DNA of 64,000 nucleotides from positions 263,100 to 327,099 of the forward strand of contig NZ_BMNH01000004.1 of assembly GCF_014646355.1 (NCBI RefSeq). Direction: 5' to 3'. Shown piece after piece: positions 1 through 64,000 of the stretch. A program made the position numbers and the translations under genes. Numbering within the stretch: the stretch's first letter is position 1; every line of letters starts with the position of its first letter. The notes below the pieces were generated by a model. The model was not told where the DNA came from. It saw nothing but the letters and a program-made list of their open reading frames with translations, and ran no database searches. Source of the stretch: Nonomuraea cavernae (lineage in GTDB: Bacteria; Actinomycetota; Actinomycetes; Streptosporangiales; Streptosporangiaceae).

Positions 1-444
1 GGCGACGACCACGGCCCAGATCACCATGCTCTGGAAGCTCACGCGCAGTGGGCCGAGCTCGATGCCACCCGCGAAGACCGGCGGGAACGGCTTCGGGTCC
101 GGCCCCCAGACGAGGTGGTGGCCGTGGGCGAGCACGAGGGTCATGCCGACCGTGGCGGCCATGGCGGCCAGGGCGCCGTTGCGCTGGGTCGGCAGGATGA
201 CGATCGCGTCGTAGGCGATGCCGAGCAGGAGCCCGGCCACGACGACGAGCAGAAGCACCACCATCACGGTGGACAGCCCCTGCTGGACGAGGGTCAGGCC
301 GAGCAGGCCGCCGATCACGACCTTGTCACCCTGGGCGAAGTCGATGATCCCCGTCATCTTGAAGACGAGGTGGAAGCCCAGGGCGACGAGCGCGTAGATC
401 GAGCCCAGCGTCAGGCCGGACACGAGAAGGTCAAGGATGTGCAC
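1..444 (-). CDS. livH: Branched-chain amino acid ABC transporter permease LivH, partial
   Basis: This is the N-terminal part of a LivH-type membrane permease of a branched-chain amino acid (or related amide/urea) ABC importer. It reads leftwards and runs off the left edge, so about 148 codons are visible of the roughly 290 usual for the family. The visible protein is nearly all hydrophobic, with about four membrane spans, and has the FAQGD loop seen in LivH proteins near residue 35. I chose GTG at 444 because GGAAG lies 6 bases upstream; GTG at 450 is the alternative. It follows the matching binding-protein gene by 73 bases, which is the usual livK-livH order, so the two are probably co-transcribed. 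Confidence 0.85.
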   Translation of the reverse strand, partial: MHILDLLVSGLTLGSIYALVALGFHLVFKMTGIIDFAQGDKVVIGGLLGLTLVQQGLSTVMVVLLLVVVAGLLLGIAYDAIVILPTQRNGALAAMAATVGMTLVLAHGHHLVWGPDPKPFPPVFAGGIELGPLRVSFQSMVIWAVVVA

Positions 445-517
445 GGGCACCTTCCTGCGAAGCGGAGGGTGACCGGGCTACGTGCGGCCCGGTCACCGGC
501 GTCTCTGCTGGACCGGA

Positions 518-1687
518 TCATTCGGCAGGAGGCGCGAACTCCCCGTTCTTGAAACTGACGGGCTTGAACGCGTCAGCGTTGGGGCCGCCGCGGTAGGTGT
601 CGGTGTACTCCATCTTGCCGACGACGCTCTCGAAGTTGAGCGACTGGATCGCCGCGGAGATCGCCGGGCCCTCGAACTTGCCCGCCTTCTCGATGCCGGC
701 GGCTGCCAGCTTGACCGCGACGTACGCGTACACGCTCAGCACCGTGGGCGTCTCGTTGTTGTACCTGGCCTTGTAGGCGTCGATCAGCTTCTTCGTCTCG
801 CCCTCGGGCGCACCGTAGTTCACCGCGGTCAGGGAGACGACGCTGTCGGCGGCCTCACCGGCGGCCTCCGGGATGGTGGAGGTGGAGTAGGTCAGGTCGC
901 CGATGACCTTGCCCTTGTAGCCGGAGGCGCGCACGGCCTTGAGCACCAGGGCGTCGGCGGCGCCGCCGGCGCCCCACAGGAAGACGGCCTCGGGGTTGGC
1001 GCTCGCGACCTTGCCGGCCTGGGCGGTGAAGTCGAACTTGGCCGGGTCGAAGCCCTCGGAGTTGACGATCGAGATGCCGGCGCTCTTCGCGGCGGCGGTG
1101 ATGTCGCTGTTGCCCGCCTGGCCGTAGGGGTTGTTGGCCCAGATGATGGAGGCGTTCTTGATGCCCTTGGACGAGGCGTACTTGACCACGGCCTCGGCGT
1201 TGGCCTTGCCGGGCAGGGGGACCTCGAAGACGTTCTTGGTGCCGTTGGCGACCTCGGGCTGCGCGACCAGCAGGATCTGCGTGACGTCGTACTGGTCGGC
1301 GAGGGGCGCCACCGCCTTGGCGGTGGCCGAGATGCCGGGACCGATCACGATGGGCACCTTGCTGGAGGTGGCGAGCTTCTTGAAGCCGGCCGTGGCCAGG
1401 TTGACCGAGCCCTGGTCGTCGACGGTTTCGAGCTTGAGCTGGTGACCGTTGACGCCGCCGGCCGCGTTGATCTCCTCCACGGCCAGGTCCATGCCCTTGG
1501 CCTCCTGCTGGCCGACCGCGCCGAGCTCACCGGTGGTCGAGTTGAGCACTCCGATGGTGTAGGTGCTGCCGGCACCATCGCTGGATGCGTCAGACTTATT
1601 CGAATCAGACGTGCCGCAAGCGGTGGCCGTCAGGGCTGCGGCGGCGAGTACCGCGAGGGCCGAGCGGCCACGCATAGGTGCTCTCAT
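518..1687 (-). CDS. Branched-chain amino acid ABC transporter substrate-binding lipoprotein
   Basis: A 389-residue extracellular binding protein (periplasmic-binding type I, LivK family) that would deliver branched-chain amino acids or a related small substrate to the LivH permease encoded just downstream. The first 24 residues are a lipoprotein signal ending in ATAC, with Cys24 as the lipid-attachment site, followed by a Ser/Asp-rich linker. The mature domain opens with YTIGVLNSTTGELG and contains the EEINAAGGVNG helix typical of the family. ATG at 1687 is preceded by GGAGGAG at good spacing; ATG at 1675 is an alternative. Substrate specificity cannot be read from the sequence. Confidence 0.88.
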   Translation of the reverse strand: MRAPMRGRSALAVLAAAALTATACGTSDSNKSDASSDGAGSTYTIGVLNSTTGELGAVGQQEAKGMDLAVEEINAAGGVNGHQLKLETVDDQGSVNLATAGFKKLATSSKVPIVIGPGISATAKAVAPLADQYDVTQILLVAQPEVANGTKNVFEVPLPGKANAEAVVKYASSKGIKNASIIWANNPYGQAGNSDITAAAKSAGISIVNSEGFDPAKFDFTAQAGKVASANPEAVFLWGAGGAADALVLKAVRASGYKGKVIGDLTYSTSTIPEAAGEAADSVVSLTAVNYGAPEGETKKLIDAYKARYNNETPTVLSVYAYVAVKLAAAGIEKAGKFEGPAISAAIQSLNFESVVGKMEYTDTYRGGPNADAFKPVSFKNGEFAPPAE

Positions 1688-2175
1688 GCTGTCTCCTCCA
1701 TGAACGCCGGGTCGTCGACTCGTCGACCTCGCGCCCCCGCGAAACCCGGATGTGAATACGTCAGATCTTGCAGCATAGGTTTCGCGGAAAACAAGGCCTT
1801 GAATGTGACGTTCTTCGGCCGGTCCTGCTCTGGAAGATCCCGTCCGGCCGGGTGCCCGCGAGCCGGGGGATCTCCGCTGGGCCTGTGGGGCAGGGCCTCC
1901 ATGCTTTCGGCGGGGTAGAGAAATCCCTGTTTGGGATCGGTCCCGGCGATATGTGACGGTTGGTTAAATTTCTGTTGCGATGACGGTCGCGTCCCCCAGG
2001 ACGAAGGGACTGGGGCGCGGAGGGGGGCTCTCGACCGGAGGCGGCGGGTCGAGTAGCATGCAATACGTCAGGCTTTTACGGGTGAGTCGCCGTGCGCGCG
2101 TACCCCGATCACAGGCCGTCGCTCGCGAGGAAGACGACTTCCCTCGCCGCAACCATCCACCAGGAGGGACCCAAC
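1688..2175. other. Divergent intergenic region without a gene
   Basis: This 488-base gap separates the leftward transporter genes from the rightward acyl-CoA dehydrogenase gene and must hold both promoters. I see no credible gene on either strand. The 10-mer AATACGTCAG occurs twice (1755-1764 and 2062-2071), once near each end, and could be a shared regulator half-site; this is only a suggestion. The stretch around 1915-1985 is the least GC-rich part. Confidence 0.4.
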
Positions 2176-3318
2176 GTGCTTCGCACCCCCGACGCCCACG
2201 GCGAGGTGCTCGCCGACCTGCGGGAGAGTGTCCTGCGGAGCTGCCGCGACTACGGCCACGACTACTACGTGCGCTCCAGCGACGCGGGAGACAACGCCCG
2301 GGAGCTCTGGCACGCCCTGGGCCGGATCGGCGCGCTCGGCGTGGGCATCCCCGAGGAGCACGGAGGAGGCGGAGCCGGCATCGAGGCGCTCGCCGTCGTG
2401 GCCGAGGCGGTGGCCGAGGCCGGCTCGCCCATCATGCTGCTCGCCCTCTCCCCGGCCGTGTGCGCGACCGTCATCGGCAGGTTCGGCTCCGACGAGCAGC
2501 GGGCCGAGTGGCTGCCGGGGCTGGCCGACGGCTCCAAGGTGCTCGGCTTCGCCATCACCGAGCCCGACGCCGGGTCCAACACCCACAACATCCGGACCCG
2601 GGCCCGCCGCGAGGGCGACGAGTGGGTGTTGTCCGGCCAGAAGTACTACGTGTCCCACGTCGACAACGCCGACGCCCTCCTCGTCGTCGCGCGCGCCGAG
2701 GACGACGCGCTGAGGGCCTTCCTGGTGCCCACGGACGCGCCGGGCATCGCGACCAGCCCCATCGAGGTCGAGATCGTCTCCCCGGAACGCCAGTACTCCG
2801 TCTTCTTCGACGACGTCCGGGTGGCCGCCGACGCGGTGGTCGGCCCCGACGCCGGCCTGGCCGTCCTGTACGCCGGGCTCAACCCCGAGCGGATCGTGAG
2901 CGCCGCCCTGCTGAACGGCATCGCCAGGTACGCGATCGACATCGCCGCCGACTACGCCCGCAAGCGCACGGTCTGGAACGTCCCGATCGGCGCCCACCAG
3001 GCCATCTCCCACCCGCTGGCCAAGGCCGAGACCGCGCTGGCCGGCGCCCGGCTGCTGACCGCGGCGGCCGCCCAGGCGTTCGACCGGGGCGAGCCCGGTG
3101 GCATCCAGGCCGCCATGGCCAAGCTGTCGGCGTCCGAGGCGGCCTCCATGGCGCTCGACAGCGCCATGCAGACCCTCGGCGGCAACGGCATGTCCCGCGA
3201 GTACGGCCTGGCCACCCTGTCCGGCCTGGTGCGGTTGTTCCGCATCGCGCCGGTGAGCACCGAGATGTTGCTCAACCACATCGCGCACAAGCGACTGGCC
3301 CTGCCCCGGTCCTACTGA
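2176..3318 (+). CDS. Acyl-CoA dehydrogenase family protein
   Basis: A 380-residue flavoprotein of the acyl-CoA dehydrogenase family, predicted to oxidise an acyl-CoA at the alpha-beta bond with FAD. The FAITEPDAGSN motif near residue 120 is the FAD/substrate-binding signature, and the C-terminal four-helix part keeps the LGGNGMSREYGL segment. In the place where many members have the catalytic EGTxE motif this protein reads APVSTEM, so either the base lies elsewhere, as in some long-chain and isovaleryl-CoA enzymes, or activity is altered. The start is GTG 2176, preceded by GGAGGG 8 bases upstream; an upstream in-frame start at 2092 has no ribosome site. Its stop overlaps the next start (TGATG), so the two genes are translationally coupled. 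Confidence 0.85.
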   Translation: MLRTPDAHGEVLADLRESVLRSCRDYGHDYYVRSSDAGDNARELWHALGRIGALGVGIPEEHGGGGAGIEALAVVAEAVAEAGSPIMLLALSPAVCATVIGRFGSDEQRAEWLPGLADGSKVLGFAITEPDAGSNTHNIRTRARREGDEWVLSGQKYYVSHVDNADALLVVARAEDDALRAFLVPTDAPGIATSPIEVEIVSPERQYSVFFDDVRVAADAVVGPDAGLAVLYAGLNPERIVSAALLNGIARYAIDIAADYARKRTVWNVPIGAHQAISHPLAKAETALAGARLLTAAAAQAFDRGEPGGIQAAMAKLSASEAASMALDSAMQTLGGNGMSREYGLATLSGLVRLFRIAPVSTEMLLNHIAHKRLALPRSY

Positions 3319-4001
3319 TGGGCGAGCCGTTGCGGGTCCGGCGCGAGGGCGCCCTGGTCAGGGCGACCCTCGACCGGCCGCCGGTCAACGCGCTCGACTC
3401 CGCGACCTACCGGCGGCTGGCCGAGGTCGCGGCCGAGACGCGGCCGGAGGAGTGCCTGCTGATCGACGCGGCCGGTCGCGCCTTCAGCGCCGGCCAGGAC
3501 CTCCGCGAACACGAGCGGGCCACCGCCGCCGGCCGGCTCGGTGAGAGCCTCACCGAGGGGGCCGGAGCGCTGGCCGCCGTCCTGCGCTGCCCGGCCCCCG
3601 TCGTCGTGGCCGTCCAGGGGCCCGCGATCGGAGCCGGGGCGCTGCTCGCCGCCGCGGCCGACCTCGCGGTCTTCGCCGACGACGCCTGGCTGCGGGTGCC
3701 CGAGCTCGACGTCGGGGTCACGGTCGGCTACGCCGTGCTGAGCCGCCTGCTGCCGCCCCCGATGGCCAGGCGGGCGCTGCTCACCTCCGAGCGCGTCGAG
3801 GCCCCGGTGCTCGACCGGCTCGGCGCGGCGGTCGTCGTGCCGCCCGCCGACCTCGCCGAGGTCGCCGCCGGTCTGGCCGCCGGGCTGCTCGGCAAGCCGT
3901 CCGGGATGGTCGCGCTGGCCCGCCGGAGCTGGGGCGGCGGCGAGCGCGAACGCGCGGCTCGGGCGTACGAGGCGGAGGTCCGTGACTTCCTGGCCCGCTG
4001 A
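3318..4001 (+). CDS. Enoyl-CoA hydratase/isomerase family protein
   Basis: A 227-residue crotonase-fold protein, at the short end for the family (about 255). It would hydrate or isomerise an enoyl-CoA, most simply the product of the acyl-CoA dehydrogenase encoded immediately upstream with a TGATG overlap. The oxyanion-hole segments are visible as FSAGQDL near residue 55 and GPAIGAGALLAAAADL near residue 95, followed by the PELDVGVTVGYAVLSRLL stretch where one catalytic glutamate usually sits. The C-terminal trimerisation helix seems shortened. The pair looks like a small catabolic or side-chain degradation operon; the actual acyl group is unknown. Confidence 0.82.
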   Translation: MGEPLRVRREGALVRATLDRPPVNALDSATYRRLAEVAAETRPEECLLIDAAGRAFSAGQDLREHERATAAGRLGESLTEGAGALAAVLRCPAPVVVAVQGPAIGAGALLAAAADLAVFADDAWLRVPELDVGVTVGYAVLSRLLPPPMARRALLTSERVEAPVLDRLGAAVVVPPADLAEVAAGLAAGLLGKPSGMVALARRSWGGGERERAARAYEAEVRDFLAR

Positions 4002-4043
4002 GCGCCCTTGGGAGGTCTCTCGGACGGGTCCTCGGGAGGGCTC

Positions 4044-4580
4044 TCAGAGAGTGAGCGCGAAGCAGCCGGAGGCGGGGCCGATCGTGATCGTGATGCGGAT
4101 CCGCCCGTCGGCGGGGAGCAGGACCGAGCCCGGGTAGATCTTGTCCTCGGTGGGCCGGCCGTCGTCGCCGAGCGTGGTGGCGGTGGCCGCGGCGTCCCGG
4201 ACGTAGTAGGCGACCGTGCCCGAGTCGACGTGATCGACCTTGATCAGCGCGTCCGCCGCCCCCCGGTGGCGGGCCTGGGCGACCCAGAACTTGGCGACCC
4301 CGCCGCGCTGCCGCCGCAGCGCCTCGCCGAAGGGGCCGGCGCGGACAGCGCCAGCCGAGGCGCCCCTCTCACCCGCCTGGCTCGCGTCGACGCACGGCAC
4401 GCCGTCTGCCGGGGTGGCCGGTGGGGAGACGGGGCTCGTCCAGCCGATCACGCTCGGCGCCTGCTCGGCCGACGGCGGTCCGGCCGCCTGTTTCGCGGGC
4501 GGCGGGCTCGCCGAACAGGCTGATTGGCAGCATGTCAGGGTAATTGCCGCTAGTAGCGGAATAACCTTTGATCTAGGCAT
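4044..4580 (-). CDS. Hypothetical lipoprotein
   Basis: A 178-residue protein I do not recognise. The N-terminus (MPRSK, then a hydrophobic stretch ending LTCCQSAC) looks like a lipoprotein signal with Cys17, Cys18 or Cys22 as possible lipid sites. A Pro/Ala-rich linker runs to about residue 60 and a small folded domain follows with two further cysteines (one early in the domain, one near the C-terminus), which could form a disulfide. It reads divergently from the MauE-like gene, whose start lies only 36 bases away, so promoters overlap and the protein may belong to that cluster functionally. The ribosome site before ATG 4580 is weak. Confidence 0.6.
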   Translation of the reverse strand: MPRSKVIPLLAAITLTCCQSACSASPPPAKQAAGPPSAEQAPSVIGWTSPVSPPATPADGVPCVDASQAGERGASAGAVRAGPFGEALRRQRGGVAKFWVAQARHRGAADALIKVDHVDSGTVAYYVRDAAATATTLGDDGRPTEDKIYPGSVLLPADGRIRITITIGPASGCFALTL

Positions 4581-4615
4581 TGATCAAAGTATCTCGTCGA
4601 ATTACGATCACGTCC

Positions 4616-5137
4616 ATGAACCCCGCCGATTTAGTCGGTCTCGGCTGCGGACTTCTCGCGGCCTTGTTCATCGCCAGCGGCATTCCCAAGATCAGGCGCC
4701 CCTTCGATCTCGCTTTGGCGCTCGTCCGCTTCGGTGTCGCCGGTCGGGTGCGCCCCGGTCTGGGGCGGCTCCTCGGGGCCGTCGAAGTCGCGGTGGGCGT
4801 GGCCGTCGCAGTGAGTCCCATGCTGCTCCCGGCGGCGGTCGCGGCCCTTCTGCTGCTGGTCGCGTTCACGGCCGTGGTCCTGCGGTCGCTCGCCGCGGGG
4901 CGAAGCGTGGAGTGCGCCTGCTTCGGCATCGGTGAGCGGACCTCGCCGGCCACCGTGGTCAGAAACCTCGTCCTGATGGGTGTCGCGTCGTACGTCGCGT
5001 TCGCGCCCGGACTTCCTACGCTGGATCAGCGTATTTCCGGAATTCTCGCCGGAACGCTATTGACGTGCGGATATTTACTGATTTCCGCGATGGCTGTCGT
5101 CAAGCCGTTCAGCGCCCGCCTCGACGGACGGGGATGA
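4616..5137 (+). CDS. MauE/DoxX-like membrane protein
   Basis: A 173-residue membrane protein of the MauE family (methylamine utilisation, PF07291-like), with about four to five spans. The SGIPKIRRP segment near residue 22 and the CACFG motif near residue 103 are the family's marks; the two cysteines are thought to take part in thiol redox transfer across the membrane. In methylamine-using bacteria MauE and MauD are needed for correct disulfide formation in the cysteine-rich light chain MauA. Here it opens a rightward cluster with two thioredoxin-fold proteins and a cysteine-rich secreted mini-protein, so an oxidative-folding role fits. ATG 4616 is chosen over an in-frame TTG at 4580; the ribosome site is poor. 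Confidence 0.75.
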   Translation: MNPADLVGLGCGLLAALFIASGIPKIRRPFDLALALVRFGVAGRVRPGLGRLLGAVEVAVGVAVAVSPMLLPAAVAALLLLVAFTAVVLRSLAAGRSVECACFGIGERTSPATVVRNLVLMGVASYVAFAPGLPTLDQRISGILAGTLLTCGYLLISAMAVVKPFSARLDGRG

Positions 5138-5141
5138 CGCC

Positions 5142-5666
5142 ATGGGATACACCGGGGTGACGCTCGCGGGGCTCGTCTGGTTACTCCTCCTGTCCTTCGG
5201 ACTTCTCGTCGTACGGCGTGAGCTGTCGATCCTCCAGGATCGCGTGGCCGTGAGCGGTGCCGCGCCCGCGGACGGCCTCGCCATCGGCGCGCTCGCTCCC
5301 CGGTTCCCCGGACTGCGCGCCGATGACGTTGTCCTGTTCTTCTTCGGTGACTGCGCGCCCTGCCACGAACTGGCGACCGAGGTGGCGCGCTCGGCGGACC
5401 CCGGCCGTTACGCGTGCGTGGTCAGCGACGGCGCCATGCCGGGCTCGGCGGCCGGCGTCAGGGCCCTGCTACCCGCCGACGCGCGGGCGCTGGTGGGGGA
5501 GGAGGCCGCCGCCGTCCGGCAGCGGTACAAGGTCCACTCTGGACCGTTCGGCGTCGCGGTGTCGGACGGCCTGGTGGTGAGCAAAGGGGTCCTGCGCTAC
5601 GCGGAGGACCTGGAACAGCTGCGGCGGGCCGGTTACGGCGCGGCGGCTTCCACGACGACCCCCTGA
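5142..5666 (+). CDS. MauD-like membrane-anchored thioredoxin-fold protein, CAPC motif
   Basis: A 174-residue protein with one N-terminal membrane span (about residues 4-24) and an extracytoplasmic thioredoxin-like domain. The active site is DCAPC near residue 70 in the context FFFGDCAPCHELA, as in TlpA/MauD-type thiol-disulfide proteins. Two further cysteines are absent from the core except one near residue 88. It begins 4 bases after the MauE-like gene stops, the same mauE-mauD order as in methylamine dehydrogenase operons, and would exchange electrons or disulfides with that membrane partner and with the Cys-rich protein encoded downstream. Substrate identity is inference. Confidence 0.75.
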   Translation: MGYTGVTLAGLVWLLLLSFGLLVVRRELSILQDRVAVSGAAPADGLAIGALAPRFPGLRADDVVLFFFGDCAPCHELATEVARSADPGRYACVVSDGAMPGSAAGVRALLPADARALVGEEAAAVRQRYKVHSGPFGVAVSDGLVVSKGVLRYAEDLEQLRRAGYGAAASTTTP

Positions 5667-5741
5667 CACCCCCTGACACCCCCCGACACCCCCGTGACGA
5701 CTCCCTGATGCCCCCTCATGACCCCTGACGACACCCTGATC
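5663..5741 (+). repeat. Degenerate C-rich direct repeats (CCCTGACACC-like)
   Basis: About seven imperfect copies of a 9-12 base unit related to CCCCTGACACC fill the gap between the first MauD-like gene and the next small gene. There is no hairpin or coding signal. It ends just before the GAGGAGACGCAG ribosome site of the 52-residue gene. Confidence 0.5.
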
Positions 5742-5760
5742 ACCTTTTGAGGAGACGCAG

Positions 5761-5919
5761 ATGGGCGGCCTGGCCTCCAAACCGCTGTTCAGGATGGCGC
5801 TGGCGATGCCGCTGGCGGGACTCGGGGTGCTCGCCGGGCACCAGGCCGGAGTGCGGCCGTGGGCGCTGCTCGTCACGGCCGCGCTGATCGTGGGCCTCGC
5901 TCAGCAGACCCTCCCTTGA
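5761..5919 (+). CDS. Small hydrophobic protein (52 residues)
   Basis: A short open frame starting at ATG 5761 with a strong ribosome site (GGAG, 7-8 bases upstream) and ending 10 bases before the next gene. The product is 52 residues with two likely membrane helices (about residues 10-26 and 34-49) separated by HQAGVRPW. I do not recognise a family. The good ribosome site, tight spacing and position inside the MauE/MauD-like cluster make it a probable gene rather than chance. Confidence 0.55.
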   Translation: MGGLASKPLFRMALAMPLAGLGVLAGHQAGVRPWALLVTAALIVGLAQQTLP

Positions 5920-5928
5920 GGCCCGAAC

Positions 5929-6480
5929 GTGATCATCATGATCACGCGCGCCCGCGTGTCCGGGTGCTTCGGTTCCCCGGTGGTGGCCGGCGCCGTGCTC
6001 GTGCTGTGCGCGATCGGCGCGGCGGCGCTCACCGGGGCCCTCCTCAGCCTCCTCGGCGCGGCCCTGGAGCCGGGCATGCGGGCGCTGCTTGCCCTGGTCG
6101 CCGCGTCGGCCGTCGCCGCGGGCGCCGTCACCCGCCCGGTGCCGTGGCAACTGGACCGCGAGACCGACACCGACTGGCTCTCGTACGAGGACTGGCGTAC
6201 CGCGGCGTTCAACGGGTTCGCGCTCGGGCTCGGGTTCACCACCCGGATCGGGTTCTGGCTGTTCTACCTCGTCCCGCTGACCGCCTTCGCCGTGGCCGAT
6301 CCAATTCTCGGGGCGGCCGGTTACGCCGCCTTCGCGGTGAGCCGGGTCGGCGGCTCGGCGTTGCTCGCCGCGGCCGACATCTGGATCGACGGCGGAATCG
6401 TCCGCGCCCGCGTGGTCGCCGACCTGATCGCCGGCCTGGCCCTGGGCGCGCTCCTCACCGCTCTCGTCCCGCTGCTCTGA
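5929..6480 (+). CDS. Hypothetical membrane protein in the Mau-like cluster
   Basis: A 183-residue membrane protein of unknown family. It has two N-terminal spans (about residues 17-40 and 47-67), a short polar loop DRETDTDWLSYEDWR near residue 78, then two or three more spans. Cys13 and Cys27 lie in or near the first span. GTG 5929 has GAGG 7 bases upstream; ATG 5938 is an alternative. It is part of the run of closely spaced rightward genes from 4616 to 7928. Whether it helps export, anchor or mature the cysteine-rich product is not evident. Confidence 0.65.
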   Translation: MIIMITRARVSGCFGSPVVAGAVLVLCAIGAAALTGALLSLLGAALEPGMRALLALVAASAVAAGAVTRPVPWQLDRETDTDWLSYEDWRTAAFNGFALGLGFTTRIGFWLFYLVPLTAFAVADPILGAAGYAAFAVSRVGGSALLAAADIWIDGGIVRARVVADLIAGLALGALLTALVPLL

Positions 6481-6556
6481 CCCACCGAATGTGACCTGCC
6501 GAATGTGACCCACCGAAGTCGTGCCGCCACCCCCAACCAACAGAGAGGAAGCAGTA

Positions 6557-7072
6557 ATGGAGGAAGGAACGAGCAGACGCGCCCTGTTCAGCGGGATCTT
6601 CCGCGACAAGGCCGACGACTCGCCGCTGCCCCCGGCGGACGCCCCGCTCGGCGTCCTTGTCACCGGCTCCGGGCGGGACGTCACCGTCCGCGGCTACGGG
6701 AGGTCCGCGAGCCTCATGGCGGCGGAGCCCGTCGCCGCCCAGGCCGAGGAGCTTCCGTACGGCTGGACGCTCCGGCCCGGTGACCTCGTCGTGCTCGACG
6801 AGACCAGCCCCGGGACGAAGGTCGCGGTGGCCCTGCACCGCAACGTCACCGGCCGCGTCACCGCCGTCGCGGCCGACCGGATCACGGTCGAGGGGCAGGC
6901 GTGCCGGCTCGACCCGCGAACGGTGCACTACGAGGGGATGGCGGGCGAACCGTCCGCCAAGCCGCTGGCCGAGCCCCTCAAGGTCGGGGACGTGGTCACC
7001 CTGGAGTGCTTCGACAACCGGGTCGACGGCACCCTGACCGTCCACTTCATGCGGCGCACAGGGCGGGCTTGA
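6557..7072 (+). CDS. Hypothetical protein of the Mau-like cluster
   Basis: A 171-residue soluble-looking protein that I do not recognise. The first 20 residues are polar and charged, with TSRRALFSGIF resembling the start of a twin-arginine-type leader but without a long hydrophobic core. The rest alternates short hydrophobic and polar segments suggestive of beta strands, with DVVTLECFDN near the end. There are only two cysteines. ATG 6557 follows GAGAGGAAG at good spacing. Its TGA overlaps the ATG of the second MauD-like gene (TGATG), so translation is coupled and a role with that protein is likely. Confidence 0.65.
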   Translation: MEEGTSRRALFSGIFRDKADDSPLPPADAPLGVLVTGSGRDVTVRGYGRSASLMAAEPVAAQAEELPYGWTLRPGDLVVLDETSPGTKVAVALHRNVTGRVTAVAADRITVEGQACRLDPRTVHYEGMAGEPSAKPLAEPLKVGDVVTLECFDNRVDGTLTVHFMRRTGRA

Positions 7073-7599
7073 TGGATCGCGTCCTCGCCGTCGCCGTGGT
7101 GGTGGCGTGCGTCGTCCTCACGGTTGCCTTCCTGGCCTGCCTGCGGGGCATCGCGGAGCTCAGGCTGCGCCTCACCGGGCGGGGGGTCGATCCGTCCAGC
7201 CAGCTGATCATCGGCAGGAAACTGCCCGATCGGCTCGTCGGGCTGATCCCCGACCCGAGGCTGGACACCCTGCTCGTCTTCATGTCCAGCACCTGTGGAA
7301 CCTGCCTTGGCCTGGCCGCCGAGCTCGGCAAGCTCTCGGACCGCGAGGTGGTGGCGTGCGTGGTCGGTGACTCCGGCGCGGAGCTCGTCGCCCTGCTTCC
7401 GCCGGACATCACGGTCATCAGCGGAGAAGAGGCCGCGGCCGTGGACCAGGAACTGCCCATGGCCATCTGGCCGAGCGCCATCCTGCAGCGCGACGGATTC
7501 ATGGTGGCCGTGGCCCAGGGCAGCGACGCCAACAGCGCCGCCGCCCTCGAGGTGTTGTGGGAACAGAGACCGGTCGTAGCGAAGGAGACGTCAGCATGA
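7072..7599 (+). CDS. Second MauD-like thioredoxin-fold protein, CGTC motif
   Basis: A 175-residue protein with an N-terminal membrane span (about residues 5-25) and a thioredoxin-like domain with the redox motif STCGTC near residue 78 in the context LVFMSSTCGTCLGLAAELG. An IWPSAILQRDG segment near residue 138 provides the cis-proline-like region of the fold. It is related in plan to the CAPC protein encoded at 5142 but clearly different in sequence, so the cluster carries two separate thiol-redox partners. It overlaps both neighbours by one to four bases, including the start of the 15-cysteine protein. Confidence 0.75.
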   Translation: MDRVLAVAVVVACVVLTVAFLACLRGIAELRLRLTGRGVDPSSQLIIGRKLPDRLVGLIPDPRLDTLLVFMSSTCGTCLGLAAELGKLSDREVVACVVGDSGAELVALLPPDITVISGEEAAAVDQELPMAIWPSAILQRDGFMVAVAQGSDANSAAALEVLWEQRPVVAKETSA

Positions 7600-7928
7600 T
7601 CGTCGAGCACGTACGGAAGACCCGGCTGTCGAGGAGCAAGTTCCTCGCCGTCGCCGGGGCGACCCTGGTGGGTGTGGCCACCAAGGCGTGGTTCCCGGGC
7701 CGGGCGGAGGCGGCTCCGAACGGCTGCTCCGGCGCGCCGACCTGCGGCTGCTGCAGCTCCACGAAGTGCTGCAGCAGCGGCTGCAGCAATGCCACCACCT
7801 GCGGTGGCAAACAGTGCTGGACGAGCTGCGCCTACATCGGCAGCACGCTGTACCGCTTCGACTGCTGCGACTACTGGAACAGCGGATCGTTGTGCATCTG
7901 CCGCGTCAATCTGCGGCCCTGCACCTGA
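7596..7928 (+). CDS. Secreted cysteine-rich mini-protein, methylamine dehydrogenase light-chain-like
   Basis: A 110-residue exported protein. The N-terminus (RKTRLSRSKFLAVAGATLVG) is a signal or Tat-like leader with likely cleavage after GRAEA, near residue 39. The mature part, about 70 residues, has 15 cysteines (44, 50, 52, 53, 58, 59, 63, 69, 74, 78, 90, 91, 100, 102, 109) and only two tryptophans, W75 and W94. The pattern W-x2-C, then Y-x-x-DCC and C-x-C recalls the MauA light chain, which has six disulfides and makes the cofactor TTQ from two tryptophans, but this protein is shorter and I see no MauB or MauG nearby. It is the last gene of the cluster and overlaps the preceding gene (ATGA). 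Function is inferred only. Confidence 0.7.
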   Translation: MIVEHVRKTRLSRSKFLAVAGATLVGVATKAWFPGRAEAAPNGCSGAPTCGCCSSTKCCSSGCSNATTCGGKQCWTSCAYIGSTLYRFDCCDYWNSGSLCICRVNLRPCT

Positions 7929-8016
7929 CGGACCGGCAGGCGCGGCGGGAACGGCCGCCGCGCCTGGGAGATGGCGGATTCGCCGTGGTGGAGGCTTGAT
8001 CGCTAGTCTGGGCGGC

Positions 8017-8109
8017 GGAGGCGTCCGGGTGCCTGGTGGCCCCCCCGGTCTTCAAAACCGGTGGCGCCGAGCAGCTCGGCGCGGCGGGTTCGATTCCCGT
8101 CCGCCTCCG
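8017..8109 (+). tRNA. selC: tRNA-Sec (anticodon TCA)
   Basis: A 93-base selenocysteine tRNA that inserts Sec at UGA codons. The acceptor arms GGAGGCG (8017-8023) and CGCCTCC (8102-8108) pair, with discriminator G at 8109 and no encoded CCA. The anticodon stem CCGGT/ACCGG encloses the loop CTTCAAA, giving anticodon TCA at 8052-8054. A long variable arm (GCGCCGAGCAGCTCGGCGC) and the T loop TTCGATT are clear. The same loop and long arm occur in E. coli selC. No selA, selB, selD or formate dehydrogenase gene is in the window. Confidence 0.93.
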
Positions 8110-8224
8110 CTTCGCAATCCACCAGAGAAATCCCGCACACGGTGTCGATCCGGCCGGCGGGTGTTCGACGCGTTGATGAAGGACGGGGCGCACGCCCCCT
8201 GTTTCACCAACACGGAGGATCGAC

Positions 8225-8695
8225 ATGCAGAAGATCACCACATACCTCTGGTTCGACGACCAGGCCGAGGAGGCCGCCGAGCTCTACACCTCGGTCTTCA
8301 AGAACTCACGGATCGTCCAGGTCCAGCGCTACGGCCAGGGCGGTCCCGGCCCCGAGGGCTCGGCCATGATCGTCACGTTCGAGCTGGAGGGGCAGCGGTT
8401 CATCGCGCTCAACGGCGGCCCGCAGTACACCTTCACCGAGGCCGTCTCGCTCCTCGTCGACTGCGCCTCGCAGGAGGAGGTCGACGAGCTGTGGGACAGG
8501 CTGACCGAGGGCGGCGGCGAGGAGGGGCAGTGCGGCTGGCTGAAGGACAAGTTCGGGCTGTCCTGGCAGATCATCCCGCGCCGGCTCCAGGAGGCGCTGA
8601 GCGACCCCGATCCGGCCAAGGCGCAGCGTGCCGTGCACGCCATGCTCGGCATGCGGAAGATCGACATCCAGGGTCTCGTCGACGCCGCCGGATAG
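8225..8695 (+). CDS. VOC family protein (PhnB-like)
   Basis: A 156-residue protein of the glyoxalase/bleomycin-resistance (vicinal oxygen chelate) superfamily, PhnB-like subgroup (PF06983). It starts with [19 protein letters not shown] and contains [10 protein letters not shown] and the [17 protein letters not shown] stretch, which are characteristic; the [10 protein letters not shown] segment near residue 115 is the usual C-terminal signature. Members are small dimeric metal-site proteins whose reactions are mostly unknown. GGAGG lies 6 bases upstream of ATG 8225. It stands alone after the tRNA gene and converges with the RraA-like gene. Confidence 0.85.
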
Positions 8696-8697
8696 CC

Positions 8698-8729
8698 GGG
8701 CCTGACCAGGGCCTGACCAGGGCCTGAGC
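8698..8729 (+). repeat. Three direct repeats of GGGCCTGACCA
   Basis: Three near-perfect copies of an 11-base unit (GGGCCTGACCA, GGGCCTGACCA, GGGCCTGAGCA) lie between the convergent VOC and RraA-like genes. They do not form an obvious terminator hairpin. Confidence 0.6.
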
Positions 8730-8734
8730 ACGGG

Positions 8735-9205
8735 TCATTCGCGGGTCACGAGGATGCCGTCGTCGTCGCTGTAGAGCTCGGCGCCGGGCGCGAAGGTGAC
8801 GCCGCCGAAGGTCACCGGGACGTCGCGCTCCCCGGTGCCCTCCTTGCCGCCCTTGCGGGGGTTGGAGCCGAGGGCCTTGAGACCGAGGTCCAGCTCCCGC
8901 AGGGCGGCGACGTCGCGGACCGCGCCGTTGACGACCACCCCGGCCCAGCCGCCGGTCACGGCGAGGCCCGCGATGACGTCGCCGACCAGCGCGCGGCGCA
9001 GGGAGCCGCCGCCGTCCACGACCAGCACCCGGCCCCGGCCGGGCTCGGACAGCACGGCCTTGAGCAGGGCGTTGTCCTCGTGGCAGCGCACGGTCGTGAT
9101 CGTGCCGTGGAAGGCGCGCCGCCCGCCGTACTGGCGTAGTTGCAGCTCGCAGGAGCCGAGCTCGTCGCCGCGCTCGTCGTACAGGTCGGCCGTGACGATG
9201 TGCAT
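8735..9205 (-). CDS. RraA family protein
   Basis: A 156-residue protein of the RraA/HMG-aldolase family. Members either inhibit RNase E (RraA) or act as class II 4-hydroxy-4-methyl-2-oxoglutarate aldolases; sequence alone does not separate them. Visible family segments are [18 protein letters not shown] near residue 80 and [12 protein letters not shown] near residue 107, holding the conserved Gly-Asp and Arg-Asp residues of the active cleft. ATG 9205 is chosen because GGGAAGG precedes it by 6 bases; an in-frame upstream start at 9241 has no ribosome site. Confidence 0.83.
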
Positions 9206-9285
9206 GGTGCGCCTTCCCTGGGCGGAGCGGGAGATCTCCACCTTAGGGGCCGGTGCAGGTGAGGGTGACCCGGGGCGACGACCAC

Positions 9286-9365
9286 GTCAGGTCGCCTTCG
9301 GGTCAGGTCGCCTTCGGGTCAGGTCGCCATCGGGTCAGGTCGCCTTCGGGTCAGGTCGCCATCGC
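9286..9365 (-). repeat. Five tandem 16-base repeats at the 3' end of the STAS gene
   Basis: Five head-to-tail copies of GTCAGGTCGCC(T/A)TCGG run from 9286 to 9365 and differ only at one T/A position and the last base. The copy nearest the STAS gene supplies its last codons and stop (the minus-strand reading is ATGGCGACCTGA). The array therefore grew from the end of the gene into the spacer. Confidence 0.85.
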
Positions 9366-9674
9366 GAAGCTGCGGTTCAGGCCGGTGATGTGCAGCAGCC
9401 TGGACATGTACGGGCGGGGCTCGGTCAGGGCGAGGACGATGCCCATGGCTCTGGCGCGGTTCTGGATGCCGATCAGGATGGTCAGGCCGGAGGCGTCACA
9501 GAAGGACACCTGGGACAGGTCGATGATCAGCGTGTTCGTACAGGAGCGGAGCGCGTCCAGCAACTGGATGCGAAGCGCCTTGCTGGTGAGGATGTCGATC
9601 TCGCCGGACAGGTGGACGATGGTCGGGGCCGAGGGGCCGGCTCTGCCGGCGGGTACGGTTTCGAGCATGGCCAT
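9351..9674 (-). CDS. STAS-domain anti-sigma factor antagonist
   Basis: A 107-residue protein of the SpoIIAA/RsbV family. It would bind an anti-sigma kinase and so free a stress sigma factor, being switched off by phosphorylation. The fold is visible as VHLSGEIDILTSKAL near residue 20, then IIDLSQVSFCDASGLTILIG near residue 50, in which the serine of DASG is the usual phosphorylation site. No anti-sigma kinase or sigma gene is adjacent, although a SpoIIE-type phosphatase that could act on such proteins is encoded at 60476. The last codons lie within a tandem repeat. Confidence 0.88.
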   Translation of the reverse strand: MAMLETVPAGRAGPSAPTIVHLSGEIDILTSKALRIQLLDALRSCTNTLIIDLSQVSFCDASGLTILIGIQNRARAMGIVLALTEPRPYMSRLLHITGLNRSFAMAT

Positions 9675-9842
9675 CGGTTTTCCTTTGCTGGAGACCTCCG
9701 GGCTTCAGCCCTGGAGAGGAAGGCGAATCCGCCGCCGAGCGGCGTGAGAGAAGAAGAGAGGTGGCCAGGTGCCCGGAGCCGGCCATGCGGCCCGGTCGCC
9801 GGGGGTCGGTGGCGGATGGGCCCCCTGCCGGGCGGCGGGTGG

Positions 9843-10415
9843 TCAGGTGGTCGGGGTCCGAAGAAGGGCCGTACGGCCCGCGAGGTGCCCGCCCTCGTTC
9901 TCCCAGCCGGACGGATCGTTCTCGTCCGGCGTGCCGGCGCCCGTCATCACCGGGCGGTGGGCGGTGTCGAGGATGTCGGCCGGATGGAGGCCGGGCGTGC
10001 CGCCGGCCGCGAGTTCGAGCGCGGCCGAACCGTTCGGCGCGTCCGGTGGGATGACCAGCAGCGTGATGTACTCGGTGCCCGCGAGGATCAGCGTGATCAC
10101 GCGGGGGTCGCCGACGCGGAACCAGCCGACCCTTACCTGGCGGCCTCGTGCCGGGACGCGGCGAGGGATGTGGTCCCACGAGTCGAGGTGCAGGCCGACG
10201 CGCAGCGTGGTGCGGCCGAGTCGCTGGTCGACGGCGGAGATCAGGCCGGGAAGTTGGGCGGCGGCGTCACGAGAGTAGGGCCACCAGGCCCCGTCCACCA
10301 TGGTCCTCCGTCCGAGGCCGGGATCGAGGCTGACGCGGACCAGGGAGTCGGTCGTGGGAATCGCGGTGGCGACGGCGCTCATCGGCTTGAGATGCGAAAG
10401 GATGGTTGGCGTCAT
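9843..10415 (-). CDS. DUF5994 family protein
   Basis: A 190-residue cytoplasmic protein with the actinobacterial DUF5994 domain over about residues 25-145. The segments LGRRTMVDGAWWPYSRD, VGLHLDSWDHIPRR and VRVGWFRVGDPRVITLI are typical of the family, whose function is not known. The C-terminal 50 residues are Gly/Pro/Asp-rich and look disordered. ATG 10415 is used; ATG 10382 is possible. About 90 bases upstream the minus strand reads GGGACCGAGGACA, a weak relative of the DosR-like boxes described elsewhere. Such genes often sit near STAS or stress genes, as here. Confidence 0.75.
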   Translation of the reverse strand: MTPTILSHLKPMSAVATAIPTTDSLVRVSLDPGLGRRTMVDGAWWPYSRDAAAQLPGLISAVDQRLGRTTLRVGLHLDSWDHIPRRVPARGRQVRVGWFRVGDPRVITLILAGTEYITLLVIPPDAPNGSAALELAAGGTPGLHPADILDTAHRPVMTGAGTPDENDPSGWENEGGHLAGRTALLRTPTT

Positions 10416-10602
10416 GATCGCCTGGCCTGTCCAGACCCTCGAAAGGGTCCAAAGCGGTGTATCGCCGCGGGCGACGCCAACCTGAATGCCAACGTACGGA
10501 ATGTCCTCGGTCCCTTGAGTATACCCCGCGGAGCGGCCGACCGCCGTTGGCTGGAGCGCCAGGCTGGACCGTCAGGGCTTTCGAAGGCGAGGTCATCCAC
10601 CT

Positions 10603-12075
10603 TCACGGACGTTCCATCGCCTTGATGAGGGTGCCGAGTGCCACGCGGGCGAACCCGACGCGGGTGTCGCTCGCCCCGTACGGCAGCCACAGAGCGCCGG
10701 CGTGCGACAGGCCCCCGCAGGAGTAGACGACGTTGGGCACGTAACCTTCGCGTTCGGTGTCGTCGAAGGTGAGAAGCGGGCGGGGGAGTTCGGCGATGAC
10801 GCGGTGCGGCTGGTGCAGGTCGAGAAGCAGCGCTCCGATGGCGTACGCGCGCATGGGACCCACCCCATGGGTCAGCACGAGCCAGCCGAACCGGGTCTCG
10901 ATCGGGGACCCGCAGTTGCCGGTCTGCGTGAGTTCCCAGCTTCGGCGGGGGATGTGGAGAGGCGCGACCGGTTGCCACCTGCTGTGCCGGTCGAAGGCGG
11001 CCAGGCCGATGGTCTCGCCGTCGGAGCGGCACAACGCGAGGGTTCGCCCGCCCACAGGACGCGGGAACAGCGCCATGCCCTTGTTGGCGGCGGCGGGACC
11101 GTGCAGCGGTGTGATCTCGAACCGGCGGAGGTCGTCGCTGGCGAGCAGGTGTGAGCGGATGCGCCGCCCGTCGTAGGCGGTGTAGGTGGCGCGGTACGAC
11201 GGCAGGCCGTCTTCGTTGTGCGCCCATACGAACCGGGCGTCCTCCATGCCGTTGCTCTCGGCCGCCGTGGCCGGCCAGAGCACCCGCCGGTGGAGGGGCA
11301 CGTCGGCGGGGAAGGTGACGGCGTAGGCGGAGCGCGTCGCGCGGCGCAGCTCCTCCAGAGTCCGGTGCGTGGTGGTGCGGGTGAGCAGGTCGGTGGGAAG
11401 ACCGGCGACCGCGTGTTCGAAGTCGTCGTCGTCGAAGTGCTCGGGCAGGGAGTCGAGCACGGTGGCGGAGACCTCGTTGTCGCAGCCCTCGTCGGTGAGC
11501 CCGGCGGCGAACAGGTCGCGCCGGTGGTGGGTGCCGAGCCGGCGTCCGACGGCCAACGGTCCCGAGCGGTCGACGACGGTGAGGTCGGAGCCGGGCCCGA
11601 GCAGTGCCGTGGCGAAGCCGATGGAGGACAGGTGGCCCTCGCCGATCTGCCGGAGGCTGACCACCACACGGAGCTGTCCGGTGTCCAGGCCGGACTGATC
11701 GGGGTGAGGCGCCATGGAGGGATTGCACAGCGCGGCGCCCTCCACGGCGTACTCGTGACTGAAGTAGGCGCCGACGAGCAGCCGAGCCGGGAGCGGGAGG
11801 TCGACGTGGCGCCGGACCCGGTGCCGGACCAGGTCATAGTGGTGGGCGAAGGTGGCTTCGAGATCGTGGTGCCGCCCGGCGAATCGCCGCAGCGTGTCCT
11901 GGAGCATGCCGGTGGTCTCGTCAGGGCCGAGGAGGCCGATGCGGTCGATCAGGGCGGCCGCCCGGGTACGGGTCAGGGCGGCGTCCTCGCCGGGCACGAA
12001 CAGCTTGATGATCACTCTTCGCGCGTCGGGAGCGAGTGTCGGGCCGAGCCGTGTCGCCAGGTCCCGGCCGGTCAC
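10603..12075 (-). CDS. GH130-like glycosidase/phosphorylase
   Basis: A 490-residue protein related to GH130 enzymes, which phosphorolyse or hydrolyse beta-mannosides. The five-bladed propeller part begins near residue 140 with ALCNPSMAPHP and QIGEGHLSSIGF; GMEDARFV near residue 275 carries the conserved acidic residue. The first 130 residues are a helical extension. It is the last gene of a three-gene leftward operon: GTG 12075 overlaps the stop of the six-hairpin gene (GTGA). Together with GT4 and six-hairpin partners this is a recurrent actinomycete locus, probably for making or recycling a mannose-containing glycan. The substrate is unknown. Confidence 0.8.
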   Translation of the reverse strand: MTGRDLATRLGPTLAPDARRVIIKLFVPGEDAALTRTRAAALIDRIGLLGPDETTGMLQDTLRRFAGRHHDLEATFAHHYDLVRHRVRRHVDLPLPARLLVGAYFSHEYAVEGAALCNPSMAPHPDQSGLDTGQLRVVVSLRQIGEGHLSSIGFATALLGPGSDLTVVDRSGPLAVGRRLGTHHRRDLFAAGLTDEGCDNEVSATVLDSLPEHFDDDDFEHAVAGLPTDLLTRTTTHRTLEELRRATRSAYAVTFPADVPLHRRVLWPATAAESNGMEDARFVWAHNEDGLPSYRATYTAYDGRRIRSHLLASDDLRRFEITPLHGPAAANKGMALFPRPVGGRTLALCRSDGETIGLAAFDRHSRWQPVAPLHIPRRSWELTQTGNCGSPIETRFGWLVLTHGVGPMRAYAIGALLLDLHQPHRVIAELPRPLLTFDDTEREGYVPNVVYSCGGLSHAGALWLPYGASDTRVGFARVALGTLIKAMERP

Positions 12076-13076
12076 GACTGCCACGAGGCGTGCTGCATGG
12101 TGGAGATCAGCGCGATGGTCGACTCCGCCCCCTGGTTGAGGTTGGGACCGTGCGCGGTCAGCCCGTCGTACCCGCCTCCGGTCGCCGCATCCCACATCGG
12201 CGCGCCGGCGTCGTTCGCGCCCTGGAACCAGGCCACCGGCCGCCGCAGACGCTCCTGCCAGAGCGGGTCGCCGGTGACGGCCGCCGCGGTGGCGCAGGCG
12301 TCGGCGAGCGCGGCGACCTCGATCGGCTGCTGGTCGTAGCGTTCGCGCGGCGCGCCCCGCCGCCAGCCGGTGACGGGGACGACCGTCAGTCGGCCGTCCC
12401 TCGTCTGGACATCGCACAGCCAGTCGAGCATCCGCAGGCCGCCGGTGAGCGACTGCCGGTCGCCGCCCAGGTGCCCGGCGGCGATGAGCACCTCGGCCAG
12501 GGCGGCGTTGGCATAGGTCAGGTACGGCTGCGGCCACGGCCAGCCGGGGTCCTCCGCTGGAGTGCCGATCATCCGGGCGGCGTCCTTCAGCAGGGCGGCG
12601 GCCACGCTGTCGTCCGGATGGACACGTAGGACCTCGGCGGCGCCGAGCCCCGCGAACGCCATGGAACGCGGATGCGGTGACCGCTGCGCGGCGCCGAGGG
12701 CGAAGGCGAGCTGCGCCTCCGCCCGGATCCAGGGGGCGGAGCCGCGGGCCGCCGCGGTGCCCAGCCCCCACAGCGCTCGTCCCCACCAGTCGCCGACGCC
12801 GGGCCGGTCACTCCAGCGCCGATCGAAGCCGAGCCGGTTGCGGAACCCGCCGGAGGCGTCCTGGGCGTGGGTGAGGAATGCCAGATAGCACTCGGCCAGC
12901 CGTCGCACTCGGGGGGCCGGGGCCGGCTCCCGGCTGGTGATGACGAGCCCGCGCGCGACGTCGTCGGTGCAGTAACCGTGCTCACGGCGTACGACGGCGT
13001 GCCGGGCGTGTTCGTACAGGCCGGTGTCGTCGCTCAGCCGGATCAGGTGCCCGAAGCCGGGTAGAGCGCCGTTCAT
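12072..13076 (-). CDS. Six-hairpin (alpha/alpha barrel) glycosidase-like protein
   Basis: A 334-residue protein, often annotated only as a glycosyltransferase in actinomycetes, whose repeated helical hairpins look like an (alpha/alpha)6 barrel. Recognisable pieces are HGYCTDDVARGL near residue 35, GWPWPQPYLTYANAALAEVLIA near residue 180 written here in part (GWPWPQPYLTYANA), and YDQQPIEVAALADAC near residue 250. Acidic residues in DDVAR and QQPIE are good catalytic candidates, but this is inference. ATG 13076 overlaps the GT4 stop (ATGA) and its own stop overlaps the GH130 start, so all three are coupled. Confidence 0.7.
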   Translation of the reverse strand: MNGALPGFGHLIRLSDDTGLYEHARHAVVRREHGYCTDDVARGLVITSREPAPAPRVRRLAECYLAFLTHAQDASGGFRNRLGFDRRWSDRPGVGDWWGRALWGLGTAAARGSAPWIRAEAQLAFALGAAQRSPHPRSMAFAGLGAAEVLRVHPDDSVAAALLKDAARMIGTPAEDPGWPWPQPYLTYANAALAEVLIAAGHLGGDRQSLTGGLRMLDWLCDVQTRDGRLTVVPVTGWRRGAPRERYDQQPIEVAALADACATAAAVTGDPLWQERLRRPVAWFQGANDAGAPMWDAATGGGYDGLTAHGPNLNQGAESTIALISTMQHASWQS

Positions 13077-14212
13077 GGCAGCGCCGCCGCCACGGCGACG
13101 GGGCGTTCGGCGAGGAGGGACCGGGCCAGGACGTGATAACGGGCCGCGACCGCCGGCCACAACAGCGCCGGGACCAGCGCCTGGGTCCGGGCGGCGAGTT
13201 CCCCGGCCAGGCCGGGCTCGGTGATGACGCGGCGGATGGCGGCGGCCAGCGCGACGGGATCGCCATGCGGGACGAGCAGCCCCGGCCCGCCGGAGAGCAG
13301 CTCCACGGCGTGCGGGAAGGAGGTGGCGACGACCGGCACGCCGGCGGCCACGGCCTCGATCAGCACGCCGGAGGTGACCTGCTCAGGTGAGTCGTAGGGG
13401 AGTACGACGATGTCGGCCGAGCGGACCAGCCGCCGCAGTGAGGCCTCGTCCCGGTAGAGGGGGTCGAACCGTACGGCGCCGGAGATGCCGAGTCGTTCGC
13501 TGATCTCGAACAGGCTGTCGCGGTAGGCCTCCCCCTGGAATTCCAGCACCTTGGGGTGGGTCTTCCCGGCAACGGTGTAGGCAGGAGGCGGTGTCAGGTC
13601 CGTCAGAAGGGCGAGCGCCCGCAACGCCCACTCGATGCCCTTGCCGGGGCCGAGCAGTCCCCAGGTGAGCAGGTGCGGCCGGAGGCGCCGCCGCGCCCGG
13701 ACTCGCGTGTGGTCGGGCGCGCCGTGCGGGATGACGGACACCTTGCCGGCGTCGACGCGATAGCCGGCCAGCAGCCGGTCGCGGGCGGTTCCGGTCATGG
13801 TCACGATCGCGTCGGCGGCCGCCACGATCTGTTCGAGCAGCGCTCTCTGCGCCACGGTGGGCCCGGTCAGGACGGTGTGCAGGACCACGATGACGGGCAC
13901 GGTCAGGCTGCGGATCAGCGGCAGGACGTCACGGCCGTTCGCGCCGGGGTAGATGCCGTATTCGTGCTGGACGATGGCCACGTCGAAGTCGCAGAGGGCG
14001 GAGGCGGCGGCCTGCCAGCCGCCGGGCCCGCCGGGAGCCCACGTGTGCACGACCTCGGGAAGAAGTCGTATGTCATCGCCTTCCGCGGCGACACGGACGA
14101 TGCCGCCGGACGTGCCTCCCCTGGTGAGATGGGCGGCCAGGGCGGAGTTGAAGGTCGCGAGTCCGCACTGTGTCGGCGGATGGGTGCTGAGAAAGCCGTA
14201 TGTGCAGGCCAA
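13073..14212 (-). CDS. Glycosyltransferase family 4
   Basis: A 379-residue retaining GT4 enzyme with GT-B fold. The N-terminal Rossmann part opens YGFLSTHPPTQCGLATF, a form common in actinomycete GT4 genes next to GH130. The sugar-nucleotide domain begins near residue 185 (LLTWGLLGPGKGIEWAL) and has the donor-binding motif SPEQVTSGVLIEAVAAGVPVV near residue 285, with Glu at the usual E-x7-E position. It starts at TTG 14212: the upstream ATG at 14219 is out of frame, TGA blocks the frame at 14218, and GGAAGG lies 8 bases before the TTG. First gene of the three-gene operon. Confidence 0.85.
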   Translation of the reverse strand: MACTYGFLSTHPPTQCGLATFNSALAAHLTRGGTSGGIVRVAAEGDDIRLLPEVVHTWAPGGPGGWQAAASALCDFDVAIVQHEYGIYPGANGRDVLPLIRSLTVPVIVVLHTVLTGPTVAQRALLEQIVAAADAIVTMTGTARDRLLAGYRVDAGKVSVIPHGAPDHTRVRARRRLRPHLLTWGLLGPGKGIEWALRALALLTDLTPPPAYTVAGKTHPKVLEFQGEAYRDSLFEISERLGISGAVRFDPLYRDEASLRRLVRSADIVVLPYDSPEQVTSGVLIEAVAAGVPVVATSFPHAVELLSGGPGLLVPHGDPVALAAAIRRVITEPGLAGELAARTQALVPALLWPAVAARYHVLARSLLAERPVAVAAALP

Positions 14213-14369
14213 CAGTCATGCCTTCCGGTATTCGGCCGCCCCGAAATGCGGTGCGGCCTCACGCGATGAAGACGTCCATCAGGCAGCGTGTGCGCGGATG
14301 GACCTGAGCCTGGCACCGGGGCCGCCCTCGTGCGGGCCCGGCGTAGCGACCCGTTGCCGACGGCAGGGC

Positions 14370-14512
14370 CTATATCACCTGAACGGTATCAGGCTCCTGT
14401 CTCGCCACTATGGCGTGGTAGATCCGGACATAGTCGGTCACCATCGCCCGCCGTCGACGTGCGGCGCGACCTGCTCATCGAAGTAGCGCTCATCCTGGAC
14501 GATCCCGCAGAC
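14370..14512 (-). pseudogene. Remnant of a second GT4 glycosyltransferase gene
   Basis: Reading leftwards, 14512-14451 encodes CGIVQDERYFDEQVAPHVDGG, a segment that in intact GT4 neighbours of this locus type sits in the middle of the C-terminal domain. After a change of frame near 14440 the sequence continues MVTDYVRIYHAIVARQEP and ends at TAG (14370-14372), which resembles the last helix of the same enzyme family. So about 140 bases of two coding pieces remain, with the rest deleted. It lies just upstream of the intact GT4 gene; the remaining 14220-14369 and 14513-14583 hold no gene I can see. Confidence 0.55.
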
Positions 14513-14583
14513 CGGCCATGTTCGGACACCACACGGGCCGGGCGGCCACGGTTCCGGGGGCGCCTGCCGGGCAGAGTCCGGAT

Positions 14584-15726
14584 GTGAACGACGTCTGGGA
14601 CCTGGTGGTGGTGGGCGGCGGGCCGGCCGGGGCGGCGGCGGCCCTGCGGGCGGCGCAACTCCGGCCGGACGGGCGGATCCTGCTGCTCGACAAGGCCGAC
14701 TTCCCCCGGGACAAGGCCTGCGGCGACGGCATCGCGGCCCACGGCCGTGACGAGCTGGCCCTGCTCGGCCTGCCCGGTCTGCTCGACGACTACCGGCCCA
14801 CCTCCCGCCTCACGGTCGTCGCCCCCGGCGGCACGCGCGTGTCGGCCACGGCGGCGCGGCCCAACCACGTGGTCCCGAGGACGGTGTTCGACGCCCGCCT
14901 CGTCGAGGCCGCCCGGGCCCGGGGCGTCGAGGTGCGCCGTCACCGCGTCCGCGCGCTCGCGGCGACCGGCCCGCATGTCGTGATCGACGGCTGCCTGACG
15001 GCCCGCGCCGTGGTCGCCGCCGACGGGGCCAACTCGGCCGTGCGCCGCCTCATCGGGCTGCCGGCCTCTGCCGACCGGCACACCGCCATCGCGGTACGCG
15101 GCTACTCCGACGTGGCCGCCTCCGACGACGTACAGCTCATCGCCATGCAGAAGGAGGGCTGGCCGGCCTACGCCTGGTCGTTCCCCATCGGCGACGGCAC
15201 CGCCAACGTCGGCTTCGGGATGCTCCTTCCCCGGCTGCGCGCCACGGGGCTGCCGGGCCGGGAGGTGCTGCACGGGCGGCTCGCCCGCCTGCTGCCCGAC
15301 CAGCCGGCCCGCGACCTGCGCGCCCACCACCTGCCGCTGTCGTCCGGCCGGCCGAAGGCCGGGGCCGGGCGGGTGATGCTGGCCGGTGACGCCGCGAGCC
15401 TCATCAACCCGCTCACCGGCGAAGGCATCTACTACGCCCTGCTGTCGGGCCGGCTCGCAGGCGAGGCGGCCGTCCAGGCGGCCGACGACCCGTTGCCCGC
15501 CTACCTGCGCAAGCTGCGGGCGGCCCTCGGGAGCCATCTGCGCACCACCGACGTGCTCGCCCGGCTCGCCCAGTCGCCCGGTTTCATCGACGCCGCCATC
15601 GGCACGGCCGCGCGCCGCGAGGAGATGTTCGACGTGCTCGTCGACGTGGGCCTCGGCGCGGGCCTCGTGCCCCTTCCGATCGCCCTGGCCGTAGGCCGCC
15701 GCTGGCTCCGCGACGCGTTCACCTGA
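14584..15726 (+). CDS. Geranylgeranyl reductase-family FAD-dependent oxidoreductase
   Basis: A 380-residue flavoprotein of the geranylgeranyl reductase/aromatic hydroxylase group. The FAD dinucleotide fold is VVVGGGPAGAAAALRAAQL at the N-terminus, followed by DKADFPRDKACGDGI near residue 40, a geranylgeranyl-reductase hallmark, and the second FAD motif VMLAGDAASLINPLTGEGI near residue 265. It probably saturates prenyl double bonds or oxidises a prenylated aromatic. GTG 14584 is used; ATG 14518 is the alternative. It converges with the UbiA gene, next to a type III PKS operon, and is likely part of that pathway. Confidence 0.8.
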   Translation: MNDVWDLVVVGGGPAGAAAALRAAQLRPDGRILLLDKADFPRDKACGDGIAAHGRDELALLGLPGLLDDYRPTSRLTVVAPGGTRVSATAARPNHVVPRTVFDARLVEAARARGVEVRRHRVRALAATGPHVVIDGCLTARAVVAADGANSAVRRLIGLPASADRHTAIAVRGYSDVAASDDVQLIAMQKEGWPAYAWSFPIGDGTANVGFGMLLPRLRATGLPGREVLHGRLARLLPDQPARDLRAHHLPLSSGRPKAGAGRVMLAGDAASLINPLTGEGIYYALLSGRLAGEAAVQAADDPLPAYLRKLRAALGSHLRTTDVLARLAQSPGFIDAAIGTAARREEMFDVLVDVGLGAGLVPLPIALAVGRRWLRDAFT

Positions 15727-15789
15727 CCGTCCGCCGGCGGGCGGTCCGGGTGTCCGTCAGGTGGGCGTCCGGTGTCCGTCCGGTGTCCG

Positions 15790-16638
15790 TCAGGTGGTGA
15801 GGGCGGCGCCGTTGCCCAGCAGGAGGGCGACGTCCACCGCGGCCACGGCGATGGCCGCGGCGAAGGGGGCTCGGGGGAAGCGCCCGTGCAGCAGCAGCCC
15901 GGCGCCGGACAGGGCCGCGGCGGCGGCCAGGGCGAGCCACCCCGCCGTGCCGGGACCACCGGGCGGGGCGAGGACGAGCAGGAACGACGCGGCCAGCAGC
16001 GGGAGCGGGGCCAGCAGCCGGGCCCGTACCGGGCCGAGCCGCTGCGGCCAGCCGCGCACCCCGGCGGCCAGGTCGGAGGGGATGTCCGGGAGCGTGTTGG
16101 CCAGGTGGGCGCCGCACCCGAGCAGGGCCGCGGCCAGGACCGACCACCACGCCGGCCACGGCCGCTCCGGCAGGCCGAGCGTCACGAAGGCCGGCAGCGA
16201 CCCGAACCCCACCGCGTACGGGACCCACGACAGGACGGTGGCCTTGAGCCCGAGGTCGTAGGCCCAGGCGGCGCCCACACCGGCGAGGTGGACGAGCCCC
16301 GCGGCCGGCCCGGACGCCAGGGAGAGCGGCACGCAGGCGATCAGGGCGGCGACGGCGGCGATCCACACGGTCCGCGCGCTCACCGCGCCGGCCACGACCG
16401 GTTTGCCGGTCCGCGCGGCCGTCGTGTCGAGCCCGGCGTCGACCGCGTCGTTGCACCAGCCGACCGACAGCTGACCGGTGAGGACGGCCGCGGCGACCAG
16501 CGCGACCCCGCCCGCGTCACGCCCGACGGCCACCGCCAGCGCCGTGACCAGGGCGGTGACCGCGAAGGTGGGGCCGGGATGGCAGGCGCGCGCGAGCCCG
16601 CCGACCGTCTGAAGGAGGCTCCACGCCCTGTCCGCCAC
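15790..16638 (-). CDS. UbiA family prenyltransferase
   Basis: A 282-residue membrane prenyltransferase with eight or nine spans. The first Asp-rich motif is NDAVDAGLD at residues 63-71 and the second is DIPSDLAAG near residue 185; both bind the prenyl diphosphate through magnesium. UbiA proteins attach isoprenoid chains to aromatic rings or to other acceptors. It lies between a geranylgeranyl-reductase-like gene and a type III PKS gene and reads away from the latter, so prenylation of the PKS phenol or quinone is a reasonable prediction. The acceptor is not shown by the sequence. Confidence 0.85.
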   Translation of the reverse strand: MADRAWSLLQTVGGLARACHPGPTFAVTALVTALAVAVGRDAGGVALVAAAVLTGQLSVGWCNDAVDAGLDTTAARTGKPVVAGAVSARTVWIAAVAALIACVPLSLASGPAAGLVHLAGVGAAWAYDLGLKATVLSWVPYAVGFGSLPAFVTLGLPERPWPAWWSVLAAALLGCGAHLANTLPDIPSDLAAGVRGWPQRLGPVRARLLAPLPLLAASFLLVLAPPGGPGTAGWLALAAAAALSGAGLLLHGRFPRAPFAAAIAVAAVDVALLLGNGAALTT

Positions 16639-16755
16639 AGCGACGATCGTAGATCCCGGCGGCCATTCCCACCCGCAGGTGGCTTAGCCAGTGCTGGGGC
16701 GGGAAGCGTCCCGGAGGTCGGAACCGTTCGGCGCCACGTGCCGGGGAGAGGCTAG

Positions 16756-17829
16756 ATGACACGTATTACAGCCGTTCGCACTACTTTTCCCCCGAACCGT
16801 TACCCTCAGGCCGAGCTCACCGACATGGCGGCGCGGCTGTGCCTGCCTGAGGGCGCCGACCGCCGCCTCCTCGACCGGCTGCATCGGAGCGCCCGGGTGG
16901 AGTTCCGCAACCTCGCGCTGCCGATCGAGCAGTACGACAAGCTCGACGGTTTCGGCGCGGCCAACGACGCCTTCATCTCGACCGCCGTCGACCTCGGCGC
17001 CGAGTGCGTGGCCGCCGCGGTGGAGGCCGCCGGGCTGACCCCGGCCGACGTGGACATGATCATGTTCACCTCGGTCACCGGCATCGCCGCCCCCTCGGTG
17101 GACGCCCGGCTGGTCGAGCGGCTGGGGCTGCGGCCCGACGTCAAACGGGTGCCCGTCTTCGGGCTGGGCTGCGTCGCGGGGGCCGCGGGCATCGCCCGGC
17201 TCTACGACTACCTGCGCGGCTGGCCCGACCACGTGGCCGTGCTGCTGTCGGTCGAGCTGTGCTCCCTCACCGTGCAGCGCGGCGACGTCTCACCGGCCAA
17301 CCTGGTGGCGAGCGCGCTCTTCGGCGACGGAGCGGCCGCCGTGGTCGCCTGCGGCGAAGGCAGGCGGCCGGGGGCGGGGCCGGCGGCGGGGCCGGGCGGC
17401 ACCGTGCTCGCCACCCGCAGCCACCTGTATCCCGGCTCCGGGCACGTCATGGGATGGCAGGTGCGCGACACCGGGTTCGGCGTGCTGCTCGACGCGAGCG
17501 TGCCCGACGTCGTCCGGCGCCACCTGGCCGACGACGTGCACGGCTTCCTCGCCGACCACGGCCTGACGGCCCGGGACATCACCGCCTGGGTGTGCCACCC
17601 GGGCGGACCGAAGGTCCTGGAGGCCGTGGCCGAGACGCTCGCGCTGCCGGCGGGGGCGCTCGACCTGACCTGGCGCTCGCTGGCCGCCAACGGCAACCTG
17701 TCGTCGGCCTCGGTGCTCCACGTGCTGGGCGACACGCTCGCGCTCCGGCCACCCGAGCCCGGGACGTACGGCCTGCTGGTCGCGATGGGCCCGGGCTTCT
17801 GCTCCGAACTCGTCCTGCTGCGCTGGTGA
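16756..17829 (+). CDS. Type III polyketide synthase
   Basis: A 357-residue chalcone/stilbene synthase-family enzyme, normal length. The catalytic triad is visible: Cys139 in FGLGCVAGA, His281 in VCHPGGPKVLEA and Asn314 in ANGNLSSAS. It would extend an acyl-CoA starter with malonyl units and cyclise it to a resorcinol, pyrone or similar ring. Followed after 5 bases by an ICMT-type methyltransferase and then an FAD hydroxylase, it matches the srsA-srsB-srsC order of Streptomyces phenolic-lipid synthesis. A glycine/proline-rich insertion near residues 200-215 is unusual. Confidence 0.9.
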   Translation: MTRITAVRTTFPPNRYPQAELTDMAARLCLPEGADRRLLDRLHRSARVEFRNLALPIEQYDKLDGFGAANDAFISTAVDLGAECVAAAVEAAGLTPADVDMIMFTSVTGIAAPSVDARLVERLGLRPDVKRVPVFGLGCVAGAAGIARLYDYLRGWPDHVAVLLSVELCSLTVQRGDVSPANLVASALFGDGAAAVVACGEGRRPGAGPAAGPGGTVLATRSHLYPGSGHVMGWQVRDTGFGVLLDASVPDVVRRHLADDVHGFLADHGLTARDITAWVCHPGGPKVLEAVAETLALPAGALDLTWRSLAANGNLSSASVLHVLGDTLALRPPEPGTYGLLVAMGPGFCSELVLLRW

Positions 17830-17834
17830 CCGGT

Positions 17835-18359
17835 ATGTCCTGGTATCTGGTCCTCATTCTGCTCATCGGGCTGGAACGCCTCGCCGAACTGGTCATCGCC
17901 CGGCGCAACGCCCGGTGGAGCCTGGAACGCGGCGGCGTCGTCAGCGGTCAGGGCCACTATCCGTGGATGGTGGTGTTGCACACCGGCCTGCTGGCCGGTG
18001 CACCGCTGGAGGTCGCGCTGGCCGACCGGCCCTTCCTGCCTGCGCTCGGCTGGCCGATGCTGGCCCTGGTCGTGGCGGCCCAGGCGCTGCGCTGGTGGTG
18101 CGTCGTCACGCTCGGCCGCCGCTGGAACACCCAGGTCATCGTGGTGCCGGGCCTGCCGCTGGTGATCGGGGGCCCCTACCGCCACGGCTGGCTGCGCCAT
18201 CCCAACTACGTCGCGGTGGTCGTGGAGGGGTTCGCGCTGCCCCTGGTGCACACCGCGTGGGTCACCGCGGTCGTGTTCACCGTGCTCAACGCGGTGCTGC
18301 TGACCATCCGCGTCAGGTGCGAGAACACCGCCCTCGCCGCGGCGGGAGCCGGGTCGTGA
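17835..18359 (+). CDS. Isoprenylcysteine carboxyl methyltransferase-family protein (SrsB-like)
   Basis: A 174-residue membrane methyltransferase with four to five spans. The C-terminal SAM-binding region is GGPYRHGWLRHPNYVAVVVE near residue 120, containing the RHPNY motif of the ICMT family. In the srs operon of Streptomyces the equivalent small membrane protein O-methylates alkylresorcinols made by the type III PKS, and the same role is predicted here. ATG 17835 lies 5 bases after the PKS stop, and its TGA overlaps the GTG of the FAD hydroxylase gene. Confidence 0.82.
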   Translation: MSWYLVLILLIGLERLAELVIARRNARWSLERGGVVSGQGHYPWMVVLHTGLLAGAPLEVALADRPFLPALGWPMLALVVAAQALRWWCVVTLGRRWNTQVIVVPGLPLVIGGPYRHGWLRHPNYVAVVVEGFALPLVHTAWVTAVVFTVLNAVLLTIRVRCENTALAAAGAGS

Positions 18360-19369
18360 TCGACGTCCTCGTCGCCGGGGGCGGACCCGCCGGGCTGGCG
18401 ACCGCGATCCACGCCGCGCTGGCCGGGATGCGGGCGGTGGTGGTCGAGCCCCGCCCCGCGCCGGTGGACAAGGCCTGTGGCGAGGGCCTGATGCCCGGTG
18501 GGGTGGCCGCCCTGGTGGCGATGGGCGTACAGGCGCCAGGGGTGCCCCTGCGCGGCATCCACTACCTCGACGGCCGGCACCAGGCGCGGGCCGCCTTCCG
18601 TCACGAGACGGGCATGGGCGTGCGGCGCACCGCGCTGCACGCGGCGCTGGCGCGGCGGGCGGCGGAGCTGGGCGTCGAGACCGTCACCGGCCGGATCGCC
18701 GCAGCCCACCAGGGCGGCGGCTGGGTGGAGGCCGCCGGGCTGCGGGCCCGCTGGCTCGTCGCGGCCGACGGCCTGCACTCGCCGCTGCGCCGTTCGCTGG
18801 GTCTCGGCCTGCCCGATCGCGGCCCCCGCAGGTACGGCCTGCGCAGGCACTACCGGCTGGCGCCGTGGACCGACTTCGTCGAGGTGCACTGGTCGGGCCG
18901 CGGTGAGGCGTACGTGACGCCGGTGGGCGACGAGCTCGTCGGCGTGGCGATCCTCAGCGCGCGGCGCTGCGACTACCAGGAGCACCTCGGCGGCTTCCCC
19001 AGCCTGCTCGCCCGCCTCGACGGCGCGCCCGCGACCGCCGTGCGCGGCGCCGGGCCGCTGCGCCAGCGCGTGCGGGCCCGGGTCGCCGGGCGCGTGCTGC
19101 TGGTCGGCGACGCCGCCGGCTACACCGACGCGCTCACCGGGGAGGGGATCTCACTGGCGGTGCAGTGCGCCCGCGCCCTGGTGGGCTGCCTCCAGCGGGA
19201 CCGGCCACAGGACTACGAAGGGGCCTGGCGCCGGCTGTCGCTGGCGCACCGGGTGCTCACCGGCGCGCTGGTGCGGGCCGCCCACCGGCCGGCGACGGCC
19301 CGCCTCGTCGTGCCCGCAGCGCAACGCCTGCCGGGACTCTTCACGACCGTGGTGCGCGCTCTCGCCTGA
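18356..19369 (+). CDS. FAD-dependent monooxygenase (SrsC-like)
   Basis: A 337-residue flavoprotein hydroxylase. FAD is bound through VLVAGGGPAGLATAIHAAL at the N-terminus and LLVGDAAGYTDALTGEGI near residue 245; DKACGEGLMPGG near residue 38 relates it to the geranylgeranyl reductase branch and to the flavoprotein at 14584. By analogy with SrsC it would hydroxylate the methylated phenolic lipid to a quinol/quinone. GTG 18356 overlaps the methyltransferase stop, so PKS, methyltransferase and hydroxylase form one operon. Confidence 0.82.
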   Translation: MIDVLVAGGGPAGLATAIHAALAGMRAVVVEPRPAPVDKACGEGLMPGGVAALVAMGVQAPGVPLRGIHYLDGRHQARAAFRHETGMGVRRTALHAALARRAAELGVETVTGRIAAAHQGGGWVEAAGLRARWLVAADGLHSPLRRSLGLGLPDRGPRRYGLRRHYRLAPWTDFVEVHWSGRGEAYVTPVGDELVGVAILSARRCDYQEHLGGFPSLLARLDGAPATAVRGAGPLRQRVRARVAGRVLLVGDAAGYTDALTGEGISLAVQCARALVGCLQRDRPQDYEGAWRRLSLAHRVLTGALVRAAHRPATARLVVPAAQRLPGLFTTVVRALA

Positions 19370-19493
19370 GGGAGTTGTCGGGCGTGCGTGTCCGTCGACC
19401 GGGCACGCGGTGATGGCCGCCGGGCCGGGCACGGCCGCGGACGGCTGGGAGCGCCGTCGCTCAGTGGCCGCCGGCCACGGGGAACCCGAGGTC

Positions 19494-19724
19494 TCAGAGC
19501 CTGAACAGCTTGTTGTAGGGGGCGATGATGCGGTGTGTCTCGGCGCCGAAGTCGACGAGCACGGCGACATCCTCCTCGACCCCGATGACCAGGCCGAGAC
19601 CGTACTTGTCGTGACTGACCCGGTCCTGCAGCACGAACTGCTCGACCGGTGGCGGAGGGACCACAGGGACGTTGAAGGGACTTCCGGGCAGAGGACGCCG
19701 GGCCGCGGCTTTTCTGGGCTTCAC
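19494..19724 (-). CDS. Stand-alone Tudor-like protein resembling the UvrD/PcrA C-terminus
   Basis: A 76-residue protein. After a basic, proline-rich N-terminus, residues 33-76 read FVLQDRVSHDKYGLGLVIGV and then AVLVDFGAE, ending PYNKLFRL. This is the layout of the C-terminal Tudor-like domain of PcrA/UvrD helicases (GDRVxHxxFGxGxV, then VxVDF, then LxxAYAxLxxL), which in Bacillus contacts RNA polymerase. Here it stands alone with no helicase. GTG 19724 is chosen as the only reasonable start. Short proteins of this type are common in actinomycetes but their role is not known to me. Confidence 0.65.
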   Translation of the reverse strand: MKPRKAAARRPLPGSPFNVPVVPPPPVEQFVLQDRVSHDKYGLGLVIGVEEDVAVLVDFGAETHRIIAPYNKLFRL

Positions 19725-19804
19725 TGGTATCAGTATGCGCCCCTCGGACCCGTGAGTCGAACTCCGCCCCCCGGTCACCGGCACGGCGGCGATCCTCGCG
19801 GTGG

Positions 19805-20638
19805 TCACGTCCTGGTGAGGGTCCAGGTGCCGTCGGTTGTGATCGTTACCAGAGAGGTCCCGGCCGGCAGCGGCACTTCGCCGTGGTACGTCCCGATCTC
19901 GTGCACCAGGATGCCGGGTGAGCCGTCCCCGTAGGCGTGGACGGTGACGTTGCCGCTGCCGGCGTGTTCGATCCTGACCGTGGTGGGTCCGGGGCTCGCG
20001 GGCGACAGCGTCAGCACCTCGTCGCCCCGGCCGGACACCGGGCCGCCCGTCCACGCGCGGGCCAGCGTGACCGGCTTGAGGGCGAGCGTCCAGGCGCCGT
20101 CGGCCTTGATCGCGAAGCCGTGCAGCACCTTCCCGTCGTGCCCGTTCACGAGGACCGTGCCCTGGTAGCCGCCGACGGCGTGCACGATCGGCGGCTGCTC
20201 GGGGCCGTTCCGGACGAGGGGGCGCACGATGAAGGTGGACGTGCCCCGGTGGGTGAGCGAGGCGAGGAACATGACCTCGGTGGTCTGGAGCAGGACGAGG
20301 TCGTCGCCGGCGCCGCTGTAGGTGCGCATGTCCGCCTCCGGGGGCGGCGAGATCCGCTCCGCCGCCGGAGCGCGCGTGGGCGTCCTGGTGGCTGACTGGA
20401 CCGGGCCGTGTCCCGGCTGCGAAACAAGTGGAAGCGTGTCGCGCGCGGCCGGGCCGCCGTCGCTCCCGCGGGTGATCGCGGCGACGACCGTCAGGAAGAG
20501 GAGCGCGCTCACGATGCCGATCGCGACCTTCACTCCGGTGCGCCGGCCTCCGGGCGGCTGTGGATGGCCGTGGCCGGGTGGGGGAGGGCCCAGGGGAGGA
20601 TGCCCGCCGCCTGAGGGAGGACCGTGGCCGAGCGACAT
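19805..20638 (-). CDS. Membrane-anchored hypothetical protein with Pro-rich cytoplasmic tail
   Basis: A 277-residue protein. Residues 1-32 are a Gly/Pro/His-rich cytoplasmic tail, residues 33-53 a membrane span (VKVAIGIVSALLFLTVVAAI), and the rest an extracellular part that starts with a Pro/Thr linker and continues as beta-rich sequence with repeated short hydrophobic strands (residues about 100-277). The last third (SGNVTVHAYGDG to the end) resembles a small sandwich domain that may bind a ligand. I do not recognise a family name. ATG 20638 has AAGGAG 6 bases upstream. It is divergent from the adenylate kinase gene. Confidence 0.7.
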   Translation of the reverse strand: MSLGHGPPSGGGHPPLGPPPPGHGHPQPPGGRRTGVKVAIGIVSALLFLTVVAAITRGSDGGPAARDTLPLVSQPGHGPVQSATRTPTRAPAAERISPPPEADMRTYSGAGDDLVLLQTTEVMFLASLTHRGTSTFIVRPLVRNGPEQPPIVHAVGGYQGTVLVNGHDGKVLHGFAIKADGAWTLALKPVTLARAWTGGPVSGRGDEVLTLSPASPGPTTVRIEHAGSGNVTVHAYGDGSPGILVHEIGTYHGEVPLPAGTSLVTITTDGTWTLTRT

Positions 20639-20771
20639 GGCGGCTCCTTGGAAAGGGTGACCACAGATGGACGCGCCGGGACACGCGTTGGTTGGCGTTA
20701 CGCGAGCGGCCTGCGTTCCTGAAGCACGGCAAGGTACGTGGGAGGGTGATGAGATCAGTGGAGGGTGGAAC

Positions 20772-21560
20772 ATGCGGAAATATGTGATCATGGGCGTGCA
20801 GGGGAGCGGCAAGGGCACGCAGAGCACGCTGCTCGCCGGCGATCTCGACCTCGTGCACATCAGCGTCGGCGACATCTTCCGCTGGCACGTGAAGCACCAC
20901 ACCAAGCTCGGCGCGCAGGTCCGCCGCCTCGTGGCCGCCGGCGAGCTCGTGGGAGACGACCTGGTCGAGAAGGTCGTCCGGGACCGGCTGCAGCAGCACG
21001 ACTGGAACTACGGGTTCGTCATCGACGGCTTCCCGCGCAGCCGGGGCCAGGCGGAGTTCTTCCTGGAGAGCTACGACATCGACGGCGTGATCTACCTCGA
21101 ACTGCCCGACGAGGAGGTACGGCGCAGGGTCCTCGCCCGGCGGCTGTGCTCGCGCTGCGGCATGGACTACAACCTGATCGCGGACCGTCCCGAGACCGAG
21201 GGCGTCTGTGACGTCTGCGGCGGCGAGCTCGTCACCCGCGCCGACGACACTCCCGAGGCGCTGACCAGGCGGTTGCGCGAATACCACGACAAGATCGACC
21301 CGGTCGTGGAGCTGTTCCGCCGCAAGGAGTACGTCATGACGATCGACGCCCGCGCGGACAAGATCACCATCCAGCGGATGATCCGCGCCCGCTTCGGCCT
21401 CCCCCCGTACGACCCCGGCACACCGGACGAGGCGCGGACACCGCCGGACTCCGCGACACCATCGCGTGCCAAGGCGCCCGACGGCTCCGACACCCCGGCC
21501 GGCTCCGGGACGCGTGACGGCTCCGGGACGCCGGGTGGGGTCAGGGCGCCGGGAGACTGA
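20772..21560 (+). CDS. adk: Adenylate kinase (additional copy) with long C-terminal tail
   Basis: A 262-residue adenylate kinase-family protein; ordinary actinobacterial Adk is about 215 residues. The P-loop GVQGSGKGTQ is at residues 8-17 and the LID carries a four-cysteine zinc site, CSRC near residue 127 and CDVC near residue 149. FVIDGFPRSRGQAEFF is the AMP-binding signature. The core ends near residue 215; the remaining tail is low-complexity (repeated GSGTP/SDTP units) and probably disordered. The housekeeping adk normally sits beside secY in ribosomal operons, so this is probably a second copy. Its end overlaps the convergent SRPBCC gene by 20 bases. GGAGGG lies 7 bases before ATG 20772. 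Confidence 0.85.
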   Translation: MRKYVIMGVQGSGKGTQSTLLAGDLDLVHISVGDIFRWHVKHHTKLGAQVRRLVAAGELVGDDLVEKVVRDRLQQHDWNYGFVIDGFPRSRGQAEFFLESYDIDGVIYLELPDEEVRRRVLARRLCSRCGMDYNLIADRPETEGVCDVCGGELVTRADDTPEALTRRLREYHDKIDPVVELFRRKEYVMTIDARADKITIQRMIRARFGLPPYDPGTPDEARTPPDSATPSRAKAPDGSDTPAGSGTRDGSGTPGGVRAPGD

Positions 21561-22200
21561 CGGGCTCGCTCCCCTGTGTGAGCGGCCACGGTGTCCGCTC
21601 GGCCAGGGCCTTGATCGTGGTGAGCTGCTTCCGGACGTTGAGGAAGTTGCCCGCGTGCGACAGCAGCAGATAGACCAGCCCGAGCACACCCGGCCGGCAC
21701 AGCACCCGGTGCCGGAACAGCAGCCGGGTGCGTGAGCCCTCGCCCGCCAGGACGATCGCCCACGTCTCGGTGACGTGGAAGGCGTGGACGGCCAGCACGA
21801 TCGCCCGGCCGGGCTCCACCTGCTCGACCAGGTAGCCGGTGCCGCTGCCGGTCGGCAGCAGGTCACCCACCTTGAGCCGCTGCAGCCCGGGGATGATCCG
21901 GTCGGCGCTCGGGCCGCCGTCGTCGGCGAGGTCGTAGCCGTACCAACCGGCCCGGGGAGAGTCGCCCATCTGCGCCAGCCACGGCCAGACGGCCTCGGGT
22001 GGCGCGTCGATCGTGATGGCGCGGGTCGCCCGGATGTGCGGCTGGGGCACGATGGCGTCTCCCGGGAACGGCCGGCGGACCTCGTCGCGGGTGGCTCCCC
22101 AGCGCAGCAACCTCGGGCGGACGAACAGCAGGTATGCGGCCAGCGACGCCGCTCCGGCGAGCGCCACTCGTGGCCATCCGCGTATGTCACGACTCTCCAT
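21541..22200 (-). CDS. SRPBCC family protein with N-terminal membrane anchor
   Basis: A 219-residue protein. Residues 10-28 form a membrane anchor; residues 58-205 form a START/SRPBCC-like helix-grip domain recognised from ATRAITIDAPPEAVWPWLAQMG, then SGTGYLVEQVEPGRAIVLA. Such domains bind hydrophobic ligands; the function here is unknown. The minus-strand sequence GGACCAAAGGCC (22260-22271), a DosR-like half-site, lies 60 bases upstream, so it may belong to the same stress regulon as the neighbouring universal stress gene. Confidence 0.75.
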   Translation of the reverse strand: MESRDIRGWPRVALAGAASLAAYLLFVRPRLLRWGATRDEVRRPFPGDAIVPQPHIRATRAITIDAPPEAVWPWLAQMGDSPRAGWYGYDLADDGGPSADRIIPGLQRLKVGDLLPTGSGTGYLVEQVEPGRAIVLAVHAFHVTETWAIVLAGEGSRTRLLFRHRVLCRPGVLGLVYLLLSHAGNFLNVRKQLTTIKALAERTPWPLTQGSEPVSLPAP

Positions 22201-22259
22201 GCCCCTATGTCATCACCCGCGGGCGGGCGGACGGCAGTGCCGAAGGTCCAGGTCGCGTC

Positions 22260-22271
22260 GGCCTTTGGTCC
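22260..22271 (-). promoter_or_regulatory. DosR/DevR-like box GGACCAAAGGCC
   Basis: On the minus strand the sequence reads GGACCAAAGGCC, an imperfect palindrome of the type seen at 26033. It lies between the divergent SRPBCC and universal stress genes and could act on either. Confidence 0.4.
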
Positions 22272-22296
22272 TATTCCGGTCCGCCCGCGCGGCGCC

Positions 22297-22333
22297 GGGA
22301 CGAAAGTCCCTCCCGGTGAGGAGGGACGGCCCT
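22297..22333 (+). promoter_or_regulatory. Two-part DosR/DevR-like site before universal stress gene
   Basis: The perfect palindrome GGGACGAAAGTCCC (22297-22310) is followed 23 bases further on (AAAGTCCC to ACGGCCCT) by ACGGCCCT at 22326-22333. The same arrangement recurs at 27247, 29987, 36574 and 50880. The first part matches the GGGAC-N4-GTCCC core of the mycobacterial dormancy regulator site. Confidence 0.65.
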
Positions 22334-22383
22334 GACCGCCGTCCTCGCGGCGCCTGATCGTAAGGGGCAGGGAGGCGATCGTC

Positions 22384-23235
22384 ATGCGAGAAGAGCTGGG
22401 AGTCGTGATCGGGGTCGACCGCTCGCCGTCGAGCAGGCGGGCCCTGCGCTGGGCCGCCGCCGAAGCCGAGGCCAGGAAACTGCCCCTCACCGTGTGCCAC
22501 GCCTGGGAGTGGCCCTACCACGAGTGGCCGGGCGAGGTCGTGCCGCTCGAACTGGCCCGCCGCCCCGCCGCGCGCCTGCTCGACCTGGCCGCCGCCTGGG
22601 CCCGGCGCCATCACCCCGGGGTGCCGGTCAACACCGTGCTCGAACGCGGTGCGGCGGCCGCCCTGCTGATCGACCTGTCCCGTACGGCCGACCTGGTCGT
22701 GGTCGGCAGCCGTGGCTACCGCGGCTTGGCCGGCCTGCTGGCGGGATCGGTCAGCACCCAGGTCGCCACCCGCGTGGCCTGCCCCGTGATCGTCGTGCGC
22801 GGCCAGGTGGATCCGGCCCTCGACGTGGTCGTGGGCTTCGACGGGTCACCGGCGGCGATGGGCGCCCTGCGGTTCGCCGCGCACCAGGCGCATCTGCGGG
22901 AGGTGGGGCTGCGGGTGGTCGTCGCCCGCCGTGACCGTGGCGAGGAGGCCGGCCAGGAGGATCAGCTAGCCCGTGCCGACGACCGGGCAAGGGACGAGCT
23001 GGTGCTGCTGAAGCGCGACCATCCCGGCCTGGAGGCCGAGGTCGAGCTGGTCAACGAGCCCGCCCGCGAGGCGCTGACGGCGGCGGCGGAGAAGGCGAGC
23101 CTGCTCGTGGTCGGGCCGCGTGGGCTCGCCGGGTCGCGCGGGGTAGGCGGGGTGCGCGGCCTGCTGCTCGGCTCGATCAGCCAGGCCATGATCCAGCACG
23201 CGCCGTGCCCGGTCGCCGTCGTCCACCGCACCTGA
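22384..23235 (+). CDS. Universal stress protein, tandem UspA domains
   Basis: A 283-residue protein of two UspA domains (about 4-140 and 148-282). Both keep the ATP-binding pattern: VVGSRGYRGLAGLLAGSVS in the first and VVGPRGLAGSRGVGG, then LLLGSIS in the second, the G-2x-G-9x-G(S/T) motif. Tandem Usp proteins of this kind are the commonest members of dormancy (DosR) regulons in actinobacteria and may sense ATP during hypoxia or stasis. The two-part palindromic site 50-90 bases upstream fits such control. ATG 22384 is preceded by GGGAGG. Confidence 0.9.
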   Translation: MREELGVVIGVDRSPSSRRALRWAAAEAEARKLPLTVCHAWEWPYHEWPGEVVPLELARRPAARLLDLAAAWARRHHPGVPVNTVLERGAAAALLIDLSRTADLVVVGSRGYRGLAGLLAGSVSTQVATRVACPVIVVRGQVDPALDVVVGFDGSPAAMGALRFAAHQAHLREVGLRVVVARRDRGEEAGQEDQLARADDRARDELVLLKRDHPGLEAEVELVNEPAREALTAAAEKASLLVVGPRGLAGSRGVGGVRGLLLGSISQAMIQHAPCPVAVVHRT

Positions 23236-23358
23236 CGGCCGAAGCGGCGGCCCGGCCGCGACCCGTGGACGGCCGATACCGGCGGGGATGGCGATCGTCC
23301 CTGGTCACGGGCATCAGAGACCTTGGGTGTCTTCCGGACTGAGGGGCAGGGGGAGAGA

Positions 23359-25641
23359 GTGAAGCACTTCTGGCTGACGGCCTTTCTCGGAGGGACCATC
23401 GCGGCTCTGGTGGCCGGAGCCGTGCTGCACCTGGCCGGCCACCCGGAGGCCGGGGACGCCTGCTGGATGGCGGGCACCGTCGTGGCGGTGCCGCCCGCCG
23501 CGTGGTGGGTGATCTCCGCGCTCCGCGCGAGACAGCTCGGCGTGGACGCGATCGCGGTGCTGGCACTGGTCGGGACGCTGGCCGTACAGCAGTACGCGGC
23601 CGGCGCGGTGATCGCGGTGATGCTGGCGACCGGCCGCGCGCTGGAGGACTACGCGATGCGGCGGGCCGGTCGCGACCTCACCGCGCTGTACGAGCGCGCG
23701 CCCCGCTCGGCGCACCGCTACGGGGACGGCGGCCCGCACGTGGTGCCCGTGGGAGAGGTACGCCGCGGCGACCTGCTGCTGGTGCCGCCGGGCGAGCTGG
23801 TGCCGGTGGACGGCGTGGTCGAACGGGCCACGGCGGTCCTGGACGAGTCGGCGCTGACAGGCGAGTCGCTCCCGGTGGAGTACGGCGAGGGGCAGAGCGT
23901 GCGCAGCGGCGTCGTCAACGCCGGCCACGCGTTCGACCTGCGGGCGACCGGCACGGTCGAGGAGAGCACCTACACGGGAGTGGTCAGGCTGGCTCGCGAG
24001 ACCGAGGCCGGCACCGCGCCGGTGGTGCGGCTGGCCGACCGGTTCGCCGCCTGGTTCCTGCCGGCCACGCTGCTGATCGCCGGCCTGGCCTGGGCGCTGT
24101 CGGGTGAGCCGGTGCGGGCGGTGGCCGTGCTGGTGGTGGCCACGCCCTGCCCGCTGCTGCTGGCCGCGCCCGCCGCGATCGCCTCCGGAATGTCACGAAC
24201 GGCCCGTCACGGCGTCGTGGTCAAGGGCGGAGCGGCGCTGGAGACCCTCGGCCGGGCCCGCACCCTCGTACTGGACAAGACGGGCACCCTGACCGAGGGA
24301 CGGCCCGAGGTGGTCGACGCGGTGGCCGCCGGGGAGTACACGTCGGCGGACGTGCTGGGGCTGGCGGCGGCGGTCGACCAGATGTCGTCACACGTGCTGG
24401 CGGCGGCCATCGTGCGCGCGGCCCGCCGGCGCGGTGTCGAGCTGCCCGCGGCCAGGGAGGTGCGCGAGCGGGCCGGGGTCGGCACGACCGGGGTGGTCGA
24501 CGGGCGCAAGGTGAGCGTCGGCAAGGCTCCGCCCGGCCTCTCCACGCCCTGGATGGCCGCCGCGCGGGCCAGGGCGGCCCTGGACAGCGCGATGACCGTC
24601 TGGGTGTGCGTCGACGACGACGTCGCCGGGGTGATCCTGCTGCGTGACGCGGTGCGCGCCGACGCGGCCCGGACGCTGCGCAGGCTGCGGACGGCCGGCA
24701 TCGAGCGCGTGGTCATGCTCACGGGGGATCGCGCGGAGGTCGCCGAGAGCGTCGCGGGGATCCTCGGCATCGATCGCGTGCTGGCCGAGCGCAGCCCCGC
24801 CGAGAAGGTGGTGGGGGTACGCGAGGAGGCCGAGCGGGCGGTGACCGTGATGGTGGGCGACGGGATCAACGACGCCCCCGCGCTGGCCGCCGCCCAGGTC
24901 GGCGTGGCCATGGGAGCCCGAGGGTCGGCGGCGTCGGCGCAGGCGGCCGACGTGGTGCTGACCGCCGACCGGCTCGACCGGCTGGCCGACGCGATGGACG
25001 TGGCCCGCCGCACCCGCCGCATCGCCGTGCAGAGCGCGGGCGTGGGCATCGGCATGTCGCTCGTCGCCATGGTCGTGGCCGCCCTCGGCTGGCTGCCGCC
25101 GGTCGCGGGCGCCTTCCTGCAGGAGGGCATCGACGTCGCGGTCATCGTCAACGCGCTGCGCGCCCTGCGTCCCGTGCAGGGCACGCGGTTGCGGGTGGAC
25201 GAGGCCACCGGCGAGCTGCTGCAGCGCTTCGACCAGGAACACGCCGGCCTGCGGCCCGTGCTCGACCTGCTGCGCGAGACCGCCGACGCGCTCGACCGGC
25301 CGGACCCGGACTCCCTGGCCCTGCTCCAGCGCGCCTACCGGCTGCTCACCGAGGAGGTCCTCCCGCACGAGCAGGAGGAGGACACCCGCCTGTATCCGGC
25401 GCTGAGCAGGCTGCTCGGAGACCCGGAGGCGACGGTCACCATGAGCAGGGCCCACGCGGAGATCATCCGGCTGACCAACCGGCTGGGCGCCCACCTGCGT
25501 CTCGCCCACGACCACGGGCCGATCCCGGAGCAGCTCGACGACCTGCGCGCCTGCCTGTACGGGCTGCACGCGGTGCTGACCCTGCACTTCGCGCAGGAGG
25601 AGGAGGCCTACTTCTCGCTCACCGGCGGCGAGCCGGCCTAG
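23359..25641 (+). CDS. P1B-5-type metal-transporting ATPase with C-terminal hemerythrin domain
   Basis: A 760-residue P-type ATPase that exports transition metal, probably Ni, Fe or Co. The transmembrane metal motif is TPCP (in VVATPCPLLLAAPAA), the phosphorylated aspartate is in DKTGTLTEG, the hinge is GDGINDAPAL, and a late helix has QEGID. TPCP plus QExxD and a C-terminal hemerythrin domain define the P1B-5 group. The hemerythrin part (about residues 610-755) shows its histidine/acidic ligands in DQEHAGLRPV, LPHEQEED, RAHAE and LTLHFAQEEEAYF. There is no N-terminal HMA domain. GTG 23359 has GGGGGAGAG upstream; TTG 23323 is possible. The hemerythrin may sense oxygen or iron. Confidence 0.88.
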   Translation: MKHFWLTAFLGGTIAALVAGAVLHLAGHPEAGDACWMAGTVVAVPPAAWWVISALRARQLGVDAIAVLALVGTLAVQQYAAGAVIAVMLATGRALEDYAMRRAGRDLTALYERAPRSAHRYGDGGPHVVPVGEVRRGDLLLVPPGELVPVDGVVERATAVLDESALTGESLPVEYGEGQSVRSGVVNAGHAFDLRATGTVEESTYTGVVRLARETEAGTAPVVRLADRFAAWFLPATLLIAGLAWALSGEPVRAVAVLVVATPCPLLLAAPAAIASGMSRTARHGVVVKGGAALETLGRARTLVLDKTGTLTEGRPEVVDAVAAGEYTSADVLGLAAAVDQMSSHVLAAAIVRAARRRGVELPAAREVRERAGVGTTGVVDGRKVSVGKAPPGLSTPWMAAARARAALDSAMTVWVCVDDDVAGVILLRDAVRADAARTLRRLRTAGIERVVMLTGDRAEVAESVAGILGIDRVLAERSPAEKVVGVREEAERAVTVMVGDGINDAPALAAAQVGVAMGARGSAASAQAADVVLTADRLDRLADAMDVARRTRRIAVQSAGVGIGMSLVAMVVAALGWLPPVAGAFLQEGIDVAVIVNALRALRPVQGTRLRVDEATGELLQRFDQEHAGLRPVLDLLRETADALDRPDPDSLALLQRAYRLLTEEVLPHEQEEDTRLYPALSRLLGDPEATVTMSRAHAEIIRLTNRLGAHLRLAHDHGPIPEQLDDLRACLYGLHAVLTLHFAQEEEAYFSLTGGEPA

Positions 25642-25697
25642 CGACGAGCGCCCACGGGATGCGCTCTCCGGCCGCGGCACCCTGTCGGGACGCAGAC

Positions 25698-25988
25698 CTA
25701 CGGCTGTGACGGGAGAGGCCGGGCGGCCTCCTGTTCCCCGAAGGTGATCACCATGTATCTGCCGTTGGTGTAGCTGACCACGGACCGTCCGAGCGCGTCA
25801 CTCACCCTGCGGGCGACCCTCTGGAACAGCTCCACCAGCTCCGGCGTGTCGGCACTCACCCTGAAGCGTCCGTTGTCGAGGAGCTGTTGGGCGACCAGGG
25901 GGGCGAAGTTGGCCTCGCCCCGATTCTTCTCCTCCGCGCTGAGCGGGGTGCGCCGGAGCGCGGGCTGGGCGCCTGTGAAGTGGCTCAT
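25698..25988 (-). CDS. Hypothetical protein
   Basis: A small protein of 96 residues if it starts at ATG 25988 (an in-frame upstream start at 26039 has no ribosome site). I do not recognise it. The middle is helical and charged (NFAPLVAQQLLDNGRFRVSA, then ELVELFQRVARRVSDALGR), and the end alternates strands (SVVSYTNGRYMVITFGEQE), which could be a small dimeric alpha-beta fold. It is divergent from a universal stress gene and the DosR-like box GGACCAATGGCCC lies between them. Confidence 0.5.
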   Translation of the reverse strand: MSHFTGAQPALRRTPLSAEEKNRGEANFAPLVAQQLLDNGRFRVSADTPELVELFQRVARRVSDALGRSVVSYTNGRYMVITFGEQEAARPLPSQP

Positions 25989-26032
25989 CCGGCTGATCCT
26001 GCCATTCCCACACCTGGAACGGGGGCGGTTGA

Positions 26033-26045
26033 GGACCAATGGCCC
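26033..26045 (+). promoter_or_regulatory. DosR/DevR-like box GGACCAATGGCCC
   Basis: GGACCAATGGCCC lies 70 bases before the universal stress gene at 26115 and 45 bases from the divergent small gene. It matches the GGACC-N3-GGCC variant of the dormancy-type boxes in this region. Confidence 0.45.
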
Positions 26046-26114
26046 GCGAATCGGTGACTTCGTCCCCGCGTGCCGGGTCGTTCACCTGGCAAGGCTCAAG
26101 GTGAGGAGGTTGTC

Positions 26115-26975
26115 ATGACTGGACGGATCGTGGTCGGCGTGGACGGGTCCGCGTCGGCGGCAGCGGCGGTGGAATGGGCGGCCGGCGACGCCCGGCGGCG
26201 TGGCAAGGCCCTGCGGCTCGTGCACGTCTGCGAGAAGTGGGCGCGCGGCCTGGGCGGCACCCAGTACTGCGCTGGGATGCTGGAGGGCGCCCAGGACCGG
26301 GCGCGCGAGGTGGCCCCGGACGTCGAGCTGAGCACCGAGATCCTGACCGGGAACCCGGTCGACGCGCTGATCGGCGAATCGGTGGCGGCCGATTCGGTGG
26401 TGCTCGGCAGCCGGGGCCTCGGCGGGTTCGCCGGGCTGGTGCTCGGGTCGGTCGGCATGGGCGTCGCCGCGCACGGCGAAGGGCCCGTCGTGGTGGTGCG
26501 TTCGGCCACGGGCGGCCGGCACGGCCGGATCGTCGTGGGCTACGACGGGTCGGAGCCCTCCCGCGCCGCCATGGCCTACGCCGTCGAGCAGGCTCGCGCC
26601 CGCCACGCCGAGCTCCTGGTCGTCTACGGCTGGCGGCTGCCGCTGTTCTCGCCGTACGCCGCCGCCTACGGCAGCCTCCTGGAGGAGGCGTACCAGGAGG
26701 AGGTACAAGCCGCCCGCGAGCGGGTGGTGCCCTGGCGGGAGCGGAACCCCGACGTCCGGATCCTCGACGAGGAGGTGGGCGAGCACCCGGTGGCCGCCCT
26801 GACGAAGGCCGCGGAGTCCGCCGACCTGGTGGTGGTCGGCACGCGCGGGCGGGGCGGCTTCGCCTCGGCGGTGCTCGGCTCGGTCAGCCACGGTGTCCTG
26901 CACCACGTGCACTGCCCGGTGGCCGTCGTACGGCCCCGCGTGCAGGCGCACGAGGGCCGGCTCCGCGAGGAATAG
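26115..26975 (+). CDS. Universal stress protein, tandem UspA domains
   Basis: A 286-residue protein with two UspA domains (about 3-138 and 143-278). The nucleotide motifs are VLGSRGLGGFAGLVLGSVG in the first and VVGTRGRGGFASAVLGSVS in the second, and each domain begins with a (V)VGxDGS loop (VVGVDGSASA and VVGYDGSEPS). It is distinct from the copies at 22384 and 37228. GAGGAGG lies 6 bases before ATG 26115. The next gene, a small membrane protein, follows after 29 bases and is probably co-transcribed. Confidence 0.9.
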   Translation: MTGRIVVGVDGSASAAAAVEWAAGDARRRGKALRLVHVCEKWARGLGGTQYCAGMLEGAQDRAREVAPDVELSTEILTGNPVDALIGESVAADSVVLGSRGLGGFAGLVLGSVGMGVAAHGEGPVVVVRSATGGRHGRIVVGYDGSEPSRAAMAYAVEQARARHAELLVVYGWRLPLFSPYAAAYGSLLEEAYQEEVQAARERVVPWRERNPDVRILDEEVGEHPVAALTKAAESADLVVVGTRGRGGFASAVLGSVSHGVLHHVHCPVAVVRPRVQAHEGRLREE

Positions 26976-27004
26976 GCACAGGGAACGGACGAGGGGAGCA
27001 GGAC

Positions 27005-27223
27005 ATGCGGTGGAATGAGATGTCCAAGGAACGGCAGTTCGTCATGCTGACGCTGATCTCCACCGAGATCGCGCTCACCGCGACCGCCGTCGTCGATCTG
27101 TGGTTCCGTCCCCGGGACCAGGTCCGGGGGCGGAAGGAGCTGTGGTGGCCCGCCATCTTCGTTCAGCCTGTGGGTCCGGTCGCCTACCTGTTCTGGGGCA
27201 GGAGACGGCCCTCAGCCGAGTGA
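27005..27223 (+). CDS. Small membrane protein with PLDc_N-like domain
   Basis: A 72-residue protein with two membrane helices (about residues 13-32 and 48-63) separated by a basic loop (RPRDQVRGRKE). The pattern of the second half, WWPAIFVQPVGPVAYLFWGR, is that of the phospholipase D-nuclease N-terminal domain (PF13396), a small two-helix domain also found alone. Its role is unknown. The gene sits between two universal stress genes, 29 bases after the first, with GGGGAGCAGGAC as ribosome site, and ends just before a two-part DosR-like site. Confidence 0.7.
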   Translation: MRWNEMSKERQFVMLTLISTEIALTATAVVDLWFRPRDQVRGRKELWWPAIFVQPVGPVAYLFWGRRRPSAE

Positions 27224-27246
27224 CCTCCCGCGATCGCCGCGCGGCG

Positions 27247-27284
27247 ACTGACGAAAGTCCCGGGCGCGGGGGAGCAACGGCCCT
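27247..27284 (+). promoter_or_regulatory. Two-part DosR/DevR-like site
   Basis: ACTGACGAAAGTCCC (27247-27261) is followed at 23 bases by ACGGCCCT (27277-27284), the same pairing as at 22297. It stands 36 bases before the universal stress gene at 27320. Confidence 0.6.
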
Positions 27285-27319
27285 ACCGGCCCCCTTCCGC
27301 CGCGCGCGACCATACGGGC

Positions 27320-27802
27320 ATGAGGCTTCGTCGCATCGTCGTCGGCACCGACGGCACTCCGCAGTCCGAGACCGCGCTCGTGTGGGCGGCCGACGAGGCG
27401 GTCCGCCGCCAGGCCGAGCTGGTGATCGTCCACGCCTGGGGCGCGCCGGCCGAGCACCACGCGCCCTACGCGCGCTACACCTGGCATCGTGACCTGGCCT
27501 TCCAGCGGTCGCGCGCGTCCGCCGCTCTCGACCGCGCGGTCGCGGCGGTCCACGACGCCCGTCCCGGCCTGTCCGTACGCCCCGAGCTCGTCAGGGGACG
27601 GCCGGAGGTCGTGCTGGCGGGCGGCGCCGAGGGAGCCGAACTGCTCGTGCTCGGCTCGGCCGCGAACCAGGCCGGAGACGGGCACCTCGGCCCGGTGCTG
27701 CTGGCGTGCCTGCGCCGGCCGCCGTGCCCGGTGGTCGTGGTGCCTCCGGTGCCGGCCGTCGTCTCCCGGCTGCCGGAGGTGACGCTCGTCGGCTCGGCCT
27801 GA
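27320..27802 (+). CDS. Universal stress protein, single UspA domain
   Basis: A 160-residue single-domain Usp. It begins RRIVVGTDGTPQSETAL and has VVHAWG-type and LVLGSAANQAGDGHLGPVLLA segments; in the latter the usual G-2x-G-9x-GS nucleotide motif is degraded (GSAANQAGDG), so ATP binding is uncertain. The last 15 residues are an extension. It is preceded at once by a two-part DosR-like site, so the context is the same stress regulon as the tandem Usp genes. A three-copy 33-base repeat follows the stop. Confidence 0.85.
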   Translation: MRLRRIVVGTDGTPQSETALVWAADEAVRRQAELVIVHAWGAPAEHHAPYARYTWHRDLAFQRSRASAALDRAVAAVHDARPGLSVRPELVRGRPEVVLAGGAEGAELLVLGSAANQAGDGHLGPVLLACLRRPPCPVVVVPPVPAVVSRLPEVTLVGSA

Positions 27803-27810
27803 CAGGCGAT

Positions 27811-27909
27811 CGAGCGCCGCGGGGCAAGCCCGGGAGGGGTGGTCGAGCGCCGCGGGGCAAGCCCGGCAGGGGTGGTCGAGCGCCGCGGGGCAAGCCTGGG
27901 AGGGGTAGG
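27811..27909 (+). repeat. Three tandem 33-base repeats
   Basis: Three head-to-tail copies (27811-27843, 27844-27876, 27877-27909) of a 33-base unit beginning CGAGCGCCGCGGGGCAAGCC, with only two or three differences between copies. They lie between the convergent Usp and E1-alpha-like genes. The unit is a multiple of three but no gene seems to use it. Confidence 0.85.
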
Positions 27910-27930
27910 CCGTCCGAGGCGCAGGGCTGG

Positions 27931-28779
27931 TCAGGCCCGGACGCTCGCCAGCGGGCCGGCCTGCGGCCCCTGCCCTGAGGTGAGCGCCTCGTCCAGCTCC
28001 TGCGCGATCTCCCGCTCCAGCGCGGCCAGGTCCGCGGGGGCCGGCGCGATCCGGGCGAGCGGATCGCCCCCGTCCGGGCCGGGGGCGAAGGCCGGGGAGG
28101 CGGGGGCGGTGCGAAGATCCAGGAAGCGAGGGCCGGAGCCGGCGCGCAGGGACGCGCACTCCTGCTCGGCCGCCGAGATGACCGCCCACACGTCCACCCC
28201 GTCGACCGTCCGGGCCGTCAGGCCGCCCGGCCAGGGCACGAGGCCGGGCCGCACGCCTCGCGCCGGGGAGGGGCGCCGCGGGTCGTCGCTCTCCCGTACG
28301 AAGAGCATGGGAAGCCTCCACTGCGCGGCCAGGGCGAGCCATTCGGCGTCGGCCGGGGCGCAGTCGCCGAAGAAGCAGGCCGTCACCCGGCGGCGGTCGA
28401 GGAGCTGGTCGGCGATCGCCAGGCCGACGGCCACGGGCAGGCCACCGCCGTGGAAGCGGCGACCGGCGTCGGAGACGTGGGGAAGGCCGTCGTGTCCGAG
28501 AGGGACCCGGGCGGCGTGGCGCAGCGTCGCTGCGATCTCCCGGACCGGTACGCCCCGGGCCAGGGCCGGGCCGTACTCGTGGTGGGTGCAGACGATCGCG
28601 TCGTCCGGGGTGAGCGCCTGGCAGACGCCGACGGCCACGGCTTCCCCGCCGGCGTACGGAGGCAGCAGATCCGCGCAACGCTCCGCGAAGCGCCGGATCC
28701 GGAGCATCCGGCGCAGTAAATCCCGCTCCAGCGACGCTGGAGCGGGTGAATCGAGTGGCATCCCCACACGGTCGGCCAT
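27931..28779 (-). CDS. Orphan 2-oxoacid dehydrogenase E1-alpha-like protein
   Basis: A 282-residue protein related to the alpha subunit of pyruvate/acetoin dehydrogenase E1 (usually 330-370 residues). It shows the family's THHEYGPALARGV, then HDGLPHVSDAGRRFHGGG, and FFGDCAPADAEWLALAAQW segments. In true E1-alpha the thiamine-diphosphate motif is GDG-x(about 25)-N; here it reads GDC, and the expected asparagine region reads LFVRESD, so cofactor binding is doubtful. No E1-beta or E2 gene is near. ATG 28779 is preferred because dormancy-type boxes lie just upstream; earlier in-frame starts at 28827 and 28866 would run through them. Confidence 0.7.
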   Translation of the reverse strand: MADRVGMPLDSPAPASLERDLLRRMLRIRRFAERCADLLPPYAGGEAVAVGVCQALTPDDAIVCTHHEYGPALARGVPVREIAATLRHAARVPLGHDGLPHVSDAGRRFHGGGLPVAVGLAIADQLLDRRRVTACFFGDCAPADAEWLALAAQWRLPMLFVRESDDPRRPSPARGVRPGLVPWPGGLTARTVDGVDVWAVISAAEQECASLRAGSGPRFLDLRTAPASPAFAPGPDGGDPLARIAPAPADLAALEREIAQELDEALTSGQGPQAGPLASVRA

Positions 28780-28796
28780 GGCGGGGCTCCGGCGAC

Positions 28797-28810
28797 AGGG
28801 ACCAAAGTCC
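28797..28810 (-). promoter_or_regulatory. DosR/DevR-like box before E1-alpha-like gene
   Basis: AGGGACCAAAGTCC is a near-palindrome of the GGGAC-N4-GTCC type, 18 bases before the leftward E1-alpha-like start. Confidence 0.5.
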
Positions 28811-28824
28811 TTCACTTGAGGGAA

Positions 28825-28899
28825 CATGGGACTTGTCCGGCCCCCTTGGTCCGTCGTTCTGGACATTGGACGTGTTCGGCCCCATAGGTCCGTCGTTCT
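28825..28899 (+). repeat. Two 36-base direct repeats carrying GGACC/GGCC elements
   Basis: Copies at 28825-28860 and 28864-28899 match at 31 of 36 positions. Each reads GGAC, T-rich, TCCGGCCCC or TTCGGCCCC, then GGTCCGTCGTTCT. On the minus strand each gives GGACC-N4-GGGGCCG, a dormancy-box variant. The second copy ends 11 bases before the start of the proline iminopeptidase gene, so it could act as operator or overlap its promoter. Confidence 0.7.
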
Positions 28900-28910
28900 A
28901 GGGTGGAGCG

Positions 28911-29876
28911 ATGTATCCCCCGATTGAGCCCTACGACCACGGACACCTCGACACCGGCGACGGTCATCTCGTCTACTGGGAGGTCAGCGGCAACCCCGAG
29001 GGCAAGCCCGCGCTGGTCGTCCACGGCGGTCCCGGGTCGGGCTGCACGCCGGGCCAGCGGCGCGGCTTCGACCCCGAGCGCTACCGCATCATCCAGTTCG
29101 ACCAGCGCAACTGCGGCCGGAGCCTGCCCCACGCCAGTGACCCGGCCGCCGATCTGACCACCAACACCACCCACCATTTGGTCGCCGACATGGAACGGCT
29201 GCGCGAGCACCTCGGCGTGGACCGGTGGTTGCTCTACGGCGGCTCATGGGGCTCGACGCTGATGCTGGCCTACGCCGAGGCCCATCCCGAACGGGTGTCG
29301 GAGATGGTCATCTGTGCCGTCACCATGACCCGCCGCTCCGAGATCGACTGGCTCTATCGCGGCGTGGGCCGGTTCTTCCCCGAGGAGTGGCGGCGCTTTC
29401 GCGACGGGGTCCCCGAGGCGGAGCGCGACGGCGACCTGCTCGCCGCCTACGCGCGGCTCATGTCCGACCCCGACCCCGACGTGCGGGCCAAGGCCGCCCA
29501 CGACTGGATGGCGTGGGAGGACGCGGTGATCTCGTTGGAGGCCAACGGCAAGCCGGGCGCCTACAGCGACCGGCCGTCCGCCGCGCTCCTCGCCTTCGTC
29601 CGCATCTGCAGTCACTACTTCTCCAACGCCGCGTGGCTGGAGGAAGGCATCCTGCTGCGCGACGCGCACCGGCTGGCCGGCATCCCGGCGGTGCTCATCC
29701 ATGGACGCTTCGACCTGGGCTGTCCACTGGAGAACGCCTGGGAGCTGGCCGAGGCCTGGCCAGACGCACGGCTCGTGGTGGTGGACGACTCCGGCCACAC
29801 CGGCAGCGACACGATGCGCAAGGCGGTCCCCGCCGCCCTGGACGGCTTCGCCGGCCTGGGCAGGGCCGCCGGATGA
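28911..29876 (+). CDS. pip: Proline iminopeptidase
   Basis: A 321-residue alpha/beta hydrolase of peptidase family S33 that removes N-terminal proline from peptides. HGGPGSG near residue 38 is the oxyanion-hole motif, GGSWGS near residue 110 holds the nucleophilic serine, GRFDLGCPLENAW near residue 268 the aspartate, and DSGHTGS near residue 295 the histidine. Length and motifs are normal for the family. GGTGGAG lies just before ATG 28911. The promoter region contains a double copy of a dormancy-type element, which is unexpected for this housekeeping-type peptidase. Confidence 0.93.
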   Translation: MYPPIEPYDHGHLDTGDGHLVYWEVSGNPEGKPALVVHGGPGSGCTPGQRRGFDPERYRIIQFDQRNCGRSLPHASDPAADLTTNTTHHLVADMERLREHLGVDRWLLYGGSWGSTLMLAYAEAHPERVSEMVICAVTMTRRSEIDWLYRGVGRFFPEEWRRFRDGVPEAERDGDLLAAYARLMSDPDPDVRAKAAHDWMAWEDAVISLEANGKPGAYSDRPSAALLAFVRICSHYFSNAAWLEEGILLRDAHRLAGIPAVLIHGRFDLGCPLENAWELAEAWPDARLVVVDDSGHTGSDTMRKAVPAALDGFAGLGRAAG

Positions 29877-29925
29877 CCGGGTTCACGCCCATCCCTTGGG
29901 GCGAATCCGGACAGACCTGGATCAT

Positions 29926-29940
29926 AGGAGTGAAAGTCCT
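29926..29940 (+). promoter_or_regulatory. DosR/DevR-like box, distal site before DoxX gene
   Basis: AGGAGTGAAAGTCCT is a degenerate copy of the box found again 61 bases downstream; GGACGAAC follows it at 29946. Confidence 0.4.
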
Positions 29941-29986
29941 AAATTGGACGAACGTTGACGGAATGAATTCTTTCCGTGCCGGGTAA

Positions 29987-30024
29987 AAGGGCGAAAGTCC
30001 CGGCGGCGCGGGGCCTACGGCACT
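29987..30024 (+). promoter_or_regulatory. Two-part DosR/DevR-like site before DoxX gene
   Basis: AAGGGCGAAAGTCCC (29987-30001) and ACGGCACT (30017-30024) have the 23-base offset seen at the other two-part sites. The DoxX-like gene starts at 30095. Confidence 0.55.
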
Positions 30025-30094
30025 GCACCGGAGCCGCCGGACACGATGTGATCGAGATGCGAACGACAACGATCCATATGGAAAGGGGGCCGTC

Positions 30095-30619
30095 ATGGCC
30101 ACCACCTCCGACCACGCCATGAATGTGGACGCAGGCTCAACGGCGCGCCGCCCCGCCGACTACGTCTGGGCGATCACCCGGATCTCGCTCGGCTGGATCT
30201 TCCTGTGGGCGTTCCTGGACAAGACCTTCGGCTGGGGCTTCGCCACTCCCGCCGAGCGGGCCTGGGTCGCGGGCGGCAGCCCGACGACCGGCTTCCTCAA
30301 GGGCACCGGCGAGAACGCCCTCGGCGGCTTCTTCAGCTCCCTCGCGGGACAGGCCTGGGTGGACTGGCTGTTCATGATCGGCCTGCTCGGCATCGGCACC
30401 GCGCTCATCCTCGGCGTCGGCCTGCGGATCGCCGCCGTCACCGGCTCCCTCCTGCTGCTCATGATGTGGGCGGCAGCGCTGCCCCTGACCACCAACCCGT
30501 TCATGGACGACCACATCATCTACGCGATCGTGCTGGTCGGCCTGGCTCTGTCCGACGCCGGCAGCACGCTCGGCCTGGGCAACCTACCGATCGTCCGCCG
30601 CACCCCGTGGCTGCGGTAG
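30095..30619 (+). CDS. DoxX-like membrane protein
   Basis: A 174-residue membrane protein of the DoxX/thiosulfate:quinone oxidoreductase small-subunit group with four spans (about residues 28-45, 88-108, 112-130 and 135-155). RISLGWIFLWAFLDKTFGWG at the N-terminus and TGFLKGT near residue 66 are typical of the group found beside Usp genes. Some relatives act in sulfur oxidation or thiol homeostasis; the present one lies beside a persulfide detoxification set but reads towards it. GAAAGGGGG precedes ATG 30095. Its 3' end overlaps the convergent TauE gene by 36 bases. Confidence 0.82.
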   Translation: MATTSDHAMNVDAGSTARRPADYVWAITRISLGWIFLWAFLDKTFGWGFATPAERAWVAGGSPTTGFLKGTGENALGGFFSSLAGQAWVDWLFMIGLLGIGTALILGVGLRIAAVTGSLLLLMMWAAALPLTTNPFMDDHIIYAIVLVGLALSDAGSTLGLGNLPIVRRTPWLR

Positions 30620-31489
30620 CAGGCACGCTCGAAACGCCCGCCCCAGGCGAGGGGGGTGGGCGTTTCGCCGTGTCAGGATCCGGCAGGCCAGGACCGCCAG
30701 GCCGCCGAGGGCCGCCGCGACGGTCAGGGCGGCGCCGAGTGGCGCGGGCGCCTGCTGGACGAGCATGAACACGCCCATGACCAGCACGAACCAGCCGAAG
30801 GCGCGGCGCAGCCGGTCGCCGTCGATCCGTCCGGCCAGCGCGCCGCCGAGCAGTCCTCCCGCCACGGCGGCGGCGGCCACCGGCAGCGCCAGCGTCCAGT
30901 CGATCGTGACGCTCTGCAGGTAGCCCGCCAGGCCGGCCAGCGACTTCATCGCGATGACCAGCAGCGAGGTGCCCACGGCGATGCCCATCGGCAGGCCGCC
31001 GAGCAGCACCAGCGCCGGGACCACCAGGAAACCGCCGCCGGCGCCGACCAGTCCGGTGACGACCCCGACCGCCACGCCCTCCAGCACCACGTGCGCGAGC
31101 GGCAGGTCGGAGCCGGTCGGGCGGGGCTCCCGGGGACGGCGGCCCCGGATCATGGCGATCGCGGTGGCCGACATCATGACGGCGAACCCGGCCAGGAGCA
31201 GTGGCTCGGGCAGGTGCGGCCCGAGCAGGCCGCCCCCGTAGGCGCCCGCCATGCCGGCCAGGCCGAAGATCAGCCCGGTCCGCCACCGGATCCGCCCGGC
31301 ACGGGCATGACCGACGGCGGCGGCGAGGCTGGTGGCGGCCACCACGAACAGGGAGACCGCGATGGCCGTCCTGGCCGGCAGCCCGGCCAGGTAGATCAGC
31401 AGCGGCACGGTGAGGATCGAGCCGCCGCCGCCGAACAGGCCCAGGGTCACGCCGACCGCGACGGCGGCGGCGAGGGTGACGGCCATCAT
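30584..31489 (-). CDS. TauE/SafE family sulfite/sulfur-anion exporter
   Basis: A membrane permease of about 301 residues with seven to eight spans, of the TauE/SafE family that moves sulfite, sulfoacetate or similar anions. The duplicated family motif is visible as LGLFGGGGSILTVPLLIYL near residue 18 and VTGLVGAGGGFLVVPALVLL near residue 150. ATG 31489 uses GGGG inside the operator as ribosome site; GTG 31498 is also possible. Family similarity seems to end near residue 272; the last 30 residues run through a terminator-like hairpin and into the DoxX gene. It is the downstream member of the persulfide regulon. Confidence 0.83.
   Translation of the reverse strand: MMAVTLAAAVAVGVTLGLFGGGGSILTVPLLIYLAGLPARTAIAVSLFVVAATSLAAAVGHARAGRIRWRTGLIFGLAGMAGAYGGGLLGPHLPEPLLLAGFAVMMSATAIAMIRGRRPREPRPTGSDLPLAHVVLEGVAVGVVTGLVGAGGGFLVVPALVLLGGLPMGIAVGTSLLVIAMKSLAGLAGYLQSVTIDWTLALPVAAAAVAGGLLGGALAGRIDGDRLRRAFGWFVLVMGVFMLVQQAPAPLGAALTVAAALGGLAVLACRILTRRNAHPPRLGRAFRACLLPQPRGAADDR
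30630..30667. terminator. Bidirectional hairpin after DoxX gene
   Basis: CGAAACGCCC (30630-30639) pairs with GGGCGTTTCG (30658-30667), with further G/C pairing inside. It follows the DoxX stop by 10 bases but lies inside the last codons of the convergent TauE reading frame. Confidence 0.7.
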
Positions 31490-31494
31490 GGCCG

Positions 31495-31510
31495 ACACCC
31501 CTGGGGGTAT
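31495..31510 (-). promoter_or_regulatory. CstR/CsoR-type operator before TauE gene
   Basis: ACACCCCTGGGGGTAT is a near-perfect copy of the ATACCCCC/GGGGGTAT palindrome at 33518 and covers the ribosome-site region of the TauE gene, so a bound repressor would block expression directly. Confidence 0.7.
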
Positions 31511-31517
31511 GTAGAGG

Positions 31518-32099
31518 TCATGATTCGACGGGGTTCCGGCGCAGCCGGGCGATGACGGCGTCGAGGTCCGTGCCGCCGCGCCGGTTGTAGGGGAGTCTGG
31601 CCAGCAGCATCCCCATGGCGCAGGTGTCGGTGAGGGCCGCGACGGTCAGCCCGGCCCCGACCAGGCCGGCCACCACCGTCGCCGCGGGCACCCAGGCGCC
31701 TGCCACGACCGAGGCGAGCACGATGCCTCCCGCCGTGAGGCGGACCTGACGTTCCAGGCTCCACCGCTGCTTCCCGCGGGTGACCGGGGCGCCGGCCGCC
31801 ATCCAGGCGTTCATGCCGCCGTCGAGCACGGCGACGTCGGTCAGGCCCGCGCCTTCCAGCGCCTCCCGCGCCCGCGCGGCGCGCCCCCCGGACTGGCAGA
31901 TCAGCACCATGCTGCCGCCGGCGTCGGCGACGATCCGGCGTAGGTGGGCGTCGACCTGCTCCAGCGGCAGGTTGAGCGCGCCGGGGATGTGCGCGGTGCC
32001 GAACTCCGCCGGGGTGCGGACGTCGACCACGAGCACGTCGGGGTTGGCGGCGACGAGCGAGCGCATGGCCTCGACGCCGATGTGGGTTGTGCCGTTCAC
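31518..32099 (-). CDS. Rhodanese with C-terminal membrane domain
   Basis: A 193-residue protein. Residues 8-105 form a rhodanese domain with VVDVRTPAEFGTAHIPGAL and the active-site loop LICQSGGRA, whose cysteine near residue 69 would carry persulfide sulfur. Residues 118-193 hold two membrane spans of the DUF2892 type (LTAGGIVLASVVAGAW, then a Cys-containing second span with DTCAMG). The plan matches rhodaneses that handle sulfane sulfur at the membrane. GTG 32099 has AGGAG 8 bases upstream. It is part of the CstR-controlled set, with a weaker operator upstream at 32137. Confidence 0.85.
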   Translation of the reverse strand: MNGTTHIGVEAMRSLVAANPDVLVVDVRTPAEFGTAHIPGALNLPLEQVDAHLRRIVADAGGSMVLICQSGGRAARAREALEGAGLTDVAVLDGGMNAWMAAGAPVTRGKQRWSLERQVRLTAGGIVLASVVAGAWVPAATVVAGLVGAGLTVAALTDTCAMGMLLARLPYNRRGGTDLDAVIARLRRNPVES

Positions 32100-32136
32100 A
32101 GTGAGATCTCCTGTATCGCGTAGAGCAGGGGAAGGA

Positions 32137-32150
32137 TGTCCCCAGGGGTT
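32137..32150 (-). promoter_or_regulatory. Weak CstR/CsoR-type operator
   Basis: TGTCCCCAGGGGTT lies between the MBL-rhodanese and rhodanese genes. It keeps the CCCC-N-GGGG centre but lacks the outer TA/TA of the other sites, so binding is less certain. Confidence 0.4.
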
Positions 32151-32155
32151 GGTAA

Positions 32156-33496
32156 TCAGGGGGTGTCGTGTGTGTGGAGGGCGTCGGCTACCTCGGCGAT
32201 GCCCGCGCCGTTCAGCGCGACCGGCTGGTAGCCCTCGCGGGCCAGCACGGTGGCCGCCACGGTCGCCCGCCGGCCCGTCGCACAGGCCACGAGCACCGGC
32301 CGGTCCTTGTCGAGCCCGTCCGGCAGGCCCTCGGTGACCAGATCGGGAAGGAACCGCTCGATCGCGCCGTCCACCCGGACCTCCTCCCGCTCCGACGGCA
32401 TGCGCACGTCGAGCAGCCGGCTCGCCGGCTGAGCGAGCCGGGTCAGGAAGCCGGGCAGGTCCACCAGGTCGAAGCGCTGGGTGGCGGAGTCGCCCAGGTC
32501 GTGGATGATCCCCCGGACGGAGTCGAAGCCGATCCGGGCCAGCTGGGTGATCGCCTCGGCGGTGTCCTGGCCGGGCTCGGCCACCAGCGCGATCGGCGAC
32601 CCGTACGGCACCAGCCAGCCGGCCCAGCTGCCGAAGTCGGTGTCGAGCTCGATGCCGAGCGAGCCCGGCAGCATGCCCGCCGCCTGGGCCGCGCGCGGGC
32701 GGATGTCGACCACCTGGACGTCCGGCGGCAGGTCGTCGGGTGCCAGCTCGGGGGCCGTGACGGGGGGCATGGGCGGCACGCCCAGCGTGTTGGCCGGGCC
32801 CATGTGACGGTAGAAGGCGGGGATGGGCAGCGGGGCGGCGAGCAGCCGGTCGGCGAACTCGTCGGCCTCGCCGATGCCGATCATCGGGTTGCCGTCCAGC
32901 TCGTCCCCGATGGTCGAGGTGTGCCGGCCGGCGCCGGTCGTGGTGCAGAACGAGCCCTCGCCGTGGGTGGGGAACAAACCCACCTCGCGGGGGAGCGCCG
33001 CCAGCCGGCGCAGCGAGCCGTGCTGCAGCCTGGCCAGCGAGCGCGCCCGCTCGGGCCCCAGCAGGTCGGGGCGTCCGACGGACGTCACGAGCAGGCTGCC
33101 GCCGGAGAAGACGGCGACCGGCGCCCCGTCCACCAGCACCAGGTAGCTGGTGTGCTCGGGGGTGTGGCCGGGCGTGTGGATGGGCCGGATGGTCAGCCCG
33201 TCGCCGGCCTCGATGTCCTCCAGGTGGTAGGCGGGCGTGTGCCGGTAGGCCGCCGCGGACGCCGCCGGCAGCACCAGCTCCGCGCCGGTGCGGAGCGCGG
33301 CCTGCTCGGCGCCGGAGAGGTAGTCGTTGTGCAGGTGGGTCTCCAGGACGAAGCGGAGCTCCAGGTCACGCTCCTCGGCCGCGCTCAGGAACCGGTCGAT
33401 GTCGCGTTGCGGGTCGACGAGGATCGCCCTGCCCTCGTGGACGAGCAGGTGGCTCTGGTCGCCCAGCCCGTCGGTGCGGAAAGAGATGACATCCAT
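32156..33496 (-). CDS. MBL-fold persulfide dioxygenase/sulfurtransferase with rhodanese domains (CstB-like)
   Basis: A 446-residue fusion. Residues 1-240 are a metallo-beta-lactamase domain with THLHNDYLSG near residue 54 (the form used by this subgroup), HTPGHTPEH near residue 108 and PTHGEGS near residue 175, which supply the metal ligands of a persulfide dioxygenase. A degenerate rhodanese domain follows (VQVVDIRPRAAQAAGM near residue 260, no active cysteine) and then a C-terminal rhodanese with LVACATGRRATVAA near residue 405, whose cysteine would bind sulfane sulfur. It resembles CstB of Staphylococcus in plan. ATG 33496 follows GGAAGGGGG; a perfect operator lies 22 bases upstream. Confidence 0.88.
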   Translation of the reverse strand: MDVISFRTDGLGDQSHLLVHEGRAILVDPQRDIDRFLSAAEERDLELRFVLETHLHNDYLSGAEQAALRTGAELVLPAASAAAYRHTPAYHLEDIEAGDGLTIRPIHTPGHTPEHTSYLVLVDGAPVAVFSGGSLLVTSVGRPDLLGPERARSLARLQHGSLRRLAALPREVGLFPTHGEGSFCTTTGAGRHTSTIGDELDGNPMIGIGEADEFADRLLAAPLPIPAFYRHMGPANTLGVPPMPPVTAPELAPDDLPPDVQVVDIRPRAAQAAGMLPGSLGIELDTDFGSWAGWLVPYGSPIALVAEPGQDTAEAITQLARIGFDSVRGIIHDLGDSATQRFDLVDLPGFLTRLAQPASRLLDVRMPSEREEVRVDGAIERFLPDLVTEGLPDGLDKDRPVLVACATGRRATVAATVLAREGYQPVALNGAGIAEVADALHTHDTP

Positions 33497-33517
33497 GGAA
33501 CGCCCCCTTCCCAGGGA

Positions 33518-33533
33518 ATACCCCCGGGGGTAT
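33518..33533 (-). promoter_or_regulatory. CstR/CsoR operator, perfect palindrome
   Basis: ATACCCCCGGGGGTAT is a perfect 16-base palindrome, 22 bases upstream of the MBL-rhodanese start. It is the type of GC-tract palindrome bound by CsoR-family tetramers. Confidence 0.8.
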
Positions 33534-33540
33534 AGAATCG

Positions 33541-33570
33541 GTAAAAAAGTGGGCGGGCTCTCGCCCGCCC
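33541..33570 (-). terminator. Intrinsic terminator of the CstR-like gene
   Basis: On the minus strand GGGCGGGC-GAGA-GCCCGCCC is followed by ACTTTTTTAC: an 8-base GC stem and a T run, 8 bases after the CstR-like stop. One of very few classical terminators in the window. Confidence 0.85.
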
Positions 33571-33578
33571 GTGCCCGC

Positions 33579-34948
<1,370 letters not shown>

Positions 34949-34952
<4 letters not shown>

Positions 34953-36568
34953 ACGCGCGGCTGGTGCTCGGCCTCGTCCGGCACGAGACCGTGTCGTTCT
35001 TCCGGGCTCCGATCGCCGCCGTCTTCACCCTCGCGCTGCCGCTGATGATGATGGTCATCCTGGGCGCGAGTGTGGGCAACGCGGTGATCGAGGACCGGTC
35101 GGGGGTCCGGGTGATGCAGTTCGTCATCCCGGTGCTGGCGGTGTTCGGCATCGCCCAGGCGTGCTTCGGCACGCTCGCGATCCACCTGGCCGACCTGCGC
35201 GACCGGGGCTACCTGAAGCGGCTGCGCGGCACTCCCGTGCCGGCCTGGGCGGTGATCTCCGGCCTGGCCGGGGCGACGCTCGTGGTGTCGATGGTGACCG
35301 TCGTGCTGCTGCTCGGCACCGGAATGATCTTTTACGACCTGCGCCTGGTGGGACGGACCCTGCCCGCCCTCGTGCTGAGCCTGCTGGTCGGAGCCGGGTG
35401 CTTCGCCGCGCTCGGCTTCGCGCTGGCCGCGGTGGTGCGCGGGGCGGCGGTGCAGATGGTCGGCACCGGGCTGCTGCTGGCGCTGGCCTTCATCTCCGAC
35501 ATCTTCCTGCCGAACGCCCCGCTGCCGCGCTGGCTGGACGTCATCGGCTGGATCTTCCCGTTGCGGCACTTCGCCAACGCCGTGGGCGACGGTCTCAACC
35601 CGTTCCTGCCCGGGACGGGGTTCTACGGCGATCACCTGGCCGTGCTCGCCGTCTGGGGGATCGCGGGCGTCGCTGTGGCGCTCTGGCGCTTCCAGTGGGA
35701 ACGGCCGCCGGAGCGCGTCGCCACGGCCAGTCCGGCGGCCCGTCCTGTCCGTCCGGCCGGCCCGGACCGCCCGGGGCGGGTGGCCCGCCCGGAGCCGCCG
35801 ACCGGCCGGCCGACGCCTGGACGGCTGGTGCGGGGTCAGGTGGCGCACGCGCTCTCACGGCTGCGCCGCGACCCGGCCACCGCGTTCTTCACCGCGATCC
35901 TGCCGGTGTTGATCCTCGTGCTGATCTCGCTGGTCTTCGGCGACGTGCGGACGCAAGGGGTGAGGCTCGCGCAGTTCATGATCGCATCCATGATCACCTA
36001 CGTGATCGGCATCGCCGGCTACGTCAACCTGGCCGAGACGATCAGCACCGACAAGGACCGGGGAATCGTCAAGAGACTGGCCGGCACGCCGCTGCCCCGC
36101 TGGGCCTACTACACGGGCGCGGCGACCACCGGGCTCTGCGTGACCCTGGCCGCCGCCGTCGCCCTGGTCGCGGTGGCGGTGCTCGGTTTCGGCGCGGAGG
36201 TGCGCCCCGGCATGCTCCCCGGAGCGCTGGTGGCGATCCTGCTCGGGTTCGCCTGCTTCTCGGTGCTGGGCGCGCTGGTCTCCACGCTGGTCTCCAAGGG
36301 CGCCACGGCCAACGCGGTCACGTTGAGCTCGTTCCTCCTGCTCGCGTTCGTCTCGGAGGTGTTCGTGGTCGGCGGGACCCTGCCCGCCGGACTGCGCGCG
36401 GTCGGCGACCTCTTCCCGGTCAAGCACACCGCCCTCGCCCTCCTCGCCGCGCTGGACCCGGCTGGCCGGCCGTGGCCGTGGACCGACCTCGCCGTGCTCG
36501 CGGGCTGGACGGTCGCGGGCGTCCTGGCGATCGCCGCCGTCACCCGGTGGCGGAGCGCCACCCGCTGA
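34949..36568 (+). CDS. ABC-2 type permease, internally duplicated
   Basis: A 539-residue protein in which two ABC-2 permease domains are joined head to tail (about residues 1-255 and 300-539), each with six spans. Matching elements are LRDRGYLKRLRGTPVPAWA near residue 86 and STDKDRGIVKRLAGTPLPRWAY in part (DKDRGIVKRLAGTPLP) near residue 372, and FPLRHFANAVGDGL against FPVKHTALALLAALD. The halves are joined by a Pro/Arg-rich cytoplasmic linker (residues about 258-290). Most such exporters use a homodimer of single-domain permeases; here one chain supplies both halves. Partner of the ATPase at 34032. Confidence 0.85.
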
Positions 36569-36573
36569 CGACC

Positions 36574-36610
36574 GGGCCCGAAAGTCCCGGGCGGCGGGGA
36601 CCTTGGCCCG
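36574..36610 (+). promoter_or_regulatory. Two-part DosR/DevR-like site before Ddn-like gene
   Basis: GGGCCCGAAAGTCCC (36574-36588) is followed, 22 bases from AAAGTCCC, by TTGGCCCG (36603-36610). The site lies directly after the permease stop and about 105 bases before the next gene. Confidence 0.6.
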
Positions 36611-36692
36611 TACCGGACCCGCGTCCCCGCTGCGATGCTGGCAGCGAACGAGGTCAGCCCGACCCGACGACCCACGAAGGGGGCGCGTGACC

Positions 36693-37193
36693 GTGAACGG
36701 CACCGTGACCGACGGCCTGCACCGCTACTCGCGCTGGCTCTACCGGGGCGGCCACCCCAACGGGCTGGCCCGCGCGCTGAACAGGATCTCGGCCGTCCTC
36801 CACTCGACCGGGGTGGTGCTGCCGGACCGGCTGGCCACCCTGGAGGTGCCCGGCCGGCGCACCGGCAGGCTCATCTCCTTCCCGGTGGTCGTCGCCGACC
36901 ACGAGGGCGAGCGCTACCTCGTCGCCATGCTCGGTGCGGACACGAACTGGGTACGGAACGTACAGGCCGCCGAGGGGCGGGTGGTGCTGCGGCACGGCCG
37001 CCGTGAGCGGGTACGTCTCGAAGAGGTCGAACCCGGTCTCCGCGCGCCCGTCCTGCGGCGTTACCTGGCCGTCGCACCCGGGGCGCGCCCGCACATCCCG
37101 GTGGACCGGCACGCCCCGCTGGAGGACTTCGAGCGGGTCGCGGCGCGGATCCCGGTGTTCCGCGTCGTGAACGTCCGCCAGGCAGCGGGGTGA
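36693..37193 (+). CDS. F420-dependent nitroreductase-family (Ddn-like) protein
   Basis: A 166-residue split-barrel protein of the deazaflavin-dependent nitroreductase family (PF04075). It shows the conserved order TLEVPGRRTGRLISFPVVV near residue 50, then MLGADTNWVRNVQAAEGRVVL near residue 75 in part (GADTNWVRNVQAAEG), which positions cofactor F420. Relatives include Ddn of Mycobacterium, thought to reduce quinones and nitro compounds, and Ddn-like genes belong to the dormancy regulon there. GTG 36693 is chosen (GGGGG 9 bases upstream); GTG 36687 is close. A Usp gene follows after 34 bases, so both are likely driven from the two-part site. Confidence 0.83.
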   Translation: MNGTVTDGLHRYSRWLYRGGHPNGLARALNRISAVLHSTGVVLPDRLATLEVPGRRTGRLISFPVVVADHEGERYLVAMLGADTNWVRNVQAAEGRVVLRHGRRERVRLEEVEPGLRAPVLRRYLAVAPGARPHIPVDRHAPLEDFERVAARIPVFRVVNVRQAAG

Positions 37194-37227
37194 GCACCCC
37201 GTCGCAACCGGATTCGAGGTGTTGACC

Positions 37228-38085
37228 ATGACCGATCCACGCGGAGTCGTCCTCGGTTACGACGGCTCGGACTTCTCCATGCAGGCCCTGGACTGGGCGA
37301 TCGACGAGTGCGAGCTGCGCGGGCTGCCGCTGACGCTCAGCCACGCGTGGCGCTGGCCGTACGGAGAGGCGCCCGAGGAGGCCAAACTGCATCTGCGCAA
37401 GGCCGCCGAGCACGTCCTCGGCCACGGCGCCGAGTGCGCGCGCTCGTCCAGCACGGTCACCCGCGTCACCACCGACCTGTACGAGGGCTCGCCCGGTGAG
37501 CGCCTCGTCGAGCTGTCCGCCGGCGCCGACCTGGTGGTGATCGGCTGCCGGGGCCTCGGCGCGCTGGCCCGGTCGGTGGTCGGCTCCGTCACCGCCTACG
37601 TCGCGGCGCACGCGACCGCCCCGGTGATCGTGGTGCGCGGCCCCGGCCCGCTCCCTCAGCCGGTGAACCCCGGCCCCGTGGTGCTGGGCCTGGGCCCGGC
37701 CACGCCCGACGAGGCGCTGGAGTTCGCCTTCGGCGAGGCCGCCGTGCGGCAGTTGCGCCTGGTGGCCGTGTACGCCGTGCGCCTGCCCACCATGTCGTGG
37801 GGCATGCCGATACCGCCGCTGCCCGACACCGACGCGTTCGTCCAGGCCGGGCGGGAACAGGTGGAGGAGCGCCTGGCGCCGTGGCGTGGCAGACATCCGG
37901 AGGTCCTGACCGAGGCGCGCGCCGTCATCGGCGCGGCCGGGGAGGTCCTGGGCGAGGCGTCGGCCGGGGCGACTCTCGTGGTCGTCGGAGCGGACCGCAC
38001 CCGGCACCGCCACGGCCGCCTGGGCACGGTCGTCCGCGCGATGGCCGAGCACGCCTCGTGCCCGGTCGCGGTCGTGCCCGCCTGA
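37228..38085 (+). CDS. Universal stress protein, tandem UspA domains
   Basis: A 285-residue protein with two UspA domains. The first begins VVLGYDGSDFSMQAL and has VIGCRGLGALARSVVGSVT as its nucleotide loop; the second is more diverged (PVVLGLGPATPDEAL), with VVVGADRTRHRHGRLGTVV in place of the G-2x-G-9x-GS motif, so only the first domain is likely to bind ATP. ATG 37228 has GAGGTG 6 bases upstream. It follows the Ddn-like gene in the same direction with a 34-base gap and probably shares its dormancy-type promoter. Confidence 0.88.
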   Translation: MTDPRGVVLGYDGSDFSMQALDWAIDECELRGLPLTLSHAWRWPYGEAPEEAKLHLRKAAEHVLGHGAECARSSSTVTRVTTDLYEGSPGERLVELSAGADLVVIGCRGLGALARSVVGSVTAYVAAHATAPVIVVRGPGPLPQPVNPGPVVLGLGPATPDEALEFAFGEAAVRQLRLVAVYAVRLPTMSWGMPIPPLPDTDAFVQAGREQVEERLAPWRGRHPEVLTEARAVIGAAGEVLGEASAGATLVVVGADRTRHRHGRLGTVVRAMAEHASCPVAVVPA

Positions 38086-38092
38086 CGCGCCC

Positions 38093-41092
38093 TCAGGCTT
38101 CCTGGTCCAGCCGCTCCGTCAGCTCCTGGGCGCGCCGCGCCCCCCGGTGGTAGCCGATCTCCAGGCTCATCTGCTCGGCCCGGGTCGTCGAGTCCCAGGC
38201 CGCCTCGATGTCGCCCAGCCGGTGGTGCGTCTCGGCCACCAGCAGGCGCACGTCGATCTCCGCGATGCGGTAGCCGCCGGCCATGGCCATGGTGAGCGCC
38301 TGTCTGAGCTCGCCGAGGACGGCGGTGTCGGGCCTGCCGAAGCGGAGGTCCCAGCGGGAGCGGCCCATCATGGCGCCGATGAGGACGTCGCGCCTGGTGA
38401 TGCCGCGGGCGATGCGGAAGGCCTGGTCGTACCACTGGCGGGCGCCGTCGGCGTCGCCGGCCTGGAGGGCGAGGTCGCCGAGCCCCACGAGGCAGCCGGT
38501 CTCATCGCCCCGCCAGCCCGCCGCCCGGCACACGTCGAGGTTGACCTCGTGCACCCGCCGGGCCTCGTCGGCCCGGCCGAGGTGACGGAGATAGTCGGCG
38601 TAGCGGATGCCGCTCGAACTGTAGAGGGCGGGGATCGGGGTGTGCTCGCGCGCGATGCGAAGGGCCTCGGCGAAGGCCGCGCCCGCGATCTCCGTGCGCC
38701 CTTGGAGGTGGCCCAGCGCGCCGCGCAGGGTCTCGGCGACCAGCACGTCCTCCTCGTCACCGGCGCGGCGGGCGAGCTCGAACGTCTCGTCCACGATCGG
38801 CTCGCAGGACGGCAGCGCGCCCAGGCTGAGATGCAGCTCGGCCATGTTCTGGCAGCTCACCGCGGCGTCGTGCCAGGCTCCGACCGCCCGGAACGCCTGC
38901 GTGGCGCGCCGCGTCGCGACGGCCGCCTCGCGGAGCCGGCCCAGCATCTGCAGGCAGGTGGCGACCTCGTGCTGGATCCACCCCCGGGAGACCCCGTCCC
39001 GCACCAGGGGCCGGCGCATGAGCTCGCCCCGAGGGTAGAAGTCGGCGAAGACGGTCAGCGCCGACTCGTAGGCGCCCAGCTCGCGGGTGATGAGGCCGCG
39101 TTCGCCCTCGTACAGCCGCTCGTGGACCAGGTCGCAGGCGTCGTCGTGGACGCCCGCCCGGCAGGCGTGGTGGACGGCCTCCACGGTGGCGGCGAGGTCT
39201 TCGAGGGTTCGCGCCGCCGCGACGGCGGCCGTCGCGGACAGGTAGTAGTCCATGGCCCTGCGGTGCAGCGCGCGGCGGGCGTCGTCGTCGGCCGCCTGTC
39301 CGCCGAAGAAGTCGCGCACCAGCGGGTGCATGCTCGTCCGCCCCGAGGCGTCGCGGCGGACGATCCTGGCGGCGATGAGATGGCGGAACACGGCCGAGCG
39401 AGCCTGCCGCCACTCGTGGCCGCCCTCCTCCCACGGAATGTCCGGAAGGACCCGGCGCAGCGCGTCGTCCGGGACCGGCGTGCGGAAGACGCTGTAGCGC
39501 ACGAGGAACGTCCGCTCCTCCTCGGACAGGCACGCGTCGTACTCCCGCAGCACCCGGCGGACCAGCACGTCGCGGGGCAGGCTCGGATCGGGGGCGGGCA
39601 GCGACGACACCCTCCGCACGTCGCCGTCGTGGCGCGTCATCAGGTAGGCCGCCACCAGGCTGAGCGTGAGCGCGTGCCCGCCCCAGTCGCGCACCACCTG
39701 CTCGATGGAGGCGTCGGGGCCGTAGATGCCGAGCTTGCGCAGCAGCTCCTTGCCCGGCTCGATCTCCAGCGGCTCCACGTCCACCTGGTGGTGGGTCACG
39801 TACGGGATGAGGTCGAAGACCGGCGCGCGGGTGGTGATCAGGCACAGCGACGCGTGGTCCGGTGTCGCGAAGAAGGTCAGGAAGTCGCGGAGGTCGGCGC
39901 TGGTCACGGAGCCGTAGTGGTCACCCTCCTGATGCTGCATCACCTCGAAGCCGTCCAGGACGAACAGGAACCGGTGCAGCCCGAGGAGCCCGGCCACGCA
40001 CTCGGCCCTGGCCCGTCCGTCCGGCAGTTCGTCGGGGGAGATGCTGCCGCCGCTGACGAAGTCGAGCGCCGCCTCGAGGAAGTCGTCGGCGCTGGCGCGC
40101 TCGGTGAAGCTCCACCAGAAGACACTCAGCTGGTCGTCCTCGGGCGCCGACGCGCTCAGCTGGTCGATCCAGCGGCGGGCGATGCTGGTCTTGCCCTCAC
40201 CGCCGAAGCCGACGAGGCTGATCACCAGCACCTCGTCGTCGCGGGCGCGCTCGTCCAGCTCGCGCAGATGGCTGTCGCGCCCGACCCACTCGGGCAGGGG
40301 CAACGGCGCGAAGTCCATGTGGCGCGCCGCCCGCCGTGGCCGCGCCCGGCCGATCAGCGCCGGCTGCACGTGCGCGGGCTCGGCCCTGACCAGCGGCAGC
40401 GGATCGCTCCGCAGGTCGACCCGTAGCGGTGAGAGCTCCAGCAGGCCGGCGTTGACGGCCCAGGCGGTGTCGCGGTCCTTACCGGCGAGCTCGGCGAGCC
40501 ACGTCTCCGCCACGACTCCGACCACCAGATTTCGCTCGACGTCCAGGACGGCGGCGCCGCTCATGCCGGCGTCGATGTGCTTGGACTCCAGCTGCACGGG
40601 ATCGAGCAGCAGCCGCCGGTCAGCGGGGGCCTCCACCTCGCCGAGGATGATGCCGCGCGCCCAGGCGCCGAAATAGCCGCCCAGCTGGCGATACCCGTAA
40701 CTGCGGAAGGCATGCCAGTGGGAGTCTCCCGCGGCTCCCAGCACGGCCACCCGCTCGACGGGCAACGGCAGCGGGCCGTCCACCTGCAGGCACACCAGGT
40801 CGTCGTCGCTGTCGGAGAAGCACGCGATGACCCACGCGGCGCGCAACTCGGCCGGCTCGGTCCTGCGGCCCGACGACGGGAAGTAGACGCGGACCCGCGC
40901 CTCGCGGCTCGCCCGCGGCTCCACCCCGCCCGCCCGCACCACGTGGGCGCAGGTGGCGATCAGGCCGGTGCGGGAGATCACCACTCCGGTGCCGAGGACG
41001 TTCTGCCCCTCGGGGTCCCTGATCTGCACGGTGAACTCCCTGACGTCCTGCAGGATCACCCGGGGCGCGTCGCCCCCTTCCGGCCCGCTCAT
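38093..41092 (-). CDS. Trypsin-like protease / NB-ARC NTPase / TPR protein (STAND family)
   Basis: A 999-residue three-part protein. Residues 15-215 are a trypsin-like serine protease with the full triad His50 (LIATCAHVV), Asp98 (SDDDLVCLQV) and Ser178 (DAGMSGAAVLD). Residues 268-560 are an NB-ARC/STAND NTPase: EWVGRDSHLRELD, Walker A GFGGEGKTS with Lys301, Walker B FLFVLDGFE with Asp380, then a winged-helix region with HPLVRDFF near residue 590. Residues about 640-990 are helical TPR-type repeats (ARRVHEVNLDVC, ARQWYDQAFRIA and others). The TPRs would sense a trigger, the NTPase oligomerise and the protease act as effector. Start overlaps the Trypco1-like gene (ATGA). Confidence 0.88.
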   Translation of the reverse strand: MSGPEGGDAPRVILQDVREFTVQIRDPEGQNVLGTGVVISRTGLIATCAHVVRAGGVEPRASREARVRVYFPSSGRRTEPAELRAAWVIACFSDSDDDLVCLQVDGPLPLPVERVAVLGAAGDSHWHAFRSYGYRQLGGYFGAWARGIILGEVEAPADRRLLLDPVQLESKHIDAGMSGAAVLDVERNLVVGVVAETWLAELAGKDRDTAWAVNAGLLELSPLRVDLRSDPLPLVRAEPAHVQPALIGRARPRRAARHMDFAPLPLPEWVGRDSHLRELDERARDDEVLVISLVGFGGEGKTSIARRWIDQLSASAPEDDQLSVFWWSFTERASADDFLEAALDFVSGGSISPDELPDGRARAECVAGLLGLHRFLFVLDGFEVMQHQEGDHYGSVTSADLRDFLTFFATPDHASLCLITTRAPVFDLIPYVTHHQVDVEPLEIEPGKELLRKLGIYGPDASIEQVVRDWGGHALTLSLVAAYLMTRHDGDVRRVSSLPAPDPSLPRDVLVRRVLREYDACLSEEERTFLVRYSVFRTPVPDDALRRVLPDIPWEEGGHEWRQARSAVFRHLIAARIVRRDASGRTSMHPLVRDFFGGQAADDDARRALHRRAMDYYLSATAAVAAARTLEDLAATVEAVHHACRAGVHDDACDLVHERLYEGERGLITRELGAYESALTVFADFYPRGELMRRPLVRDGVSRGWIQHEVATCLQMLGRLREAAVATRRATQAFRAVGAWHDAAVSCQNMAELHLSLGALPSCEPIVDETFELARRAGDEEDVLVAETLRGALGHLQGRTEIAGAAFAEALRIAREHTPIPALYSSSGIRYADYLRHLGRADEARRVHEVNLDVCRAAGWRGDETGCLVGLGDLALQAGDADGARQWYDQAFRIARGITRRDVLIGAMMGRSRWDLRFGRPDTAVLGELRQALTMAMAGGYRIAEIDVRLLVAETHHRLGDIEAAWDSTTRAEQMSLEIGYHRGARRAQELTERLDQEA

Positions 41093-41409
41093 GGCGTGCC
41101 GCTCGGGCCCCAGGTCAGTGTCACGGTGACCGCCGCCTCGACGCCGGCCTTGGCGATCACGGCACCGGCCTCGGCATCGAACTTGATCCCGAACTCCACC
41201 TGAACCCCGTCGGGGCGCACCGCGAGCTTCTCGACGGTGTCACGCACGCGCTCGGCCATGCCGTGGATGGTGTCCATCGCCTGGTCCACCGCCTCGGCCG
41301 AACGGGCCATCGCCTCCGGAGCGCTCAGCGACACCTGCCGTAACCCACCGCGCTGACCGAACTCGACGAGGATCCGCTCACCGGAATCGCCCACTGGCGT
41401 TCGCGTCAT
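41089..41409 (-). CDS. Trypsin-co-occurring (Trypco1, CU044_2847-like) domain protein
   Basis: A 106-residue protein of the CU044_2847/Trypco1 type, a small domain described as co-occurring with trypsin in predicted bacterial conflict systems (Kaur, Iyer, Burroughs and Aravind). It begins ERILVEFGQRGGLRQVS, has a helical middle (AEAVDQAMDTIHGMAERVRD) and ends in strands PDGVQVEFGIKFDAEAGAV, then AAVTVTLTW, with the FGIKFDAEAGAVIAK stretch being the most typical part. It is coupled to the trypsin/NB-ARC gene by ATGA overlap and has GGTGGAG before ATG 41409. It may regulate or be cut by the protease. Confidence 0.8.
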   Translation of the reverse strand: MTRTPVGDSGERILVEFGQRGGLRQVSLSAPEAMARSAEAVDQAMDTIHGMAERVRDTVEKLAVRPDGVQVEFGIKFDAEAGAVIAKAGVEAAVTVTLTWGPSGTP

Positions 41410-41439
41410 ATCGTCTCCACCCGCTCGAAGATCAGCCGA

Positions 41440-41625
41440 TCATTCGGGCTGTGACCCGGCCTGCTCATCCACGTCCGTGCGCTTCTCCGGATCGAGATCG
41501 TCCCGGGCGGCGAGCAGCGCCAGCACGTCCGGCGGCAGGCGACCGTCGATGGCGGAGGCCTCGCGCCTGCGCGGAGGGGGCGCCGCCTCGTCGCCGGGGC
41601 GCGCCGGGAGGTCGGGATCTTCCAT
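41440..41625 (-). CDS. Small protein (61 residues) of the trypsin/NB-ARC operon
   Basis: A 61-residue acidic and proline-rich protein, starting at ATG 41625 after AAGGCGGTGA and ending 30 bases before the Trypco1-like gene. The N-terminal half is Pro/Arg/Asp-rich, and the middle has one amphipathic helix (LPPDVLALLAARDDLD). I know no family for it. Another frame (41406-41711) is longer but Arg/Pro/Ser-biased in the manner of a shadow frame and lacks a ribosome site. Position and ribosome site suggest a real first gene of the operon, perhaps a protease substrate or inhibitor. Confidence 0.55.
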   Translation of the reverse strand: MEDPDLPARPGDEAAPPPRRREASAIDGRLPPDVLALLAARDDLDPEKRTDVDEQAGSQPE

Positions 41626-41701
41626 GGGTCACCGCCTTCGTATGGCTCCCAGTGTCGTGCGCCGAAGGACGGAACGCCAGCGAGCGATGCTGACGGGAAA
41701 G

Positions 41702-42125
41702 ATGGAACCACGTCTCATCGAGGCGATCGAGCACGAGAAGACGCGCGCCACGGCGCGCGGCCCGGCTCGGCGTCACGGTCGTGGTCGCCGCCGGCAACGA
41801 GGGCACTCTGGCCCCGCCCGGCCTGTCGAACATCCGGCACCCCGGCGCGGCCAGGCGGGTCATCCCGGCCCGGGTCACGGTGCTGATCGAGCACGTCATC
41901 CCCGCGACGGCGATCCCTGACGCGGGCGACCTGCCCAGGGCGACGGGTGACGTGCTGTCCGGCATCGTGGCCGACCTGGAACGGCTCGGCGCGGCCGACG
42001 TCGAGCCGCGCGTGCTGGCGACGGTCGTCTCCGCGCGGCTCACGCGGTCGCGGATCGACCGGATCGCGGGCCGCGCGGACGTCCGCCGCGTCCAGCTCTC
42101 GCGGCCACACCGAGTGGTCACCTGA
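41702..42125 (+). pseudogene. Frameshifted, reduced subtilase-like gene
   Basis: ATG 41702 opens MEPRLIEAIEHEKTRA in one frame; from about 41760 the sequence continues in the next frame as ARLGVTVVVAAGNEGTLAPP and runs to the stop at 42125. VVVAAGNEG is the oxyanion-hole motif of subtilisin-type (S8) proteases, but no Asp/His or Ser motifs remain, so at most a fragment of the protease domain is left. The C-terminal part (VTVLIEHVIPAT to SARLTRSRIDRIAGRADVRR) looks more like an I9-type inhibitor/prodomain. Joining needs a one-base shift in the GC-rich stretch 41740-41765. It diverges from the trypsin/NB-ARC operon. A sequencing error or a reduced functional protein are other possibilities. Confidence 0.5.
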
Positions 42126-42132
42126 CGACGGG

Positions 42133-43740
42133 TCAGCTCACGCCCCGTGCCCGGTCGAGGATCGCGCCCGCGTCGGGGGCGGGGGCGTCGCCGCGCCAGG
42201 CGATGTGCTGGTCGGGGCGGACGAGCAGGTAGTGGGCGCCGTACAGGCCGGTCAGGTCGGGACGGTGCAGGTGATGCCGGGCGAACGGCACGCCGCGCTC
42301 GCGGGCCGCGCTCTCCCAGCGCGCGTCGGCCGGCTCTGCCGCGACCTCGACCAGCGTGAACCCCGGCCCCAGCTCGTCGTAGAGCGAGCGGTCGCGCCCC
42401 AGCCACACGTGCGGCAGCCGCCCGCCCGGCGCGCCCGACGGGCGGTAGACCGAGGTACGCGACTCCGGGGCGGGACCGTCGTCGGCCATGACCAGCGGCG
42501 ACCCCGCGTAGGTGGCGCCGAGCACGAACCCCAGCGTGTACGTCTCGCTGGACTTGGTCCGCCTGACCAGCTCGGCCGCCTTGAGCCGGGCCTGCCCGCC
42601 CTCCTCGGTGTCCTCGTCGAGCGCGGGCCGGGCCAGCTCGCCGGTGAGGACGCGCATGTTGTTGGCCGCCTCGGCGATGGCCCGGACCGCCATCGGCCGC
42701 CGCTCGGTCTCGTAGCTGTCCAGCAGCCCGGCGCCGCCCCAGCCGCGCAGGTCGGCGGCGAGCTTCCAGCCGAGGTCGACCGCGTCGCCGATGCCGGTGT
42801 TGGCGCCGAACCCGCCCCACGGCGGGTTGAGGTGCGCGGCGTCGCCGGCCAGGAAGCAGCGGCCCTGCCGGTAGCCGTCGGCCACCAGCATGCGGGACGT
42901 CCAGGGGTCCAGCAGCCGCACCTCCAGCGGATGGGCGGCGCCGATCATCGTGTGCAGCGCCCGCTCCACCCACTCGGCGGTCGGGTCCTCGGGCGCGCCG
43001 ATGATGATCGCCCACCAGGTGCCCTCGGTGTCGAGCGGCCCCATCAGGCCGTTGACCTCGGGATTGACCACCCAGTACTGCACGGCCGGGCCGTGCGGGT
43101 GCGCCTGTGACAGGCCCGGCGCGCTGAACACGGCCTGCACGTTGCGGACCTCGTGGGTCTGGCCGGACAGCCGGATGCCCAGCTCGCGGCGGACGACGCT
43201 GCGCCCGCCGTCGGCGCCGACGAGGTAGCGGCCGCTGATCCGCCGGCGTGCCCCGCCGGCGTCGGCCGCCTCGGCGGTGACGCCGTCCGCGTCCTGCCGG
43301 AGGCCGTCCACCATCCAGCCCCAGCGGGCCGAGACCGTCGGACGCCGGTCCAGGCAGCCGCGCAGCGCCTCCTCCACCCGGTTCTGGCCGCACCACTGGG
43401 CCGGCTCGGCGAGCTCGTCACGCTGGATGTCGGACAGCCCGAAGATCCCGTCGAAGCGCTCGATGCGGTGCCCGGTCAGGCTCGCGCAGAACACCGCCGT
43501 GTCGGACCAGCCGAACGGCAGCCGCGCGTTGTCGCGGATCGCCCCGGCCACGCCGAGCCGACGGAAGATCTCCATCGACCTCGGGTTGATCTGCTTGCAC
43601 CGAGGCGAGCCCTGGCCCGCCTCCGGCCGCGGCTCGACGAGCTCGCACGCGACGCCGCGTGAGCCGAGTTCGTGGGCGAGCGTCAGGCCGACCGGGCCGC
43701 CACCGACGATCACGACCTCGGTCTCGATGAGTTCAGTCAC
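42133..43740 (-). CDS. FAD-dependent aromatic hydroxylase (PheA/MhpA type)
   Basis: A 535-residue class A flavoprotein monooxygenase. VVIVGGGPVGLTLAHELGSRG at the N-terminus in part (GGGPVGLTLAHELG) binds the ADP part of FAD, LVGADGGRSVVRRELGI near residue 173 is the DG motif, and FLAGDAAHLNPPWGGFGANTG near residue 290 the GD motif. The C-terminal 140 residues form the thioredoxin-like domain found in phenol and resorcinol hydroxylases. With the intradiol dioxygenase upstream in the same operon, hydroxylation of a resorcinol-like ring to hydroxyquinol is a plausible role; the substrate is inferred. Confidence 0.87.
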   Translation of the reverse strand: MTELIETEVVIVGGGPVGLTLAHELGSRGVACELVEPRPEAGQGSPRCKQINPRSMEIFRRLGVAGAIRDNARLPFGWSDTAVFCASLTGHRIERFDGIFGLSDIQRDELAEPAQWCGQNRVEEALRGCLDRRPTVSARWGWMVDGLRQDADGVTAEAADAGGARRRISGRYLVGADGGRSVVRRELGIRLSGQTHEVRNVQAVFSAPGLSQAHPHGPAVQYWVVNPEVNGLMGPLDTEGTWWAIIIGAPEDPTAEWVERALHTMIGAAHPLEVRLLDPWTSRMLVADGYRQGRCFLAGDAAHLNPPWGGFGANTGIGDAVDLGWKLAADLRGWGGAGLLDSYETERRPMAVRAIAEAANNMRVLTGELARPALDEDTEEGGQARLKAAELVRRTKSSETYTLGFVLGATYAGSPLVMADDGPAPESRTSVYRPSGAPGGRLPHVWLGRDRSLYDELGPGFTLVEVAAEPADARWESAARERGVPFARHHLHRPDLTGLYGAHYLLVRPDQHIAWRGDAPAPDAGAILDRARGVS

Positions 43741-43797
43741 AGTTGGAGGGCTCTTTCCTGAGGGGCTGAGGAGCTCGAAGGGCCGGAGGGCGGGCCG

Positions 43798-44634
43798 CTA
43801 CGAGCCGGAGGGGCCGGTGATGGGAGTGCGCAGGACACCGAGGCGGTCGACGTCGACCTCGACGACGTCGCCGGGGCCCAGCAGCCAGGGCGGGGTGCGG
43901 ACGTACCCGACGCCCTCGGGGGTGCCGGTCGCGACGACGTCACCGGGGTTGACCGTGAGGGTGCGGCTGATCAGCGACAGCACCTCGCCGACCTCGAAGA
44001 TCATGTCCCTGGTGTCGCCGTCCTGCACGAGCGCGCCGTTGACGCGGGTGCGCACCCGTAGCCCGTCGCGCAGGTCGCCGACCTCGTCGGCGGTCACGAT
44101 CGGTCCCATGGGGCCGGTGCGGTCGCCGTTCTTGCCGAGCGTCCACTGCGTGGTCAGCTTCTGGGCGCGGCGCGCGGTGAGGTCGTTGAACGTGGAGTAG
44201 CCCAGCACGGCGGCCCGCGCGGTGTCGGCGTCCACCTCGCGCAGCGGCGCGCCGACGTACGCGGCGACCTCGCCCTCCCAGTCGAGACCGGCCTCGTCCA
44301 CGGGGACCGGCGCGGGCACACCGCCGACGCTCAGCGACGCGGTCCACCGCCCGAACAGCGTCGGATGATCCGGTACGGCGAACGAGCCCTCGGCGGCGTG
44401 GGCCCGGTAGTTGAGGCCCACGCAGATCACCCGGGCCGTCGGCGGCACCGGCGGCACGAACCGCACGGACCCGGCCGGTACGGCGTCACCGGGGGAGGCG
44501 GCGGCCAGCGCGGTCCAGCGCGCGGCGTCCGACCAGAACGCGCTCACCTCCGCGACCGGGCGGACCCCGTCGTCGTCGAGCCGGGCGACCTGGACCTGGC
44601 CGGCGCCGGGCAGGATCGCCCCGACGAGCCTCAC
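43798..44634 (-). CDS. Fumarylacetoacetate hydrolase-family protein
   Basis: A 278-residue FAH-fold enzyme that cleaves or hydrates C-C bonds in ring-fission products. VICVGLNYRAHAAEG near residue 78, LDWEGEVAAYVG near residue 120, DLTARRAQ near residue 150 and ATGTPEGVGY near residue 245 are the family segments; Glu/Glu/Asp of these bind the metal. GTG 44634 overlaps the stop of the dioxygenase gene (GTGA), with GGAGGAG upstream, and the flavin hydroxylase gene follows. It would process a product later in the same aromatic pathway. Confidence 0.87.
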   Translation of the reverse strand: MRLVGAILPGAGQVQVARLDDDGVRPVAEVSAFWSDAARWTALAAASPGDAVPAGSVRFVPPVPPTARVICVGLNYRAHAAEGSFAVPDHPTLFGRWTASLSVGGVPAPVPVDEAGLDWEGEVAAYVGAPLREVDADTARAAVLGYSTFNDLTARRAQKLTTQWTLGKNGDRTGPMGPIVTADEVGDLRDGLRVRTRVNGALVQDGDTRDMIFEVGEVLSLISRTLTVNPGDVVATGTPEGVGYVRTPPWLLGPGDVVEVDVDRLGVLRTPITGPSGS

Positions 44635-45518
44635 GGCCGCTCCTCCGCCCAGCCGAGCGGCACCATCCGCAGGTCGAACTCGATCTCCTCGAACGGCCCG
44701 TCCATCTCCCAGCGGCGCAGGTCGTCGGGGGACTCCCGGCGCACGGGCCGGCGGATCAGCTCGGGCTTGACCGCGAAGGCCGCGTCGGAGTCCAGGTAGG
44801 GGTCGCCGGCCAGGAACACGTGGGTGGTCAGCGGCCGGTAGCCGGGGGCGGTGACCTGGACGTGCACGTGGGCGGGCCGCATCGGGTGCCGGCCGATCGC
44901 CTTCAGCAGCCGGCCGGCGGTGCCGTCCGTGGGCACCGGATAGCTGGCGGGCCGGACGGTGCGGAACCAGTAGCCGCCGTCGGGGCCGGCGGTCAGCAGG
45001 GCGCGCAGGTTGCCCGGTTCCTGGGTGTCGTCCTGGCTGTCGTACAGGCCGGTGTCGTTGGCCTGCCACACGTCGACGACGGCTCCGGGCACCGGGGCGC
45101 CGTCACAGTCGAGGACCCGGCCGTGCACCACGGCGGGGGTCGCGCGCTCGCGCTCGGGGCCGTGGGCGATCCAGTCGCCGAGCTCGCGGGGCGGCGCGGG
45201 GGAGTGGAACGGGCCCTGCACCGACGAGGGCGTCATCGTCTCGGGGCCGGAGTGGTTCACGTCGTCGACCGCCGTGGTCAGGCCGAGCATGTCCGACAGC
45301 AGGATGAACTCGTCGCGGTGCGGGCCGCACCACCGCTGCCCGGTCTCGGCCAGGAAGGCCAGGCCGGCCAGCCACTCGTGCTCCGTCGGGCGCACGTCGG
45401 CCACGAAGGCGTGCAGGTGGGTGATCAGCGAGGAGACGACCTCGTTCAGCCGCTCGTCGGATCCGTTGACCCCGCGTAACACCTGCCGCAGCAGCGGGTC
45501 GCCATCAGGCGCGTGCAT
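44631..45518 (-). CDS. Intradiol ring-cleavage dioxygenase (hydroxyquinol/catechol 1,2-dioxygenase type)
   Basis: A 295-residue non-haem Fe(III) dioxygenase, normal length for catechol or hydroxyquinol 1,2-dioxygenase. The N-terminal helical linker domain (residues 20-100) contains EWLAGLAFLAETGQRW and DEFILLSDMLGLTTAVD. The iron ligands are in DTGLYDSQ (Tyr), PASYPVPTD (Tyr) and RPAHVHVQV (two His). Association with a phenol-type hydroxylase favours hydroxyquinol as substrate. ATG 45518 has GAAAGG upstream; the gene is divergent from a GntR regulator with a palindrome between them. No maleylacetate reductase gene is near. Confidence 0.88.
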   Translation of the reverse strand: MHAPDGDPLLRQVLRGVNGSDERLNEVVSSLITHLHAFVADVRPTEHEWLAGLAFLAETGQRWCGPHRDEFILLSDMLGLTTAVDDVNHSGPETMTPSSVQGPFHSPAPPRELGDWIAHGPERERATPAVVHGRVLDCDGAPVPGAVVDVWQANDTGLYDSQDDTQEPGNLRALLTAGPDGGYWFRTVRPASYPVPTDGTAGRLLKAIGRHPMRPAHVHVQVTAPGYRPLTTHVFLAGDPYLDSDAAFAVKPELIRRPVRRESPDDLRRWEMDGPFEEIEFDLRMVPLGWAEERP

Positions 45519-45538
45519 AAACACCCGTACCTTTCGCT

Positions 45539-45551
45539 GGTTTATTAAACC
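45539..45551. promoter_or_regulatory. GntR-type palindromic operator GGTTTA-T-TAAACC
   Basis: A perfect 6-base inverted repeat around one T, 21 bases upstream of the dioxygenase start and 56 bases from the divergent GntR gene. FCD-type GntR proteins bind short palindromes of this kind, so it is a good candidate operator for the ring-cleavage operon. It is also the most A/T-rich spot locally. Confidence 0.65.
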
Positions 45552-45606
45552 CTGGAGCGTAGCGTCAGACCAGGGCGAGAGCCAGTGATCTGGTAGATTC
45601 GCGCAG

Positions 45607-46305
45607 GTGGTCATCGGTGCACCCCAGACGCGAGCCGAAGTCCTCGCCGCCGACATCGAGCGGATGATCGCCGAAAAGGGGCTCGGGCCCGGCGACCCGA
45701 TCGGCACGATGGACGAGTTCCGCGACCGTTCCGGGTTCGGCCGCGCCACCATCAGCGAGGCCGCGCGGCTGCTCAGCGACCGGGGCACCGTGCGGATCCG
45801 CCCCGGCCGGGGCGGCGGGCTGTTCGTGGCCGATCCCGATCCGGTGGTCCGGCTCCGGCACACCCTGCTCACCGTCCGGCGCCAGCCCGCCACGGTCGCC
45901 GACGCCATCGCCGTACGCGAGGCGCTGGAGGCCCTGATCGTCACCGACGCCGCCCGTCACCGCACCGCCCAGGACATCGCGGCCCTGCGCAAGCTGCTGA
46001 CCAGGCTCCGGCGGGCCGCGGCCGGTGGCGCCGACCGCTTCATGCGGGCCAACTGGGAGCTGCACGAGCGGATCGCCGAGATCTCGCCCAACCCGCTCTC
46101 CCGCGCCGTCTACCTCAGCATGTCCCGCTGCATCGCCGACCTGGCCACCCGCGCCGACCGTGACCCCGACGGGCCGGACGACGGCTACCTCGGCCTGCGG
46201 GTCGAGATCCACGCCGAGCTGGTCGAGGCCATCGCGGCCGGAGACGTCCAACGCGCCACCGCGGCCGTCGAGCGCCACCGCGGATCAGGCACCATGGGGT
46301 TGTGA
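45607..46305 (+). CDS. GntR-family regulator with FCD domain
   Basis: A 232-residue regulator. The N-terminal winged helix (residues 8-75) has DEFRDRSGFGRATISEAARLL as its recognition region in part (SGFGRATISEAARLL), followed by VRIRPGRGGGLFVA. Residues 90-225 are an FCD ligand-binding domain with AIAVREALEALIVTDAA, NWELHERIAEIS and LRVEIHAELVEAI, whose Asp/His residues bind metal and an organic acid. It most likely controls the divergent aromatic operon through the palindrome at 45539. GTG 45607 has no clear ribosome site and may be leaderless. Its stop overlaps the sirtuin start. Confidence 0.87.
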   Translation: MVIGAPQTRAEVLAADIERMIAEKGLGPGDPIGTMDEFRDRSGFGRATISEAARLLSDRGTVRIRPGRGGGLFVADPDPVVRLRHTLLTVRRQPATVADAIAVREALEALIVTDAARHRTAQDIAALRKLLTRLRRAAAGGADRFMRANWELHERIAEISPNPLSRAVYLSMSRCIADLATRADRDPDGPDDGYLGLRVEIHAELVEAIAAGDVQRATAAVERHRGSGTMGL

Positions 46306-47147
46306 CCGACATGCGGGGATCCGTCGAGTCGCTGGCCTGGCTGCTGGCGCAGGGCGGCGTGCTGGTGCTCAGCGGGGCGGGCCTGTCGACCGAGTCGGGC
46401 ATCCCCGACTACCGGGGGCCCACCGGCCGTGCCCGCCGGGCCGAGCCCATGACCTACCAGCGGTTCGTCGGCAGCGCCGAGGCGCGGCGGCGCTACTGGG
46501 CACGCAGCCACGTCGGCTGGCGGCAGATCGGCCGGGCCGCGCCCAACGCCGGGCACCGGGCCGTGGCCGAGCTGGAACGGTGCGGGCTGCTCGGCGGCAT
46601 CGTCACCCAGAACGTGGACGGGCTGCACCAGGCGGCCGGGGCCCGCGGGGTGATCGAGCTGCACGGCGCGCTCGACCGGGTCGTCTGCCTGTCGTGCCGG
46701 GAGCGGACCTCTCGCCACGAGCTGGAGCACCGGCTGCGGTCGGCCAATCCCGGCTGGGAGGCGACCGGCCACCTCAACCCCGACGGCGACGCGGTGCTCA
46801 CCGATGACCAGGTCGCGGGGTTCCGGGTGGTCGACTGCACGGGGTGCGGGGGCCTGCTCAAGCCCGACGTGGTCTTCTTCGGCGAGAACGTGCCCCGCCC
46901 CCGGGTGGAGGAGTGCTTCGCGCTGGTGGCCGCGGCGCGGGCGGTGCTCGTGCTCGGCTCGTCGCTGGCGATCAGGTCCGGCCTGCGGTTCGTCACCAGG
47001 GCCGCCGCGCTCGGCATCCCGATCGCCATCGTCAACCAGGGGCCGACCGGCGGCGACGCCGACGCCACGCTGACCCTGGACGCGCCGCTCGGCGAGACGC
47101 TGAGCGCTCTCGCGGGCCGCCTCACGGCGGTTCCCACGGCAGAATGA
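46302..47147 (+). CDS. Sir2-family NAD-dependent protein deacylase
   Basis: A 281-residue sirtuin. GAGLSTESGIPDYRGP near residue 25 and TQNVDGLHQAAG near residue 107 form the NAD pocket, with the catalytic His in ELHGALDRVVC. Four zinc cysteines are in CLSC near residue 130 and CTGC near residue 182. LGSSLAIRSG and VNQG line the NAD site further on. The ordinary bacterial GAGIS is GAGLS here. GTG 46302 overlaps the GntR stop. It would remove acyl groups from lysines, linking NAD status to protein activity. Confidence 0.9.
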   Translation: MTDMRGSVESLAWLLAQGGVLVLSGAGLSTESGIPDYRGPTGRARRAEPMTYQRFVGSAEARRRYWARSHVGWRQIGRAAPNAGHRAVAELERCGLLGGIVTQNVDGLHQAAGARGVIELHGALDRVVCLSCRERTSRHELEHRLRSANPGWEATGHLNPDGDAVLTDDQVAGFRVVDCTGCGGLLKPDVVFFGENVPRPRVEECFALVAAARAVLVLGSSLAIRSGLRFVTRAAALGIPIAIVNQGPTGGDADATLTLDAPLGETLSALAGRLTAVPTAE

Positions 47148-47152
47148 GGGCC

Positions 47153-47539
47153 ATGTCCCGTCCCGCCACCGCCTCCTGTCCCTGCGGCCTGCCGGCCCCC
47201 TACTCCGGGTGCTGTGGCCGCCTGCACCGGGGCGAGGGCGCGGCCACCACCGCGGAGCAGCTGATGAGGTCGCGGTTCAGCGCGTTCGGCGTGGGCGACG
47301 AGGCCTACCTGCTGCGCACCTGGCATCCGGACGTCCGCCCGCCGCGGGTCGGCTTCGACAAGGGGCTGCGCTGGGTGAGCCTGGAGATCCTGGAGACCAC
47401 CGGCGGCACCGTCTTCCACGGCGAGGGCACCGTGCGCTTCCGGGCCCACTTCGTCGAACGAGGGCGCCCGGGGCAGCTCGAGGAGCACAGCCGGTTCGTC
47501 CGGCTCGACGGCCGCTGGGTCTACGCGGGCGTCGTCTGA
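47153..47539 (+). CDS. YchJ family protein (UPF0225)
   Basis: A 128-residue protein of the YchJ family. The N-terminus has a SEC-C-like zinc motif, SCPCGLPAPYSGCCGRLH, and the body a nuclear-transport-factor-2-like fold starting with TAEQLMRSRFSAFGVGDEAYLLRTWH, written here in part (LMRSRFSAF, YLLRTWH). The function of the family is not established. ATG 47153 lies 6 bases after the sirtuin stop, and the two are probably co-transcribed. Confidence 0.88.
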   Translation: MSRPATASCPCGLPAPYSGCCGRLHRGEGAATTAEQLMRSRFSAFGVGDEAYLLRTWHPDVRPPRVGFDKGLRWVSLEILETTGGTVFHGEGTVRFRAHFVERGRPGQLEEHSRFVRLDGRWVYAGVV

Positions 47540-47580
47540 CCGGGTCTGACCGGGGCTCGTTATGAAAGTTTCATGGCTTG

Positions 47581-47609
47581 TTGACACTGGGAAAGCGCTT
47601 ACCTATCTT
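47581..47609 (+). promoter_or_regulatory. Promoter of pectate lyase gene with LacI-type operator in the spacer
   Basis: TTGACA (47581-47586) and TATCTT (47604-47609) are separated by 17 bases, a near-consensus vegetative promoter. The spacer holds GGGAAAGCGCTTACC, with the GAAAGCGCTT core of LacI/CcpA-family operators (47591-47600). Binding there would block RNA polymerase. The gene starts at 47719, leaving a leader of about 100 bases. Confidence 0.7.
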
Positions 47610-47718
47610 GTGCGTGTTCGCTACTACGCATGGCGTTCACGTACATGAACGAGATCTCGCTGGGGGGACACCGAGGAGCAGGCCACCAGGGTCTGCCGGG
47701 CCAGCAAGGAGCTCAATC

Positions 47719-49158
47719 GTGCGACAGAGAATCAGCGGCGGAACGGCCGCGGTCATCGCCGGTGTCATCGCCTTAGCGGGAGCGGGGGCGGCAGGCGTCG
47801 CCACCGCCTCGCCCGCCTCGGCCGCCCCCGCGCCCGGGGCGTACACCGTGGTGAACGGCGGCAGCGGGCTGTGCCTCACCGTGCCGGGCGGCAGCGCGTC
47901 CGACGGCGTGCAGCTCACCCAGAGCGGCTGCGGCGGCGCGGCCCAGACCTGGAACCTGGTCGCCGCCGGCGGCTCCTTCCAGCTCAGGGCGGCCCACACC
48001 GGCAAGTGCGCGGGCGTCAAGGACGCCAGCACCTCCGCGGGCAAGGCCGTGCAGCAGGAGAGCTGCTCGGGCGCGGCGTCCCAGAGCTGGAACCTGACCG
48101 AGTCGGGCTCCGCCTACCGGGTGGTCAACGCGGGCGGCGGCAAGTGCCTCAACACCAAGGACAACTCCACGTCCTCCGGCGCGCTGGTCCAGACCAACTC
48201 CTGCGACTCGGTGGCGACCAAGCAGTGGCGGCTCGTCCCCGCCGGGTCGCAGCCGAGCCCGACGCCCACCCCGACCACGACCCCGACCACGCCCCCGGGC
48301 AACCCGACCGGCCTGGTCGGCTGGGCCACCCAGGGCGGCGGCACCACCGGCGGCGGCAACGCCTCGCCGGTGACCGTCTCCACCGCGTCCGCGCTGACCA
48401 GTGCGCTGTCGGCGAGCGGCACGTCGGTGATCCGGGTGTCCGGCACGATCTCCTGCTCCGGGATGCTCAGGGTCGCCTCCGACAAGAGCGTGCTGGGCAA
48501 CTCCGGCGCGGCCATCGTGGGCTGCGGGTTCAACATCGCCGAGGCGTCCAACGTGATCGTCCGCAACCTCACCTTCCGCGGCTGGAACGACGACGCGATC
48601 AACGTGCAGTACTCGACCCGCGTGTGGATCGACCACAACACCTTCAGCGACGGCTACGACGGCGCCGTGGACATCAAGCGCGCCAGCGACTACGTCACCG
48701 TCTCCTGGAACAAGGTCACCGACCACGACAAGAGCATGCTGCTCGGGCACGACGACGGCAACGGCGGCGAGGACCGGGGGCGCCTGCGGGTGACCTACCA
48801 CCACAACTGGTTCGACGGCACCAACCAGCGCCACCCCCGGGTCCGCTTCGGCAACCCCGTGCACGTCTACAACAACTACTACGGCAGCATCGGCTCCTAC
48901 GGCGTGGCCTCCACCGAAGGCGCCGGCGTGCTCGTCGAGGGCAACTACTTCGAGAACACCGAGGACCCCTTCCACCTCGGCGAGGGCGACTCGGGCCCCG
49001 GCACGCTGGTCGCCCGCTCCAACCACTTCGTCAACTCCGGCACCGGCCAGTCGGGCGGCGGCGTGGCGTCCATCCCCTACTCCTACTCGCTCGACGGCGC
49101 CTCCGGCGTCAAGTCGATCGTGACCGCGGGCGCCGGCGCGGGCCGGATCTCCGTCTGA
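47719..49158 (+). CDS. Secreted pectate lyase (PL1) with ricin-type lectin domain
   Basis: A 479-residue exported enzyme. Residues 1-38 are a signal peptide ending ASPASAAPA. Residues 40-175 are a beta-trefoil carbohydrate-binding module (CBM13) with three QxW repeats: QTWNLV, QSWNLT and KQWRLV. A Pro/Thr linker (about 180-195) leads to a PL1 parallel beta-helix (205-479). Its calcium/catalytic region includes VWIDHNTFSDGYDGAVDIK, then YHHNWFDGTNQRHPRVRFG in part (HHNWFDGTNQRHPRVRFG), where the Arg of RHPRVR is the catalytic base. It degrades pectate outside the cell. GTG 47719 has AAGGAG 7 bases upstream. Confidence 0.92.
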   Translation: MRQRISGGTAAVIAGVIALAGAGAAGVATASPASAAPAPGAYTVVNGGSGLCLTVPGGSASDGVQLTQSGCGGAAQTWNLVAAGGSFQLRAAHTGKCAGVKDASTSAGKAVQQESCSGAASQSWNLTESGSAYRVVNAGGGKCLNTKDNSTSSGALVQTNSCDSVATKQWRLVPAGSQPSPTPTPTTTPTTPPGNPTGLVGWATQGGGTTGGGNASPVTVSTASALTSALSASGTSVIRVSGTISCSGMLRVASDKSVLGNSGAAIVGCGFNIAEASNVIVRNLTFRGWNDDAINVQYSTRVWIDHNTFSDGYDGAVDIKRASDYVTVSWNKVTDHDKSMLLGHDDGNGGEDRGRLRVTYHHNWFDGTNQRHPRVRFGNPVHVYNNYYGSIGSYGVASTEGAGVLVEGNYFENTEDPFHLGEGDSGPGTLVARSNHFVNSGTGQSGGGVASIPYSYSLDGASGVKSIVTAGAGAGRISV

Positions 49159-49166
49159 CCACCCTC

Positions 49167-49194
49167 GACCGGGCCCCCGGCCGGGGGCCCGGTC
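49167..49194. terminator. Perfect GC hairpin after pectate lyase gene
   Basis: GACCGGGCCCCCGG followed directly by its complement forms a 28-base perfect palindrome, 8 bases after the stop. There is no T run, as is common in actinomycete terminators. Confidence 0.7.
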
Positions 49195-49230
49195 ACCCTC
49201 GCTGGACGCGGTCATCCCCGGTGGGCGCGG

Positions 49231-50655
49231 TCACCCCGGGAGCCGGGCCCCCAGGACGCTCGCCACGACGTCGGCCGCCGAGTGGTCCTCCGGGAGCGTG
49301 GCGAGAAAGCCGACATCCTGCCCGAGCGTGAGCAGCGGCGGCTCCTCGTAGCCGTCCGGCCGTCGCTGGCCGAGCCCGATGGCGGCGAGCAGCCCGTTGC
49401 ACAGGCAGCGCCGCCCGGCCGCCTCCTCGGCCGGGCGGCCCTTGCGCACGTAGACCTCGACCGGCTCGGCGGGGCAGCGGTAGCCGAGCCCGCCGTCCGG
49501 CTTCGTGTACGGCGTGCGCAGGTAGCCCAGGTCGCACAGCCGGGGCCGCTCCTCGTAGACGTCCGGATCCGACAGGGTGCCGGGCACCTGGGCGACCTTG
49601 AACGGGAAGCCCGCCGGGGAAGCGGACGGGTCGTTGCGCACCTCCAGGACACCCTGCGCCGCCCTCCGCAACATCCGCCGCCTGAGGTCCTCGTCGAGTC
49701 CCGACTCCCGGCACAGCGCGAACGCCGACCCCACCTGGATCCCGGTGGCCCCCGCCTCCAGCGCCCGCGTCAACCCGTCGGGCGTGCCGTACCCGCCGGC
49801 CAGCCAGAACGGCAGGCCGATCGCCGCCACCTTGCCGGTGTCGGCCTCGTCGCGGGGGCCGTAGACAGGCTCGCCGTCCGCGTCCAGTCGCATCCGCCCC
49901 CGGGGCGGCGCGCTGTGCCCGCCCGCCACGGGCGACTCCAGCACGAACCCGTCCGGCCGGGTCCGCGGCGACCTGGCCAGGTAGGCGGCGAGCACGTGGG
50001 AGGAGACGATCGCCAGCAGCCGGGGCCGGGGCAGCGGCGGCAGGGCGCGGCCGAGCAGCGCCCGCGGATCGACGCCCACCGTGTGCCGCGCCTCGCCGTC
50101 GCCCGCCACGGTGACCGTGATCTCCGCCGGCCGGTGCGCGGCCAGCTCGTCGAGCAGCCCGGGGATCTCGGCCGGGATCCCGGCCCCCATCAGCACGTAG
50201 TCGACCCCGGCGAGCATCGCCCCGTAGACCGCCGCCGGCGTGGCCAGCTGGATCTTCTCCAGGTAGTTGACGCCGATGAGGCCGTCGTGCCCCTCCTTGG
50301 CGAGGAAGACCTCGGCGAAGTTGGCGACCACGGCCAGCTCGTCCCGGGCCCGGCCGGGCCGTACGCCGAGCCGGGGGACGGGCCGGTAGGGGACGTCCGG
50401 CCCGGTGCCGCCCGCCACGAAGTAACGCTCCAGCACCCTCCCGGCGATCTCGGGCACCGGGAAGGCGGCCAGCGCCCGGCGCAGGTGCCCGCCCGGGTCT
50501 CCCTGCTGCAGCCGCCGGGCCAGCGTCGCGTCCAGCGCCGTCCCCGACACCACGCCCAGTTGCCCCGTGGCCGCGACGGCGCGGGCCAGCCGCCACCCGG
50601 ACACCCCCACGCCCATGCCGCCCTGGATCAGGACGGGCCACATCGCCTCAGCCAC
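49231..50655 (-). CDS. Nitronate monooxygenase-family FMN oxidoreductase
   Basis: A 474-residue TIM-barrel flavoprotein of the 2-nitropropane dioxygenase family, longer than the usual 330-380. The N-terminus is PVLIQGGMGVGVSGWRLARA, FMN phosphate binding is in LPFWLAGGYGTPDGL and AGATGIQVGSAFALC, and SPVAGGHSAPPRG near residue 245 corresponds to the conserved AGGH with the catalytic histidine. The C-terminal 100 residues contain a Cys-rich part (YRCPAEP, GRRCLCNG). GTG 50655 is used; ATG 50643 is possible. Its substrate is not evident. Confidence 0.83.
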   Translation of the reverse strand: MAEAMWPVLIQGGMGVGVSGWRLARAVAATGQLGVVSGTALDATLARRLQQGDPGGHLRRALAAFPVPEIAGRVLERYFVAGGTGPDVPYRPVPRLGVRPGRARDELAVVANFAEVFLAKEGHDGLIGVNYLEKIQLATPAAVYGAMLAGVDYVLMGAGIPAEIPGLLDELAAHRPAEITVTVAGDGEARHTVGVDPRALLGRALPPLPRPRLLAIVSSHVLAAYLARSPRTRPDGFVLESPVAGGHSAPPRGRMRLDADGEPVYGPRDEADTGKVAAIGLPFWLAGGYGTPDGLTRALEAGATGIQVGSAFALCRESGLDEDLRRRMLRRAAQGVLEVRNDPSASPAGFPFKVAQVPGTLSDPDVYEERPRLCDLGYLRTPYTKPDGGLGYRCPAEPVEVYVRKGRPAEEAAGRRCLCNGLLAAIGLGQRRPDGYEEPPLLTLGQDVGFLATLPEDHSAADVVASVLGARLPG

Positions 50656-50879
50656 GGTCAGCCCAGCTCAGCACGTTCTCCTACCTCCACACTCCGCCCG
50701 GAGGCCGGTTACGCGCCCCTCCGGGTCCTCCCGATCGGCCCCACTCTCGGCGCCGACAAGGAGTCCATCAGCACGGGGGAGCCGAGATGTAGTGCCGAAG
50801 GTCCCGAAGCGTGTGGACCCCGGTCCCTTTCTCACCACGGCGACCGGCCAGGTTGCTCGAGCAGCGCGGCCACCCGATA

Positions 50880-50915
50880 GGGCCGGAAGTCCCTCCGCCG
50901 CGGGACCTGCGCCCG
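50880..50915 (+). promoter_or_regulatory. Two-part DosR/DevR-like site before integrase fragment
   Basis: GGGCCGGAAGTCCC (50880-50893) is followed, 22 bases from GAAGTCCC, by TGCGCCCG (50908-50915), copying the arrangement of the 22-37 kb sites. Confidence 0.55.
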
Positions 50916-50951
50916 TGGCGGCGGCACCGGCCCGTCCCTAGCGTTCGAGGC

Positions 50952-51344
50952 ATGATCAGCTCCTCCCCGCGCCGGCTCCCGCCCCCTTACGGCGGGATGC
51001 TGTCCGCGTACGCCGCCGCCCTGGCCGGCTCGCCGCTGAAGCCCTCCAGCAAGGCGAAATACCTCTCCCACGTCAGCGGCTTCCTGGCCTGGACGGCCGA
51101 GGCCGAGACCGGCGGCACGCACGACCACGGCCCGCTGGCCGACATGTCCGCGGCCGTCGTGACGGCCCACGACTACGACCGCCACCTGAGGGACCGCGGG
51201 TACGCCCCGGCGACGATCGCCAACGTCCTCGCCGCCGTGGACGACTTCTACGCCCGGCGCGGCCTCGGCGCCACCGGCATCTGCCGCGAAAGCGCCCGGA
51301 ACACCGCCGCCGGCGGTCGTTCCCGTGTCCCGCGACGCCTGTGA
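50952..51344 (+). CDS. Tyrosine-recombinase N-terminal (SAM-like) domain protein
   Basis: A 130-residue protein that corresponds to the core-binding N-terminal domain of phage-type integrases: MLSAYAAALAGSPLKPSSKAKYLSHVSGFLAW in part (SSKAKYLSHVSGFLAW) and VVTAHDYDRHLRDRGYAPATIANVLAAVDDF in part (RDRGYAPATIANVLAAVDDFY). The catalytic domain (R-HxxR-Y) is absent; the end is short basic sequence. No att-like repeats or other mobile genes are adjacent. A dormancy-type two-part site lies just upstream, so it may be a domesticated DNA-binding protein rather than dead phage DNA. Confidence 0.65.
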   Translation: MISSSPRRLPPPYGGMLSAYAAALAGSPLKPSSKAKYLSHVSGFLAWTAEAETGGTHDHGPLADMSAAVVTAHDYDRHLRDRGYAPATIANVLAAVDDFYARRGLGATGICRESARNTAAGGRSRVPRRL

Positions 51345-51377
51345 CCGGGATCGCGAGGCCCCGCGGCCGCTCATGAC

Positions 51378-51539
51378 TCACGGGGTGGCGTACGCGCCCC
51401 GCTTGCAGTGGCTGTCGCCGCCCACCCGGTAGGTCCAGTTGGGCGCCCGGAAGGCGTGCCGGTCGCCGGTGAGGCAGCGCCGCGCGTACTTCTCACCGCG
51501 CGAGTCCGTGCCCGCGCCGGCGCGGGCACGTCCGCCCCA
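51378..51539 (-). pseudogene. Start-less coding remnant
   Basis: A 53-codon open stretch on the minus strand ends at TGA 51380-51378 and reads SRGEKYARRCLTGDRHAFRA, then WTYRVGGDSHCKRGAYATP. Codon use is GC3-rich and the composition looks protein-like (two Cys, several aromatics), but there is no usable start and a TGA lies in frame just upstream (51542-51540). It may be the 3' end of a lost gene. I do not recognise it. Confidence 0.3.
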
Positions 51540-51573
51540 TCAAGGCGCGGTCAAGGGCTGTCGGAGTGAACGG

Positions 51574-54500
51574 TCAGGAGACGGTGACGGCCCGAAGGGT
51601 GACCGGGCCGAGGAGGGGGTTCAGCAGGTCGGCCTGGGACTGTCCGGGCGGGATGATGACGTCGAGCGCCTTGGGCACGGCGCCCGGATCGTACGAGCAC
51701 AGCGGCGCGGTGCCGCCGGGCGCGCAGACGCCGAACCGGTACGGCTCGGGCGTGGCGCCGAAGCCCCTGGCCTGGTCGGCGCTGAACCCGTCCTGGCCGG
51801 TGAGCACCACCGCGAACCGCCAGCCCGGCCCGGGCGTGCCGAACGTGGCCCTGGGCAGCGCGACGGTGATCGTGCGGGCGGTCCCGGAGGAGCGTACGGC
51901 GGCGCCGGCCTGGGCGGCCCCGGCGGCGGTCACCCAGACCGGGGCGGCGAAGCCCTGCGCCTCGACCCGCTGGGTCCAGGCGTCCTGCTCGGCGATGCGG
52001 TGGTTGCGCTGCGGGAACGCCGGATCCGTGGACCGGGCGGCCACGGCCGGATCCTGGGCGTACACGTCGAGCAACTGGGCGCCCATCTGGTTGCCGAACG
52101 TGGGAGTGAGGTCGCGGACCTCGGCCCGCAGGTAGACGGTGGACGCGTCGGTGATGACCTGGAACCGGCGCAGGTCGAAGGCGCCCGGGCGGAAGTCGGC
52201 GGCCGTCGGATAGGCGTAGGTGCCGGGGCCGTCGTCGTCGCCGTCGGGGTCGGCGACGTCCAGCACGGTCGTGGCGCCGACGATGTCGCCGACGACCGTC
52301 CGCTGGTCATAGGCGGTGCGCCCGCCGGCGCTCGCCGTCACGGTGAGCACGACCTCGCCGAACGAGACCGGCGCCTCGGCGGTGAAGCCTCCGCCGGAGC
52401 CGGCCCGCACCGAGACGACCTGGGCGGGCGCGCCGGTGTCGACGGGGGCCGCCGCGATGTCGACCCGCGCGCCGGGCGTGGTGGTGCCCTGGACCGTGAC
52501 CGACGCGCCGGTGATCGCGGCGCCGTCGGCCGGGGCGGTGACGGCGAGCGCGGCGGCGGGCGGCAGGCCGTGGTCGGCGTAGCGGCGGCGGACGACCTCG
52601 GGCTGTTCGACCGGGCGGCCGGCGCCGAGTGACAGGATCAGCCGCAGCTCCTGCGCCTGCGCCCAGGTGAGAGGCGACGCCGAGCCGGCCGGCTCACCGG
52701 CGCGCAGCCCGATCGAGGCGGTGGCAGGGTCGCTGCCGTAGGGGGAGGCGGGCAGGCCGGGGTTCTCCCACGCCTGCTCCGGGATCAGGCCGGTGCCCGA
52801 CGACATCGCGTGCATCGCCGTCAGCAGCGACGTGGCCGTGCCGGTGTCGCCGGTCTGCAGGGCGTGCTCGGCCCGCTCGCCGGACAGGACGGGCCACAGG
52901 TGCCCGGAGCCGGTGTTGGTGGTGGGCCAGGGAGCGCCCGACGGCGCGCAGGAGGTGGGGTCGGGCTCGTGACAGTCGCCGTAGCCGTCCTCGGTGCCTG
53001 CGGTGTCGGAGCCGTACCGGTACCAGCCGGGCCCGTTCGGCGTCGTGCGCCGGATCACGCGGTCCACGACCGCCAGACTGGCGAGCACGTCCGGGTCGGT
53101 GGGCGGCAGCACGCCGAGCCGGGTCAGCTCCAGGAAGCCCGCGTCGACCACCCGCCGCTGGTCCTCGGCCGGGGCTCCGTTGCCCAGGTTGTACGACACG
53201 GCCGCGTCGGGGTCGCCCGCGCGTGACAGGCGCAGGAAGTAGCGGGGGCCGTACGGGCCGGTGGTGGTGACCGTCCATGTCTTGACCGAGCGGGCGAAGT
53301 GGTCGGCGGTGGCCCGGTAGAGCCTGGCCCGGCCCTGGTCGCCCTGCCGGTCCGCGATCTCCCCGGCCGCGACGAGCCCGGCGATCTCGGCGGCGATCGT
53401 GGAGGGCGAGTGGCCCGACTGCTCCTCCCAGCGTTCGACGCCGAACTCGGGGCCGTGCGCCACCAGGAAGTCGGCGGCGGCGCGCACGCTCTCCCAGAGC
53501 CCGGCGTCGCCGGCCAGTCCGGCCTGGTAGGCCATCAGAAGCGGATAGGCGGTCTCGTCGAGCTGGTCGCCGCCCGAGTCGGGCGCGAGCCGGCCGTTGA
53601 GCAGCGAGTTGCGGGGCAGCCGGCCGTCGGGCAGCTGCTGGCGCTCCAGCAGGAACCGGACCGTGGCCCGGGCGGTCTCCAGGTCCCCGGCGGCCAGGAA
53701 ACCGGTGAAGGCCGCGTACAGGTCGCGGGCGAAGATCTCGCGGTAGGAGCCGAAGTAGACGGCCTTGCCGCCGACCTCGGTGCCCGCGCCGACCGCCTGG
53801 CCCCACGGGCTGGCCAGGGAGGCGACGACGGCTCCGGGGAACGTCTTGTCCTCGCTGGCCTTCAGCACGTTGGCCGAGAGCCGGTAGCGGCCGGCGAGCG
53901 CGGCGGGCGGCCTGCGCAGCCCGGCGTCGTACGCGGCCCAGCCCGCCTCGTACCGGCCCCGGGTGGCCTCGAACGGGCGGGCGGCGGCGTCGCCGGCGGT
54001 CCGCAGCGCGCCGGCGGCGGTGCGGCCGAAGCCGAGCGCGAACGTCACCTCGCCCCGGGCGTCGATCGGCAGCCGGGCGGTGGCCACCACGTTGCCGCCG
54101 GGCGCCGAGGTGTAGGGAGCGAGCGCGCGGTCGGCGTCCAGCCGCACGGCGCCGTCGCTCGGCGTGCTCGCGTAGCCGACGCTCGCCTCCGGCAGCCGCC
54201 GCTCCGCGCGCAGCGCCAGGTGGGTCGGCACCGCGTAGTCGCGGGCGGGTGCCGAGGTCTCGGTGTTCGTGTCGGAGATCACCGGGGCGCCGGTGTGCCC
54301 GTCGACCACGCCGCTGTCGGCGCCGCCGTTGGCCGGGCCGCCGCCTCCGTTGCCGTTCACGCTCGCGTCCAGCCGCACGTACAGCCGCAGTCCGGCCGGC
54401 TGGAGCCGGGTGCGGACCACCACCGCGTCGCCGGCCGGGTCGGTGACGTAGGTGGTGGTCAGCCGATAGCGGCCGTTCCTGCTGGAGGAGGTGACCGTGC

Positions 54501-54870
54501 AGGTCATGCCGGAGCTGTCGGTGGCCACCTGGTAGGTGGTGTCGCGGGCCTGCAGCTCGGTGAACGTGCGGCCGTCGGTGACGACGAACTGCATGGTCTC
54601 GACGTTGGTGTTGTCGATCGTGGGTTCGTACACGTCGGACAGGACGCCGCCGGCCACGGTGTACCAGACCTTGGACGCCCTGCCGGTCGCCGTGCCCACG
54701 CAGTCCTTGCGCGCCAGGCCGAAGTGCGAGGCCGCTCCGGGGCCCCCGGGAGCCGGGCCACCGGCCGCCGCCGGAACGGCGGGGACCGTGACCAGCGACG
54801 CCACGACGGCCAGGGCGAGGGCGGACCGCCTGATCGATCGGACCGTGCGGACAGTGCGGGCTGTGGGCAT
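51574..54870 (-). CDS. Secreted glucodextranase / GH15 alpha-glucosidase
   Basis: A 1098-residue exported enzyme with the four-domain plan of Arthrobacter glucodextranase. Residues 1-36 are a signal peptide (ALALAVVASLVTVPAVPAAAG). Residues 40-310 are domain N (beta sandwich), residues 320-700 a GH15 (alpha/alpha)6 catalytic domain with GSYREIFARDLYAAF, WEEQSGHSPST (general acid Glu) and LWPVLSGERAEHAL. Domain B (about 740-820) is Ig-like (APADGAAITGASVTVQG), and domain C (about 830-1090) resembles the glucodextranase C-terminal cell-surface domain. It would release glucose from dextran or starch ends. GAGGGAG lies 6 bases before ATG 54870. Confidence 0.9.
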   Translation of the reverse strand: MPTARTVRTVRSIRRSALALAVVASLVTVPAVPAAAGGPAPGGPGAASHFGLARKDCVGTATGRASKVWYTVAGGVLSDVYEPTIDNTNVETMQFVVTDGRTFTELQARDTTYQVATDSSGMTCTVTSSSRNGRYRLTTTYVTDPAGDAVVVRTRLQPAGLRLYVRLDASVNGNGGGGPANGGADSGVVDGHTGAPVISDTNTETSAPARDYAVPTHLALRAERRLPEASVGYASTPSDGAVRLDADRALAPYTSAPGGNVVATARLPIDARGEVTFALGFGRTAAGALRTAGDAAARPFEATRGRYEAGWAAYDAGLRRPPAALAGRYRLSANVLKASEDKTFPGAVVASLASPWGQAVGAGTEVGGKAVYFGSYREIFARDLYAAFTGFLAAGDLETARATVRFLLERQQLPDGRLPRNSLLNGRLAPDSGGDQLDETAYPLLMAYQAGLAGDAGLWESVRAAADFLVAHGPEFGVERWEEQSGHSPSTIAAEIAGLVAAGEIADRQGDQGRARLYRATADHFARSVKTWTVTTTGPYGPRYFLRLSRAGDPDAAVSYNLGNGAPAEDQRRVVDAGFLELTRLGVLPPTDPDVLASLAVVDRVIRRTTPNGPGWYRYGSDTAGTEDGYGDCHEPDPTSCAPSGAPWPTTNTGSGHLWPVLSGERAEHALQTGDTGTATSLLTAMHAMSSGTGLIPEQAWENPGLPASPYGSDPATASIGLRAGEPAGSASPLTWAQAQELRLILSLGAGRPVEQPEVVRRRYADHGLPPAAALAVTAPADGAAITGASVTVQGTTTPGARVDIAAAPVDTGAPAQVVSVRAGSGGGFTAEAPVSFGEVVLTVTASAGGRTAYDQRTVVGDIVGATTVLDVADPDGDDDGPGTYAYPTAADFRPGAFDLRRFQVITDASTVYLRAEVRDLTPTFGNQMGAQLLDVYAQDPAVAARSTDPAFPQRNHRIAEQDAWTQRVEAQGFAAPVWVTAAGAAQAGAAVRSSGTARTITVALPRATFGTPGPGWRFAVVLTGQDGFSADQARGFGATPEPYRFGVCAPGGTAPLCSYDPGAVPKALDVIIPPGQSQADLLNPLLGPVTLRAVTVS

Positions 54871-55205
54871 GCCATGCTCCCTCTCGGCACCGGCACGCGC
54901 CCCCACGTCGTGCGTCTCGTTGCAGAGAAGACCAGCCCGGCACGCCTGTCAACCCGGCACGTCAGGTCGCCGTCACCGGGAGGTTCGCCTGGGTGATCCG
55001 GTTGTCAGGCCCGCGGCGGTGGCTCACCTGCTCGTGACCCTGCCCGGCCTGACTCCGCGAGATCGGCGCGCGGGAACCGGCTGCTTCGTGGTGTCCCCTG
55101 GCGGAGTTCGGGCGCAGCGGCCAGAGTGGAGCCTGAGAGATCAGAGCGGAGAAGGCCCCGCCCCGGTTCCGGGGCCGGGACGACGAGCCGATCCTGGGGG
55201 GCTAC
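54871..55205. other. Divergent intergenic region, glucodextranase/P450
   Basis: This 335-base gap holds the promoters of the leftward glucodextranase and rightward P450 genes. I see no gene in it. TCTC-GTTGCA-GAGA at 54915-54928 is a small inverted repeat 45 bases upstream of the glucodextranase start and could be a sugar-repressor site. CCCCGGTTCCGGGG near 55164-55178 is another short hairpin. Confidence 0.35.
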
Positions 55206-56402
55206 ATGAGCGAGTCCGAGACGTTGCCGCTCTACATGCGGCGTAGTGAGTTCGACCCGGCTCCGGAGCTGGGGGCGTTGCGCGACAAGGAGGGCGTGGC
55301 CCGCGTCCGCACGCCGTTCGGCATCGAGGCCTGGCTGGTGACCCGCCACGCCGATGTGCGCGAGGTGCTGGGCGACGCGGAGCGGTTCAGGCTGGCCCAG
55401 AGGGGCATCCCGGAGCTGCCCGGAGCGCCGAAGCTGAGCGAGGAGGATCTCGCCGTGCTGCGGGCGGGCAATCTGCTGGGCGTCGACCCTCCCGAGCACA
55501 CCCGGTTGCGCCGGATGCTGACACCGGAGTTCACGATCCGCCGGATGCGCCGGCTGGAGCCGCGCATCACCAGCATCGTCGAGCAGCACCTGGACGCGAT
55601 GGAGAGCGCCGGCCCGCCCGCCGACCTGGTCTCGTCGTTCGCGCTGCCGATCCCGTCGCTGGTCATCTGCGAGCTGCTGGGCGTGCCGTACGAGGACCGC
55701 GACGGATTCCAGCACCGTACGACCCGGATGCTCGACATGTCGGTGCCGATCCAGGAGCGGATGGCGCTGCAGATGGAGTCACGCGCCTACATGGCCGGGC
55801 TCGTCGCCCGCAACCGGGCCGAGCCCGGCGAGGAACTCCTGGGCATGCTGGTGCGCGAGCACGGCGACGAGCTGACGTCGAACGAGCTGATCGGCATCGG
55901 CGCCCTGCTGCTGCTGGCGGGGCACGAGACCACGTCCAACATGCTCTCGCTCGGCACGCTGGCCCTGCTGCGCCACCCTGACCAGCTGGAGCTGCTGCGC
56001 AAGGAGCCCGAACGGATCGACGCCGCGGTGGAGGAGCTGCTGCGCTGGCTCAGCATCGTCCACTCCGGCACCTTCAAGGTGACCACCACGGAGGTCGAGC
56101 TGTCCGGCCAGACCATCGGGCCGGGGGAGCTGGTGGCGTGCGCGCTGCCCGCCGCCAACCGCGACCCGGCGCTGCTGCCCGACGCCGACCGGCTGGACAT
56201 CACCCGGGGCGAGCCGGGCCACGTGGCCTTCGGTCACGGCGTGCACCACTGCCTGGGGGCGCCGCTGGCGCGGATGGAGATGCGGATCGCCTTCCCGGCG
56301 CTGCTGCGGCGTTTCCCCGGGCTCCGCCTGGCCGGTCCCGAGGCGCGGTTCCGCTCGTTCAACATCGTGTACGGCCTGGCCTCGCTGGAGGTCGCCTGGT
56401 AG
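55206..56402 (+). CDS. Cytochrome P450
   Basis: A 398-residue soluble bacterial P450 of the CYP105/107-like class. The I-helix oxygen motif is AGHETT (residues 238-243), the K-helix ExxR is EELLR (276-280), and the haem loop FGHGVHHCLGA places the iron-ligating cysteine at 349. It needs ferredoxin and reductase encoded elsewhere. There is no biosynthetic gene next to it, so its substrate cannot be guessed. GGGGGG lies 6 bases before ATG 55206. Confidence 0.93.
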   Translation: MSESETLPLYMRRSEFDPAPELGALRDKEGVARVRTPFGIEAWLVTRHADVREVLGDAERFRLAQRGIPELPGAPKLSEEDLAVLRAGNLLGVDPPEHTRLRRMLTPEFTIRRMRRLEPRITSIVEQHLDAMESAGPPADLVSSFALPIPSLVICELLGVPYEDRDGFQHRTTRMLDMSVPIQERMALQMESRAYMAGLVARNRAEPGEELLGMLVREHGDELTSNELIGIGALLLLAGHETTSNMLSLGTLALLRHPDQLELLRKEPERIDAAVEELLRWLSIVHSGTFKVTTTEVELSGQTIGPGELVACALPAANRDPALLPDADRLDITRGEPGHVAFGHGVHHCLGAPLARMEMRIAFPALLRRFPGLRLAGPEARFRSFNIVYGLASLEVAW

Positions 56403-56414
56403 CGGACAATTTCG

Positions 56415-56472
56415 ATAAAGGCTTAATTTCGGCTGAAGTCGCGAAATTTCATCAATAAAGACGTTCCTTTAT
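56415..56472. promoter_or_regulatory. AT-rich upstream region with ATAAAGG/CCTTTAT inverted repeat
   Basis: The stretch 56405-56475 is far less GC-rich than the rest of the window and carries ATAAAGG (56415-56421) and its complement CCTTTAT (56466-56472), plus AAATTTC-like half-sites inside. It lies 64 bases before the binding-lipoprotein gene and probably holds its promoter and operator. Confidence 0.45.
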
Positions 56473-56535
56473 CAGGCATGATCGCCAGCGGCTACGCTTC
56501 GCCGCTGTGATCGCCTTACGTGGGGAGCCAGTTTG

Positions 56536-57516
56536 ATGACACGCGTGACTCGTGGCCGAGGAATTGTCGCCGCCCTCGTCCTGTCCGTGATGACGGTCGC
56601 CTGTAGCAGCCCGGCGGAGCCGCCGCCGAAGAAGGTTCCGCTCGAGAAGAACGTCATCACGGTGGGCGTCGTGCCGAGCGCCGACTCGGCGCCTCTCTAC
56701 CTGGCCATGGCCAAGGGCTACTTCGAGCGGGAGGGACTGACGGTCAAGGCGACCATGATCACGGGCGGCGCCGCGGCGATACCTCAACTCAAGAGCGCCG
56801 CGCTGGACCTCACTCAGGCCGACTACGTCACGGCCCTCCTGGTCCAGCAGCACGACGAGGACGTCAAGGTGATCGCGGACCTGTACCAGGCGGCGCCCGG
56901 CGCCTTCGGCCTGATGGTCGAGGCCGATTCGCGGATCGGGACCGTGGCCGGGCTCAAGGGCAAGTCGATCGCGGTCAACAACCTGTTCGGCATCGGCATG
57001 CTCGCCAGTGAGGCCACACTCAAGGGCGCGGGTCTGACGAAGAAAGACGTCAAATTCATCGAGGTTCCCTTCCCGGAGATGGAGCGCCGGCTCGCCGCGG
57101 GCGTGGTCGACGCCGCCTGGCTGCCCGAGCCCTGGGGCACCTCCGGGCTGCGGAGCGGCTCGCTGCGCCGGCTCGCCGACCCCATGACCGGGAACCTGGC
57201 CGACCTGCCGGTCGGCGGCTGGGTGGCCGCCGGCGAATGGAGGGCCGCCAACCCCGCCACGCTGGCGGCCTTCCAACGCGGGATCGCGGCGGGGCAGCGC
57301 GCCGCCGGCGACCGCGCCGAGGTCGAGGCGGTGCTGCCGACCTACCTCAAGATCGACGCCGACAGCGCCGCGCAGACCAGGCTCGGCGTCTACCCTCCCG
57401 TGATGGCCACCGGAAAAGTGATGGACGCGAGAAGGCTGCAGCGGGTGGCCGACCTCATGCGCGACTACGGCTACCTCAAGGACCCGCTGGACGTGAAGAA
57501 CGTGGTCGCGGGCTGA
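56536..57516 (+). CDS. ABC transporter substrate-binding lipoprotein (NMT1/SsuA-like)
   Basis: A 326-residue binding protein of the NMT1/SsuA type (sulfonate, nitrate, taurine or thiamine-precursor uptake). The lipoprotein signal ends VMTVAC with Cys24. The fold starts VGVVPSADSAPLYLAMAKGYF and continues LKGKSIAVNN and VDAAWLPEPWGT, all typical of the family. No permease or ATPase gene is adjacent, so it is an orphan here; the SsuD-like gene at the right edge suggests alkanesulfonates as one candidate ligand. GGGGAG precedes ATG 56536. Confidence 0.87.
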   Translation: MTRVTRGRGIVAALVLSVMTVACSSPAEPPPKKVPLEKNVITVGVVPSADSAPLYLAMAKGYFEREGLTVKATMITGGAAAIPQLKSAALDLTQADYVTALLVQQHDEDVKVIADLYQAAPGAFGLMVEADSRIGTVAGLKGKSIAVNNLFGIGMLASEATLKGAGLTKKDVKFIEVPFPEMERRLAAGVVDAAWLPEPWGTSGLRSGSLRRLADPMTGNLADLPVGGWVAAGEWRAANPATLAAFQRGIAAGQRAAGDRAEVEAVLPTYLKIDADSAAQTRLGVYPPVMATGKVMDARRLQRVADLMRDYGYLKDPLDVKNVVAG

Positions 57517-57585
57517 TCCCGGAGCCGGCCCGGGGCGGGTACGGCCGGCCGGGCGCTCGGGCGGCGGGCGCTCGCGCGCCGTTGC

Positions 57586-58608
57586 TCAGTCGACGACTTC
57601 GTCGCGCGCCTTCTCCAGGTGGCCCTTGAGCTCCTCCATGACCTTGGCGTAGCCGAGGTGGCTGTACCTCTCGGCCGCGTGCCACGGATACACCTGGCCG
57701 GCCTTGACCGCGGGGAGCTTGGCCCAGGTCGGCTTCGCGGCCATCTCCGCGGGTTTCATCGACTGGGCGCGCGCGTCGACCAGGATCACGTCGGCCGCGT
57801 ACTTGTCGGCGTTCTCCCAGCTGAGCACCTCCCAGAAGCCGCCCTCGCTCTCGGTGGGCTTGGCCGGTGAGACCATGTTCAGCCCCAGCTCGCCGAAGTA
57901 GGAGAGGTCGGGGTGGTCGGGCAGGTAGGCGACGTAGAGGGACTCGGGGGTGCCGGTGACGACCATGACCTTGAGGTCGGGCTTGGCCGCGGCGAGTGTC
58001 CTGAGCGCGGCGCCGGCCGCCTCGAACCTGGCCTTCGCCTCGGTCACGGGCGCGGCCTGGGGGTCGGCGCCCAGGGCCGCGGCCAGCTCGCCGTAACGCT
58101 CGATGATCTGCACGAGCGGCTTGCCGCTGAGCTGCACGCCCACCGACGGAGCGATCTGGTCGATCGTCGTGGCCGACTCCTCGGGCACGTACCACAGGGT
58201 GTTGGGCTGGTACATGCCCGCGACCAGCAGGTCCGGCTGGAGCGAGGCGTACTTCTCGACGTTGAACTCGCCCCAGACGTTGCCGATCGACTCGACCGTG
58301 GCGATGTCGACCTCGCCCACCTCCGGATCGCGGCCGCCGTCCTTGAGCTTGTGCGGGCCGAACACCGCGACGGGCCGCACGCCGAAGTCCCAGAGCGCGG
58401 CCGCCGCTCCCGACTGCGCCACCACGCGTTGCGGTCGCCGCGGCGTGGAGACGTTCTTGCCGCGGTCGTCGGTCCAGGTCCAGGCGGTCTGCTGGGCCGT
58501 CGTGGACGGAGCGGCAGCGGGCGGCGCGGACGTGCCGCCACAGGCGGCGACGCCGATGAGGGCGGCGACGCCCATGGCCATGAGGCGGCGTCGTGGGGGG
58601 TGGGCCAT
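57586..58608 (-). CDS. Iron-siderophore ABC transporter substrate-binding lipoprotein
   Basis: A 340-residue FepB/FecB-type binding protein. MAHPPRRRLMAMGVAALIG leads to a lipobox VAAC with Cys23. WTWTDDRGKNVSTPRRPQRVV near residue 43 in part (DDRGKNVSTPRRPQRVV) is the opening of the type III periplasmic-binding fold, and YASLQPDLLVAGMY and GLGYAKVMEEL-like segments are typical; the last helix binds the partner permease. GAGGAGAG precedes ATG 58608. It follows the siderophore-interacting reductase gene by 92 bases in the same direction, so it is likely iron-regulated with it. Confidence 0.88.
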   Translation of the reverse strand: MAHPPRRRLMAMGVAALIGVAACGGTSAPPAAAPSTTAQQTAWTWTDDRGKNVSTPRRPQRVVAQSGAAAALWDFGVRPVAVFGPHKLKDGGRDPEVGEVDIATVESIGNVWGEFNVEKYASLQPDLLVAGMYQPNTLWYVPEESATTIDQIAPSVGVQLSGKPLVQIIERYGELAAALGADPQAAPVTEAKARFEAAGAALRTLAAAKPDLKVMVVTGTPESLYVAYLPDHPDLSYFGELGLNMVSPAKPTESEGGFWEVLSWENADKYAADVILVDARAQSMKPAEMAAKPTWAKLPAVKAGQVYPWHAAERYSHLGYAKVMEELKGHLEKARDEVVD

Positions 58609-58700
58609 GTTCTCTCCTCGACCACAGGGCTCTCGCCCGATGAAACGGTTTCGTCTTCCCGACTCGGAGCGCCCGGCCACGGCGGGAGGCCGGCGGCCGG

Positions 58701-59609
58701 TCAGAGCTCGGCACGGCCGAGGCGCCAGTACCCCATGAAGGCCACCGAGCGGCGGTCCATGCCCCGCTCGGCGACCAGGTGCCGCCGCAGCGCCCTGATG
58801 ATCGACGCCTCGCCGGCCAGCCAGGCGTAGAGCGGGCCGGGTGGCCGCTCCTCCTGCGGCACCTCCCAGAGCTCCTCCACGTCCACGTCCACGTCCCGGA
58901 ACCCGTTCCGCGCGGGGTCCGGGGCGGCCGGCGCGGGGAGCAGCCGGTCGGCGGCGGCGGCCACGGCGGGCCGGAGCAGGCTCCCGCGTTCGGCGCCGTC
59001 CCTGGGCAGCCAGGTGACCTTGACCTGGCTGGAGGTCAGGACGTCGAGCGAGTCGGCCGCGTAGGGCACCTCCATCAGCGCCTCGCCCGTGCAGCCGGCG
59101 GGCAGCCGTTCGAGCACGGAGGCGATGGCGGGCACGGCCGTCTCGTCTCCGGCCAGCAGGACGGGTCCCGTCTCCGCGAGCGGCCGGAACTCCAGGCCAC
59201 CATGCTCACCCGGGTGGTCGGCGTTCGGTCCGCACAGGACCGCGAGGTCGCCCTGCCGGGCGTTCGCCGCCCAGCGCGCCACGGGGCCGCTGTGGCCGTC
59301 GTCCTCGTGCAGCACGACGTCGACGTCCACCTCGCACGCCTGCGGGCGGGCCACCCGGACGGTGTACGTGCGAAACGGGTTGCGCAGCTCCTCGGGCAGC
59401 TCCCGCCAGCGCTGGAACCAGTCCGCGCCCATGGGCAGGTGGGCCAGGCCGTGCTCGGCGAGCGGCAGGACGAGCTTGATCCGCTGGTCGTAACCGTTGT
59501 CGGCGAACCGGGCCAGATCCGGCCCGGCGAACGTCACCCGCAGGAACGACGGGCTCAGCCGGTCCAGCCTGCTCACCCGTACGTTGAACATGCGAAAAGG
59601 CGTGGTCAA
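58701..59609 (-). CDS. Siderophore-interacting protein (FAD ferric-siderophore reductase)
   Basis: A 302-residue reductase of the ViuB/YqjH family that releases iron from ferric siderophores in the cytoplasm. The flavin-binding motif is FRTYTVR near residue 79; GDETAVPAIASVLERLP near residue 152 is the NAD(P)H-binding start, and the C-terminal LYAWLAGEASIIRALRRHL, then GYWRLGRAE is typical. It starts at TTG 59609, with AGGAGG 7 bases upstream. A good IdeR/DmdR-type iron box sits only 15 bases before the start, so repression by Fe-bound IdeR is expected. Confidence 0.9.
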   Translation of the reverse strand: MTTPFRMFNVRVSRLDRLSPSFLRVTFAGPDLARFADNGYDQRIKLVLPLAEHGLAHLPMGADWFQRWRELPEELRNPFRTYTVRVARPQACEVDVDVVLHEDDGHSGPVARWAANARQGDLAVLCGPNADHPGEHGGLEFRPLAETGPVLLAGDETAVPAIASVLERLPAGCTGEALMEVPYAADSLDVLTSSQVKVTWLPRDGAERGSLLRPAVAAAADRLLPAPAAPDPARNGFRDVDVDVEELWEVPQEERPPGPLYAWLAGEASIIRALRRHLVAERGMDRRSVAFMGYWRLGRAEL

Positions 59610-59623
59610 TTCTTTGCCTCCTT

Positions 59624-59642
59624 TTAGGGGAGGCTAACCTAA
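59624..59642 (-). promoter_or_regulatory. IdeR/DmdR iron box
   Basis: TTAGGGGAGGCTAACCTAA matches the 19-base consensus TTAGGTTAGGCTAACCTAA at 17 positions. It lies 15 bases before the siderophore-interacting protein gene and overlaps its ribosome-site region. Confidence 0.88.
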
Positions 59643-59691
59643 CTTGACCATTTTCGCACCCACTGATCATCCTTCTGGAACGTTGCGTAGG

Positions 59692-60234
59692 TCACTGTCC
59701 GGTGGCGTCGAGTTCGGCGAACATCCCCGCGCCGTAGTGGCTGGGGAAGTTGCAGACGACCTCGTAACGGCCCGGACGGAGCGTCATCGTGGTCCAGCTC
59801 ATGGAGCCCGGAGCGATGCCCTCGCCCTCGCCGGCGCCGCAGTTGCGCGCCGCCTCACCGAGGGCTCCCGTCTCGTCCACGCGCCCCTGGGAGTCGACCG
59901 CCCGCTTCCCGGCGGCCTGCCCGGACGGCAGCGGCAGCACGACGGCCTCGTGCGCCAGGTCGGGCCCCTTGTTGTAGACCCGCAGCGACACGGTCCCCGC
60001 GGGGACCTGGTCGGGCTTGACCGACAGGGTCATCCGCCTGCCGCCCGACGGCTGGTCGCTCACGGTCACGTCCACCACCTTGCCGGGCAGAGGCGGCGGA
60101 GTGCATTCCTGCTGGGAAGTACCGTGCTCCTCCGGATCCGGAGCGCGGGCCATCGCCGCCGGCGACCCTGCGAGGGCCGCGGCGAGCATGACCGCGCTCA
60201 TCGCCCCGGTGAGCCGTGCATCGTGAAGCCGCAT
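59692..60234 (-). CDS. Secreted cupredoxin-like protein
   Basis: A 180-residue exported protein. Residues 1-33 are a signal peptide (AMSAVMLAAALAGSPAAMARA). The mature domain, about residues 50-180, is a plastocyanin-like sandwich: SLRVYNKGPDLAHEAVVLPL contains the first His ligand and YEVVCNFPSHYGAGMFAEL supplies the Cys, His and Met of a type 1 copper site. It would carry electrons or copper at the cell surface. GGAGG lies upstream of ATG 60234. It is divergent in expression context from the IdeR box, lying on the other side of it, and need not be iron-controlled. Confidence 0.83.
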   Translation of the reverse strand: MRLHDARLTGAMSAVMLAAALAGSPAAMARAPDPEEHGTSQQECTPPPLPGKVVDVTVSDQPSGGRRMTLSVKPDQVPAGTVSLRVYNKGPDLAHEAVVLPLPSGQAAGKRAVDSQGRVDETGALGEAARNCGAGEGEGIAPGSMSWTTMTLRPGRYEVVCNFPSHYGAGMFAELDATGQ

Positions 60235-60475
60235 CGGCCCCACCTCCCGCACGAGTGCGAGCCGTGCCCGCCGTCCCCCGGGGGCAGCGCCCGGGATCGA
60301 CCGGCGAGCGTCCTGACCTTCAGGGTACAGGGACGGCTCTGACCTGCGATTCCGGCGATCCGCAGGGCGGATGCCACGCCTCGCGGCATGGGCCGTCCTT
60401 GGCCCGGAACGGGGGTGTTCGCGGGCGGGGGATGGACCGGCACGGGTAAAAGTGCCACGGGGGTGAGGGGAAATC

Positions 60476-61588
60476 GTGTGGGAGACCGGGTGGCCGAGCG
60501 GGCGGCGCCCCCTCATGACGCCGGCCAGGTTCGCGGTCCTGCTCGTCGTCGTCACCGGGGCCGTCGTCGGGCTCGACTTCGTCATCGGCTCGGCGGCGTG
60601 GCTGGTGCCGCTGCTGGTGTTCCTGCCGGCGATCGTGTCCGGCCTCGGCACCGTGCGGCAGACGGCCATCGCCTCCGTGTGGGTGACCCTGGTGATGACG
60701 GCGTCCGTCACCTACCTCGGCGGCGACCTGACGGGCAACCTGCTCGCGACCGGGTTCGCCGCCCTGTTCGGCCTGGTGAGCGTGCTCGGTTGCCGCTACC
60801 GCCTCCAGCGCGACGAGGAGATCCGCCGGCTGCGTTCGGCGGCGTCGGCCCTGCAGCGGCAGATCCTGCGCCCGCTGCCGCTGCGCACCGCGGACGTCGT
60901 CGTGGACGGCGTCTACCGGCCGGTCGAGGAGGACACCATGATCGGAGGCGACATGTACGAGGTCGCCGCCTCCGAGTACGGAAGCCGGGTGCTGATCGCC
61001 GACGTGCAGGGCAAGGGGCTGACCGCGATCGGGACCGCGTTCGTCGTCCTCGGCGCGTTCCGGGAGGCGGCCCACCGCGAGCCCACGCTCCTCGGCGTCG
61101 TCGACGCGCTGGAGAGCGCCGTGGCGAGGCAGAACACGTCCGTCGCGCGCACCGGCGAGCTCGAGCGCTTCGTCACCGCCCTCGTGCTCGGCGTCGGGCC
61201 GGGCCGGCGGGCCGAGGTCGTCGACTGCGGGCACATGGCGCCCTATCTGATCCACGAAGGCCAGGCGTGGCAGGCGAGCATCGGAGAGCCGGGCCTGCCT
61301 CTCGGCCTGGCCGCACTGTCGCGCGAGCCGCGCCGGGTCGCGCGGTTCGCCTTCCCGGCACGGGCCACCATCCTGCTGTGCACCGACGGCGTCACCGAGG
61401 CCCGCGACCACGCCGGCGCGTTCTATCCGCTGGCACAGCGGCTGCGGTCCTGGGCCCGCGACCCGCCCGCGCGGCTCGCCCAGACCCTGAGCGCCGACCT
61501 GTCCGACTTCACCGAGTCGTCGGCGCGCGACGACCTCGCCATCCTCACCATCCGCAGAAGGGGAGCGGCCCGCCGGGCCGTTCAGTGA
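60476..61588 (+). CDS. Membrane-bound SpoIIE/RsbU-type PP2C phosphatase
   Basis: A 370-residue membrane phosphatase. Residues 18-105 hold four or five spans, residues 105-125 a charged linker, and residues 135-360 a PP2C domain: MIGGDMYEV and IADVQGKGLTAIG carry metal-binding aspartates, and LCTDGVTEARDHAG and ARDDLAILTI the later ones. It would dephosphorylate STAS-type anti-anti-sigma factors such as the one encoded at 9351. GTG 60476 has GAGGGG upstream; ATG 60515 is another option. There is no sensor domain other than the membrane part. Confidence 0.88.
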   Translation: MWETGWPSGRRPLMTPARFAVLLVVVTGAVVGLDFVIGSAAWLVPLLVFLPAIVSGLGTVRQTAIASVWVTLVMTASVTYLGGDLTGNLLATGFAALFGLVSVLGCRYRLQRDEEIRRLRSAASALQRQILRPLPLRTADVVVDGVYRPVEEDTMIGGDMYEVAASEYGSRVLIADVQGKGLTAIGTAFVVLGAFREAAHREPTLLGVVDALESAVARQNTSVARTGELERFVTALVLGVGPGRRAEVVDCGHMAPYLIHEGQAWQASIGEPGLPLGLAALSREPRRVARFAFPARATILLCTDGVTEARDHAGAFYPLAQRLRSWARDPPARLAQTLSADLSDFTESSARDDLAILTIRRRGAARRAVQ

Positions 61589-61642
61589 GTCCGAGGCCCG
61601 CCGGACGGCCGCCGGTCGAGGCGGATGTGGAAGGCTGCCGTT

Positions 61643-62113
61643 ATGGCTCCCAGGATCGCCACCGCGCGCCGCGTCGACCTGCCCGACCTCCTCGAGTTCC
61701 TGCGCCCCAGGCACCGGGGCCTGCTGGCCACCGCCCGCCAGGACGGGCGGCCCCAGCTCTCACCCGTCTCGTGCGGCGTCGACGACCACGGCCGGATCGT
61801 GGTGTCCACCTATCCCGCGCGGGCCAAGACGCGCAACGCCCGGCGTGACGAACGGGCCTCGATCTGCGTGCTGTCCGACGACTGGGACGGCCCCTACGTC
61901 CAGGTCGACGGGCGCGCCGAGGTGCTGGACATGCCCGCCGCCCTCGACGCGCTGGTCGACTACTACCGGTCCATCGCCGGGGAGCATCCCGACTGGGACG
62001 AGTACCGTGCCGCCATGCGGCGCCAGGACAAGTCGCTGATCCGCATCCACATCGACCGCTGGGGCCCCATCGCGACCGGCGGCTTCCCGCCCGGCCTCGC
62101 CCCGCCCGCCTGA
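61643..62113 (+). CDS. PPOX-class F420-dependent oxidoreductase
   Basis: A 156-residue split-beta-barrel protein of the pyridoxamine-phosphate-oxidase-like class that uses F420 in actinomycetes. FLRPRHRGLLATARQDGRPQ near residue 22 in part (RGLLATARQDGRPQLSPV) and VVSTYPARAKTRNARRDE near residue 57 bind the cofactor; DWDGPYVQVDGRAEVLD follows. Substrate unknown. GGAAGG lies 8 bases before ATG 61643. It follows the phosphatase gene by 54 bases. Confidence 0.85.
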   Translation: MAPRIATARRVDLPDLLEFLRPRHRGLLATARQDGRPQLSPVSCGVDDHGRIVVSTYPARAKTRNARRDERASICVLSDDWDGPYVQVDGRAEVLDMPAALDALVDYYRSIAGEHPDWDEYRAAMRRQDKSLIRIHIDRWGPIATGGFPPGLAPPA

Positions 62114-62144
62114 CCCGCGCCGGTCAGGGCCCGGTTCGCCCGGC

Positions 62145-62188
62145 GTGCCCGGCGTGTCCGGTGTGCGCGGTGTGCGCGGTGTGCGCGT
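62145..62188 (+). repeat. Short tandem repeats of a 9-base unit
   Basis: Five imperfect copies of GTGCGCGGT (GTGCCCGGC, GTGTCCGGT, GTGCGCGGT, GTGCGCGGT, GTGCGCGTG) in the spacer after the PPOX gene. No function is suggested. Confidence 0.6.
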
Positions 62189-62238
62189 GCCGGGTCCCCG
62201 GCCGGTTTCGTCGCCCCCGGTCCCGCCGGCCGCGCCGG

Positions 62239-63027
62239 TCAGCGCCGGTCGGCCAGCTCCGCCAGCAGATCCTGCGAGTACGCGATCCGGCCGGTGAGCT
62301 CGGCGGCGGGCCGGTGGCAGAGCGCGAGGGCGGCGTCCGCCATGACCGAGGGCGGCTCGTTGTCCGGGGCGTCCACCGACGTCAGATGGTGGAAGAGGGT
62401 GCCCGGCGTCGGGACGATCCCGTTGGGTGACAGGGCGTTGACCGCGACGCCGTCGGCGTAGAGCTCGGCGGCGAGACCCGTGGTGAACCTCTCCAGCGCC
62501 GCCTTGCACATGCCGTACACCGTCCCGCCGAGCGCCGCGTACGGGCCCGGCGGGAAGTCGGGGTGCCGCGCGGCGATCGAGGAGATGTTCAGGATCCACC
62601 CCCGGCCGCGTTCGCGCATGCCCGGCGCGACCAGCCGCGACAGCTGGAACGGCGCCTTCACCTGCACCTCGAACATCAGCTCGTAGCGCCGGTCGGTGAA
62701 GTCCGTCACCGGGGTGAAGTAGGTGACGGCCGCGTTGTTGACCAGCACGTCCACCGGACCGTAGCGGCTCTCGGCGGCCTCGACCAGCGCCTGGCGGTCC
62801 TCCGGCCGCGACAGGTCGGCCGGCTGGGCGAAGGCGGTGCCGCCGTCGGCCTCGATCTTCGCGACGGTGTCGGCCAGCGTCCCCTCCAGGCGGCTCTGTC
62901 CCTGTTCGAAGGTCCGGGCGGCGGCCACCACCCGCGCTCCCTCGGCGGCGAACAGGGTCGCGATGGCGGCTCCGATCCCCCTGCTCGCCCCGGTCACGAC
63001 GGCCACCTTGCCCGCGAGTACGCCCAC
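62239..63027 (-). CDS. Short-chain dehydrogenase/reductase
   Basis: A 262-residue classical SDR. TGASRGIGAAIA near residue 13 is the NAD(P) motif, NNAAV near residue 92 follows, ILNISSIA holds the catalytic serine and YGMCK near residue 168 the Tyr-Lys pair. An insertion with GPYAALGGTV before the catalytic Tyr and the PNGIVPTPGT segment suggest a diverged oxidoreductase of unknown substrate. GTG 63027 is preferred to GTG 63033 because AGGAGG is then 7 bases upstream. Confidence 0.88.
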   Translation of the reverse strand: MGVLAGKVAVVTGASRGIGAAIATLFAAEGARVVAAARTFEQGQSRLEGTLADTVAKIEADGGTAFAQPADLSRPEDRQALVEAAESRYGPVDVLVNNAAVTYFTPVTDFTDRRYELMFEVQVKAPFQLSRLVAPGMRERGRGWILNISSIAARHPDFPPGPYAALGGTVYGMCKAALERFTTGLAAELYADGVAVNALSPNGIVPTPGTLFHHLTSVDAPDNEPPSVMADAALALCHRPAAELTGRIAYSQDLLAELADRR

Positions 63028-63052
63028 GTCCACCCCTCCTGATATGGGAACT

Positions 63053-63601
63053 TCACCTTAGAATCGGTTTCGGTCGGGGTAAAGGCTCCTGGGGTTTGTG
63101 GGCCAGGAGAAAGGCCTGCCGGCCCGAGCGGGGCTTCTCGCTCTCGTCAGGCTCGCGGATCAGCTGAGCGTCCAGCACCAGTCCGGCCCCGCGCAGGAGC
63201 CCGGCGATGTGCTCAGGAGGCATCCAGTAGACATCGAGTGAGATCTTGTGGCCATAGCCTTGATCGAGGTGGCGACGCTCATCACCGACCTTGAACGCGA
63301 TCAGGAAGTGGCCGCCCGGAGCCAGCACCCGATGAATCTCGGCGAACACCGTCGGCAACAGCTCCGGCGGGGTGTGGACGGTCGAATACCAGGCGACGGC
63401 ACCGCCGACAGCCGCGTCCGCCAGGTCCAGAGCGGTCATGGAGCCCTCTTCGAACCGCAGATCCGGATGGCTTCGGCGCGCGACGGCGACCATCTCCGGC
63501 GAAAGGTCGATGCCGAAAGCGTTCACCCCGAGAGACTGTAAACGCGCGGTGACGCGGCCTGGGCCGCAGCCGAGGACGATAGTCCCGCCGGCGGTGGCCG
63601 G
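63053..63601 (-). pseudogene. 5'-truncated class I SAM-dependent methyltransferase
   Basis: From 63601 leftwards the open frame reads TIVLGCGPGRVTARLQSLGV, which is motif I of class I methyltransferases, then FGIDLSPEMVAVAR, and ends at 63053 after FAEIHRVLAPGGHFLIAFK and AGLLRGAGLVLDAQLIREP. There is no start codon before motif I, and an in-frame TGA blocks it at 63604-63602. The first possible start, GTG 63526, lies after the SAM-binding glycines, so a protein from there (157 residues) could hardly bind SAM. About 40-50 N-terminal codons are missing, apparently at the junction with the neighbouring ssuD-like gene. Confidence 0.65.
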
Positions 63602-63613
63602 TCAGCCGGACCG

Positions 63614-64000
63614 TCAGGCGACCGCGAGGCGTTGCAGGCGGGGGAGGACGTACTCGCCGACCCGGTACGCCTCCTCCAGGTGCGGCCACCCCGACAGGAT
63701 GAACTCCTCCACGCCCAGCGCCGCGTACTCCCGCAGCAGCGCCGCGACCTCGTCGTACGAGCCGACCAGGGCGGTGCCGGCGCCCTCGCGGACCAGGCCG
63801 ACCCCCGCCCACAGGCCGGGGTGGATCTCCAGGTCGCGGGTGCCTCCCGCGTGCAGGTCGACCATGCGGCGCTGCCCGACCGAGTCGAAGCGGGCGAAGC
63901 GGCGCTGCGCCTCGGCGATGCGGGCCGGATCCATGTCGGCGAGCAGGCGGTCGGCCTCGGCCCAGGCCTCGGCGGTGGTGTCACGGGCGATGACGTGCAC
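63614..64000 (-). CDS. ssuD: Alkanesulfonate monooxygenase-like LLM flavoprotein, 3' part
   Basis: The C-terminal 128 residues of a luciferase-like flavin monooxygenase; the gene begins beyond the right edge. The sequence [20 protein letters not shown], then [36 protein letters not shown] in part ([19 protein letters not shown]) and [19 protein letters not shown] matches the SsuD end, which carries the flexible loop and sulfonate-binding residues. SsuD cleaves alkanesulfonates to sulfite and aldehyde with reduced FMN. The TauE-type exporter and the SsuA-like binding protein in this window would fit such chemistry, though they are not adjacent. Confidence 0.85.

Follow-up and report, generated by a model that had tools for sequence, protein, structure and literature searches.

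A compact run of genes in Nonomuraea cavernae places a MauE-like membrane protein and two thioredoxin-like proteins beside a small, exported, cysteine-rich protein. Methylamine dehydrogenase genes have the canonical order mauF-B-E-D-A, and the locus raises the question of what is made here and with which helpers. We studied it within a window of 64,000 nucleotides (the whole stretch analyzed; contig NZ_BMNH01000004.1, positions 263,100 to 327,099), to which all coordinates refer. The sequence evidence points, with a probability of about 75%, to a dedicated Mau-type oxidative-folding module, including a selenoprotein MauF, that would serve a disulfide-dense exported mini-protein.

Gene content and conservation of the locus

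The features considered are the following:

4044..4580, − strand: divergent lipoprotein-like gene (by eye), outside the run first annotated; homologues in family cassettes
4616..5137, + strand: MauE-family membrane protein with CACFG (PF07291, E 1.2e-22, 81 bits against a cut-off of 27)
5142..5666, + strand: TrxA, thioredoxin-like, CAPC, MauD-like (hhalign against MauD); membrane anchor by eye
5761..6480, + strand: MauF-like protein, 239 aa with read-through of the TGA (hhalign against MauF, 222 columns)
5917..5919, + strand: in-frame TGA, proposed Sec53 (QQTLP-U-GPN), conserved in type I loci
5928..5967, + strand: two SECIS-like hairpins directly 3' of the TGA (single folds, covariation)
6557..7072, + strand: DUF5666-domain protein, 171 aa, by eye without a clear signal peptide (PF18914, 33.6 bits, cut-off 27)
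7072..7599, + strand: TrxB, second thioredoxin-like protein, CGTC (hhalign against TrxA); membrane anchor by eye
7596..7928, + strand: exported mini-protein of 110 aa; 15 Cys in the mature part, where W75 is the one conserved Trp
8017..8110, + strand: tRNA-Sec, anticodon TCA (ARAGORN; Rfam RF01852, 76.9 bits, gathering 47)

The tight rightward run at 4616-7928 stood as the initial annotation had described it. Its "eight-gene-like" content was revised to seven ORFs, two of which (5761-5919 and 5929-6480) are best read as one selenoprotein gene, giving six genes. Likewise, two of the three proteins that had been called unrecognized belong to this single MauF-like gene, and the third carries DUF5666. 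The profile match above the cut-off confirmed the MauE-like protein with its CACFG motif, and the two thioredoxin-like proteins (CAPC and CGTC), each with an N-terminal membrane segment by eye, were also recovered. By hhalign, the two are paralogues (prob 97, E 2e-11). TrxA showed a distant kinship with MauD (prob 82, E 1e-5, 152 columns) and had no match in Pfam or NCBIfam, including the MauD equivalog profile TIGR02661, against which Paracoccus denitrificans MauD scored 383.7 bits.

The mini-protein cassette was patchily distributed, being present in 8 of 341 genomes of the family. The order of all seven ORFs was identical in the eight family loci with a mini-protein, which is more than chance would give; MauE, the DUF5666 protein, and TrxB were each found in 8/8. 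The lipoprotein-like gene was present in seven of the eight loci, with homologues 56-69% identical in six of the seven other family cassettes and no convincing one in L019. Apart from this gene, no flanking ORF of at least 90 aa was common to more than three of the eight loci; the cassette is thus not accompanied by a transporter or peptidase.

A MauF-like protein with an in-frame TGA

The ORFs 5761-5919 and 5929-6480 lie in one frame, interrupted by a single TGA (QQTLP-TGA-GPN). The same QQTLP-TGA-GPN was found in all ten type I (mini-protein) loci, where the TGA is always in frame and GG comes next (10/10). Among 55 MauF-like loci, a script detected P-TGA-G in 49 (48 by manual reading, since L118 looks spurious) and SPCG in the other six. 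When the read-through proteins were aligned with hhalign, the TGA fell on the Cys of the MauF SPCG motif.

Compared directly with three MauF sequences, the ten type I read-through proteins gave prob 66 and E 5.6e-5 over 222 columns. Those of 39 other loci, the doubtful L118 included, gave prob 99.7 and E 1e-26 over 218 columns, and the type I proteins matched these other loci with prob 99.1 and E 8.6e-19. The C-terminal part of five type II loci also matched MauF (prob 96.8, E 2.5e-10; score 71.8, shuffle maximum 24.7). Type I sequences without the read-through part scored 21.8 (shuffle maximum 21.2), below significance, and the single sequence from the window scored 25.2, a value that an unrelated hydrophobic ORF from the same stretch reached as well. 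The kinship of type I with MauF thus rests on the read-through protein and on the intermediates; with the TGA read as selenocysteine, the predicted 239-residue product is a distant MauF homologue.

One type II member, L052, matched PF13386 (26.5 bits, cut-off 24.9), which indicates kinship with DsbD. Eight of the 11 type II C-terminal parts that were called contained no Cys, which leaves no evident two-thiol relay of the CcdA kind. To our knowledge, no explanation exists for what MauF does in methylamine dehydrogenase biogenesis. Because a selenocysteine codon occupies its position, the Cys of the MauF SPCG motif is probably a redox centre, and the codon makes the role of that residue directly testable. 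In the parts of the TsoB report consulted, TsoB is described as a rhodanese/DsbD fusion-like selenoprotein, a Sec form of a DsbD-like fusion already in print (PMC13188914). The MauF-like protein would share with TsoB and the DsbD/CcdA transmembrane family its membership of a membrane electron-carrier family; it differs from TsoB, as described there, in having no rhodanese part and in its motif, P-U-G instead of UxxxxU (PMC13188914).

Proposed selenocysteine insertion

A tRNA-Sec gene starts 88 bp behind the cassette; none was near the other family cassettes in the seven stretches inspected. In the hairpins behind the TGA, analyzed in 18 of the 49 loci, 66.2% of cells were paired (54.6% in shuffles), and covariation was 0.335 (0.162 in shuffles), a value reached in 0/500 shuffles and also exceeding slides. 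RNAalifold predicted no consensus pairs on the alignment of those 18 loci. Single-fold z-scores were modest, with a mean of -1.5 over the 49 loci and 34/49 below -1. L132 alone folds differently downstream of the TGA. From these data we infer that the TGA is read as selenocysteine by means of the tRNA-Sec encoded next to it. We found no report of a MauF-like selenoprotein in the literature. Such proteins would form a further selenoprotein family whose genes are split in two by ordinary gene finding, as happened here.

The exported mini-protein and its relation to MauA

The terminal gene encodes, as first proposed, a 110-residue exported protein with 15 mature Cys, and its only mature Trp are W75 and W94; a third, W32, sits in the leader. 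By a simple caller, it was the sole ORF among 72 in the window to reach both 8 Cys and a Cys content of 6%. The 15 Cys and W75 were invariant in the eight family members, and conserved Trp, Tyr, and Gly stand beside Cys. Two divergent relatives, L128 and L132, occur in another class. An RR motif was absent from the leader in 10/10 mini-proteins, and TIGR01409 did not match the leader. Structure models were poor (pLDDT 47 and 55) and gave no Foldseek match at E up to 0.001; the best VIA-align Z was 3.8.

The initial annotation had suggested a minimal MauA-like system. The helpers stood, with MauE, MauD-like, and MauF-like proteins all present; the assignment of the product to MauA did not. PF02975 failed to match the mini-protein at E up to 10, whereas P. 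denitrificans MauA scores 180 bits, and when the mature part was aligned to MauA with hhalign, 36/60 and 29/40 Cys-fixed shuffles scored as high. A TTQ formed from W75 and W94, as had been envisaged, is contradicted by conservation, W94 being found in one of the eight aligned family members and absent from the other seven. The expected absence of MauG was corroborated (PF03150, no match in the own genome; control matched in two genomes). PF02975 and PF06433 (MauB) also found nothing in the genome, but the controls of these searches were silent as well. Redox genes do accompany the mini-protein homologues: all ten loci carry at least the MauF-like gene, the L132 contig starting just before the mini-protein gene so that MauE and the thioredoxins lie outside the visible sequence.

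In the preferred reading, the locus does not make methylamine dehydrogenase. With mauFBEDA of P. denitrificans (L024), it shares MauE, a MauD-like thioredoxin, a MauF homologue, and, encoded last, an exported protein rich in Cys whose leader resembles that of MauA. It differs in having no MauB and no MauG in the cassette, in its second thioredoxin and DUF5666 protein, in the TGA where MauF has a Cys codon, and in a product unrecognizable as MauA with one conserved Trp.

Alternative explanations

That the mini-protein is nevertheless a quinone-cofactor protein like MauA, with TTQ or a Cys-Trp cofactor made from W75 and an odd Cys, is most improbable. MauE-, MauD-, and MauF-type helpers are present with the product gene last, the leader resembles that of MauA (prob 39; 0/20 shuffles as high), W75 precedes Cys and a DCC motif like the matching MauA Trp (by eye), the Cys number is odd, and L128 and L132 carry a second Trp directly after a CCD motif, near the W94 column but outside it. 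Against this stand the negative PF02975 and shuffle results, the failure to find MauG in the genome, the lack of a large-subunit gene in the cassette, and the conservation of only one Trp column in 10/10 mini-proteins; TTQ is excluded for seven of the ten, since each has a single mature Trp. A metal-binding thiolate protein, similar to metallothioneins or copper stores and kept reduced by the redox genes, is unlikely. The mature part, about 71 residues long, does hold 15 Cys, CC and CxC pairs among them, and a MauF-like member of the DsbD family could deliver electrons, but the conserved residues beside Cys look like a folded core, and MauE is speculated to act in disulfide formation (PMC7794033, in the parts consulted). 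A RiPP or bacteriocin-like cluster is possible though doubtful; the mini-protein would then be a peptide secreted as an antimicrobial or a signal, and the Mau-like genes would encode its modifying enzymes. The chemistry is unchanged in this reading, which differs in assigning the product a role. According to the same source, decRiPPter found three candidate RiPP families in Streptomyces with mauE, one of them also with mauD, next to small precursors with at least 8 Cys (PMC7794033); section 7 and the related passages do not mention MauF, and the likeness is one of descriptions, not of sequences. Other MauE loci of the N. cavernae genome have Cys-rich peptides of 67 and 68 aa adjoining apparent ABC transporter genes, the distribution is patchy, and the lipoprotein-like gene could serve for immunity. 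The leader, on the other hand, resembles an export signal, and the cassette brings no transporter or peptidase of its own.

A true stop at the TGA, with the two ORFs as separate but translationally coupled halves of MauF, is very unlikely. Genes of the window do use TGA as a normal stop (6478-6480), and 9 bp behind the TGA in question there is a GTG start, but P-TGA-G recurs in nearly all MauF-like loci (49/55 by script, 48 by reading) with Cys in the same motif in the other six, MauF has Cys at that position, and both the covarying hairpins and the adjacent tRNA-Sec favor read-through.

In the folding module that we prefer, the mini-protein would be exported through a Tat-like leader without the second Arg, or via Sec. 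MauE, drawing on quinone, would recharge one thioredoxin as disulfide donor, and the selenoprotein MauF, as a DsbD/CcdA relative, may provide the other one with reducing equivalents or reshuffling chemistry. DsbD does likewise for DsbC. So dense a set of Cys would require isomerization in addition to oxidation. As a first guess, the product may be a stable secreted peptide that acts on other cells.

Related cassettes in the phylum

MauF-like genes occurred in 63 of 376 genomes of the phylum. Of the 40 such loci inspected, 33 had MauE no more than 4.5 kb away, 24 of them on the same strand, and in 35 the fetched sequence encoded a Cys-rich product. The MauF-like proteins of Actinomycetota probably make up a selenoprotein family not yet described. 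Throughout the phylum, Mau-type modules that depend on selenium would serve the maturation of three or more classes of exported proteins rich in Cys, without recognizable sequence relationship to one another, and the biogenesis of methylamine dehydrogenase would then be a specialized, Cys-using branch of a general disulfide-assembly system. This would link MauE and the MauD-like and MauF-like proteins to exported proteins dense in disulfides far beyond methylotrophs, the products being little-explored Cys-rich secreted proteins with their own folding enzymes.

Type III cassettes (19 of the 40 inspected, e.g., L120 and L125) have the MauF-like gene beside a Tat Cys-rich protein, with TGA in 17/19 and SPCG in L131 and L141. 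As in the mini-protein, one Trp was conserved (18/18 aligned); their product differs from it in its 10 Cys and in a motif resembling CGHTYTTGSCPHP. Type II cassettes (L036, L047-L053, L105-L115, and L117) share a MauF-like gene near MauE, with P-TGA-G in 17 and SPCG in L047 and L048; L049 runs off the contig. Their product is, in contrast to the mini-protein, a Tat (RR) protein with 20-25 Cys in eight aligned rows and a CPPG-x5-GWWK region. The seed member L036 carries LGFP repeats as well.

The cassette and its conservation

The initial annotation had described a tight rightward run of Mau-like genes, and this was largely right: seven ORFs read from the window lie on the plus strand at 4616-7928, with spacings between successive ORFs of 4, 94, 9, 76, -1, and -4 bases.

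Features of the cassette and its flanks
4044-4580, minus strand: lipoprotein-like gene, divergently transcribed
4616-5137, plus strand: MauE
5142-5666, plus strand: TrxA, thioredoxin-like protein with CAPC
5761-5919, plus strand: 52-aa ORF
5929-6480, plus strand: 183-aa membrane ORF
6557-7072, plus strand: DUF5666 protein, 171 aa
7072-7599, plus strand: TrxB, thioredoxin-like protein with CGTC
7596-7928, plus strand: Cys-rich mini-protein, 110 aa
8017-8110: tRNA-Sec, separated from the mini-protein gene by 88 bp

Among the 72 ORFs called in the window, the mini-protein alone had at least 8 Cys together with 6% Cys. In a sample of 98 genomes of relatives, it was found in six with E <1e-50; this search gave 14 matches, of which eight weak ones were left out, and six further genomes had weak matches only. 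The family-level search found it in 8 of 341 genomes, belonging to three genera, and a survey of gene order in these relatives showed that all seven ORFs were present in an identical order in 8/8 loci (genes in the loci were called with a simple script instead of an annotation pipeline). Every one of the 15 mature Cys, and also W75, was invariant in the eight copies. In a 148-genome sample of the window's own class, the mini-protein occurred in the window's genome only, and in another class of the phylum divergent relatives were present in 2 of 39 genomes (L128, E 1.8e-13; L132, E 1.5e-17). Searches of plasmids gave no match for the mini-protein, for TrxA or the DUF5666 protein, for the Cys-rich domain of the type II cassettes described below, or for a MauF-like protein of type II.

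The lipoprotein-like gene was the only flanking ORF that was widely kept (7/8 loci), and its product may serve as a partner in immunity or in the envelope. The tRNA-Sec gene was next to none of the seven other family cassettes in stretches of 15-16 kb; its adjacency to the cassette is not general.

The split membrane gene and MauF

Three proteins of the cassette had been regarded as unrecognized. The first two are best read as parts of a single MauF-like gene; the third is a DUF5666 protein. The ORFs at 5761-5919 and 5929-6480 share one frame, and the sole codon interrupting it is a TGA at 5917-5919.

A profile of the 183-aa ORF detected one distant gene, in 1 of 393 other genomes of the class sample. 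Its neighbors included MauE, a thioredoxin-like gene, and a gene for an exported protein of 468 aa that combines LGFP repeats with an N-terminal domain rich in Cys. A search with this Cys-rich domain in 296 genomes gave eight usable loci, here called type II (10 genomes matched; G846 and G069 were left out as short or stop-ridden). The C-terminal parts of five type II MauF-like proteins matched Paracoccus denitrificans MauF with a probability of 95.5 and E 1.6e-8, and three MauF sequences with a probability of 96.8, E 2.5e-10, and a score of 71.8, where shuffles reached 24.7 at most. One type II protein also passed Pfam DsbD_2.

The corresponding part of type I, the cassettes with the mini-protein, was linked to type II with probabilities of 96-97. 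Taken without read-through, it did not pass against MauF (score 21.8, shuffle maximum 21.2), and the single sequence of the window scored 25.2, the same as an unrelated ORF. When the TGA was written as Cys, ten type I proteins matched MauF over 222 columns with a probability of 66 and E 5.6e-5. The 39 other read-through proteins matched MauF at E 1e-26, and read-through type I matched these 39 at E 8.6e-19. Neither the window's read-through protein nor that of L053, a locus from another genome, is covered by an NCBIfam model.

The in-frame TGA as a probable selenocysteine codon

QQTLP-TGA-GPN was found in 10/10 type I loci. The survey was extended to 56 MauF-like loci, of which one ran off its contig end; a script detected P-TGA-G in 49 of the 55 readable loci. 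This count includes L118, which we consider spurious: its upstream stretch does not resemble a membrane segment, and its match is deep within the ORF. The other six of the 55 have Cys at this place in SPCG, which is MauF's own motif at the TGA position.

Two hairpins begin 8 bases 3' of the TGA in most of the single folds shown; L132 differs. The structure derived from the window was evaluated in 18 of the 49 loci, chosen by us (15 distinct; 8 of the 10 type I and 10 of the 39 others), where 66.2% of the cells were paired against 54.6% in shuffles and the covariation score was 0.335 against 0.162. Neither value was reached by any of 500 shuffles, and sliding the partners by 1-3 columns gave 32-57% pairing. 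The shuffle control loses the relatedness of the sequences, whereas the slide control retains it; coding constraint is common to both. RNAalifold returned no consensus structure for the same 18-locus alignment. Judging from the single folds, we think that this is because the type II and type III stems (type III being a further MauF-like cassette with its own Cys-rich Tat product) are in a shifted register. The tRNA-Sec gene beside the cassette means that the decoding tRNA is present in the genome. We infer that the TGA of the MauF-like gene directs selenocysteine insertion. What we consider the most interesting part of the cassette is that two apparently unrecognized ORFs would thus hide a selenoprotein form of MauF.

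The mini-protein and MauA

The product had been tentatively likened to MauA, with a possible tryptophan tryptophylquinone (TTQ) from W75 and W94. PF02975, which gave 180 bits on P. denitrificans MauA, did not match the mini-protein, and in profile comparisons its mature part was no more similar to MauA than Cys-fixed column shuffles, also when the divergent relatives were added. Only the leaders resembled that of MauA (probability 39 for type I, 93 for type II); the type I leader reads R-x-x-R-[SN]-x-F-L, and RR occurs in 0/10. A W-x2-3-C followed by DCC is common to MauA, the mini-protein, and the type III proteins by eye; no statistical support for this likeness was found. Since the Pfam and profile comparisons failed and the leaders alone matched, we rejected a MauA identity. 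The analogy with the Mau system held for the helpers (MauE, the thioredoxins, and the homology to MauF) and was not supported for the product.

The proposed TTQ was also rejected, because W94 is present in the window copy only among the eight family members. One Trp column is kept in 10/10 proteins, and in 7/10 the mature part contains no other Trp, which precludes TTQ as the cofactor of the family; L128 and L132 have a second Trp adjoining the W94 column. A search of the genome for MauG (PF03150) was negative while its control worked; one for MauB (PF06433) likewise gave no match, and its controls gave none either. Structure predictions for two sequences gave low-confidence models (pLDDT 47 and 55), for which the best Foldseek E was 0.74 and the best VIA-align Z was 3.8; methylamine dehydrogenase was not among the matches listed for these models.

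MauF-like loci in the phylum

Across the phylum, a profile of type I and type II MauF-like proteins had matches in 63 of 376 genomes. One of these was the window's own and another (G459) was that of L053; 40 of the other 61 neighborhoods were examined. By script, 12 of the 40 had a type II product and 19 a type III product, two had a member of the mini-protein family, two had a protein matching only the MauA profile, and for five no product was detected. MauE was within 4.5 kb of the MauF-like gene in 33 of the 40 (24 on the same strand), and a thioredoxin was near it in 26 by a narrow pattern, which scored L109 and L111 as negative although they appear to have one. Six loci (L119, L133, L134, L136, L139, and L143) had the MauF-like and MauE profiles on a single ORF of ~370-380 aa. 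This shared ORF suggests a direct partnership of the two proteins.

In L142, the product at 3260-3835 matched the MauA profile (E 6.6e-13) and has Trp at both TTQ positions by eye; neither NCBIfam nor Pfam matched it. The MauF-like gene there, with TGA, is at 4057-4683, and MauE is at 5947-6465. It is possible that this product is a MauA-like protein beside a TGA-bearing MauF-like gene. The Tat-like protein of L124 (3628-4992, 455 aa) begins with a Cys-rich domain and adjoins a TGA-bearing MauF-like gene; the protein's match to the cell-wall-binding repeat PF04122 was just below the cut-off.

Proposed mechanism and related systems

Sequence shows which genes make up the cassette, how they are conserved, what they are homologous to, and that the TGA has Cys counterparts. 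In the mechanism we propose, the mini-protein would be exported and oxidized via MauE and one thioredoxin, and the MauF-like selenoprotein with the second thioredoxin would form a reductive or isomerizing branch, presumably comparable to DsbD/DsbC. The end product would be disulfide-dense. As a guess, the DUF5666 protein, in which no clear export signal was seen by eye, could hold or deliver the precursor.

PMC7794033 describes MauE as speculated to help form the light chain's disulfides and the role of MauD as unclear. It also describes three candidate RiPP families of Streptomyces with mauE, one of them with mauD too, whose precursors have at least 8 Cys; therefore, the combination of MauE and a Cys-rich precursor is already in print. 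We found no report in the literature of cassettes of this kind with MauF. Nor did we find a published MauF-like selenoprotein, in a search that took in little of the subscription literature. A review from 2026 on prokaryotic selenoproteins (PMC13188914) has no mention of MauF, methylamine, or CcdA in its main text, and the protein may go by another name there; the single DsbD entry of that text is a rhodanese/DsbD fusion.

Other MauE genes of the same genome

The window's genome has nine MauE genes above the cut-off, and six of them, including that of the window, adjoin a Cys-rich protein that is small or exported-looking according to a simple gene caller. Two are peptides, of 67 aa with 12 Cys (L065, 5534-5737) and 68 aa with 8 Cys (L066, 6451-6657), near MauE, thioredoxin-like, and ABC-transporter-like genes, and in L065 also an S26-peptidase-like gene; these loci are reminiscent of the decRiPPter mauE families. 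In L068, a membrane gene adjoining MauE seemed by eye to be related to MauF and was rejected at a probability of 6-7. Cys-rich exported-looking proteins lie beside MauE in L068 (6934-7326), L069 (6799-7248), and L071 (4806-5753); the last appears by eye to be a DUF5666-like part joined to a Cys-rich part, with no Pfam match to DUF5666.
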